Positions 1 to 38,863 of a stretch of 38,863 nucleotides of DNA are shown piece by piece. The DNA is from Erythrobacter sp. (GTDB lineage: Bacteria > Pseudomonadota > Alphaproteobacteria > Sphingomonadales > Sphingomonadaceae), in NCBI GenBank assembly GCA_024642335.1, contig JAHEBH010000022.1, forward strand, positions 1 to 38,863, given 5' to 3'. Below the pieces are notes generated by a model. It saw only the letters and a program-made list of their open reading frames with translations, searched no databases and had not been told where the DNA came from. Position 1 is the stretch's first letter. The number at the start of each line of letters is the position of its first letter. The translations under genes and the position numbers were made by a program.

Positions 1-158
1 GACTTCCGGGGACAGTATATTTAATTATCCGGAACTCCCCTCCGATGAATTCAGGTTCCGTCCCGCGCCCCTTTCCTACAGGCGAAACAGCCCGATAGAG
101 CCGCGACATGATCCGCCGCACACTCTCCATCGCGCCGCTTCCGCATGGCAAATCACCT

Positions 159-181
159 CCTCCGCCAAGGGAGGGATTTTT
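159..181 (+). terminator. weak possible terminator near the left edge
   Basis: A 5-bp GC stem (CCTCC at 159-163 with GGAGG at 170-174, 6-nt loop) is followed by GA and a run of five T at 177-181. This would end a plus-strand transcript entering from left of the window. The stem is short, so the call is tentative. I see no convincing gene in the first 222 bases. Confidence 0.3.
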
Positions 182-222
182 GCCTTTGGACAGTGTTAAA
201 TGTGTAAAGTCCGGCGGGCCGA

Positions 223-1548
223 TCAGCCGTGTTTCAGCATGGGCTGGCCATGGTCTTCGGGCGTGCCGCGGGTTTCCTCGGGGGAGATGTCGGGCTCTTC
301 ATCCATTTCGGCCTGGCCCAGCAGGTGCTGCTGGGCAGCCACCACGGGCAGCGGGCGGGCGAAGAAATAGCCCTGGCCGTAGGATACGCCGAGCGCCGCC
401 ATGGCGTCACGCTCCTCGGCGCTCTCCACGCCTTCGGCTATCACCTGGCAGCCGATCTCGCGCGCCAGCTCCACCATCGCGCCGGTCAGCGCGCGGCGGG
501 CAGGATCCTTGTCGATCTCGCTGGTCAGCGACATGTCCATCTTCAGGAAGTCGGGCCGGAACTCCGCGACATGGCGCAGCGAGGAATAGCCGGTGCCAAC
601 ATGGTCCATGGCGATGCGGGCCAGTTGCTTCAGCTGCGGCATCTTTTCGACCATGGCGGCATAGATCTGCACCTGCTGGCAATCGGTCACCTCGATCACC
701 AATTTGTTGCGATCGACGCCCTCAAGCAGCGGTTCGAGTTCTCCCGATACGATGGTCTGCGGCGAAACATTGATGGTGGCGAACTTGCCATCGGGCACAT
801 GGTCCAGCGTTTCCAGCGCGGCGCGCACTGCGGCCAGTTCCAGTTCCACGCCCTTGCCGACCTTTTCGGCATCGTCGAACCAGTCCGCCGGTCCGCGCTT
901 GGTGGTGTTGGGGAACCGGGCGAGGCATTCGACGCCCACCGGCTCGTTGTTTCCCAGCGCATAGATCGGCTGGTGGAAGATGGTGATGGCGCTGCCGTCG
1001 AGCATTTCCTCGACCCGGGCTTCGGTGGCAGCGAGTTCGGTCTCGATCTCGAGACCGCGTTCGATGCGTTCGACCACCTGGCTGGCGAAAGCGCGCAGCA
1101 CGGCAAGATCGCGCAGGTTCAGGCTCGGGTCCGGCTCCAGCCCGATGGCGCAGAAGCAGCCCCAGGCTGTCCCGTCCGAAAGGAACAGCGGCTGGGCAAG
1201 GTGGCAGCCAACGGGCAGGCCGGCGGTAATGCCAAGCGAGGCGGCAATATCGTTCGCTGCCGCGTCGGGCAGGAGTTCGGGCAGATGACCTTCGAGAACG
1301 TGCCAGCTGTAGGACTGTTCCACCGGCTCGCGAAAACCGCGCTGGAAGGCCATGTCCTGGTCGCTGCACAAATGCGTTACCTCGACCATGTCGTTGTCCG
1401 CAAACCGGCAGATATAGGTGATGTCGACGCCCAGGTGCGTGCGGACGGCGGCGAGCGCCTGCTCGATGACAAGATCGTGCAGCAAATCCTCGCCCAGAGG
1501 GAGATTGGTCGTGCCTGATGCAGGCAAAAGGGGTTCTGCGACAGCCAT
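223..1548 (-). CDS. GAF-EAL domain protein, probable cyclic-di-GMP phosphodiesterase or degenerate sensor
   Basis: This 441-aa soluble protein has a GAF-like sensory domain at about residues 20-165, a short helical linker, and an EAL domain at about 187-405. EAL proteins hydrolyse c-di-GMP to pGpG. Expected residues are present: E207 in an ECL version of the EAL motif, N260, E286, K336, E372 and Q392. The DDFGTG metal motif, however, reads MDHVGTG, so its second Asp is His316. Activity may therefore be reduced, altered or lost, and the protein could act as a c-di-GMP or ligand receptor. There is no GGDEF domain or membrane segment. The C-terminal 35 residues are acidic and probably disordered. 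The ATG has only a distant GGAGAG upstream. It is separated by 83 bases from the gene upstream on the same strand, so it may have its own promoter. Confidence 0.88.
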   Translation of the reverse strand: MAVAEPLLPASGTTNLPLGEDLLHDLVIEQALAAVRTHLGVDITYICRFADNDMVEVTHLCSDQDMAFQRGFREPVEQSYSWHVLEGHLPELLPDAAANDIAASLGITAGLPVGCHLAQPLFLSDGTAWGCFCAIGLEPDPSLNLRDLAVLRAFASQVVERIERGLEIETELAATEARVEEMLDGSAITIFHQPIYALGNNEPVGVECLARFPNTTKRGPADWFDDAEKVGKGVELELAAVRAALETLDHVPDGKFATINVSPQTIVSGELEPLLEGVDRNKLVIEVTDCQQVQIYAAMVEKMPQLKQLARIAMDHVGTGYSSLRHVAEFRPDFLKMDMSLTSEIDKDPARRALTGAMVELAREIGCQVIAEGVESAEERDAMAALGVSYGQGYFFARPLPVVAAQQHLLGQAEMDEEPDISPEETRGTPEDHGQPMLKHG

Positions 1549-1631
1549 CTATAGTCCGCTCTCTCCGCCGGGTAGGCGCAGATACTCGCGGAAATTCCCT
1601 AATTTCGCATTAACCGCTCGGTGGGTTGGAA

Positions 1632-2171
1632 TCACAAAAGAAGTTCATAGAGATACTCGTCGTCGCGGTGGTTGCCGACCCAGAAATCGATATCGGCCAC
1701 ACGGCGGAAGCCATAACGCTGGTAGAAGCGCTGGGCGCCGAAATTCTCGCTGTATACGGACAGCGTTATCGCGTCGGCCTGCCAATGGCGCGCTTCGGCC
1801 ATGGCCCAGTCCATCAGGGCGGTGCCCAGTCCCATGCCGGTGGCCTCCCCCGCACAATAGAGCTGGCTGAGCATGACTGGCCGCCGGGGCCGGGGGTCCG
1901 GATGGTCGGCGAACTGTTCGCCAAGTACGATCAGGCAATAGGCGGCGAGCTTCCCGTCCACTTCGGCAAGCTGGATGCGGACGGCCGGATTTTCGATGGC
2001 TGCGCGGTACCTTTCGGCCGTCTTGTACTGCGCAAAAAAGGCGGCGAGGTCTTGGGGATTGTAGAGCTGGCCGAAAGCGGCATCGAATGCGTCACGCGCA
2101 AAGCGGGCGAGCGGCCCGGCATCTTCGGGCCGTGGCGGGCGCAGGACAACACGGCGGTCAGCCTGCGTCAT
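1632..2171 (-). CDS. GNAT family N-acetyltransferase
   Basis: This 179-aa protein has the GNAT fold, which transfers acetyl from acetyl-CoA to an amine; the substrate is unknown. The acetyl-CoA loop is recognisable around GMGLGTALM near residue 115. The C-terminal motif B is clear (NFGAQRFYQRYGF). The chosen ATG at 2171 overlaps the end of the RDD gene by 14 bases. A longer reading frame reaches upstream into that gene from a GTG, but it carries no GNAT sequence there and was rejected. This is the last gene of the MoxR/DUF58 operon, so it is probably co-transcribed with it, although it may be an unrelated passenger. Confidence 0.87.
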   Translation of the reverse strand: MTQADRRVVLRPPRPEDAGPLARFARDAFDAAFGQLYNPQDLAAFFAQYKTAERYRAAIENPAVRIQLAEVDGKLAAYCLIVLGEQFADHPDPRPRRPVMLSQLYCAGEATGMGLGTALMDWAMAEARHWQADAITLSVYSENFGAQRFYQRYGFRRVADIDFWVGNHRDDEYLYELLL

Positions 2172-3057
2172 GTTTGTCCGCCTTGCGTTTGCCGAAGCGC
2201 ATGCCGCGTTCGAGATGGTCCCGCAACGCTGCGTAGAATGCTTCGAGGAACTCGCGGTCGTGCCCGGCTCCCGGCATCCAGCCGATCTTGCGGCAGATCG
2301 CCTGAGCCACTTCGCGCAGCGCTTCATCGCTGTCCTGCCGCAGCACGCTCTCGAGCACTTGCAATTCGTGCTCGCCATAGACGGAAAGCTCTGCCTCACC
2401 GAACCGGTAGTCCTCACGCCGGTCGGGCGCGAGCGACATGGCTTCGGCCAGCTTTACCTTGGGCGCTTCGACCACCCAGGTGCCCGCCACCAGATCGCCC
2501 GCGCGCAGGCGGTCCTTGTTGAGGAAGGGGAAGAGCACGAAGATTGCCAGCCACACCGTGGCGGCGCTTCCCGCTACGCCAGCCTCCTGTGCCCCGCCCA
2601 GCAGGAAGAACGTAGGCAGGAACACCTCGACATCGCGCATCAGGTTGCGCGCGATCACCGCTTCTGCCGTCAGCCTGCCGCCATCGCGTGCGGCAACGCG
2701 AATGCCCAGCAGCCGCTTGCCCGGGGTCGCACCTTTGGGTCCGAGTTCAAAATAGAGGAAGTAGCCATAGCGCGCGAACCAGAACAGCATGATCAGCAGC
2801 ACCGCGACGAACTCCAGTGCGGGGCTCTGGTTGGAGGAGGCCCCGATGCTCAGCACGCCGATGCCGATCGACACGAGGAACAGGATCAGCGCAAAGGCGC
2901 CAAGCCCGATGAACAGCAGGTCCAGCATCAGTGCGCCCGCCCTTGCACCGCGGCTGGCGATGGTCAGCGGCAGGGACAGGCCCTCGGGAGTGACCAGTTG
3001 ACGCTGGCGCTTGGCCTCGCTGGCGCGGAACCGGTTGCGCGCGATTGCGGCGCTCAT
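2158..3057 (-). CDS. RDD family membrane protein
   Basis: This 299-aa inner-membrane protein starts with a soluble, basic N-terminus of about 35 residues. Hydrophobic segments follow at about 42-70 and 80-105, then the RDD signature (GPKGATPGKRLLGIRV) and further membrane helices. An Arg/Asp pair precedes the helix starting RNLMRDVEVFLPTFF. The C-terminal 100 residues are soluble and charged. RDD proteins are poorly characterised; some have been linked to ion or osmolyte transport. The ATG at 3057 overlaps the stop of the upstream SpoIIM-like gene (ATGA), which implies translational coupling. A much longer frame running upstream is only a shadow of that gene. Its place in the string suggests a membrane partner of the MoxR/DUF58 complex. 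Confidence 0.87.
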   Translation of the reverse strand: MSAAIARNRFRASEAKRQRQLVTPEGLSLPLTIASRGARAGALMLDLLFIGLGAFALILFLVSIGIGVLSIGASSNQSPALEFVAVLLIMLFWFARYGYFLYFELGPKGATPGKRLLGIRVAARDGGRLTAEAVIARNLMRDVEVFLPTFFLLGGAQEAGVAGSAATVWLAIFVLFPFLNKDRLRAGDLVAGTWVVEAPKVKLAEAMSLAPDRREDYRFGEAELSVYGEHELQVLESVLRQDSDEALREVAQAICRKIGWMPGAGHDREFLEAFYAALRDHLERGMRFGKRKADKHDAG

Positions 3058-4115
3058 CGGGCCTTGCCTCCCGCATGATCGGGCGGCCTTGGCACGAGGA
3101 GGAAATAGCTGATCCAGAAAAACAGCATGGCCGCACCGATACCAGCGCGGCCCGCCGCCGTGCCGACAAGCTGGCGGGCATAGCCCTCGAGCAGCCCTGC
3201 GATCACCAGCATGATCACGCAGCCGACCATCACCTGCGCCGCGCGCCTTCCGCTGGCCGATGCAGCGGCGAGGATCGATTGCTTGCCGGGAAAGGCCATG
3301 CTGCGCCCGATGTGCAGCCCCGCCGCGCCGGAGAGCAGGATGGCGAAGAGTTCGGTCGTGCCGTGAACGCTCAGCCAGGCGGCGAATTCCCATTCCAGCC
3401 CTGCACCGGCAAAAACCCACCACATGGCCCCGAGCAGCGCCATGTTCTGTACCAGCAAGAGCAGCGTGGGGATGCCGAAACAGAAGCCCAGCGCAAAGGC
3501 GAGGATGCATACGCCGCTGTTGTTGGAGAACAGCGAGGCGGCAAACACCGTCAGGCCTTCCGCGTTCTCGGTGCCCTGCAATGCCTCCTGCAAGGCTTCG
3601 CGGCTCGCCCCTGGTTGCCTTCCGCCAGCCATTCCCGCCGGCACCAGCGCGTAGAACCACTGGCGGTCGCTTTCCACCAGCAGCCAGCCGACAATCGTGC
3701 CTGCCACCATGACGGAAAGCGCAATGCAGATATCCAGCCAGAGATCACGCACCGCGGCGCTCCAGCCGCCTCCCAAAAATTGCCGCAGCCAGGCGAACAG
3801 GCCGCTGCGCGGGCCATAGACCTGGAACCATGCGCGCCGCACCAGCGATTCCAGATAGGCGAGCGTTGCCGCATCGAGCGATGTCTCGCGCGCGACCGCG
3901 AGGCTGGAGGCAGCCTTGCGATAGAGCACGGGCAGTTCGAGCAGGTCATCGTCTGCTATGCGGCGGGGGCGGTTCTTCTCCAGCGCTTCCACGATCAGTT
4001 CGAGTCGCTGCCAATCGACCTCGCGTTCGAGCCGGAAGCGGTCCGATCGCAGGCTGGCCGCCTCGATATCCGCGGACGGGGCGATCGCGCGGCGCGAGAA
4101 GAGTCGAAGCGCCAT
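3054..4115 (-). CDS. stage II sporulation protein M (SpoIIM/DUF95)-like membrane protein
   Basis: This 353-aa protein has a soluble N-terminal third with helical, charged sequence. About five to six membrane segments follow, at roughly 130-150, 200-225, 228-245, 255-275, 298-320 and 325-345. The family hallmark is seen in the stretch HGTTELFAILLSGAAGLHIG near residue 263. In Bacillus SpoIIM belongs to the peptidoglycan-remodelling DMP complex. In non-sporulating proteobacteria the homologue travels with MoxR and DUF58 genes and its role is unproven. The start overlaps the DUF58 stop by one base (TGATG). Its own stop overlaps the RDD start, so the three membrane genes are tightly coupled. Confidence 0.87.
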   Translation of the reverse strand: MALRLFSRRAIAPSADIEAASLRSDRFRLEREVDWQRLELIVEALEKNRPRRIADDDLLELPVLYRKAASSLAVARETSLDAATLAYLESLVRRAWFQVYGPRSGLFAWLRQFLGGGWSAAVRDLWLDICIALSVMVAGTIVGWLLVESDRQWFYALVPAGMAGGRQPGASREALQEALQGTENAEGLTVFAASLFSNNSGVCILAFALGFCFGIPTLLLLVQNMALLGAMWWVFAGAGLEWEFAAWLSVHGTTELFAILLSGAAGLHIGRSMAFPGKQSILAAASASGRRAAQVMVGCVIMLVIAGLLEGYARQLVGTAAGRAGIGAAMLFFWISYFLLVPRPPDHAGGKAR

Positions 4116-5449
4116 CAGCCGACGGCCTCCTTCTGCTTGGCCCGCAAATAGCGATCGATCAGGCGGTATCCGATGGCATCATGCGGCGCCTCGATCACAT
4201 CGACGCCCGCCTGCCGCAGCCGCTGGAGCACGATGGCGCGCTGATGCGCCAGCGCATCGGCGGCGACCGCGGTGGAAATGTCGGCGAGGTCATTCGGATC
4301 TGCTGCTACCAGTTTCTCCAGTTCCGTATCCACCATGGTCACGAAGATGACGACGTGGTGGCGCACCAGCCGCTGAACGCTTTCGACCATCAGTTCGGCG
4401 GAGGTGGGGTCGGTGAAATCGGAGAAGAGCACGATCAGCGAGCGGCGCTTGAGCCTTGCAGTGAGCGTCGCCAGCGCCAGCGTGAAGTTGGGCTCGCGCG
4501 GGAGGTAGTCAAGCTCGGCGGCCGATGTCTGCAGCCGGTGGAAAGACCTGCTGTCGGTGACGAAGGGTGTCAACAGGCTGGGCTTGTCGGCAAAGCCGAA
4601 CAGGGCAACGCGGTCACCGCCCTTGAGCGCGACATAGGATGCGGTGAGGGCGGCGGATATCGCACGGTCGAGGCGGGCGAGGCCATCCACCGGCTCGCAC
4701 ATGGCCTGTCCGCAATCGAAGGCGAAGACGATCTGGTTATCGCGCTCCGCCTCGTTCTCACGCGCATAGAGCGCGGTGTGGCGGGCGCTGGCCTTCCAGT
4801 CGATCCTTCGGCGATCCATGCCGGCTTCGTATTCGGACAGCGCCTCGAATTGCGTGCCTTCACCGCGAATGCGGCGGGAGATGAGGCCGAACTGGGCATC
4901 GCGCAGGAAGGCTTGCAGCACTGGCGAGCGTGTGGGGGTCAAGTCTGGCCAGACGCGGACCGGGTGGTCAAACTTGCGGTGCACCTGCCGGACGGCAAGG
5001 CCGAGCGGCCCACCCCAGCGCAGCCAGATATCATGCACGGCGCCGGTTCCGCGCCGTGAAGGGGCAATGTGCGCTGCGCCCGAGAATACCGAAGCTGTGC
5101 CCGTACCCGCCAGTTCGAAGTGCGTCGTGCCACCTTCCCCCAGGCGCGGGTCGAAACCGATGGCGGCGTTCGGAAGGCGGGCATCGGAATCGCGATCGAT
5201 CTCGGCGACGATGCGAAGCTCGGCAGGCTGGCCGACTTCGGCATCTGTAGGGAAATGAAGCTTGATTGCCACCAGGGGGCCAGCCATCCATCCGTCCAGC
5301 AGCATCACCAGCAGCAGCGACAGGCCAAGCGCAGGCGCGATGATCCAGGCGCTGGGTGCGGTCGCGGCCACCACCAGCGCCACCGGTGCCAGAAACACCA
5401 GCAACACCAGCAATCGTGCCGAGGGGACAATGGGAAAGGCGAACTTCAA
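4115..5449 (-). CDS. DUF58 domain-containing protein
   Basis: This is about 444 aa from a TTG start. Two N-terminal membrane helices (about residues 10-50) are followed by a soluble beta-rich region. The DUF58 core comes next, with its signature Y-E-x-G-x-D-R-R-x-I-D-W-K-A-S-A-R near the middle. After it is a von Willebrand A-like region starting FAFDCGQAM, with a MIDAS-like DxxxxM arrangement. DUF58 proteins pair with MoxR ATPases, probably in envelope stress or protein maturation. The TTG at 5449 is chosen because a GGGAGGGGGG purine run lies immediately upstream and the product then begins KFAFPIVP. An ATG at 5506 would place 19 residues inside the palindromic repeat. TTG versus upstream ATG remains open. 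Confidence 0.85.
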   Translation of the reverse strand: MKFAFPIVPSARLLVLLVFLAPVALVVAATAPSAWIIAPALGLSLLLVMLLDGWMAGPLVAIKLHFPTDAEVGQPAELRIVAEIDRDSDARLPNAAIGFDPRLGEGGTTHFELAGTGTASVFSGAAHIAPSRRGTGAVHDIWLRWGGPLGLAVRQVHRKFDHPVRVWPDLTPTRSPVLQAFLRDAQFGLISRRIRGEGTQFEALSEYEAGMDRRRIDWKASARHTALYARENEAERDNQIVFAFDCGQAMCEPVDGLARLDRAISAALTASYVALKGGDRVALFGFADKPSLLTPFVTDSRSFHRLQTSAAELDYLPREPNFTLALATLTARLKRRSLIVLFSDFTDPTSAELMVESVQRLVRHHVVIFVTMVDTELEKLVAADPNDLADISTAVAADALAHQRAIVLQRLRQAGVDVIEAPHDAIGYRLIDRYLRAKQKEAVG

Positions 5450-5450
5450 A

Positions 5451-5580
5451 CCCCCCTCCCGCTGGCGGGAGGGCATGGGGGAGGGCAGGGGATCGCAAGA
5501 GCCCACCCCGCTGCGACTAGGCTCGCCTGCGGCTCACCAAGTCTCGCTGCCCCTCCCGCGAGCGGGAGGGGAACAGGTGG
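5451..5580. repeat. REP-like GC-rich palindromic intergenic repeat
   Basis: Two near-perfect palindromes bracket this element. The first has arms CCCTCCCGC at 5454-5462 and GCGGGAGGG at 5465-5473 around a 2-nt loop. The second has arms CCCCTCCCGC at 5550-5559 and GCGGGAGGGG at 5562-5571, also with a 2-nt loop. Between them is a C/G-rich stretch. This is the style of dispersed intergenic palindromes seen in many sphingomonad genomes, but copy number cannot be judged from one window. It fills nearly the whole 148-base gap between the moxR stop and the DUF58 start, the only real gap in the operon. It could stabilise or attenuate the transcript between the two genes. Confidence 0.75.
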
Positions 5581-5597
5581 AGCGAGGCCGCCGATAT

Positions 5598-6556
<959 letters not shown>

Positions 6557-6560
<4 letters not shown>

Positions 6561-7858
6561 CGTTTCAGCATCCTTTCGATAGATCTCACCGCGCTTGCTG
6601 CGCGCATCAATTCGGCCGGGCGGCGCGCGTTGCGTAGTACCTCGGCACTGTGGGTAAAGCTCGGGCCATCGAGCCCGCGCGACGCCATCGCGGCATCGAT
6701 TGCCGCCTCGCGCGCCATCTCGTCTCCCTCGCGGATATGCAGCGCGGTGGCGATCCGGCGAGAGACAAGTACGGCATAGGGCGCGCCCAGCAGGTGCCAG
6801 CGGCGCGTGCGTTCCACCAGCGCGGCACCGTTGAGGGCAAGCTGGGTCTTGCCGCGCGTCAAGGCGGGCGCTTCGGCCAGCGGAGGTCCGAAGCGGCGGA
6901 ACGCGCGCCAGGCAATCACGAGCGCTGCGAGCAGCAGGCACAAAGTCGCTGCCAGGAATGGCGGGCGGAAGGCGAGCGTCAGCAGGTTCTCCCCGCCACC
7001 GAAGCCGGGCATGGTCATGTCGAAGACGATCGGCAGGTCGTAGTCTTCGAGCGAAAGTTCAACGAGGTTGAGCGCCAGCAGCGCGCGGTTGCGATCGGCG
7101 AGGCCATAGTTGTTGATGAGGTCCGGTTCGGCGACGATCACCAGCGGCCAGATCTCGTCGTCCTGAGCATCCTCCACTTCAGGGGAGAATTGCACGCCCC
7201 CAGCCTCGGCCAGCTCCGGGTGGTAACCGTTGCGGTTCCAGTATCCGGCCAGCAAATCGCCTTCGGTGTCGCTGACCAGAGGGAACAGCTCCTTCTCGGG
7301 GATTTCGGTAATGGCCTGCGCTTGCGCGTTGTCGGGTAGCGCGCCTTCAAGTCCGATCCCGCGCCATCCCCTTGTGCTGCCCATGGAAAGTTCCATCGGT
7401 TCCAGCATGTCCACCTGTTCGAACCACAGCGGTGTCAGGCCTCCACCAAGGCGCACCCAGTCAACGGGCGTGCCCTCCGGTGCTTCAGCAGGAAGCGGTG
7501 CGCTGAACCATTTGGGCAGGATCATCAGCGTTGGCCCGACATAGCGGCGCTGCTCCAGCACGTTTTGCAATTCGTCGGGGTCAGTATTGGTGCCCGGCGT
7601 CAGCACCAGCAGGCCGTCGATATCCACCATGTCCCTGTTGCGCGAGGTGCTCACATCGTAGCCGCGCTGCTCGAGCAGCGTAACCAGCCCCCTAAAGCCG
7701 TTGAGCGCGTTGGAATTGGCATGGGCGGTGTTCCGCTCGTTCGCATCGCCAGTCCAACCCTCGGCCAGCGCATAAAGCAGCAGCAGGAAGGCCGCCGCCC
7801 CCACCAGCAGCACCAGCGCCACCTTGCCGGGGCTGAAAGGGCTTGCCGCGCGGCTCAT
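6557..7858 (-). CDS. DUF4350 domain-containing membrane protein
   Basis: This 433-aa protein has an N-terminal membrane anchor (about residues 12-33), an extracytoplasmic DUF4350 domain, and a second membrane helix around 297-315. The DUF4350 domain begins near NSNALNGFRGLVTLLEQRGYDV and resembles a ThuA/GATase-like fold. A cytoplasmic C-terminal tail of about 115 residues is rich in Arg and Ala. The function is unknown. The family is almost always found with MoxR, DUF58 and DUF4129 genes. Both ends overlap neighbours as ATGA, so it is translated as part of the same operon. Confidence 0.85.
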
Positions 7859-8514
7859 GTGGCGAGCGCCCGATAGCCAAGCGCAAATTCGGCATAGGCA
7901 CTGCGCGCGGCCTGCCAGTCATCCGCATCGAGGCGGGTCAGCGCGAAGAGGCTGCGTTCCACCCGCCCGGCAATCGTGCCGAAGGCCGCGCGCGCGGCAT
8001 CGGGCAGCGCGGGCAGGGCGGAGATTTCGCGTGCGGTACTTGACGGGTCGATCAGATCGGGCCGGATCTGGGCTATCTGGCCGACCGATCGTTGCAGCAG
8101 CAGGTGCGTCGCCTCGTCAAAGCGGCCCTCGGCGGCGAGGCGATCGGCCTCTTCCAGCAATTGCAGTGCTGCTCCCTGGTCGGGCGTCCAGCTTTCTTGC
8201 GCTTTCCTTTCGCCCCGCACGAAACGTTCCGGATCGACCAGGCGGTAGATGGCATAGAGCACCAGCGCCACACCGATGGCTACCAGCACCCAGAAGATCA
8301 CCGGCCAACCATAAGCGATGGCCTGCGCGATGGGGGAGAAGAGGTCGCCGAGGAACTCGAACAGGCGAAGTAGCCAGTCCGGCGGCGGATCGGGTGCCTG
8401 CTGCGGGACTTCCACGGGCGCGAACTGGATATCGCCGTCGGAACGCATGGCGTCCCAATCGCGATCGAATGCGCTATCCCCCGAAATCCTCGTCACAATT
8501 TGCTGTCGTGGCAT
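7855..8514 (-). CDS. DUF4129 domain-containing membrane protein, first gene of the MoxR operon
   Basis: This 219-aa protein (from ATG 8514) has a Pro/Asp-rich N-terminus and one or two membrane helices at about 65-95. The C-terminal DUF4129 helical domain is recognised by the stretch ALQLLEEADRLAAEGRFDEATHLL and the later L-x-R-L-x-x-D-D-W pattern. DUF4129 also forms the C-terminus of some transglutaminase-like proteins found beside MoxR genes. An alternative in-frame ATG at 8544 would add ten residues, but its first codons encode an 18-nt inverted repeat, so the shorter start is preferred. No clear Shine-Dalgarno sequence is seen for either. It lies divergent from the halogenase gene, so the operon promoter must fall in or near 8515-8570. 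Confidence 0.8.
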   Translation of the reverse strand: MPRQQIVTRISGDSAFDRDWDAMRSDGDIQFAPVEVPQQAPDPPPDWLLRLFEFLGDLFSPIAQAIAYGWPVIFWVLVAIGVALVLYAIYRLVDPERFVRGERKAQESWTPDQGAALQLLEEADRLAAEGRFDEATHLLLQRSVGQIAQIRPDLIDPSSTAREISALPALPDAARAAFGTIAGRVERSLFALTRLDADDWQAARSAYAEFALGYRALAT

Positions 8515-8524
8515 GGCTTGCCGC

Positions 8525-8542
8525 GCGAAGCAAATGCTTCGC
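8525..8542. promoter_or_regulatory. perfect 18-nt inverted repeat between divergent genes
   Basis: GCGAAGCAAATGCTTCGC has perfect 8-nt arms around a central AA. It lies in the short region between the DUF4129 start (8514) and the halogenase start (8571 or 8580). The position fits a dimeric regulator operator for one or both divergent genes. A chance hairpin in a transcript leader is the alternative. Confidence 0.35.
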
Positions 8543-8570
8543 ATTGCGCCGCGACGAATGAGCGGCCAAT

Positions 8571-10136
8571 ATGCGTTGCATGACCCAGATCGCAGCCGAC
8601 GAATACCTGCCTGACAACCCTGCCGATGTCCGCGTGCGCAAGGTGCTGGTGGTGGGTGGCGGCTCTTCCGGCTGGATGGCCGCGACCATGCTCGCCACCG
8701 CCCTGTCGAAGGACATTGCCATCGAACTGGTGGAAAGCGACGCCATCGGCATTGTCGGTGTGGGGGAGGCGACCATCCCGCCCATGCAGAAGTTCAACCG
8801 TTTCGTGAAACTGGATGAGCGGGCCTTCATGGCGGATACGCAAGGCACGTTCAAACTGGGGATCGAGTTCCACAACTGGGGCCGCGTGGGTGACAAATAC
8901 CTGCACCAGTTCGGCATGGTCGGGCGCGAGATGGACGCGCTGGTAAAGTTGCACCACTGGTGGCTATTGGGCCGCCTTGCCGGAGAGGCAGACTATCCCG
9001 AATACCAGGACCTGTTCATGGCCCGCGCCGCTGCGCGCGAGGACAGGTTCATGCCCTCGGGCTCGCAGAAGCAGCAGCTCGCCAATCGCTACACCCATGC
9101 CTATCACTTCGATGCGCATCTCTACGCAGGGCACTTGCGCAAGATCGCAGAGTCGCGCGGCGTGCAGCGGACCGAAGGGCGCATCGTCGATGCCGAGCGC
9201 GATGGCGAGAGCGGCTTTGTCTCTGCCGTGGTGCTGGAGGACGGGCGAAAACTGGATGCAGATCTGTTCATAGATTGCTCGGGCTTTCGCTCGCTGCTGC
9301 TGGGTGGTGCGCTGCAAGAACCGTTCGACGATTACAGCAAGTATATTCCGTCAGACCGTGCGCTGGCCGTGCCCAGCAAACGGGCGGGTGGCCCGCTCAA
9401 ACCCTATACGCAGGGCATCGCGCATGATGTCGGCTGGCAGTGGCGCATTCCGCTGCAGCACCGCACGGGCAACGGCCATGTCTTTGCCAGCGCCTTCTCA
9501 ACCGAAAGCGAGGCTGAACAGCGCCTGCTGGCAACGCTCGATGCCGAAGCGCTCGATACGCCGCGGTTGATCAAGTTCACCACCGGGCGGCGCAAGCGGA
9601 CATGGGTGAAGAATGTCGTGGGGCTTGGCCTGTCGACGGGTTTCCTCGAACCGCTCGAATCCACCTCGATCCATTTCGTGCAGTCATCGCTCGAGCGGCT
9701 GGTCGAATACTTCCCGACCCGGGCGATGGATCCGGCGCTGGCCGATGCCTTCAACCGGCGCACAGAGCAGGAATGGCTCGACGTGCGCGATTTCATCATC
9801 GCCCATTACCACCTGACCGAGCGGGATGATTCCGAATTCTGGCGCTACACGCGCAATATGGAGATACCTGACAGCCTGAAGCACACGATCGAAGTGTGGC
9901 GGGCGCGCGGTATTCTCGACATTTCGGGCGGGCATCTGTTCCAGCTCGGCAGCTGGAGTTCGGTGCTGATCGGTCAGCGCGTGATGCCCGGCGGGGTCCA
10001 TGCGCTGGCTGACCGGGCGACGCCCGACCATGCCGCGCAGGAAATCCGCAAGATCGCCGCAGAATGCCGCCAGGCCGCGTCGCGCATGCCGTTGCATGCC
10101 GATTTCGTTACCGATTATTGCCGCGCCACCGCCTGA
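8571..10136 (+). CDS. flavin-dependent tryptophan-halogenase family protein
   Basis: This 521-aa enzyme fits FAD/FADH2-dependent halogenases, which use a reduced flavin from a partner reductase, O2 and halide to form HOCl/HOBr and halogenate an aromatic substrate. The FAD-binding GGGSSGW is at 30-36. The catalytic lysine equivalent to PrnA/RebH K79 is K95, in the GTFKLGIEFHNW context. The WxWxIP motif is W289-P294. The EPLES stretch supplies the active-site glutamate E363. All key features are present, so activity is plausible. The substrate cannot be predicted. No flavin reductase, TonB-dependent receptor or biosynthetic gene lies beside it. A second in-frame ATG at 8580 is an equally good start, and neither has a strong Shine-Dalgarno sequence. 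Confidence 0.9.
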   Translation: MRCMTQIAADEYLPDNPADVRVRKVLVVGGGSSGWMAATMLATALSKDIAIELVESDAIGIVGVGEATIPPMQKFNRFVKLDERAFMADTQGTFKLGIEFHNWGRVGDKYLHQFGMVGREMDALVKLHHWWLLGRLAGEADYPEYQDLFMARAAAREDRFMPSGSQKQQLANRYTHAYHFDAHLYAGHLRKIAESRGVQRTEGRIVDAERDGESGFVSAVVLEDGRKLDADLFIDCSGFRSLLLGGALQEPFDDYSKYIPSDRALAVPSKRAGGPLKPYTQGIAHDVGWQWRIPLQHRTGNGHVFASAFSTESEAEQRLLATLDAEALDTPRLIKFTTGRRKRTWVKNVVGLGLSTGFLEPLESTSIHFVQSSLERLVEYFPTRAMDPALADAFNRRTEQEWLDVRDFIIAHYHLTERDDSEFWRYTRNMEIPDSLKHTIEVWRARGILDISGGHLFQLGSWSSVLIGQRVMPGGVHALADRATPDHAAQEIRKIAAECRQAASRMPLHADFVTDYCRATA

Positions 10137-10628
10137 TCAGTCGAGGCTGCGCGACATGCAGATGCTGAAATCGCCCGGCAGGTAATCGCCGAAAGGCTTG
10201 CATTCGGCAAAACCGTGCTTGCGATATAGGTGCTGTGCCGGGTGGAAGGGCTCCGTGCGGCCGGTTTCCAGCCCCAGCCATTTGTATCCGCGCAAGCAGG
10301 CGATCTCGATCAGATGCAGCAGCATGGCTTCCCCGGCGCCGCGCCCTCTGTAGGAATCGCTGGCGCGCATCGATTTGAGCTCGCCATCGCCATCGCCCAG
10401 ATGTTTCAGCGCGCCCACAACGGCCAGCTCTCCATCATGCCAGGCGGAATAGAATGCGACATCCGGCTGGCGCAGACGCTCGACAGGCATGGCATGGACC
10501 TGCTCGGGCGGGGAGAACTGGAACATCTCGTCCAGGTGTTGCTGGAGCAGGGCAATGACCTCCGCACCCTGCAGATTGTCCTCGACGATGTGAAGTGCCG
10601 CGCGCGGCAGATGGGCGCGCTGTTCCAT
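10137..10628 (-). CDS. GNAT family N-acetyltransferase
   Basis: This 163-aa protein has the GNAT acetyl-CoA site (YRGRGAGEAMLLHL, residues about 93-106), the family-specific LETGRTEPFHPAQHLYRKHGF block, and a closing PFGDYLPGDFS. The latter pattern is shared with YsnE-like GNATs. The substrate is unknown. The ATG at 10628 lies one base after the pheA stop, so it is the second gene of a pheA operon. Its stop abuts the halogenase stop back to back, with no intervening base. A longer frame into pheA was rejected because it carries no GNAT sequence. Confidence 0.88.
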   Translation of the reverse strand: MEQRAHLPRAALHIVEDNLQGAEVIALLQQHLDEMFQFSPPEQVHAMPVERLRQPDVAFYSAWHDGELAVVGALKHLGDGDGELKSMRASDSYRGRGAGEAMLLHLIEIACLRGYKWLGLETGRTEPFHPAQHLYRKHGFAECKPFGDYLPGDFSICMSRSLD

Positions 10629-10629
10629 C

Positions 10630-11523
10630 TCAGCCGCGGTCGCGTGCCGAGCGGTAGCTGCCCAGCATGCGCACTTCCTTGGCGTGGAAGGCAAGTTCCT
10701 CCAGCGCGCGGTCAACGGCAGGATCGCCGGGCGCTCCCACGATATCACAATAGAACATGGTTGCGGCGAAACTGGTGCCCTTCTGGTAGCTTTCCAGCTT
10801 GGTCATGTTCACGCCATTGGTCGCAAAGCAGCCGAGCGCCTTGTAGAGCGCGGCGGGCACGTTGTTCACTTCGAAGACGAAGGTGGTCATGGCATCTTCA
10901 CCTGCAAGGCTTGCCGGATCGAGCGCATCCTTCGCCAGCACGACGAATCGCGTGGTGTTGTCCTCGGTATCCTCGACGCGCCGGTCGACGATCTTGAGGC
11001 CATAGAGATCGGCGGCGATGGCAGGGGCGATGGCAGCGATGGCTGGATCGCCCAGTTCCTTGACGTAGGCGGCGGCCCCGGCGGTATCGGCATGGCTCAG
11101 CGGCACGATGTTGCGCTCCGCCAGATAGCGGCGCGACTGGCCCAGCGCATGCGTGTGGCTGTAGGCCGCCTCGAAAGGCCCGTCCCCCAATGCCATCAGC
11201 GCGTGGTGGATGGGCATGAAGAATTCGCCCACGATCGACAGCCCGCTTTCCGGCAGCAGGAAATGGATATCGGCGACGCGGCCGGCCTGCGAATTCTCGA
11301 TGGGAATCATCGCGCACCCTGCGCGCCCTTCCTTCACCGCATCGAGCGCCTCGGCAAAGCTGAAGCAGGGCAGCGGCAGGGAATCGGGCGCATATTCCAT
11401 GGCGGCACGGTGCGAATTGGCGCCGGGCGCACCCTGGAAGGCGATGGCGCGCGCCGGATCGTCCTTGGCAGCAAGGTGCATCTTTTCGACAAGTTCGAGC
11501 GCGGGGGCAGGGAAACTATGCAT
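10630..11523 (-). CDS. pheA: prephenate dehydratase
   Basis: This 297-aa protein is monofunctional and lacks a chorismate mutase domain, as in most alphaproteobacteria. It converts prephenate to phenylpyruvate in phenylalanine synthesis. The catalytic domain covers about 25-200. Key motifs are the ENSQAG loop (76-81) and the T-R-F motif (T191-F193), whose Thr is required for catalysis. A C-terminal ACT domain (about 208-290) for phenylalanine feedback follows. Its first motif is VPAALYKAL and its second is a LESYQKG variant of the usual LESRP. The ATG at 11523 starts MHSFPAP; a longer frame from 11613 enters the region shared with the divergent cytochrome gene and was not used. Confidence 0.94.
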   Translation of the reverse strand: MHSFPAPALELVEKMHLAAKDDPARAIAFQGAPGANSHRAAMEYAPDSLPLPCFSFAEALDAVKEGRAGCAMIPIENSQAGRVADIHFLLPESGLSIVGEFFMPIHHALMALGDGPFEAAYSHTHALGQSRRYLAERNIVPLSHADTAGAAAYVKELGDPAIAAIAPAIAADLYGLKIVDRRVEDTEDNTTRFVVLAKDALDPASLAGEDAMTTFVFEVNNVPAALYKALGCFATNGVNMTKLESYQKGTSFAATMFYCDIVGAPGDPAVDRALEELAFHAKEVRMLGSYRSARDRG

Positions 11524-11575
11524 GGTGGAAAGCCGCCTAAAGCCACTGATGCGGGCAAACAAGCCACTATCGGAC

Positions 11576-11604
11576 TTGCGCCAAAGCCGATGCCCCACTA
11601 GAGC
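11576..11604 (+). promoter_or_regulatory. possible promoter of the cytochrome c gene
   Basis: A TTGCGC -35-like hexamer (11576-11581) and a TAGAGC -10-like hexamer (11599-11604) are 17 bases apart, about 40 bases before the cytochrome c ATG. The match is moderate and unsupported by other data. Confidence 0.25.
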
Positions 11605-11642
11605 GCGCTGCAAACAGGCTCAATCTGGCAGATGAAACATCC

Positions 11643-12260
11643 ATGACTGACCGTCTCAATACTATTTTCGGCTGGCTCCTCTTTGCCGGCGTTGTCGCCC
11701 TCCTGCTGCGATTCTTCGTCGGGCTGATCATGCCCGAGGCCGAGCGTCCCGAGCAAATGGGCTATGTGATTCAGGGCGTTGAAGAAGCGGGCGGTGCTGC
11801 TGCCGGCCCTTCTCTTGCTGACCTGCTGGCAGGCGGCGATGCAGCAGCTGGTGCCAACAGCTTCGCCAAATGCGTCGCCTGCCACACGATCGAGCAGGGC
11901 GGTGCGACGGGTATCGGCCCGAATCTTTACGGGGTTATGGGCACTGCAATCGCTACGCATGCAGCCGGATTCGATTATTCCAGCGCGCTGGCCGATCACG
12001 GCGGCGAATGGACCTATGAAAACGTGGATGCCTGGCTCAAGAGCCCCCGCGCCTTTGCCAATGGAACCAAGATGAGCTTTGCCGGTCTGGGCGACGCACA
12101 GGAGCGTGCCAATGTGATGCTCTACTTGTTCGAAAATGGCGGCGGCCCTGCTTTTCCCGAAGTCGTGGTGGCAGAGGAAGAGGTCGTGGCTGAAGAAGGT
12201 GCCGAAGCAGAGGTTGAGGCCGAAGCTGTCGAGGCCGAGGCTGCTCCCGAAGGAGCCTGA
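11643..12260 (+). CDS. membrane-anchored cytochrome c (CycM/c552-like)
   Basis: This 205-aa protein has an uncleaved N-terminal membrane anchor (about 8-30). A single class I cytochrome c domain follows, with haem-binding CVACH (C77-H81) and the probable axial Met144 in GTKMSFAGL. The C-terminal tail of about 35 residues is built almost only of E, A and V and is strongly acidic. The family carries electrons from the bc1 complex to terminal oxidases at the inner-membrane periplasmic face. The acidic tail may dock basic partners. It is transcribed divergently from pheA and ends at a strong bidirectional terminator. Confidence 0.92.
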   Translation: MTDRLNTIFGWLLFAGVVALLLRFFVGLIMPEAERPEQMGYVIQGVEEAGGAAAGPSLADLLAGGDAAAGANSFAKCVACHTIEQGGATGIGPNLYGVMGTAIATHAAGFDYSSALADHGGEWTYENVDAWLKSPRAFANGTKMSFAGLGDAQERANVMLYLFENGGGPAFPEVVVAEEEVVAEEGAEAEVEAEAVEAEAAPEGA

Positions 12261-12292
12261 TCCGCTCGCAAGGCGAATCGCATCAGGAAGAA

Positions 12293-12320
12293 GGGCCGGG
12301 ATTTCCCGGCCCTTTCCTTT
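12293..12320. terminator. bidirectional intrinsic terminator
   Basis: A 9-bp perfect stem (GGGCCGGGA at 12293-12301, TCCCGGCCC at 12304-12312) with a 2-nt loop is followed by TTTCCTTTT. It lies between the convergent cytochrome c and rlmE genes and probably serves mainly the plus strand. Confidence 0.85.
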
Positions 12321-12327
12321 TGTGCTC

Positions 12328-13002
12328 CTATCCCTCGTCCTCGCGCCCCTTGAAATCCTGCGCGACGACATACCATTCGGATGAACCCTTGCGGCTCGCC
12401 GGCGGCTTGGCGTGCTTGACGTTGCGGAAATGCTTCTTGAGCAGGTCCAGCATGTCGCGATCCGTCCCGCCTGCCAGCACCTTGGCCACGAATGTACCGC
12501 CCTTTTCCAGCGTCTGTACGGCAAACCACGCGCCGGCCTCCACCAGCGCCATTGTGCGCAAATGGTCGGTCTGCTTGTGCCCCACGGTGTTGGCGGCCAT
12601 GTCCGACAGCACAAGGTCGGGCGCGCCGTCCAGTGCATCTTCCAGCGCCTGCGGGGCGGCTTCGTCCATGAAATCCATCTGGAAGATGGTGACGCCTTCG
12701 ATCGGTTCGGTCTCCAGCAAATCGATGCCGACGACCGCCGCCTTGGGCGCGCGCTTGCGCACAACCTGTGCCCAGCCGCCGGGTGCGATGCCGAGATCGA
12801 TCACGCGCCTGGCGCCTTTGACCAGGCCAAAGCGGTCATCAAGCTCGATCAGCTTGTAGGCCGCGCGGCTGCGAAATCCTTCGGCCTTGGCTTGTTTGAC
12901 GTAAGGGTCGTTGAGTTGTCGCTCCAGCCAGCGCTGCGAACTGGCTTTGCGTTTCTTGGCCGTTTTGAGCCGGCGGTCTGCGTCATTTCCCGCGCGCGCC
13001 AT
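12328..13002 (-). CDS. rlmE: 23S rRNA (uridine-2'-O)-methyltransferase RlmE (FtsJ/RrmJ)
   Basis: This 224-aa SAM-dependent enzyme 2'-O-methylates the A-loop uridine of 23S rRNA (U2552 in E. coli) during late 50S assembly. The SAM motif DLGIAPGGWAQ is at 69-79. The K-D-K-E catalytic tetrad is K50, D134, K174 and E209. A basic N-terminal extension suits rRNA binding. The start overlaps the stop of the ppx/gppA gene by one base, so the two are co-transcribed. Confidence 0.95.
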   Translation of the reverse strand: MARAGNDADRRLKTAKKRKASSQRWLERQLNDPYVKQAKAEGFRSRAAYKLIELDDRFGLVKGARRVIDLGIAPGGWAQVVRKRAPKAAVVGIDLLETEPIEGVTIFQMDFMDEAAPQALEDALDGAPDLVLSDMAANTVGHKQTDHLRTMALVEAGAWFAVQTLEKGGTFVAKVLAGGTDRDMLDLLKKHFRNVKHAKPPASRKGSSEWYVVAQDFKGREDEG

Positions 13003-14204
13003 TATCTGTTGCCCCCGCTCTTCTGGCTACGAACTTCCGCCTGTGCCTGCGCTCCTTCGGCATCGGCCGCCATGAGGCTGCGCAAGATGCCTTCGCGGAT
13101 TCCGCGATCGGCCACGCCCAGCCGCGGTGCGGGCCAGATGTCGAGGATGGCTTCCAGTATGGCGCAGCCCGCCACCACCAGACCGGCGCGCTCGTTGCCG
13201 ATGCAGGGTAGCTGGCGGCGTTCCTCGGGCGAGAGGCCGGACAATTCCTGCGAGATGTCGCGCATCGAACTGGCGGGCACGATCAGCCCGTCCACCGCAC
13301 GCCGGTCATATTGCGGAAGGTCCAGGTGCAGGCTGGCCAGCGTGGTGACCGTGCCGCTGGTGCCCAGCAGCCGCAAATCGGGGGACCGGTAGGCATCAAG
13401 CCGCTTGGCGAATTCGGCAAAGCTCTCGCTCACCAACCGCTTCATCTCGGCATAGCGGGCGAGGCGATCCTCCTTCGTCCCTTCTTCGCTGCCGACCGTC
13501 TCCGTCAGCGAAACCACGCCCCAGGGAACGCTCTGCCAGTCGAGGATGTGCGGGATGGGTGCGCCCGGTTCGATCAGCACCAGCTCGGTCGAACCGCCGC
13601 CGATATCGAAGATGACCGCGGGCCCGATCCCGTCTTCGAGCAGGATATGACAGCCGAGCACCGCCAGTCGCGCCTCTTCCTCGGCGCTGATAATGTCGAG
13701 CATCACGCCGGTTTCCTCGCGCACACGTTCGATGAATTCCGCTCCGTTGCTGGCGCGGCGGCAGGCTTCGGTCGCGACCGAGCGGGCGAGGTGGACATTG
13801 CGCTTGCGCAGCTTGTCCGAACAGATCTTCAGTGCTCCGACGGCGCGATCCATCGCCTCGTCGGAAAGGCGGCCCGTCTGCGCGAGCCCTTCACCCAGCC
13901 GCACCACGCGGCTGAAGGCGTCGATCACCACAAAGTTGTCATCGTTGGGCTTGGCAATCAGCAGGCGGCAGTTGTTGGTGCCGAGGTCGATGGCGGCATA
14001 GGCCTGGCGGTAATTCTGGTGTGGCGGACGAAGCCATGCCTTGCCGTTTCCATTCGGGGCTGGGGCGGGCTCTTTGCCATTGCGCTTGGCTTTGCCGGTA
14101 TTCGGGCGCTGTGGTGCCGGTTTTGCCTTGGGGCGCTTGTCAGCCTTGCCCCTGCGTCCACCGGTCCTTTTCTCGCGACCGTCCGGCGGAATGATCTCCG
14201 CCAT
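13002..14204 (-). CDS. Ppx/GppA family exopolyphosphatase/guanosine pentaphosphatase
   Basis: This 400-aa protein belongs to the Ppx/GppA family (ASKHA fold), which hydrolyses polyphosphate and/or pppGpp. Residues 1-66 are a disordered, very basic Lys/Arg/Pro extension. The phosphate-1 loop AIDLGTNNCRLLI follows near 71, then a phosphate-2 FDIGGGSTEL loop and a GTSGTVTTL adenosine-type motif. It is shorter than E. coli Ppx and lacks the C-terminal HD-like domain, as is usual for the alphaproteobacterial version paired with rlmE. Ppx versus GppA activity cannot be separated by sequence. Confidence 0.92.
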   Translation of the reverse strand: MAEIIPPDGREKRTGGRRGKADKRPKAKPAPQRPNTGKAKRNGKEPAPAPNGNGKAWLRPPHQNYRQAYAAIDLGTNNCRLLIAKPNDDNFVVIDAFSRVVRLGEGLAQTGRLSDEAMDRAVGALKICSDKLRKRNVHLARSVATEACRRASNGAEFIERVREETGVMLDIISAEEEARLAVLGCHILLEDGIGPAVIFDIGGGSTELVLIEPGAPIPHILDWQSVPWGVVSLTETVGSEEGTKEDRLARYAEMKRLVSESFAEFAKRLDAYRSPDLRLLGTSGTVTTLASLHLDLPQYDRRAVDGLIVPASSMRDISQELSGLSPEERRQLPCIGNERAGLVVAGCAILEAILDIWPAPRLGVADRGIREGILRSLMAADAEGAQAQAEVRSQKSGGNR

Positions 14205-14248
14205 TTCGATAGATACTCACTACTCAAAAACCCGCCACATGAGCGGAA

Positions 14249-14260
14249 CCTGACGTCAGG
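14249..14260. promoter_or_regulatory. 12-bp perfect palindrome upstream of ppx/gppA
   Basis: CCTGACGTCAGG is a perfect palindrome 45 bases upstream of the ppx/gppA ATG, in the 104-base gap before the next gene. It could be an operator for the ppx-rlmE operon. No known regulator is assigned. Confidence 0.25.
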
Positions 14261-14308
14261 CTAACGTAAGGAAGGTCTTGTAGCAAGTTGTGAGCGGTAT
14301 CGGCCTTG

Positions 14309-15115
14309 TTACCTCCCGCCATCCTCCCTCGCCGGAGCGAGCAGGGCGGGGAGCAATTCGGTATCGCGTTCGGCCTGAGGATCATCCACGCCGATCACGA
14401 TATCCTCCTGCTTCACATGATCGCGATAGGTGCCGTGAAGATGGTCCCATATGGCCACGCCGCTGCTCCAGTTGCTGTCCATTTCGGACAGTTTCCGGCT
14501 GTGGTGGATGCCGTGCATTGCGGGGGTGGTGACGACCTTTGACAGCGTCTTCTCCCATCCACCGGGCAGGCGCGTGTTCGAATGGTGGAACAGGACGGAC
14601 AGCAGGAAGAAGCCTTGCCAGCGCTTCAGCGTCTCCGGATCGACGCCGCTCACGCGTACCTGCACCAGCCGCCAGGGTAACGAAACGAGCATGTCGGCGA
14701 AATGGAAGCGGAGCGCCGTGCTCGCGTCCATATCGGGATCGATGTGGTGCACGCGGTGGAAGCGCCAGAGGAAAGGAACCTTATGCGTGGTGATGTGCCA
14801 GAGGTAAAAACCGTAATCCATCGCCAGGAAAGCCGCCGTCTTGCCCAGCATGCCGCCGCCCAGCCAGTGCTGGATGCCGCGCCCCTGTTCCGCATTTCGG
14901 CGGGCCACCGCCTGCGTGGCTGGAACCTCCGCGGCTGCGATCATCGCCTGGCAGGCCGCTCCCATCGCAACGTTGCGGGCGATGCGGGGCAAAGCCTCGC
15001 GCTTCTGCTTGCGCAAGGGCCGCGCCCGTTCGGCGAGCAGGATCGCACCCACCGCGCCTACGGTGACGGTCACGCCCAGCGCCTTGAGGAATCGCGATGC
15101 CATGCGCGCAATCAT
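14309..15115 (-). CDS. sterol desaturase/fatty acid hydroxylase family protein
   Basis: This 267-aa integral membrane di-iron enzyme has the histidine clusters of the family: HITTH, then HRVHH, an FHH in LFHHSN, and HGIHH. The spacing is typical of fatty acid hydroxylase superfamily proteins. Membrane segments are at about 5-25, 45-65, 95-110 and 165-185. The substrate is unknown; carotenoid, sterol-like and lipid hydroxylations are all known in the superfamily. The ATG at 15115 is followed by another in-frame ATG at 15103, and either could be the start. It is divergent from the arsenic-locus glycosyltransferases, with 41 bases between. Confidence 0.87.
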   Translation of the reverse strand: MIARMASRFLKALGVTVTVGAVGAILLAERARPLRKQKREALPRIARNVAMGAACQAMIAAAEVPATQAVARRNAEQGRGIQHWLGGGMLGKTAAFLAMDYGFYLWHITTHKVPFLWRFHRVHHIDPDMDASTALRFHFADMLVSLPWRLVQVRVSGVDPETLKRWQGFFLLSVLFHHSNTRLPGGWEKTLSKVVTTPAMHGIHHSRKLSEMDSNWSSGVAIWDHLHGTYRDHVKQEDIVIGVDDPQAERDTELLPALLAPAREDGGR

Positions 15116-15156
15116 GGAGGTTCGCCAAAGCCGCGTCCACTCGTTAGGAGAGAGGC

Positions 15157-15747
15157 ATGACCGCTGCCGCCAAGACGCCCAGGATCGCGCTCTTCGCCCG
15201 CTACCCGACACCGGGTGCGGCCAAGACGCGGTTGATCCCGGCTTTGGGCGCAGAAGGCGCTGCGCGGGTCCACCGCAGGCTGGTGGAACGCACCATTGCC
15301 ACGATCCGGACAAGCGGTGCGCCCTTTGCGCTGTGGTTCACCGGCGCGTCGCGGGCGGAGTTTGCCGCATGGCTGGGTGAGGATGTCGAACTCTTCGAAC
15401 AGGGGGATGGCGATCTGGGCGAACGTCTGGCCCGTGTGCCTGCACCTGCGATCCTTCTCGGGGCGGACGTACCAGACCTGCAGGCACAATATTTGCAGCT
15501 GGCGGTTGAAGGCCTGAAAGCGAACGATGCGGTGATCGGGCCGGCGCTTGATGGCGGCTATTATTTGCTGGGGTTCAACCGGTCAGTGCCATTTCTTTTT
15601 ACCGATATGCCCTGGGGCACAGGCGCTGTGTTGGAGGAGACAATGGCGCGGCTTGCCGCGCGTCGTTTGACTGTGCTTGTGCTCGAACCGCTGGGCGATT
15701 GCGACCGGCCCGAGGATCTGGAGTTTCATCCGGAACTGCTCGCTTGA
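15157..15747 (+). CDS. TIGR04282-type (DUF2064) arsenosugar-associated glycosyl/nucleotidyltransferase
   Basis: This 196-aa protein has a nucleotide-diphospho-sugar transferase fold. The N-terminal signature YPTPGAAKTRL is at 16-26, GADVPDL near 108 and the GPALDGGYYLLG block near 127-138. The family was named for its frequent place beside arsenosugar genes, but its reaction is unproven. The start is supported by an AGGAG seven bases upstream of the ATG. The stop overlaps the next start as TGATG. It is the first gene of the arsenic locus and sits back to back with the hydroxylase gene. Confidence 0.87.
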   Translation: MTAAAKTPRIALFARYPTPGAAKTRLIPALGAEGAARVHRRLVERTIATIRTSGAPFALWFTGASRAEFAAWLGEDVELFEQGDGDLGERLARVPAPAILLGADVPDLQAQYLQLAVEGLKANDAVIGPALDGGYYLLGFNRSVPFLFTDMPWGTGAVLEETMARLAARRLTVLVLEPLGDCDRPEDLEFHPELLA

Positions 15748-16469
15748 TGCGTATCTCGATTGTTATCCCCATGCTCAACGAAGCGAAGGCGCTGCCCCGC
15801 CTGCGAGAGGCACTGCAGGCGCTCGATCCCGCGCCTTGCGAGATACTCTGCGTCGATGGTGGCAGCGAAGATGGTTCGGCAGAGCTGGCGCAATCCTATG
15901 GCTGGCGCGTGGTGAAAAGCGAGCGCGGGCGCGGGCTGCAGATCAACACAGGTGTCGAGGCGGCAGAGGGCGATGCGGTGCTGGTGCTGCATGCCGATAG
16001 CTATCCGCCAGTTGATGCGATGGCGGTAATCGGGAGCACGCTTGCCGATCCCGGGATAGCGCTCGCCAGCTTCACCCCGATCATTCGCGGGCCCGAAAAG
16101 ACGCGCTGGGGCACCACGCTGCACAATTGGGCCAAGACCTGGTACGCGCCGCTGGTGTTCCGCCCGCACCTGTTCGTGCAGGGCGTGCGCCTGCTGTTCG
16201 GAGACCACGGCATGTTCTTCCGCCGCGCCGATTTCCTGAAAATCGGCGGGTGCGACCCTGCCGCCAAGGTGATGGAAGAGGCGGATCTGTGCATTGCAAT
16301 GGCGCGCTTGGGGAAGATCAGGCTTGTTCCGCGCGCCATCGAAACTTCCGACCGGCGCATTGCCGAATGGGGCGCGGTGAAAGCAAACTGGATCTACCTC
16401 AAGATGGGTTTTCTCTGGGCTACTGGAGCGCGGGAACGGCTGGAAAGGCATTATCCGGACGTGCGCTAG
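15747..16469 (+). CDS. TIGR04283-type family 2 glycosyltransferase (arsenosugar-associated)
   Basis: This 240-aa GT-A fold protein opens with IVIPMLNEAKALPRL and has a VDGGSEDGS nucleotide-sugar motif at 36-44. An HADS metal-binding equivalent of DxD lies at about 82-85. The C-terminal GGCDPAAKVMEEADLCIAMARLGK block is typical of the family. It is coupled to the preceding TIGR04282 gene by TGATG, and the two are often adjacent in arsenosugar loci. Its 3' end overlaps the convergent SDR gene by 50 bases. The donor and acceptor sugars are unknown. Confidence 0.9.
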   Translation: MRISIVIPMLNEAKALPRLREALQALDPAPCEILCVDGGSEDGSAELAQSYGWRVVKSERGRGLQINTGVEAAEGDAVLVLHADSYPPVDAMAVIGSTLADPGIALASFTPIIRGPEKTRWGTTLHNWAKTWYAPLVFRPHLFVQGVRLLFGDHGMFFRRADFLKIGGCDPAAKVMEEADLCIAMARLGKIRLVPRAIETSDRRIAEWGAVKANWIYLKMGFLWATGARERLERHYPDVR

Positions 16470-17475
16470 GCGCAGCCGGAAGATATCCCGATGCCATGCC
16501 ATAAGCGATCAGTCGTCCCAGCCAGGCGGTGTCGGTGGGAGGGCATGCGAGGCCGGTCAGCGTGCGGAAGTTCGTATCGTCGAAGCGCGGGGCGCGGGTG
16601 AAATAGGTGCCGAAAGTGCCGAGCATGCGCGCTGCGACGCGCTGCTCGGCTTGCGGGAGAATTGCGGGGTCGTAATTCCCTGGCATCACGCAAAGCGGGT
16701 CGGGAAAGTGCGGGATGCGGCGTACGCCCTGCGCCAGTTCGACCGATGGCAGCGGCGCGGAACCGGTGAGGTGGAAATAGCATCCCTGCGCCTGCTCCAT
16801 GCGTTCGGCGATACGCACCAGCCCTTCCGCCACATGGTCGATCGGCACAAGGTCAAGCGTGGAGGCAGGATCGGCGGGCAGGACCGAAACCTTGCCGCGC
16901 GCCATCAGGCGAATGACGTTGCAGAGCGAGGGGAATTCCCGGATTTTCCCCGTCTCGCTATCGCCGAGCGTGATCGACGGGCGGACAATGGCGAAGGGCA
17001 CGCCGCTTGCCGCCACCACGCCTTCGGCGCGGGCCTTGCTCGCCTCGTAACCATTGGCGAAGCGCGTTCCAGCGCGAACCGGCACCTCTTCAATCACACC
17101 ATCGTTGAGACCGCAGACATAGGCGGTGCTGACATGCAGGAAGCGCGCAGCGCAGGCCTTTGCGAACTCCGCCGCATTGCGTGTTCCCTGCACATTGTCG
17201 CGTTCCAGTTCCTCCTCTGGCGCATCGAATGCTAGCGAGGCAGCGCAATGCACGACAAGGTCGATAGCGTGGTCGAAGGGGTCGAGGCCCATCAGCGGCA
17301 GCGTGATGTCGCCTGACACCGTGCGGGCGACGGGTACGGGCCTGCCATCATTGCCACGCACTAATCTTGTGCGATGGACCATCGCGGTCACCGCGTGGCC
17401 GCGTGCAGAGAGACGTGCGCAGACTTCCCCGCCGATCAGTCCGGCAGCGCCGGTGACGAGGATCTTCAGCAGCAC
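16420..17475 (-). CDS. NAD(P)-dependent SDR/thioester-reductase-like epimerase family protein
   Basis: This 351-aa extended SDR starts at GTG (17475) with an AAGGGA Shine-Dalgarno five bases upstream. The Rossmann motif is GAAGLIG (9-15). The active-site YxxxK is in GYEASKARAE. The overall pattern is like the NAD-binding domain of thioester reductases and sugar epimerases (NDV-x-GT, VSTAYVCG, VPIDHVAEGLV). The start overlaps the arsM stop by ten bases, so it is the second gene of an arsM operon. Its product may modify or reduce the carbon part of an organo-arsenical, but that is inference from context. Confidence 0.85.
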   Translation of the reverse strand: MLLKILVTGAAGLIGGEVCARLSARGHAVTAMVHRTRLVRGNDGRPVPVARTVSGDITLPLMGLDPFDHAIDLVVHCAASLAFDAPEEELERDNVQGTRNAAEFAKACAARFLHVSTAYVCGLNDGVIEEVPVRAGTRFANGYEASKARAEGVVAASGVPFAIVRPSITLGDSETGKIREFPSLCNVIRLMARGKVSVLPADPASTLDLVPIDHVAEGLVRIAERMEQAQGCYFHLTGSAPLPSVELAQGVRRIPHFPDPLCVMPGNYDPAILPQAEQRVAARMLGTFGTYFTRAPRFDDTNFRTLTGLACPPTDTAWLGRLIAYGMASGYLPAAPSARPDNAFPAVPALQ

Positions 17476-18518
17476 GATGTCCCTTCGGACTTGGCGGGAT
17501 TGGCATCGCTCTGGCCAAATGGAACGGCGCTGCCGCATCCCGGAAAGACGCCGAAATGTGTGTCGAAACTGCCGATGAAGTCGAAATGCGGGGCCAGCCG
17601 CGTTTCGGCCAGCATTAGCCAGCTATTCCCGCAGACAGGGAATATGCGTCCGCGCTCGATGGCGTGATGGTTGTCGAGGTGGAACATCTGCTCCTGCCCC
17701 GGCACCGTGCCCCGGTAGATCACGGCCTGGCCGTAATCTTCGCATTGCGGCTCCAGCCCGGCCAGTTTGAACAGGCGGTAGGTGGCGGAAACAAAGGAAA
17801 TGCCATCCAGCTTCTCCGCCACTTCGGCGTCGTTGATGCCTAGTGGGCGGTCCGTCACCAGGCGCGGATCGGCAAAGCCCGCGCGTTTGGCCAGCATGTC
17901 GAAATCGCCCCAATAGAGCGCGCCGGACAGGCATTCGCCATGCAGGACCGGATCGCTCAGCAGATGCACAGGTACGCGGCGGTCAGCATAGACATCGGAG
18001 AAATAGAGCTCGCCGCCCGGCTTCAGCAGGCGGTGCGCGGCGCGAAAGACCGCTTCCTTGTCGGCGACAAGATTGATCACGCAATTGGAGACGATGACGT
18101 CGAAGCTTGCGGGCTCAAGGTCGAGCGCATCCAGCTGCTCGATATCGCCTTCCACAAAGCGGACGTTGCGGTATCCGAAGCGCTCGGCATGCCAATCAAG
18201 GTGGCTGTTCGCCACGGCAAGCTGCTCGGGCGTGGCATCGACGCCGGTGACAGAGCCATTGGCTCCTACCAGCTGTGCCAGCAGGTATGCGTCCTGACCG
18301 CTGCCCGATCCCAGGTCGAGCACATGGCAGCCTTCGACCGCCTGCGGGACCACCAGGCCGCAACCGTAATAGCGGGCCTTCACTACCGGGTGGACGTTCT
18401 TCAAAGCCTCCAGAATGTCCGGTGCGGGCATTTCGAGTGTGCAGCAGGCATCGGTGCGCAAATCCTCGCTGCCGCCAAGCACCTTGCCATAATAATCCTG
18501 CGCATTCTGGAGATTCAT
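17466..18518 (-). CDS. arsM: arsenite S-adenosylmethyltransferase
   Basis: This 350-aa protein matches the full-length algal/bacterial ArsM type, which methylates As(III) using SAM and thiols. The SAM motif is VLDLGSGSGQD (67-77). Four cysteine sites match the arsenic-binding cysteines of the family: C25/C26 in DACCTLE, C53 in YYGCGL, C146 in SNCVINL and C196 in GECLSGALYW. The C-terminal domain carries CEDYGQAV, FPVCGNSWLML and HFGVFPGCG, as in the long form. The protein ends in a vicinal Cys-Cys. ATG 18518 is preferred over the in-frame 18539 because AAGGA lies ten bases upstream of it and the product begins MNLQNAQDYYGKVL. Confidence 0.93.
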   Translation of the reverse strand: MNLQNAQDYYGKVLGGSEDLRTDACCTLEMPAPDILEALKNVHPVVKARYYGCGLVVPQAVEGCHVLDLGSGSGQDAYLLAQLVGANGSVTGVDATPEQLAVANSHLDWHAERFGYRNVRFVEGDIEQLDALDLEPASFDVIVSNCVINLVADKEAVFRAAHRLLKPGGELYFSDVYADRRVPVHLLSDPVLHGECLSGALYWGDFDMLAKRAGFADPRLVTDRPLGINDAEVAEKLDGISFVSATYRLFKLAGLEPQCEDYGQAVIYRGTVPGQEQMFHLDNHHAIERGRIFPVCGNSWLMLAETRLAPHFDFIGSFDTHFGVFPGCGSAVPFGQSDANPAKSEGTSCC

Positions 18519-18553
18519 GAAACCGATGATCCTTCGCATCCGAATTGGGGGAC

Positions 18554-18570
18554 ATAGACAGGAATTCTAT
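18554..18570. promoter_or_regulatory. candidate operator in the arsM/oxidoreductase divergent promoter
   Basis: ATAGA and TCTAT half-sites are separated by seven bases, in the 87-base region between the divergent arsM and FAD oxidoreductase starts. The size is right for a small dimeric repressor such as an ArsR-type regulator. No arsR gene is present in the window, and the half-sites are only 5 bp. Confidence 0.25.
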
Positions 18571-18605
18571 CGCTTGGCACGGCTTTTCGGTTACTTTGAG
18601 GTCAG

Positions 18606-20021
18606 ATGGATTATTCGCATGATGTGATCGTGATCGGCGGCGGCGCTGCGGGGTTGACCGCGGCGGGCGGTTGCGCGCTGTTCGGCCTCAAGGTCGCGTT
18701 GATCGAAAAGGGCGCGATGGGCGGCGAATGCCTCAACAATGGCTGCGTGCCGTCCAAAGCGCTCATCTCCTCTGCCCGCCGCGCAGCGGAGGCCCGCGAG
18801 GAAAAGCGGCTGGGGGTGCAACTGGCAGCGCCGGTGGTCGAATGGGCAGGCGTCCACAAGCACATTCACGGCGCCATCGCCGCCATCGCCCCGCACGATT
18901 CGCAGGAACGGTTCGAGGAGATGGGCTGCGAAGTCATTCGCGATTACGCCCGATTGGTGGGCCGCCATACGGTCGAAGTCGCAGGTCGCAGGATTTCTGC
19001 GCCGCGTATCGTGATCGCTACCGGGTCGGAGCCTTTCATTCCCCCAATCGACGGGCTCGACAGCGTCCCATTTCTTACCAACGAAAACCTGTTCGACTTG
19101 GCTGAACTGCCGGTGCATCTCGTCATTATCGGTGGCGGGGTGATCGGCATGGAAATGGGCCAGAGCTTCCGGCGTCTGGGCAGCGAGGTGACCATCATCA
19201 ACCCGGGACGGGTCATGGGCCGCGATGATACGGAATCGGTTGCCGTGGTGGTCGCGCAGATGGAGCGTGAGGGGGTGCGCTTCGTGGATGGGAAGGCCAC
19301 GAAGGTTGGTGGCGCTTCGGCAGCGATCACCGTCCATACCGATGGTGGCGAACTAATTTCCGGATCGCACCTGCTGGTGGCGGTAGGCCGCAAGGCGCGC
19401 GTTTCCGGCTACGGACTTGAGGAGCTGGGGCTGGAACTTGGCCGTAACGGGATCAAGGCCGATGCCCGCCGCCGCGCTTCGCTGAAGCATATCTACGCCA
19501 TCGGCGATTGCCGCGAGGGGCCGCGCCTGACGCATGTCTCGGGCTATGAAGGCTCCAACGTCGTGCTCGAAATCGCGCTCGGCCTTCCGACCAAGGTCGA
19601 TTGGCGCGCGCTGCCCTGGTGCACCTACACCGAGCCTGAAGTGGCGCAGATCGGCATGACCGAGGACGAGGCGCGGCAGCAGCACGGCGATGCCATCAGC
19701 GTTGTCCGCGAGAGCTTCGACCACAATGATCGCGCCGTGGCCGAAGGCGAAACTGCCGGGCACATGAAGCTGGTGCTGAAGGGCAAGAAGGTGGTCGGCG
19801 CCAGTATTGTCGGCAAGAATGCCGGTGAGCTGCTGCTGCCGCTGACGCAGGCCATCACCGGGAAGAGCAGTACATTCGCGCTGGGCGGGGCGGTGATTTC
19901 CTATCCGACCCGGTCCGAGATCACCAAGGCGCTGGCCTTCAAGGCATGGGAGCCGACCGTCTTCGGCGGCCTGCCGAAGAAATGGGCGGCACTGATCGCA
20001 CGGCTGAGGCGGATGTTCTGA
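18606..20021 (+). CDS. MerA/dihydrolipoamide dehydrogenase-like FAD-dependent disulfide oxidoreductase
   Basis: This 471-aa class I pyridine nucleotide-disulfide oxidoreductase has an FAD motif GGGAAG (11-16). The redox-active disulfide is C42/C47 in GECLNNGCVPSK. The NAD(P) motif is GGGVIGME, and the second FAD motif is AIGDC. The C-terminal active-site HPTxxE of lipoamide dehydrogenase is replaced by YPTRSE, as in the MerA-like subfamily of unknown substrate. Dihydrolipoamide dehydrogenase activity is therefore unlikely. A GAGG precedes the ATG by four bases. It diverges from arsM and is coupled by TGATG to the radical SAM gene. In this context it may reduce an arsenical or keep dithiols reduced. 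Confidence 0.9.
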   Translation: MDYSHDVIVIGGGAAGLTAAGGCALFGLKVALIEKGAMGGECLNNGCVPSKALISSARRAAEAREEKRLGVQLAAPVVEWAGVHKHIHGAIAAIAPHDSQERFEEMGCEVIRDYARLVGRHTVEVAGRRISAPRIVIATGSEPFIPPIDGLDSVPFLTNENLFDLAELPVHLVIIGGGVIGMEMGQSFRRLGSEVTIINPGRVMGRDDTESVAVVVAQMEREGVRFVDGKATKVGGASAAITVHTDGGELISGSHLLVAVGRKARVSGYGLEELGLELGRNGIKADARRRASLKHIYAIGDCREGPRLTHVSGYEGSNVVLEIALGLPTKVDWRALPWCTYTEPEVAQIGMTEDEARQQHGDAISVVRESFDHNDRAVAEGETAGHMKLVLKGKKVVGASIVGKNAGELLLPLTQAITGKSSTFALGGAVISYPTRSEITKALAFKAWEPTVFGGLPKKWAALIARLRRMF

Positions 20022-21016
20022 TGGCGACGCGGTCGAAAAGCCGGAATGTGCCCGCCGGGCCTTCCCCGTTCGCCCTGCCGGAAAAGCAGCCGCTCAGGCC
20101 CGGAAAGTTTGTCGATCCTGCCAAGACCGCCGATGGTTCGCCGCGGGCCACGGTTGCGCTGGAGAGGCTCGACACGCTGTGGCTCAACACCGGCACACTG
20201 TGCAATCTCGCCTGCGCCAGTTGCTATATCGACAGTTCGCCCACCAATGACGCTCTGATCTACCTGACAGCGCAGGAGGCCGCGCGCTTCCTGGACGAGA
20301 TCACGTTGTCAGGGCGCCCGGTGCGCGAGATCGGCTTTACCGGCGGCGAACCGTTCATGAACCCGCAGTTCCCCGCCATGCTGGAGGATACCCTGTCGCG
20401 CGGGCATGAGGTGCTTGTCCTCACCAATGCGATGAAGCCCATGCGGCGGCACGAGGCGGCGCTGCTGGCACTGAAGGAACGGTTCGACAGCAAGCTCACC
20501 CTGCGCGTTTCAATCGATCACCATACGCAGCAAGTGCATGAGGGGGAGCGCGGCGCCAACAGCTGGGCGCCAATGATCGAAGGGCTGCAGTGGCTCTCTG
20601 CCAATGGATTCTCAATTGCCGCCGCCGGAAGGAGCCTGGCGGGTGAGGGCGAGTCGGCAGCGCGCGATGCCTATGCTCAGCTCTTTGCGGGCGAAGCCAT
20701 TAACATCGATGCGCATGACCCTGCCCGTCTGGTGATCTTCCCCGAGATGGATGCCAGCGCAGACGTTCCCGAGATCAGCGAGGCCTGCTGGAGTATTCTT
20801 GGCAAGAGACCGGGCGACATCATGTGCGCATCGAGCCGCATGGTCGTCCACCGCAAGGGCGAGGGTGCCGCACGCGTCGTCGCCTGCACCTTGCTGCCCT
20901 ATCACCCTCAATTCGACCTGGGCGCCACGCTGGCAGAGGCGGACAGACCCGTCGCACTCAACCACCCGCATTGCGCGCGCTTCTGCGTGCTGGGCGGGGC
21001 GAGCTGTTCGGCCTGA
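20021..21016 (+). CDS. radical SAM protein of the arsenic locus, not ArsS-like
   Basis: This 331-aa radical SAM enzyme has the CxxxCxxC cluster site at C61, C65 and C68 (GTLCNLACASCYID). FTGGEPF follows at 106-112. Further cysteines at C269, C289, C318, C322 and C329 in the C-terminal 65 residues could hold an auxiliary iron-sulfur cluster, SPASM/twitch style. It lacks the TNMPI and C-terminal DCDFNQ-type blocks I associate with ArsS, the radical SAM enzyme of arsenosugar synthesis. It also lacks the unusual cysteine motif of ArsL. Its partner gene and the ArsM cluster suggest a role on a methylated arsenical. A peptide or lipid substrate is also possible. Confidence 0.88.
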   Translation: MATRSKSRNVPAGPSPFALPEKQPLRPGKFVDPAKTADGSPRATVALERLDTLWLNTGTLCNLACASCYIDSSPTNDALIYLTAQEAARFLDEITLSGRPVREIGFTGGEPFMNPQFPAMLEDTLSRGHEVLVLTNAMKPMRRHEAALLALKERFDSKLTLRVSIDHHTQQVHEGERGANSWAPMIEGLQWLSANGFSIAAAGRSLAGEGESAARDAYAQLFAGEAINIDAHDPARLVIFPEMDASADVPEISEACWSILGKRPGDIMCASSRMVVHRKGEGAARVVACTLLPYHPQFDLGATLAEADRPVALNHPHCARFCVLGGASCSA

Positions 21017-21034
21017 CACCGCGCCTTACACCCC

Positions 21035-21063
21035 TTGACCGAATCCGGAGCGCGTTCTAGAGG
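21035..21063 (+). promoter_or_regulatory. possible promoter of tRNA-Gln
   Basis: TTGACC (21035-21040) and TAGAGG (21058-21063) are spaced by exactly 17 bases and end 11 bases before the tRNA 5' end. The -35 is close to consensus and the -10 is weak. Confidence 0.4.
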
Positions 21064-21074
21064 CCCGCCTCCAT

Positions 21075-21148
21075 TGCCCCGTCGTCTAATGGTAAGACTA
21101 CGGACTCTGACTCCGTCAATTGAGGTTCGAATCCTCACGGGGCATCCA
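21075..21148 (+). tRNA. tRNA-Gln (anticodon CTG)
   Basis: A full cloverleaf can be drawn. The acceptor is TGCCCCG/CGGGGCA. The D arm is GTC/GAC around an AATGGTAA loop. The anticodon stem ACGGA/TCCGT has loop CTCTGAC, giving anticodon CTG, which reads CAG. The T arm is TGAGG-TTCGAAT-CCTCA. The 3' end encodes T and CCA. It stands alone between the radical SAM and LOG genes. Confidence 0.96.
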
Positions 21149-21272
21149 CTTCCCAGACTTTCTTACCATGACCCCGCGTGTGCGCACGACGTTTGGGGCA
21201 TCGCTGCCTGCGCCCCCTTTCTTCCGTTCACGCAACGCCGTAGTGCGGACCAGTAGCATGAGGAGGATCACC

Positions 21273-22187
21273 TTGGACAAACGCAGGGACGAGCGTGAAC
21301 ACGATCACGATCTGGTCGATCGAAAATTCTATCCCGCACAAACCGAAGCGAGGTTTGCCGATAGCGGGGAAGCGGATACGCCGCAGACGCGGCACCCATC
21401 CTACCGCCTGGCATTTCGCGATACCGATTTCCTGCTGCGCGAGGAATTGCGGCCTGTGCGCTTCCAGCTGGAGCTGCTCAAGCCCGAGATGGTTCTGGAA
21501 GAGGCGCGCATCGGCTCGACACTGGTAATGTACGGATCGGCGCGCATTCCTTCGCCGGAACAGGCAGAGGAGATGAAGGCTGGCCTGGCCGACATGCCCG
21601 ACCGCGAGCGCCTGATTGCCCAGAACCTGATCGAGAAGGCCAAATATTACGACGAGGCCTACAAGCTGGCGAGGATGTCAGGAGACAGGGGTATCGTCGA
21701 GAAGGGCATGCGCCAGTTTGTCGTCTGTTCGGGTGGCGGCCCCTCGATCATGGAGGCTGCGAACAAGGGAGCCAGCGATGCCGGTGCGGAAAGCATCGGC
21801 CTCAATATCGTTCTGCCGCATGAGCAGGCTCCGAACGCCTATGTGACGCCCTATCTCGCGCTTTGCTTCCACTATTTCGCGCTCAGGAAGATGCATTTCC
21901 TCATCCGGGCGCGCGCCGTGGCGGTGTTCCCGGGCGGCTTCGGGACCTGTGACGAACTTTTCGAGCTATTGACGCTGATCCAGACAGGCAAGATGAAGCC
22001 GATCCCGATCCTGCTGTTCGGCAAGAAGTTCTGGGATCGTATCGTCGACTTCGAAGGGCTGGCTGAAGAGGGCACGATCGATCACGAAGATCTGGATCTG
22101 ATCAGCTGGTGCGAGACCGCTGAAGAGGCCTGGCATCACATCTGCGAGTTCTACCGCCTGTCCGACCCGATCCAGGGTTGCGACTGA
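21273..22187 (+). CDS. LOG family protein (TIGR00730-type nucleotide 5'-monophosphate phosphoribohydrolase)
   Basis: This protein is about 304 aa and carries the LOG/lysine-decarboxylase-like Rossmann motifs GGGPSIMEAAN (154-164) and FPGGFGTCDELFE (219-231). LOG enzymes cleave N6-substituted AMP to the free base and ribose 5-phosphate. In bacteria a nucleotide-pool role is likely. The N-terminal 80 residues are a charged extension typical of the long alphaproteobacterial form. A perfect AGGAGG lies at 21261-21266, six bases before TTG 21273. The in-frame ATG 21258 would place the Shine-Dalgarno inside the gene, so TTG is preferred. It converges on thiD with nine bases between stops. Confidence 0.9.
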   Translation: MDKRRDEREHDHDLVDRKFYPAQTEARFADSGEADTPQTRHPSYRLAFRDTDFLLREELRPVRFQLELLKPEMVLEEARIGSTLVMYGSARIPSPEQAEEMKAGLADMPDRERLIAQNLIEKAKYYDEAYKLARMSGDRGIVEKGMRQFVVCSGGGPSIMEAANKGASDAGAESIGLNIVLPHEQAPNAYVTPYLALCFHYFALRKMHFLIRARAVAVFPGGFGTCDELFELLTLIQTGKMKPIPILLFGKKFWDRIVDFEGLAEEGTIDHEDLDLISWCETAEEAWHHICEFYRLSDPIQGCD

Positions 22188-22196
22188 AGCAGGCCC

Positions 22197-23045
22197 TTAG
22201 CGCACCGCCTGATGCCCCATCGGCCCGTGGCCTGCACCAAATCCGGGCGCATTTTCGAGCGCCTTGCGAACGAACTGGCGCGCCTCGGAGATGGCTTCCT
22301 CCAGCAAGAGACCCTTGGCGAGCAGCGTGGCGATGGCGCTGGAAAGTGTGCAGCCGGTGCCGTGATTGTGGCGCGTGTCGATGCGCGGATCGGACCATGC
22401 TTGTTCATTCCAGTGCCCCTGCGCGTTTTGCGTGTAGAGCGTATCGACAATTAGATTGTCGGTGCTGACGGGGGCAGAATTTCCCGAAAGGATGAAACCG
22501 CCCTTCCAATGACCGCCCTTTGCCAGAATTGCGCCACCACCTATCCTGTCGAGTACGGCGCCGGATGCCTCTGAGAGCTGAATCTCATCGGCGATCTCCA
22601 TTCCCGAAAGCCGCTCTAGCTCAGGCAAGTTGGGCGTGGTCAGGGTTGCAAGTTCCATCAGCCATTCGAAGACCTCGATCGTCGCCTGATCGGCTAGCGA
22701 AGCGCCGCTGGTTGCAACCATGACGGGATCGAAGACGATGGGGCAGGGCAGGTCTTCCAGCCGGTCAGCCACCACTTCGGCAATATCGGCGCTGCCCAGC
22801 ATGCCGATCTTCACCGCATCCACGCCGATATCGCCCATGCAGGCATCCATCTGCGCGGCGACGAAATCGGGCGAGAGCACCTCCACCCCGGTCACGCCCT
22901 TGCTGTTCTGCGCGGTGATGGCCGTGATCGCGGTCATGGCATAGCCGCCCAGCATGGTGATGGTCTTGATGTCCGCCTGAATCCCCGCGCCGCCGGAACT
23001 GTCCGATCCGGCAATGGCAAGGATGCGGGGCGGGCGGCTGTTCAC
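22197..23045 (-). CDS. thiD: bifunctional hydroxymethylpyrimidine kinase/phosphomethylpyrimidine kinase
   Basis: This 282-aa ribokinase-fold enzyme phosphorylates HMP and then HMP-P to HMP-PP for thiamine synthesis. It opens with ILAIAGSDSSGGAGIQADIKT (substrate site). It has TPNLPELERL in the middle and the anion-hole motif NHGTGCTLSSAIA near 230. GTG at 23045 is the start, with an AAGG four bases upstream. It overlaps the DUF1272 stop as GTGA, so it is the third gene of the glmM operon. Confidence 0.94.
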   Translation of the reverse strand: MNSRPPRILAIAGSDSSGGAGIQADIKTITMLGGYAMTAITAITAQNSKGVTGVEVLSPDFVAAQMDACMGDIGVDAVKIGMLGSADIAEVVADRLEDLPCPIVFDPVMVATSGASLADQATIEVFEWLMELATLTTPNLPELERLSGMEIADEIQLSEASGAVLDRIGGGAILAKGGHWKGGFILSGNSAPVSTDNLIVDTLYTQNAQGHWNEQAWSDPRIDTRHNHGTGCTLSSAIATLLAKGLLLEEAISEARQFVRKALENAPGFGAGHGPMGHQAVR

Positions 23046-23272
23046 GCTGCCTTGAATCGCCGTTCGCTGGACGGCGGATGCTTTGCGTGATGCTTCTTTG
23101 CGCGCGTGGGCCGGTCCATCAGTTCACCGCCGCAGTTGGGGCAGCGTTCGTCAAGCGCATCGGCACATTCGGCGCAGAAGGTGCATTCGAAGCTGCAGAT
23201 GAAAGCGCCCGGCGCCTCTGCGGGCAGGCCCACACCGCATCGTTCGCAATCGGGGCGCATCTCGAGGGCCAT
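23042..23272 (-). CDS. DUF1272 small zinc-binding protein
   Basis: This 76-aa protein begins MALEMRPDCERCG. Its eight cysteines (C9, C12, C26, C30, C33, C36, C44, C47) are arranged as two CxxC-type zinc knuckles, typical of DUF1272. A basic Lys/His/Arg tail follows. The function is unknown; nucleic-acid or protein binding is possible. The ATG at 23272 lies four bases after the glmM stop, and the stop overlaps the thiD GTG. A longer in-frame extension upstream into glmM was rejected. Confidence 0.88.
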   Translation of the reverse strand: MALEMRPDCERCGVGLPAEAPGAFICSFECTFCAECADALDERCPNCGGELMDRPTRAKKHHAKHPPSSERRFKAA

Positions 23273-23276
23273 CACA

Positions 23277-24614
23277 TCAGACCGCCGCCTGCACCGCGTC
23301 GCAGATCGAATCCACCAGGCGGTGAACCTGTTCCGCGTCATCGCCTTCCGCCATCACGCGGATCAGCGGCTCGGTGCCGGATTTGCGGATGACGAGGCGG
23401 CCCGATCCCGCCAGTTCGGCTTCGGCAGCAGCAATGGCGTTCTGCACCGGTGGTGCGGCAAGCGGATCGCCGCCATCATAGCGGACATTCTTCAGCAATT
23501 GCGGCACGGGATCGAACAGGTGCAGGAGCTCGCTGGCAGGCTTGCCCGTGCGGACGAGTGCGCCCAGCACCTGCAGCGCGGCGATGGTGCCATCTCCGGT
23601 GGTGGCATGGTCGGTCAGGATCATGTGGCCGGATTGCTCGCCGCCGACATTGTATCCGCCTGCGCGCATGGCCTCGAGCACGTAGCGATCGCCCACCTTG
23701 GTGCGGACAAGTTCCAGCCCCTGGCCTGCCAGATAGCGCTCCAGCCCCAGGTTGGACATGACCGTGGAAACGATGCCGCCGCCCTTCAGCAGGCCGCGCT
23801 TTGCCATGCTGGTGGCGATCAGCGCCATGATCTGGTCGCCATCGACGATCTGGCCTTTCTCGTCGATCACGATCAGCCTGTCGGCATCGCCATCGAGCGC
23901 AATGCCGATATCTGCCTTTTCCTCCAGCACGCGCGCCTGGATGGCCGCAAGGTCGGTGGAGCCCACGCCATCGTTGATATTGCGGCCGTTGGGAGAGACG
24001 CCAAGCGGAATGATCTTGGCCCCCAATTCCCAGATGGCCGTAGGCGTGACGTCATAGGCCGCGCCATGGGCGCAATCGACCACGATCTTGAGGTCATCCA
24101 GCCGGATATCGTCGGGAAGCGACTGCTTGACTGCGTGGATGTAGCGCCCCTTGGCATCGTCGATCCGGCGGGCGCGACCGATATGCTCGCCCTGCGCCAG
24201 TTCCTGCTCGCGCTCCATTTCAGCTTCTATGGCTTCCTCGTCCTTGTCGGAAAGCTTGAAGCCGTCGGGGCCGAACAACTTGATGCCGTTATCGGCAAAC
24301 TTGTTGTGGCTGGCGGAAATCATCACGCCGATATCGGCGCGCATCTCGCGGGTGAGGAGTGCCACGGCGGGAGTCGGCAACGGGCCTGTCAGGATCACAT
24401 CCATGCCCACGCTGGTGAAGCCGGCGGTGAGCGCGTTTTCCATCATATAGCCGGACAGGCGCGTATCCTTGCCGATCACCACGCGGTGCTTGTGGTCGCC
24501 GCGCAGGAAGTGGCGGCCGGCTGCCTGCCCCACTTTCATGGCGGTCGCCGCGGTAAGAATGCCTGCATTGGCCCGGCCGCGAATGCCATCCGTCCCGAAA
24601 TATCTGCGCGCCAT
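23277..24614 (-). CDS. glmM: phosphoglucosamine mutase
   Basis: This 445-aa enzyme interconverts glucosamine 6-phosphate and glucosamine 1-phosphate for UDP-GlcNAc and cell-wall synthesis. The phosphoserine loop SASHN has catalytic S102. The Mg-binding DGDADR lies near 245, the sugar-binding GGEQSGH near 325 and the phosphate-binding [11 protein letters not shown] at the C-terminus. The length is typical. It is the first gene of a glmM-DUF1272-thiD operon and is divergent from sodB. Confidence 0.97.
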
Positions 24615-24779
24615 CGCCTATCCTTGGTCACAGAGAAGAAATACTGCTCTTGCAATGGCGCGGCTGGGCACCAATGTCACGCCCGCAGGTCCCCTGTGCT
24701 CAAAGATGTGCCCAAAGATTTGCACGTCCGGCGCATCCTGCGACACGATCCAAACCAGACAATCAGGAAGGAATCTCCC

Positions 24780-25391
24780 TTGGCTTTCGAACTCTTGCCC
24801 TTGCCCTATGACAATGAAGCTCTTGCCCCGGCAATTACCGCGGAGACGCTGAGCTTTCACCACGGCAAGCATCATCAGGCCTATGTCGACAAGATGAATG
24901 CGGCGATCGCGGGGACGGAGCTGGACGGCAAGAGCCTGGAAGAAGTGATCGTTGCGGCGCGCGGTTCCAACGCGGGTCTGTTCAACAATGCCGCGCAGAG
25001 CTGGAACCATGGCTTCTACTGGCTGTCGCTGACGCCTTCCTCCACCGGCCCATCGGGCGATCTGGCGGACAAGATCGATCAGGCTTTCGGCTCGCTCGAA
25101 GAATTCAAGGCCCAGCTGGAAGCACGCGGCGCTGGTCACTTCGCCAGCGGCTGGGTGTGGCTGGCCGAAAAGGATGGCAAGCTCTCCATCGAGGAAACGC
25201 ACGATGGCGATACGCTGGCCGATAGCGGCTTCAACCCGCTGCTGGTGATCGATGTGTGGGAACACGCCTATTACATCGATCATCGCAACGCGCGCCCCGC
25301 CTATCTGAAGGCGGTTGTGAACGACCTTCTGAACTGGGATTTCGCCGCCGACAATCTCGCGCGCGGTTCCGCCTGGACCTATCCGGCCTGA
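24780..25391 (+). CDS. sodB: superoxide dismutase, Fe type
   Basis: This 203-aa cytoplasmic enzyme dismutates superoxide. Metal ligands are H27, H77, D158 and H162 (the last two in DVWEH). Q73 in NNAAQSWNH is the glutamine position characteristic of iron enzymes. GHFASGW follows at 119-125. The start is a TTG at 24780 with AAGGA seven bases upstream. No ATG fits the known N-terminus, and upstream sequence in this frame is non-coding shadow of glmM. It ends at a strong hairpin shared with the convergent exported-protein gene. Confidence 0.95.
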   Translation: MAFELLPLPYDNEALAPAITAETLSFHHGKHHQAYVDKMNAAIAGTELDGKSLEEVIVAARGSNAGLFNNAAQSWNHGFYWLSLTPSSTGPSGDLADKIDQAFGSLEEFKAQLEARGAGHFASGWVWLAEKDGKLSIEETHDGDTLADSGFNPLLVIDVWEHAYYIDHRNARPAYLKAVVNDLLNWDFAADNLARGSAWTYPA

Positions 25392-25408
25392 TCGCTTCTG
25401 GGTATGTG

Positions 25409-25452
25409 AAAAGCCCGTCCCGCCGGAATTGGCAGGGCGGGCTTTCGTGTTT
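25409..25452. terminator. hairpin terminator between sodB and a convergent gene
   Basis: AAAGCCCG pairs with CGGGCTTT, with an adjoining CCC/GGG after one unpaired T and an inner GCC/GGC pairing. The arms span roughly 25410-25445. A weak T-rich run follows. The position between two convergent stops supports a bidirectional terminator. Confidence 0.7.
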
Positions 25453-25467
25453 CTGCAGCTTCAGGTT

Positions 25468-25968
25468 TCAGCCGATCGGATTCGCGCTGTCCCCGCAACT
25501 CTCGAAGATGCGGTTGATGGCATCACTCGCGCCGGTCACGGTAAAGCTCATGCGGATCTCCGGACCGTCTTCCCGATCCAGCCAGATCGTCAGCTCATTG
25601 GCATCCACCATCGGGTTAAGAAGGAGGGGCAGTGTGCTCTCGCGCCGGTTATTGAGGGCGATTGCTGTGTTGGGGTGGAAGCGCCAACGCGTATCGATGA
25701 TGCGCCCGCCGTCAAACTGTAACCGCACATCGCGCGCCGGTGGCCGTTGTTGCGGTCTGGCAAGCGGTTCGGGTGAATGGACCGCCGCAAACACCTTGTT
25801 GTCGCCACTCTCGTCACATTTGAGGATCAGCTGTTGGCCTTCGGCATTGGCTACGCCTGCCTGCAACACTCCGTTTTCGCCTTCAAAATAGCCCCAGCCC
25901 GACGTTTGGGCATGTGCAGAACCCGCAATCAGGGCTGCGGCTCCAGCTGCCAAGATCATTGCTCGCAT
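25468..25968 (-). CDS. exported protein of unknown function
   Basis: This 166-aa protein has a clear Sec signal peptide. A basic start is followed by a hydrophobic core and the AHA site, with cleavage after residue 20 just before QTSGWG. The mature part is beta-rich, with a WGYFEGENGVLQAGV start and two cysteines that could form a disulfide (in ILKCDES and FESCGDS). I do not recognise a specific family; a distant resemblance to IalB-type periplasmic proteins is only a guess. GGAAA lies eight bases before the chosen ATG. It is divergent from modA, across a 127-base region. Confidence 0.72.
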   Translation of the reverse strand: MRAMILAAGAAALIAGSAHAQTSGWGYFEGENGVLQAGVANAEGQQLILKCDESGDNKVFAAVHSPEPLARPQQRPPARDVRLQFDGGRIIDTRWRFHPNTAIALNNRRESTLPLLLNPMVDANELTIWLDREDGPEIRMSFTVTGASDAINRIFESCGDSANPIG

Positions 25969-26066
25969 GGCGTCTTTTCCAGTCAACTTTTGTCTCCCTT
26001 GCCTGGACAGGTAGACTATCGTCCTGATCACGAATGGCAATGGCAAGCTTTCCGGAGGCTGGACCT

Positions 26067-26088
26067 GCTATAGTTCGCTGTATATAGC
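26067..26088. promoter_or_regulatory. ModE-box-like operator upstream of modABC
   Basis: GCTATAGT, six bases, then TATATAGC form an inverted repeat with the 8-N6-8 layout of the ModE recognition site (GCTATATA-N6-TATATAGC type). It ends seven bases before the modA GTG and overlaps a TATAGT -10-like hexamer. Molybdate-bound ModE would block transcription there. No modE gene is in the window. Confidence 0.6.
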
Positions 26089-26095
26089 ATGCGAC

Positions 26096-26878
26096 GTGAT
26101 CAGAACCATCCGCACTGCCATTTCCGGTCTTGCCCTTATACTGCTGTTGGCTTCCTGCACGGTGCAGGAGGAGCGCGGCCCGGTCGTGCTCGCCGCGTCC
26201 AGCCTTACGCAAGTGCTGGAAGAGGTCGCCGATGTCTGGGAGCAGCAGGGAAATCCCCGGCCAGCCCTTTCCTTCGCAGGATCGGCATCGCTCGCCCGGC
26301 AAGTGCAGGCAGGTGCGCCGGCGGACATCTTTGTCTCGGCGGACGAACAATGGATGGACTGGCTGGACGAGCGAGGGCTGATCGACGCCGACAGTCGCCG
26401 CGTCGTCCTCGGCAATGAGCTGGTGTTGGTCGCCCGCAAGGGTCTCGAACCGGAGGGGGCCTATCGCGAATCTCCCGCCGTGCTGATCGGGCACGCGCGA
26501 TTTGCCATGGGTGACCCAGATAGCGTCCCGGCGGGGCGCTATGCGCGGGAGGCACTCCAGAGCATGGGCCAATGGGATGTGCTTCAGACACAAGCCGTGC
26601 TGACAGACAGCGTGCGCGGCGCGCTTGCCCTCGTCGAACGGGGAGAGGTGGACTACGCCATCGTCTATGCGACCGACCAGCTTGCCATGAAGAGTGGCCG
26701 CCTGGCAGGTCGCTTTCCCGCGAATGTCCACACGCCGATCACTTATGCGATTGCCCGGCTTGCTACTTCGGAAAACGCGGACACAGAGGCATTCCTGCAA
26801 TTCCTTTCCGGCAAGGAAGCAAGTGCCATTTTCCGGTCTGCGGGCTTCCTGCTGCGCGAAGGGTGCGCGGCATGCTGA
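26096..26878 (+). CDS. modA: molybdate ABC transporter substrate-binding protein, apparently a lipoprotein
   Basis: This 260-aa type II periplasmic binding protein matches ModA. It has AASSLTQVLEEVA (first oxyanion site), FAGSASLARQV, GAPADIFVSAD, a GDPDSVPAGRYARE block and VDYAIVYATD. Its N-terminus carries a lipobox LASC with Cys21, so it is probably lipid anchored, whereas most Gram-negative ModA proteins are soluble. The start is a GTG with no obvious Shine-Dalgarno, directly downstream of the ModE-like box. It is followed by modB with a seven-base overlap. Confidence 0.93.
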   Translation: MIRTIRTAISGLALILLLASCTVQEERGPVVLAASSLTQVLEEVADVWEQQGNPRPALSFAGSASLARQVQAGAPADIFVSADEQWMDWLDERGLIDADSRRVVLGNELVLVARKGLEPEGAYRESPAVLIGHARFAMGDPDSVPAGRYAREALQSMGQWDVLQTQAVLTDSVRGALALVERGEVDYAIVYATDQLAMKSGRLAGRFPANVHTPITYAIARLATSENADTEAFLQFLSGKEASAIFRSAGFLLREGCAAC

Positions 26879-27564
26879 GCGAACTCGAATGGGCAGTGGT
26901 GGGCCTCTCGCTCAAGGTCAGCCTGGCGGCAGTGCTGCTGACCCTGCCGGTCGCCTATGGGCTGGCGTGGCTGCTCGCGCGCAGGCGCTTTCCGGGAATC
27001 GTCCTGCTCGACGCGTTGGTGCATCTTCCGTTGGTTGTGCCGCCTGTGGTCACCGGCTGGCTATTACTGGTGCTTTTCGGTCGCAACGGCACCATTGGCG
27101 CGTGGCTGGAAAGTGCGTTCGGCATCACGCTGGTTTTCAACTGGACGGGGGCCGCGCTCGCGGCGGCGGTCATGGCCCTGCCGCTGATGGTGCGGGCCAT
27201 GCGCCTGTCGATCGAAGCGGTGGACCGCAGGCTGGTCGATGCGGCGCGCAGCCTTGGCGCTAATCGCTGGCGGGCGTTTGCCACCATCACCTTGCCCTTG
27301 AGCATGCCGGGCATTGCCGCAGGGGCAACACTCGGATTTGCGCGATCCCTGGGCGAATTCGGCGCGACGATCACCTTCGCTTCCAACCTTGCAGGCCAGA
27401 CGCGCACGCTTCCGCTGGCGATCTATTCGGGGCTGCAGGTGCCCGGCGCAGAGGAGCAGGTGGCGCGGCTCGCAGTGATATCGATCCTGCTTTCGCTGGC
27501 GGCCCTGCTGTTGTCCGAATGGCTGGTGCGGCGATCCGCAGGGAGGCGCGCGCATGTTCTTTGA
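26872..27564 (+). CDS. modB: molybdate ABC transporter permease
   Basis: This 230-aa inner-membrane permease has about five to six helices. The EAA loop that docks the ATPase lies near 120 (EAVDRRLVDAARSLGANRW). The SLGEFGATITFASN signature is typical of ModB. The ATG at 26872 lies within the last codons of modA, and the 3' end overlaps modC by 11 bases. Long upstream frames inside modA are shadows. Confidence 0.93.
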   Translation: MLSELEWAVVGLSLKVSLAAVLLTLPVAYGLAWLLARRRFPGIVLLDALVHLPLVVPPVVTGWLLLVLFGRNGTIGAWLESAFGITLVFNWTGAALAAAVMALPLMVRAMRLSIEAVDRRLVDAARSLGANRWRAFATITLPLSMPGIAAGATLGFARSLGEFGATITFASNLAGQTRTLPLAIYSGLQVPGAEEQVARLAVISILLSLAALLLSEWLVRRSAGRRAHVL

Positions 27565-28177
27565 GATCAGCCTGCGCCACCGCATCGGCGACCGGGAGCT
27601 GGTCTTCGATCTTGCCAGCGATGAGCCGCTGACTGCCATTGTCGGAGTGTCCGGCGCGGGCAAGACCACCATACTCAACTGCGTTGCAGGACTGCTCCGC
27701 CCTGATGAGGGGCGCATTGCAATCGCGGGCGAGACGTTGTTCGACAATGCTTCAGGAGTGGATATTCCGCCCGAAAAGCGCCGTGCGGGCTATGTTTTCC
27801 AGGATGCTCGCCTGTTCCCGCACATGAAAGTCGCCGCCAACCTTGCCTATGGCGAGAAACTGGCGCGGGGCGGGGACCGGTGGATCAGCCGCGACAGGGT
27901 GATCGACCTGCTGGGCATCGGCAATCTGCTGGCACGCTATCCCGCCAACTTGTCGGGCGGGGAGGTGCGCCGCGTGGCGATAGGCCGGGCGCTGCTGTCA
28001 GGCCCGCGATTCCTGCTGCTGGATGAGCCGATGGCCTCGCTCGATGCCGGACGTGCGGAGATCATGCGACAGCTTATCGAGCAGATCCGCGACGAGCTTG
28101 CTCTGCCGACGCTGCTTGTCAGCCATGACCGGGCAGAGGTGGAAAGGCTGGCGGGGCGGGTGGTCAGCCTCGACTGA
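27554..28177 (+). CDS. modC: molybdate ABC transporter ATP-binding protein, short form without a Mop/TOBE domain
   Basis: This 207-aa ABC ATPase has Walker A GVSGAGKT (31-38), Q-loop Q83, signature LSGGE (133-137), Walker B FLLLDEP (153-159) and a switch His in VSHDRAEV. Typical ModC is about 350 aa, with a C-terminal TOBE/Mop domain that senses oxyanion. Here the protein stops right after the ATPase core, so that domain is missing. The frame is intact, and modC is coupled to modB. It converges on the molybdenum hydroxylase gene with 20 bases between. Confidence 0.9.
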   Translation: MFFEISLRHRIGDRELVFDLASDEPLTAIVGVSGAGKTTILNCVAGLLRPDEGRIAIAGETLFDNASGVDIPPEKRRAGYVFQDARLFPHMKVAANLAYGEKLARGGDRWISRDRVIDLLGIGNLLARYPANLSGGEVRRVAIGRALLSGPRFLLLDEPMASLDAGRAEIMRQLIEQIRDELALPTLLVSHDRAEVERLAGRVVSLD

Positions 28178-28197
28178 CCGTTCCCGCCCGCTTCAGA

Positions 28198-30423
28198 TCA
28201 CACCAGCTTCGCCGTATCGATCGGCAATTCGCGAATGCGCTTGCCTGTCAGGGCGAACAGCGCATTGGTAATGGCCGGGATCACCGGGGGCAGTGCAGGT
28301 TCGCCAAGGCCGGTCGGCGCATAATCCGAAATGACCCATTCCACATGGATCTGCGGCACCGTCGGCATGCGCGGAACCTGGTAATTGTGGAAGTTCGACT
28401 GCTTGGAAGCGCCGCCTTCGATCTCTACCGCCAGCTGCAGGGCCTGACCGATGCCGTCGATGACCGAACCATGGACCTGGTTCATCGCGCCATAGGGATT
28501 GATGATATGGCTGCCCACGTCACCTGCCACCCACACATTGTGTACCAGCACCTGGTTGCGGTCTGACAGGCTGACTTCGGCCACTTCGGCGAAATAGCCC
28601 TGGTGGCTGTAGTAATAGCCAAAGCCCAGTGCATGGCCTTCGGCCACCGGCTTGCCCCAATTGGCCATCCCGGTCGCCTTGGCGGTCACATTGCGCAGCC
28701 GCTGCGGATCGAAGCCGGGGGCAAAGCCGCCAAATCCGAAAGCGCCTTCCTGCTTGTCCTCCCCTGCGACAATCTCGTTGAGCAAGGTGGGCAGGTCCTT
28801 GCCCTGTGCATGTGCAACTTCGTCCAGGAAGCTTTGCATGACATAGGCCATGGCATTGGATGTCGGTGCTCGCAGAGCTCCCATGGGAACCGAGGTGCGC
28901 ATCTTGCTCTGGGCAAAGCGCAGGTTCTCCACGTGGTTGGCAGGAAATTCGGTTGCCGACATGGTTGCCGGGTTGAACCCGCCTGCTGGGCCCAGGTTGA
29001 AGGTGACGAAATGGTCGGCCCAGCCGGTGATCTTGCCGCTTTCATTCCAAGCGGCGCTCAACTTGTGCCAGCCTGCAGGGCGATAGTAATCGGTGCGGAC
29101 GTCGTCCTCGCGGCTCCAGATCAACTGCACGGGGGTTCCGGGCATCTGCTTGGCGATGGCGGCCACCTGCACCATGTAATCGTTCATCAGCCGTCGGCCA
29201 AAACCGCCACCCATGCGGGTGAGGTGCACCGTCACCTTGTCCGGCGCCACGCCCAGGTAATTGGCAACGGACATTTGTCCGTTCATCGGCAGCTGGGTTG
29301 GCGCCCACATTTCCATGCGCCCGTCTTCGTGCATCAGCGCCGTGCAGTTCATCGGCTCCATCGGCACGTGGGCGAGGAAGGGATAGTGGTATTCGGCTTC
29401 CAGCGTGCCCGATGCAGCAGCGAAGGCAGCATCGACATCGCCCTTGGAGGCAAAGACTTCCTCCGGCTGGCCTTCGGCCATCAGCCTGCGGGCGGTTTCA
29501 TCGTATTTGGCGGTCGAATGATCGGCCCATTCACCGTTGTCCCATTGCACGTCCAGCTTGGCGCGCGCCTTGTTGGCGAGCCACCAGTTGCTGGCAATCA
29601 CGGCCACGCCGTCCACCAGTTCCTGGATGTTGCCATTGCCTTCCACGATGAAGGCATCAATCACGCCATGCTCCGCCTTGGCGGCATCGAGATTGGCGGA
29701 GACGATCTTCGCACCGAAAACGGGTGAGCGCTCATAAGCGGCATAGACCATGCCGGGAAGCTGGGTGTCGACACCGAAGATCGGTTCGCCGCGAACGATC
29801 CTGGGGCTGTCGATCCCGCCAATGGCGCGCCCGATGATGCGGAAATCGGCGGCATCCTTCAACGGCACCGAGCGCAGGTCCGGAACGGGCGTATGGCTGG
29901 CCTCTTCCGCCAGTTCGCCAAAGGTTGCACGGCGGCCTGATGCGGCATGCACAACCACGCTCGGCTCGGTGGAAAGCTCGGAAATGTCGACGCCCCAGCG
30001 CAAGGCGGCGGCCTGCAGCAGCATCTGGCGTGCAGCCGCGCCCGCCTGGCGCATCGGCAGCCAGTTCATCGGCGTTGCCGTGCTGCCGCCGGCGATCTGC
30101 GCGCCATATCTGGCCATGTCGAGATCACCCTGCTGGATGCTGATCAGGTCCCAGTCGGCATCCAGTTCCTCGGCAATCAGCATGGGCAGCATGGTCTTGA
30201 TGCCCTGGCCGATCTCGGGGTTCTTGCCGATCATGGTGATCGAGTTGTCCGGGTGGATGGTGATGAAGGCGTTGAGCTCTGCCGGTGCCCCCTGCCCCAG
30301 GGCCTTCGCGGCCATGGGCATGGTGGCGGCGATCGCCATGCCGCCGCCGACGATGGCGGACACCTTGAAGAAGGTGCGGCGGCTCAGTTCGGGGCCAGTG
30401 GCCATGGTTGCGGTGTCAGACAT
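28198..30423 (-). CDS. xanthine dehydrogenase family molybdopterin-binding subunit (isoquinoline 1-oxidoreductase beta-like)
   Basis: This 741-aa protein is the large molybdenum-cofactor subunit of a hydroxylase that inserts water-derived oxygen into an N-heterocycle or aldehyde. It begins with a Tat signal (SRRTFFK at 14-20 and a hydrophobic stretch to about 42), so the enzyme is periplasmic. MoCo motifs include GGGFGRR and the catalytic Glu708 in GLGEPALPP. The ATG at 30423 overlaps the small-subunit stop by eight bases. There is no FAD subunit, as in the IorAB type, which passes electrons to a cytochrome. The substrate is unknown. Confidence 0.92.
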
Positions 30424-30886
30424 TCGCAGTGTCCTCCCTTGCGACCTGGGCAATGGCCGAATGGATCCGCTTGTAGCAGGCGCAGCGGCAGATATTGCCG
30501 CGCATGGCATTGTCGATATCCTCGTCGCTGGGATCGGGATTGGCGTTGAGCAGCGCCGTGGCCGTCATCAGCTGGCCTGCCTGGCAATAGCCGCACTGCA
30601 TCACGTCCGTATCGAGCCATGCCTGCTGCAAGGCCTTGCCGACCGGCGTATCGCCCAGCGATTCAACGGTCGAAACCTTGCGGTCGCCAATCGCGCCAAC
30701 AGGCAGGGAGCATGACCGGGTGGCCACACCATCCAGATGCACCGTGCAGGCGCCGCACATGCCGATACCGCAGCCGAACTTGGTGCCGGTCATGCCCAGT
30801 TCCTGGCGCAAGACCCACAGCAGGGGCATGTCCTCCGGCGCGTCAATCTCGCGCGTTTCACCGTTGATCGTGACCTGGAAGGCCAT
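30416..30886 (-). CDS. (2Fe-2S)-binding small subunit of the molybdenum hydroxylase
   Basis: This 156-aa protein has two [2Fe-2S] sites. The plant-ferredoxin type uses C39, C44, C47 and C59, and the second uses C98, C101, C133 and C135. This is the standard layout of the alpha subunit of IorAB-type enzymes. It has no export signal and probably travels with the Tat-tagged large subunit. AGGAG lies six bases before the ATG. It is the first gene of a two-gene operon, divergent from the oxoprolinase gene. Confidence 0.94.
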
Positions 30887-31038
30887 GCTGTTCTCCTAAT
30901 GCAGATCCCTAAGTCACCTGCATCGGGCAGGCGCTGATGGTAGGAAACTAACCGTTCAACCCCATCCTGCCAAGTGTGCGAAGCCATCTCGTTTGCAACA
31001 AATTGTCGCGGGGGCACCAATGATGCATAGGGCCGCGC

Positions 31039-34000
31039 ATGAGCGCTGGAAAATGGCATTTCTGGATCGATCGGGGTGGCACGTTTACCGATGTCGTGGC
31101 CCTGCACCCCGATGGCAGGGTGGAAACGGCAAAGCTGCTCTCCGAAAACCCGGCGCAATATGACGATGCCGCCGTCGCCGCGATCCGGCAATTGACGGGT
31201 ATCGCGCAAGGGCCGCTGCCGCCCGCCGACATCCGCATCGGCACCACGGTAGCCACCAATGCCCTGCTCGAACGCAAGGGCGAACCGGTGTTGCTGGCCA
31301 TCACACGCGGGTTTGGCGACGCGCTGGCCATCGGCACGCAGGAGCGGCCGGACATCTTTGCGCGCAAGATCGTGAAGCCCGAACCGCTGCCCGCAGAGGT
31401 GCTGGAAGTGGATGAACGGGTTGGGGCGGATGGCACGGTGTATCAACGGCTGGATCAAGATGCAGCACGTGCCGGAATGCAGGCGGCATTCGACCGGGGA
31501 CTGCCCGCTATCGCCATCGTGCTGATGCATGGCTGGAAATTCTCTGCGCATGAAAAAGAACTTGCCCGCATTGCCGAGGAGGTGGGCTTCACCGAAATAG
31601 CTGTCAGCCACCGCGTCAGCCCCTTGGCTAGGTTGATCGGACGGGCGGACACGACCTGCGTCGATGCCTATCTCTCGCCGGTTCTGGCATGCTATGTCGC
31701 AGGCCTGACGGCGGCGCTGGGCGATGGGCAGACACCGCTGTTCATGCAGAGCAATGGCGGGCTGGTTGCGGCGGAATATTTGCGCGGCAAGGATGCGATC
31801 CTCTCCGGCCCTGCAGGCGGTATCGTGGGCATGGCAGAGACGAGCAGGCGTGCCGGTTTCGACCGCGCCATCGGTTTCGACATGGGCGGGACCTCCACCG
31901 ATGTTTCGCTCTTCGCCGGTTCATACGAACGCGATACCGATAACCGTGTGGCAGGCGTGCGCGTGCGCAGCCCGATGATGCGCATCCATACGGTCGCTGC
32001 GGGCGGAGGCTCTGTCTGCCGTTTCGATGGCGCGCGCTTCCTGGTCGGGCCGGAAAGTGCGGGCGCGCAGCCGGGGCCAGCCTGTTACCGGCAAGGCGGC
32101 CCGCTGACGGTGACCGATTGCAACCTCATTCTCGGCAAACTCCAGCCCGATCACTTCCCAGCCGTTTTCGGTCCCGGTGCGGACCAGAAACTTGATCGCG
32201 CAATGGCTCTCAAACGCATGCAAGAGGTGCTCAAAGGCGTAGAAGGGGCCTCAGGCGAGGCAATGAGTGCCGAACAGGCCGCTGAAGGCTTCATCGCCAT
32301 TGCCGTTGCCAATATGGCCAATGCCATCCGCGCCGTTTCGGTGGCCAAGGGGCACGATATGGCGCATTTCGCGCTCAATTGCTTTGGCGGGGCGGGCGGG
32401 CAGCATGCCTGCCTCGTGGCCGATGCTCTGGGGATCGAGACGGTGCTGGTCCACCCGCTGTCGGGCGTGCTCTCTGCCTATGGCATGGGCCTCGCCGACC
32501 GCAGCGAAACGCGCGAGGGGACGCTGCAATTGCCGCTGGCTGATGGTGATGCAGACGCCATCGCCGGGGCATGCCGCAAGCTGGCCGAAGAAGCCGCGGA
32601 GGCGTTGCGTGGGCAGGGCGTTGGTGTGGGCGCGATCCTGCTCCGGCAGGAAGCGCATATTCGGCCCGAAGGCGGTGACAGTACGATTGCCGTTCCATTC
32701 GGCTCGCTGGAGGAGATGCGCTCCTCCTTCGTCGCCGAGCACCGCAAGCGCTTCGGCTATGACAGCGATGCCAAGCTGGTGGTCGAGAGCCTGCGGGTCG
32801 ATGCGGTGTCACCCACCGAACATGGCGGCTCGCTAAATTTTGCGTCGACCGGCTCGACTGTTGCACCCGGCTCCCAGGCTTGCTGCCATATGGCTGGCGA
32901 GGACCGCACCTGCCCGGTGATCGAGCGTAATGCTCTGCCGCAAGGATCGGTCCTCACCGGACCTCTGTTGGTGATCGACCCAGTCGCAACGCTGGTGGTT
33001 GAACCCGGCTGGCAGGTGGAAGTGCGCGGGGAAGGCATGCTCGTGCTTACCCGGCAGGGCGAGAAGCGGGAAGAGCAGGTCTCCACCCAGGTCGATCCTG
33101 TTCGCCTCGAAATCTTCGGCGGGCTGTTCATGGCGATTGCCGAGGAGATGGGCGGGGCGCTGCAGCATTCGGCGCGTTCGGTGAACATCCGCGAGCGGCT
33201 CGATTTCTCCTGCGCGATCTTCGACGCCGCTGGCAAGCTCATCGCCAACGCGCCGCATATGCCGGTGCATCTGGGCAGCATGGGTGACAGCGTTCGCGCG
33301 GTGATCTCAAGACATGGCACGACGATGCTCGATGGCGATGCCTATGCTCTCAACGCACCCTATCAAGGCGGCACCCATCTGCCCGATATCACCGTGGTGC
33401 GACCCGTCTTTGTCGAGGGAAATGACAAGCCCGCGTTCTACACAGCCGCGCGCGGGCACCATGCCGATATCGGCGGTATCGCGCCCGGGTCGATGCCATC
33501 CGGCAGCACCGCGATCGAGGAAGAGGGCGTGGTGCTCGACAGTGTGCCACTGGTGCGCGCGGGCAGATTCCTGGGCGAAGAATTGCGCGAGGCCCTCACG
33601 ACCGGCCCGTACCCCGCTCGCAATGTCGAGCAGAACCTCGCCGATCTGTCAGCGCAAGTCGCCGCCTGCCAACGTGGTGCGACGCGGCTGCTGGAAATGG
33701 CTGGAACCTACGGCAGCGATGTGGTGGCCGCCTATATGGCGCACCTGCTCGATTACGCCGAAGGCGCCGCGCGCAAGGTGCTGGCCAAGCTTTCGGACGG
33801 GTCTCGCACGGTCAATTTCGACGATGGCGCGCAGATCGCTGTCTCGATCAAAGTGGATCGCAGTGCTGGCGCAGCCTTGATCGATTTCACCGGCACCAGC
33901 GTGCAGCAGCCGAACAATTTCAACGCTCCGTCATCGGTTGTGCGCGCCGCCTGCCTCTATGCCATCCGCTGTCTTTCCGACCTGCCGGTACCGCTCAATG

Positions 34001-34620
34001 ACGGATTCCTGCGGCCCGTCACCATCCGCATTCCCGAAGGCTCGATGCTCGCGCCCGAATATCCGGCGGCGGTGGTCGCGGGCAATGTCGAGACCAGCCA
34101 GATGGTCACCGATGCGCTGATGGGAGCGATGGGGGCAATGGCTGCCAGCCAGGGGACGATGAACAACTTCACCTTCGGCGATGCCCGCCACCAGTATTAC
34201 GAGACGATCGCGGGCGGTGCAGGAGCAGGCCCCGGTTTCGGCGGCGCCGATGCGGTGCAGACGCATATGACCAACAGCCGCCTGACCGATCCGGAAATCC
34301 TCGAAATGCGCTTCCCCGTTCTGGTGGAGGAATTTGCTGTCCGTCGCGGCTCTGGCGGCGAAGGCCAATGGCGCGGTGGCGATGGAGCGACACGCCGCAT
34401 CCGCTTCCTCGAACCCATGCAGGCCAACATCCTTTCCGGCAGGCGCAAGCAGGCACCTTTCGGCCTGTCCGGCGGGGGAGATGGTGCCTGCGGTAGCAAC
34501 CGCATCCATCGGCGCGATGGCAGAACTCAGCATCTTCCCGCGACCGCTTCGGCCAAGCTGGAAGCCGGCGATGTCTTGGCCATCGAAACGCCCGGAGGCG
34601 GAGGGTTCGGCAAAGCATGA
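31039..34620 (+). CDS. fused hydantoinase A/B, 5-oxoprolinase-type ATP-dependent hydrolase
   Basis: This 1193-aa protein joins a HyuA/oxoprolinase N-terminal half with a HyuB half starting near [14 protein letters not shown] (about residue 690). The HyuA half has [34 protein letters not shown] and [14 protein letters not shown]. The HyuB half shows [23 protein letters not shown] and [13 protein letters not shown]. Full-length enzymes open 5-oxoproline or hydantoin-type rings with ATP hydrolysis. An AGGG six bases before the ATG supports the start. It is divergent from the molybdenum hydroxylase, which hints at a shared heterocycle route, but house-keeping 5-oxoproline recycling is equally possible. 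Confidence 0.93.
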
Positions 34621-34798
34621 TTTTTGCCGCTGTGCAGACCTGAATCCGGGAATTTCGCCACTCTCCGGGGGCGCTCTATTCGGTGTCCCCGGTTTGAAGG
34701 CGCTACAGGGACATGGATTTGACCCGCGACAAGACCTTTGCTGCTGCCTACGCTACACTGCAAAGCCAGATGGCAAACGCAATGGGAAAGGATATACA

Positions 34799-36283
34799 GT
34801 GCTGCGTATTCGGCGGCTTCCGATCGATACCTATCCGGAAAACACGGCCTTTATCCTGCGTCATGGCAATGGCTATTCGGCCGAGCATTTCCGGGCCCTT
34901 CGCAAGATAAGGGTGACTGGCGAGGGCTGCGAGATTCTGGCGACGCTTGCCCTGGTCGATGACGGACAGATCATCGGCGATGGCGAGATCGGATTGGGAG
35001 AGCAGGCTTTTCGCCGCCTTGGCCTGCCCGAAGGAACCACGGTGGAAATTGCCCAGGCGCGGCAGCCGTCCAGCCTGGAATTCGTCCGGCGCAAGATCGA
35101 TGGCGACAGCCTTGGCGATGCGGAGATTGCAGCGGTCATCCGCGACATCGCCAACCATCTCTATTCGCCGATGGAAATCGCGGCATTCCTGGTCGCCTGC
35201 TCCGGGTTCATGAGCACGCAGGAAACGCTGGCGCTCACCCGTGCCATGGTGGAAGTGGGCAATCACCTCAGCTGGGAATCCCCGCTGGTGGTGGACAAGC
35301 ATTGCATCGGCGGCATTCCCGGCAACCGGACATCCATGATCGTGGTGCCGATCGTCGCCGCCCACGGCCTGATCTGCCCGAAGACATCCTCGCGGGCGAT
35401 CACCTCGCCCTGCGGCACGGCGGATGTGATGGAGGTGCTCGCGCAGGTGGACCTCACAGTCGCGCAGATGAAATCGATCGTGGCGAAAGAGAATGCGGTG
35501 CTCGCCTGGGGAGGCCGGGTCAATCTCTCTCCGGCAGACGATGTTCTGATTTCGGTCGAGCGGCCACTCAGGCTCGACAAATTCGAACAGATGGTCGCCT
35601 CCATCATTTCCAAGAAGGTCGCCGCCGGTTCGACCCACCTCGTGATCGATATTCCCGTCGGCCCTACCGCCAAGGTGCGGACGCAGAGCGATGCCGTGCG
35701 GCTGCGCAAGCTGTTCGAATATGTCGCGCGGCATATGGGGCTGGAGACGAAGATCGTCTTCACCGATGGTTCGCAGCCCGTCGGACGCGGCGTCGGCCCG
35801 GTGCTGGAGGCGCGCGATGTCATGGCCGTGCTGCGCAACGAGCCCGATGCTCCGGAGGATTTGCGCGATCATGCAGTGGCGCTGGCAGGCCATGTGCTGG
35901 ATTTCGATCCTGCCCTGGAGGGCGGCAGGGGCTATGCGCGCGCGCTGGAGCTGCTCGCATCAGGACAGGCTCTGGCCGCGATGGAGCGCCTGATCGATGC
36001 GCAGGGACGCAACCCGGCCACCCCCACTCTCGGCAAATTGCAGCATGAGGTGAAGGCGAGCGCGACCGGAACCGTGAAGTCGATCGACTGCGAAAGGATC
36101 GCCAGGATTGCCCGCCATGCCGGTGCTCCAATCGACCAGGGCGCAGGTATAGACCTTATGCACAAGACCGGCGCGCAGGTCCGCAAGGGCGATACGCTCT
36201 ACCGTATTTATGCCAATTCCGAGGCGGGTCTGGGTTTCGCCTGCGAATGCGCATGCGAAAGCACCGGTTACGAAATCGAATGA
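34799..36283 (+). CDS. thymidine phosphorylase family/AMP phosphorylase-like enzyme
   Basis: This 494-aa protein matches the archaeal AMP phosphorylase-like branch of the nucleoside phosphorylase II family. It has an N-terminal domain of about 85 residues, then DKHCIGGIPGNRTSM (167-180) and TSSRAITSPCGTADVMEVLA (197-215). The C-terminal domain resembles that of thymidine phosphorylases. Archaeal members phosphorolyse NMPs to base plus ribose 1,5-bisphosphate; the bacterial substrate is unproven. The GTG start at 34799 has AAAGGA six bases upstream. The stop overlaps the next start as ATGA. A longer frame into the oxoprolinase gene was rejected. The 178-base gap before it holds only a weak hairpin (34665-34692). 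Confidence 0.9.
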   Translation: MLRIRRLPIDTYPENTAFILRHGNGYSAEHFRALRKIRVTGEGCEILATLALVDDGQIIGDGEIGLGEQAFRRLGLPEGTTVEIAQARQPSSLEFVRRKIDGDSLGDAEIAAVIRDIANHLYSPMEIAAFLVACSGFMSTQETLALTRAMVEVGNHLSWESPLVVDKHCIGGIPGNRTSMIVVPIVAAHGLICPKTSSRAITSPCGTADVMEVLAQVDLTVAQMKSIVAKENAVLAWGGRVNLSPADDVLISVERPLRLDKFEQMVASIISKKVAAGSTHLVIDIPVGPTAKVRTQSDAVRLRKLFEYVARHMGLETKIVFTDGSQPVGRGVGPVLEARDVMAVLRNEPDAPEDLRDHAVALAGHVLDFDPALEGGRGYARALELLASGQALAAMERLIDAQGRNPATPTLGKLQHEVKASATGTVKSIDCERIARIARHAGAPIDQGAGIDLMHKTGAQVRKGDTLYRIYANSEAGLGFACECACESTGYEIE

Positions 36284-37179
36284 TGCGCCCATCGGTACAT
36301 GCCTTTCCCGAATGCACAGGGCCTGCGCGTGCCATGGCCGAGCAGCTCGATCTGGAGGCCTGCGAAATTGACGTGCATCGATTTCCCGATGGCGAGAGCC
36401 GGGTTCAGGTCCAGCCCGGCGGCGAATTCGCCATGCTCTTCCGTTCGCTCGACCACCCCAACGAAAAACTCGTAGAGTTGCTGCTTGCGGCATCGGCCTT
36501 GCGCGGGAATGGGGCAAGGCACGTGACCCTTGTTGCGCCCTATCTTGGCTACATGCGGCAGGATATCGCCTTCCAGCCGGGCCAGGCGGTGAGCCAGAGG
36601 GTCATCGGGGCGCTGCTGGCCGAACATTTCGACGCGGTGCTGACAGTCGATCCCCACCTCCACCGGATCCGGTGCCTGTCCGAAGTCATGCCGGGGATCG
36701 ATGCGGTCAGTATTTCGGCTGCGCCTGCCCTTGCGCGCTTTATCGATGGCGCGGAGAATCCTGTGCTGGTCGGACCTGACGCAGAATCCCGCCAATGGGT
36801 GGAAGCGATCGCGAAACCGCAGGGCCTGGACGTCGTGATCGGTGACAAGCAGCGGCAGGGTGATCGTGAAGTGGCGCTCGTTCTGAACGACAGCGACCGC
36901 GTGGCTGGCCGACCAGCAATACTGGTGGACGATGTGATTTCCAGCGGGCGTACGCTGGAGGTTGCGGCGGGCCTGCTGCTTGCCGCTGGCGCCACAAGCG
37001 TGGAGGCGCTCGCCACGCATTGCCTCGCCAGCGACGAAGACCTGCGACGGCTGGAGAGCGCCTGCATCCGGCGGATCAGTTCGTCGGATTCGGTCGCCGG
37101 GCCGGCCGCAACCATTCCGCTGGCCGGCTTGCTGGCAGATGCGATAATCGAGCACGGATGGCTGGAGAACAAGACATGA
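36280..37179 (+). CDS. ribose-phosphate diphosphokinase (PRPP synthetase)-like protein
   Basis: This 299-aa protein is a PRPP synthetase homologue of the short, archaeal-like type. FPDGES (35-40) and APYLGYMRQDIAF (86-98) are present, and VDPHLHR (123-129) replaces the bacterial DLHxxQ motif. VDDVISSGRT (216-225) is the PRPP loop, where class I enzymes have DDxIDTGGT. It makes PRPP from a ribose phosphate and ATP, or a related transfer. It is not the canonical class I enzyme, so the genome probably has a separate prs. It is fused into the operon by ATGA overlaps on both sides. Confidence 0.88.
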   Translation: MMRPSVHAFPECTGPARAMAEQLDLEACEIDVHRFPDGESRVQVQPGGEFAMLFRSLDHPNEKLVELLLAASALRGNGARHVTLVAPYLGYMRQDIAFQPGQAVSQRVIGALLAEHFDAVLTVDPHLHRIRCLSEVMPGIDAVSISAAPALARFIDGAENPVLVGPDAESRQWVEAIAKPQGLDVVIGDKQRQGDREVALVLNDSDRVAGRPAILVDDVISSGRTLEVAAGLLLAAGATSVEALATHCLASDEDLRRLESACIRRISSSDSVAGPAATIPLAGLLADAIIEHGWLENKT

Positions 37180-38774
37180 GCGACAAGCAGCTGACTGTGC
37201 GTTTTCATGGGGCCGCCGGGACGGTGACAGGGTCCTGCATGGAGTTCGGTTATGAGCACAGCCGGATCCTGGTCGATTGCGGGATGTTCCAGGGGTCCCG
37301 CTCGCTCGAGCGCCTGAATCTGGAAGACTTCACCTTCGATCCCCGCCAGATCGATGCTGTTGTCCTGACGCATGCGCATATCGATCACAGCGGTCTGCTG
37401 CCCAAGCTGGTGAAGGGGGGGTTTGCAGGGCAGATCTGGTGCACGCTGCCGACCAGCGACCTGTTGCAGCACATGCTGGCCGATTCCGGCAGGATCCAGG
37501 AATATGAGGCCGAACGGCGCAACAGACGCCGCGACCGGGCAGGGGAAGACCCGTTCGTGCCCGTCTATACCAGCCAGGACGCGATGGATGCATGGCAGCA
37601 ATGCCGCCCGGTCGAGCTGGAAGAGTTTTTCCAGCCCGCTACCGGTTTCCGCGCGCGCTTGTGGAATGCAGGGCATATACTCGGGTCGGCGTCTGTGGAA
37701 CTCGACGCCGGCGGTGTTCGCGTCATTTGCTCCGGTGATATCGGGCCGGACAACAAGGCCTTCCAGATCGATCCGGAGGGGCCGTCCGGTTTTGATCATG
37801 CGGTATGCGAGGCGACTTATGGCGATCGCCAGCGTGAAGCTGTGACCATTGCCGAACGGCGCAAGCTTCTCCAATCCGAAGTGGAGGCTGCGATGACCCG
37901 CGGCGGCAATCTGGTCATCCCCGCATTCGCGCTGGAGCGCACGCAGGAATTGCTGCTCGACCTGCATCACCTGATGGGTTCGGAGGCGATACCCAACGTC
38001 TCTGTCTTCATCGATTCACCGCTGGCCAATCGGGTGACCGGAGTGTTCGAACGCCATGCCTCCGAGCTGGAGGACACGGGCGAGATGAACATATTCGATC
38101 ATCCTGCCTTCCACTTCGTGACCGATGTTGCGCAATCGATAAGCCTCAATTCCATCTCTGGCGCGATCATTCTGGCAGCATCGGGCATGTGCGAGGGCGG
38201 GCGTATCCGGCATCACCTGATCCACAATCTCCACCGCAAGGATTCGACCGTGCTGTTTGTCGGGTTCCAGGCGCAAGGCTCATTGGGACGCGTGATCCTG
38301 GAAGGTGCAGAACGTGTGCGCATCAGCGGCAACGATGTGCGCGTGCGGGCACAGGTCCGGCACATCCACAGCTATTCCGCCCATGCCGACCAGGCCGAAC
38401 TGCTCGACTGGATCGACGAACGCTCCCCAATCTCCGGCAGCCTATTCCTCGACCATGGTGAGCCCGGCGCTCTCGAAGCCATGCGGCGCGAATTGCAGCG
38501 GCGGCAAGCCGGTCTCAACGTGCGCTTGCCGCAGATCGGAGAGATCTATTCCCTGCCTCCCGGCGAGCCGGCCAAGCGCCTTGAAACCGGCAGGACGGAC
38601 CTGGCAGAGGCGCTGGGCCAGGATTGGCAGAACACATATGCCGACTTCGCAACATCGCTGAAGGCGGAGCTCGCTCGACTGCGCAGCGATCGCCAACGGC
38701 GGGAAGCGCTGGAGAAGATGCGGCATGTACTGGAATCCTACAACGCACACATGGCATTCAGGAATGGGAATTAG
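37176..38774 (+). CDS. MBL-fold beta-CASP metallo-hydrolase, probable ribonuclease
   Basis: This 532-aa protein has the metallo-beta-lactamase core with HxHxDH (H66, H68, D70, H71), and a beta-CASP insertion characteristic of CPSF73/RNase J-like nucleases. The insertion includes IPAFALERTQELL, DSPLANRVTGVF and ASGMCEGGRIRHHL. An RMMBL-like block (RAQVRHIHSYSAHADQAELLDWI) follows. A C-terminal helical extension of about 70 residues is rich in Arg and Glu. RNA cleavage is the usual activity. The start overlaps the PRPP synthetase stop as ATGA. This is the last gene of the trio; the 89 bases after it hold no clear gene or terminator. Confidence 0.92.
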   Translation: MSDKQLTVRFHGAAGTVTGSCMEFGYEHSRILVDCGMFQGSRSLERLNLEDFTFDPRQIDAVVLTHAHIDHSGLLPKLVKGGFAGQIWCTLPTSDLLQHMLADSGRIQEYEAERRNRRRDRAGEDPFVPVYTSQDAMDAWQQCRPVELEEFFQPATGFRARLWNAGHILGSASVELDAGGVRVICSGDIGPDNKAFQIDPEGPSGFDHAVCEATYGDRQREAVTIAERRKLLQSEVEAAMTRGGNLVIPAFALERTQELLLDLHHLMGSEAIPNVSVFIDSPLANRVTGVFERHASELEDTGEMNIFDHPAFHFVTDVAQSISLNSISGAIILAASGMCEGGRIRHHLIHNLHRKDSTVLFVGFQAQGSLGRVILEGAERVRISGNDVRVRAQVRHIHSYSAHADQAELLDWIDERSPISGSLFLDHGEPGALEAMRRELQRRQAGLNVRLPQIGEIYSLPPGEPAKRLETGRTDLAEALGQDWQNTYADFATSLKAELARLRSDRQRREALEKMRHVLESYNAHMAFRNGN

Positions 38775-38863
38775 GGGAACAATTGCGTGTTTCAGACCCA
38801 CCGTTCTACTGGGCAGATCAGCGAAAATTCCCAAGCTTCCCCTGAAGTCATGACATCAAATAC

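Follow-up and report, generated by a model that had tools for sequence, protein, structure and literature searches.

The nearest known counterpart is the ArsS/ArsM arsenosugar pathway of cyanobacteria and of loci matching the ArsS model TIGR04167, in which a radical SAM enzyme is accompanied by transferases of the TIGR04282 and TIGR04283 families. A radical SAM enzyme also forms a C-As bond in the arsQML arsinothricin cluster of Burkholderia, according to the part of the account available to us (PMC8552651), and the available part of a phylogenetic study places bacterial AS3MT proteins, including those of Erythrobacter and Ruegeria, in its tree (PMC5398495). The window analysed here, a stretch of 38,863 nucleotides from an Erythrobacter sp., carries transferases assigned to these two families, the second scoring slightly below its cut-off, together with a radical SAM protein (rSAM) that is not ArsS (Table 1). 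The open-licence literature searched yielded no account of such an rSAM alongside the two transferases, and no link of such loci to arsenic.

Table 1. Features of the cluster and its flanks (window positions)
Feature	Position	Strand	Description
FAH	14309..15115	-	fatty-acid hydroxylase / OlsE-like hydroxylase superfamily, divergent from GTA
GTA	15157..15747	+	TIGR04282 (CofC-like, DUF2064) transferase, 185 bits, cut-off 134
GTB	15747..16469	+	TIGR04283 (GT2, MftF-like) transferase, 172 bits, cut-off 182
SDR	16420..17475	-	extended SDR (NAD_binding_4/Epimerase; PF07993/PF01370), GTG start
ArsM	17466..18539	-	full-length arsenite S-adenosylmethyltransferase, AS3MT type
GGTTAC element	18589..18594	+	5' of MerA-like gene, divergent arsM-merA intergenic region
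MerA-like FAD/NAD(P) disulfide oxidoreductase	18606..20021	+	PF07992/PF02852, PRK06370-like
rSAM	20021..21016	+	radical SAM, CxxxCxxC + C-terminal cysteines (SPASM/twitch-like auxiliary cluster region)
tRNA-Gln(CTG)	21075..21148	+	ARAGORN; flank at rSAM end of cluster, outside pathway

A preliminary description of this DNA had reported six linked genes between positions 15157 and 21016, and all six were recovered there with open frames. The stop codon of GTA overlaps the start of GTB (TGATG), the SDR gene opens with GTG and shares about 10 bases with the end of arsM, and the end of the MerA-like gene overlaps the start of the rSAM gene. Of the two transferases expected in an arsenosugar-type locus, GTA scored above and GTB slightly below its family cut-off, and a GTB relative in a distant locus (L157) reached 279 bits against the TIGR04283 model, well above the cut-off. 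The SDR matched PF07993 with 116 bits, and its near-full-length matches, the window protein included, retained YxxSK in 64/64 and GxxGxxG in 63/64 cases. The divergent arsM-merA intergenic region was also compared among relatives: of 54 distinct sequences, 39 contained GTTAC or GTAAC, where shuffles that keep base content only would lead one to expect 8.2, the 54 sequences being related to one another and not independent. A PhoB box was sought in the divergent promoter, and scattered half-sites only were seen. The fatty-acid hydroxylase gene, a cluster neighbour absent from the earlier gene list, encodes a protein scoring 76 bits against PF04116 (above cut-off) and 74 bits against OlsE (below cut-off); relatives often, though not always, have it next to the cluster, and its counterpart in L157 shares 31% identity.

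The ArsM proved to be intact, with the four arsenic-site cysteines that the preliminary description had noted. Aligned to the solved structure 5evj, these residues (C32, C60, C153 and C203) and a terminal CC were invariant in 15/15 proteins, comprising the window protein and 14 of 30 fetched ArsM sequences, and three of the four cysteine motifs were present in 46/46 near-full-length matches (window included). The conserved start is probably Met8, at position 18518. The best solved relative was 5evj itself (344 bits), with 4fr0 at 248 bits. The protein scored 162 bits against the NCBIfam arsenite methyltransferase model NF008823, below its cut-off of 263; in view of its 344-bit match to 5evj, an arsenite methyltransferase of solved structure, it was taken to be an ArsM outside the range of that model. 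The arsinothricin-ArsM model NF040538 gave 137 bits against a cut-off of 500, and no Acr3 efflux gene was detected in the genome.

The absence of ArsS was likewise borne out, with no match above the cut-off in the whole 2.66 Mb assembly. The best match to the ArsS model in that assembly was the window rSAM, at 63 bits against a cut-off of 300, and the DUF3641 domain (PF12345) was not found in it at E 0.01, while a control ArsS (locus L195) gave 185 bits; the low score and the missing C-terminal domain rule out its being ArsS. Each of the 51 rSAM proteins scanned was matched by the ArsS model, which, at a best E of 2e-20, ranked second of all families on that measure. Among NCBIfam families the window protein scored highest against the Rv1681 family (NF049973), whose model also matches all 51 proteins; the window protein, however, lies far under its cut-off (85 against 380 bits), and both models align over the core domain only. 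The CxxxCxxC motif, the C-terminal cysteines and a matching fold (AlphaFold model, pLDDT 91.8) place the protein among the SPASM/twitch enzymes. Its alignment comprised the window sequence and 50 of 69 non-redundant proteins, drawn from 78 full-length proteins in the 80 top-ranking loci out of at least 589. The closest folds were those of peptide maturases and of sugar or nucleoside enzymes, the best being SkfB, BlsE, SuiB and DesII, with EpeE also among the top matches; many SPASM/twitch enzymes reached a similar Z, so that no single reaction was singled out. Solved ArsS did not appear among the fold-search matches listed, which carries no weight either way. The rSAM is a member of a widespread, uncharacterised SPASM/twitch-type family distinct from ArsS.

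The flavoprotein could similarly be separated from MerA, with which it has in common the FAD fold and the CxxxxC redox pair (74/74 near-full-length matches), Tyr in place of the dimer-dyad His at the interface (74/75 aligned rows, the window counted twice) also being listed as a likeness. Identity with MerA was ruled out by a score of 303 bits against the TIGR02053 cut-off of 454 and by a C-terminus without a Cys pair, C-terminal vicinal cysteines being a feature of MerA. The preliminary description had regarded this gene as an addition special to a variant locus, a view that does not hold, since a MerA-like gene also flanks ArsS in 5/21 loci.

Across 298 genomes sampled from the same family, the 83 with rSAM were exactly the 83 with TIGR04283, the genome-wide transferase survey covering TIGR04283 and the rSAM list being taken from the match table. 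In 18 of these 83 no such pair lay within 12 kb, some of the genes being on short contigs. In a class sample of 240 Alphaproteobacteria, 67 of the 71 rSAM genomes carried TIGR04283 (Fisher p about 3e-34, uncorrected for kinship), and linkage was seen in 9 of the 67; the 71 include one genome with a divergent rSAM copy (G412, 34% identity). A partial rSAM omitted from the tree (locus L065, genome G037) was counted as present in the co-occurrence comparisons. The co-occurrence of a radical SAM protein with a transferase that characterises arsenosugar-type loci was therefore found here for TIGR04283, and an orphan radical SAM family has a constant genomic partner. No genome held both rSAM and ArsS, either in the class sample (ArsS in 2, rSAM in 71) or in a second sample of 68 genomes (34 and 4), a mutual absence that is statistically weak because the two divide by class.

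The neighbourhoods of the two radical SAM families were also compared. Both alphaproteobacterial ArsS loci, which belong to one genus, carry VTT plus MerA-like, MTAP, TIGR04283 and phosphoesterase genes. Neighbours of rSAM were counted around 137 distinct genes (six of 143 loci were second copies and were dropped), split into sphingomonad-type and other on the basis of record titles. MTAP was near the gene in 23 of 73 sphingomonad-type loci and in none of their distal flanks, and the 64 other loci gave near and far counts of 9 and 0 for phosphoesterase and of 13 and 1 for each of TIGR04283 and TIGR04282. As rSAM goes with TIGR04283, the alphaproteobacterial ArsS loci share these partners and no sampled genome has both proteins, it is probably rSAM that occupies the ArsS slot in Alphaproteobacteria, in line with the earlier suggestion that a different radical SAM protein takes that place. 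The idea that ArsS loci in general carry the partner set was weakened. By tblastn, 21 ArsS loci held MerA-like in 5, ArsM in 4, TIGR04283 and VTT in 3 each, MTAP and phosphoesterase in 2 each and TIGR04282 in 1, and ArsS stood alone in 10. The 19 outside Alphaproteobacteria had transferases nearby in 1, MerA-like in 3 and MTAP in 0. HMM scans agreed: of the 82 ORFs scanned around 19 loci, 5 matched ArsM and 3 MerA-like, and the 25 families listed include no transferase. Since these 19 mostly lack the partners, the common set comes mainly from two ArsS loci of one genus, which lowered our confidence in an organoarsenic reading and in its extension to the class and raised that in an arsenic-free one.

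That the six families would be conserved together was upheld in part. Of 30 loci with ArsM picked by hand from the same family, 19 had all six genes, so their linkage is not a matter of chance, and six of the seven families (SDR missing) occur together in L157, from a distant alphaproteobacterial family. ArsM, however, is optional, being undetected in 27/83 rSAM genomes of the family and in 58/71 of the class sample. The rSAM tree requires ArsM to have been gained or lost at least 15 times, 7 of these changes being forced by starred branches, and MerA-like and SDR genes are missing in several loci; the six genes are therefore not an obligate unit. The hand-picked regions comprised 60 from the family sample, 40 from the class sample and 20 ArsS loci, and counts were based on tblastn because simple gene callers mis-called some ORFs.

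Our leading reading, to which we give a little under an even chance, is a variant organoarsenic (arsenosugar-type) pathway in which ArsM is optional. ArsM would make mono- or dimethylarsenite, and the rSAM, in the ArsS slot, would attach to methyl-As(III) a group derived from SAM, with 5'-deoxyadenosyl the likeliest candidate. Adenine may then be removed by an MTAP-like phosphorylase, the gene for which is unlinked in the window genome and adjoins rSAM in a minority of relatives, and the arsenoribosyl unit would be transferred to an acceptor by the TIGR04282 and TIGR04283 proteins. The SDR and the fatty-acid hydroxylase could tailor the acceptor or lipid, with thiol or As(III) reduction supplied by the MerA-like flavoprotein. 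We infer the chemical step of each of these proteins other than ArsM, and equally the presence of arsenic in the product. In favour of this reading count the co-occurrence of rSAM with TIGR04283, the partners shared with the alphaproteobacterial ArsS loci and the distant match to the ArsS model; against it count, beside the frequent lack of ArsM, the better match of the rSAM to Rv1681 than to ArsS, its missing DUF3641, its closest folds, the lack of an Acr3 gene in the genome and the silence of the literature searched on arsenic.

The main rival, a serious contender if somewhat further from even, is that rSAM, both transferases, the MerA-like protein, SDR and hydroxylase make an arsenic-free glycoconjugate or a modified nucleoside or sugar lipid, the 'arsenosugar' names of the transferases being over-annotations and ArsM a detoxification gene that repeatedly joins and leaves. 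The many rSAM genomes without ArsM and its repeated switches on the tree would be expected in that case, and all five other genes are kept in 15/25 ArsM-less loci read; beyond the sphingomonads only 2/64 loci have ArsM within 4.5 kb of rSAM. The closest solved folds point the same way in including BlsE and DesII, enzymes with sugar-nucleoside or nucleotide-sugar substrates. Against this, ArsM orthologues in the family are confined to rSAM genomes (56/56, within 12 kb of rSAM in 49), and ArsM adjoins rSAM in two distant lineages (G462 and G412); in the class sample 13/17 ArsM genomes carry rSAM (p 5e-5). ArsM is, moreover, likewise inconstant beside ArsS, as the tblastn and HMM counts given above indicate, and in the class sample neither ArsS genome had it at the threshold used.

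It is unlikely that the locus joins two modules, one made of ArsM-SDR and the MerA-like protein for arsenic or thiol detoxification, the other a separate, unrelated pathway of rSAM and the two transferases. In one genus the MerA-like, ArsM and SDR genes do stand together, apart from rSAM and the transferases (L055, L057, L059 and L061), and rSAM and the transferases are found alone in L028, L031 and L068; the split genomes, however, still hold both modules, ArsM accompanies rSAM and the transferases without a MerA-like gene in L042, L051 and L052, and L050 keeps this combination with no close MerA-like or SDR gene. Maturation of a RiPP-like peptide by the rSAM is less likely still: SkfB, SuiB and EpeE are among its top structural matches, yet a common fold proves no function, and the constant genomic partners are transferases. 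The gene tables, in which a short precursor gene would not appear, covered ORFs of at least 70-80 codons.

Should rSAM replace ArsS, arsenosugar-type chemistry would extend far past ArsS-bearing organisms, to a large share of Alphaproteobacteria, many Erythrobacter-type genera included, and models of the arsenic cycle would have to take account of it. It is possible, although we are inclined to doubt it, that Alphaproteobacteria hold in this way a second, non-ArsS radical SAM family making an arsenosugar-type As-C bond, in about 3 in 10 sampled genomes of the class (71/240) and often without ArsM, and that many bacteria build complex organoarsenicals from the methylarsenic of others. Should the product not be an arsenical, annotation is being led astray in many genomes by the 'arsenosugar' names of TIGR04282 and TIGR04283. 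With either outcome an orphan radical SAM family gains a constant genomic partner and therefore a testable pathway, and the exact co-occurrence of rSAM with the TIGR04283 transferase in the family sample means that a putative second way of making organic arsenic can be put to experiment.

Compared with the ArsS/ArsM pathway, the window cluster adds an SDR and an AS3MT-type ArsM, and its radical SAM protein has a distantly ArsS-like core and, instead of DUF3641, a cysteine-rich C-terminus of its own. Unlike the window, ArsS loci outside Alphaproteobacteria mostly have no transferases nearby, whereas the alphaproteobacterial ones resemble rSAM loci in their VTT/MerA-like, MTAP and phosphoesterase neighbours, and ArsM is optional in both settings. 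The window ArsM is of the AS3MT type already known in such bacteria, and the surrounding cluster is absent from the part of that account available (PMC5398495). The arsQML cluster, as far as the available part of its description goes (PMC8552651), likewise places ArsM beside a radical SAM enzyme, from which the six genes of the window differ in having no transporter and in the additional transferases, SDR and flavoprotein.

From the sequence, the cluster at 15157-21016 is read as three units of two genes each: the TIGR04282 and TIGR04283 transferase genes (GTA-GTB, + strand), ArsM-SDR (- strand), and the MerA-like flavoprotein gene with that of rSAM (+ strand), a SPASM/twitch-type radical SAM enzyme distinct from ArsS, the known arsenosugar radical SAM enzyme (TIGR04167). 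Stop and start overlap inside every unit (TGATG in two, about 10 bases for ArsM/SDR), and GTB and SDR are convergent with overlapping 3' ends. The OlsE-like hydroxylase gene accompanies the cluster in the same place beside GTA in many relatives, which hints at a lipid acceptor. Among the best-matching loci in named records were those of Aurantiacibacter, Pseudopontixanthobacter, Qipengyuania, and Citromicrobium, which suggests that the window comes from an Erythrobacter-type sphingomonad. In the genome containing the window contig (G000, 2.66 Mb), the gene for an MTAP-like phosphorylase (MTAP) is unlinked to the cluster, on contig C102, and no Acr3 arsenite exporter was found in the whole genome.

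Features at and around the cluster
Feature	Position	Strand	Remark
Fatty-acid-hydroxylase gene	14309-15115	-	Divergent from adjoining GTA; OlsE-like
GGTTAC copy	18589-18594		Divergent promoter region
tRNA-Gln gene			Adjoins rSAM end of cluster

Co-occurrence of rSAM and the TIGR04283 transferase was observed in 298 genomes of the family, with rSAM orthologues accepted at 56% identity or more (the next match drops to 27%, E 2e-7) and TIGR04283 at E values up to 1e-30. Each was present in 83 genomes, and these were the identical 83. The two genes lay within 12 kb of each other in 65 of them and did not in 18, a few of which are on short contigs. As judged from genus codes, ten genera contain both positive and negative genomes, and there the pair is linked; the unlinked cases therefore weigh more, since a linked pair could have been gained and lost as one block in these genera. 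Among 240 Alphaproteobacteria (rSAM at E up to 1e-50, TIGR04283 at E up to 1e-35), rSAM was found in 71 genomes, TIGR04283 in 90, and the two together in 67 (Fisher p about 3e-34, uncorrected for relatedness and lifestyle). Linkage was seen in 9 of the 67, many of the assemblies being fragmented. Twenty-three of the 90 TIGR04283-positive genomes were without rSAM, and 21 of these were also without ArsS at the thresholds used.

Within 6 kb of rSAM (137 distinct genes), the neighbours were TIGR04282 (70), TIGR04283 (70), MerA-like (60), SDR (55), ArsM (36), MTAP (25), VTT (9), and a phosphoesterase (9); VTT, MTAP, phosphoesterase, and DUF3047 were identified by scanning representatives against Pfam and NCBIfam. 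Distal flanks were used as a control, comparing genes within and beyond 4.5 kb of rSAM. At 73 sphingomonad-type loci, MTAP was found 23 times near and never far. At the 64 other loci (525 kb near, 331 kb far), the near and far counts were 9 and 0 for phosphoesterase, 13 and 1 for each of TIGR04282 and TIGR04283, 5 and 1 for VTT, 6 and 1 for MerA-like, and 2 and 1 for ArsM. One cluster in a distant alphaproteobacterial family (G462, L157) holds rSAM, ArsM, VTT, MerA-like, hydroxylase, TIGR04282, and TIGR04283, and in another such family (G412, L158) ArsM, TIGR04282, a divergent rSAM (34%), and TIGR04283 (174 bits) lie in a row.

Other arrangements were also seen. A gammaproteobacterial counterpart of this neighbourhood occurs in Nitrococcus (L126, L151), where rSAM adjoins DUF3047 and a long MerA-like protein that also matches VTT. 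At L163, L167, L170, L177, and L180, in other Alphaproteobacteria, ORFs that by their N-termini resemble MoaB or ETF-ubiquinone oxidoreductase lie near TIGR04282/TIGR04283. In one genus (L055, L057, L059, L061), a MerA-like, ArsM, and SDR block stands apart from rSAM and the transferases, and each genome retains rSAM, TIGR04283, and ArsM.

ArsM, which the preliminary description had counted among the six linked genes, is an optional member of the cluster. Orthologues (66% identity or more) were present in 56 family genomes, all with rSAM and 49 with the two genes within 12 kb; in the class sample (NF008823, E up to 1e-33), 13 of 17 ArsM genomes carried rSAM (p 5e-5), or 12 of 16 (p 1e-4) when the window's own genome was excluded. 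ArsM was not found in 27 of the 83 family and 58 of the 71 class genomes with rSAM. Mapped on a 55-protein rSAM tree, its presence must have changed at least 15 times, 7 of these changes being forced by starred branches, and was only weakly clustered (37 of 500 shuffles were as low). All of rSAM, MerA-like, SDR, GTA, and GTB were kept at 15 of the 25 ArsM-less loci read, and all six genes were present at 19 of 30 ArsM-bearing loci. It was from these absences, repeated switches, and five-gene loci that optional membership was concluded. A GGTTAC/GTAACC element, mostly 13-35 bases 5' of the MerA-like gene, was found in relatives with and without ArsM; GTTAC or GTAAC occurs in 39 of 54 homologous divergent-promoter sequences, and GGTTAC seven times in the whole window. 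The element is possibly the site of a shared regulator.

The simplest interpretation is an arsenosugar-type pathway in which rSAM stands in for ArsS; we infer all of it that goes beyond gene identities and co-occurrence. Methylarsenite would come from ArsM or from outside, rSAM would put a SAM-derived group on arsenic in place of ArsS, and MTAP would take off adenine. The sugar unit would then be handed on by the TIGR04282 and TIGR04283 transferases, with SDR and hydroxylase contributing tailoring and the MerA-like protein reducing power. The main rival, which is also plausible, is a sugar or nucleoside pathway free of arsenic, with ArsM as a passenger. ArsM is inconstant beside ArsS too (4 of 21 loci), and at the threshold used neither ArsS genome of the class sample had it. 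PMC12159101 describes a radical SAM enzyme that adenosylates arsenic in oxo-arsenosugar biosynthesis, and PMC8552651 attributes aminocarboxypropyl transfer in arsinothricin biosynthesis to another. An AS3MT-type ArsM is already listed for Erythrobacter and Ruegeria in PMC5398495. Within the open-licence literature, nothing was found describing this rSAM together with TIGR04282/TIGR04283 transferases.

The two radical SAM enzymes were not found together in any sampled genome. ArsS was present in 2 of the 240 class-sample genomes, neither carrying rSAM, and a phylum sample of 68 genomes (some also in the class sample) contained 34 with ArsS, 4 with the rSAM family, and none with both. The 19 ArsS loci read from outside Alphaproteobacteria are mostly without rSAM-type partner neighbours, which counts against a general rule: among 82 ORFs scanned around them, ArsM was found in 5 and MerA-like in 3, and TIGR04282/TIGR04283 were not among the 25 commonest families listed. 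Of all 21 ArsS loci read, MerA-like occurred at 5, ArsM at 4, TIGR04283 at 3, and MTAP at 2, with ArsS alone at 10. Hydroxylase, TIGR04283, and TIGR04282 are present at ArsS locus L213, and the two alphaproteobacterial ArsS loci, L195 and L198 of a single genus, have VTT and MerA-like, MTAP, TIGR04283, and a phosphoesterase on the flanks of ArsS.
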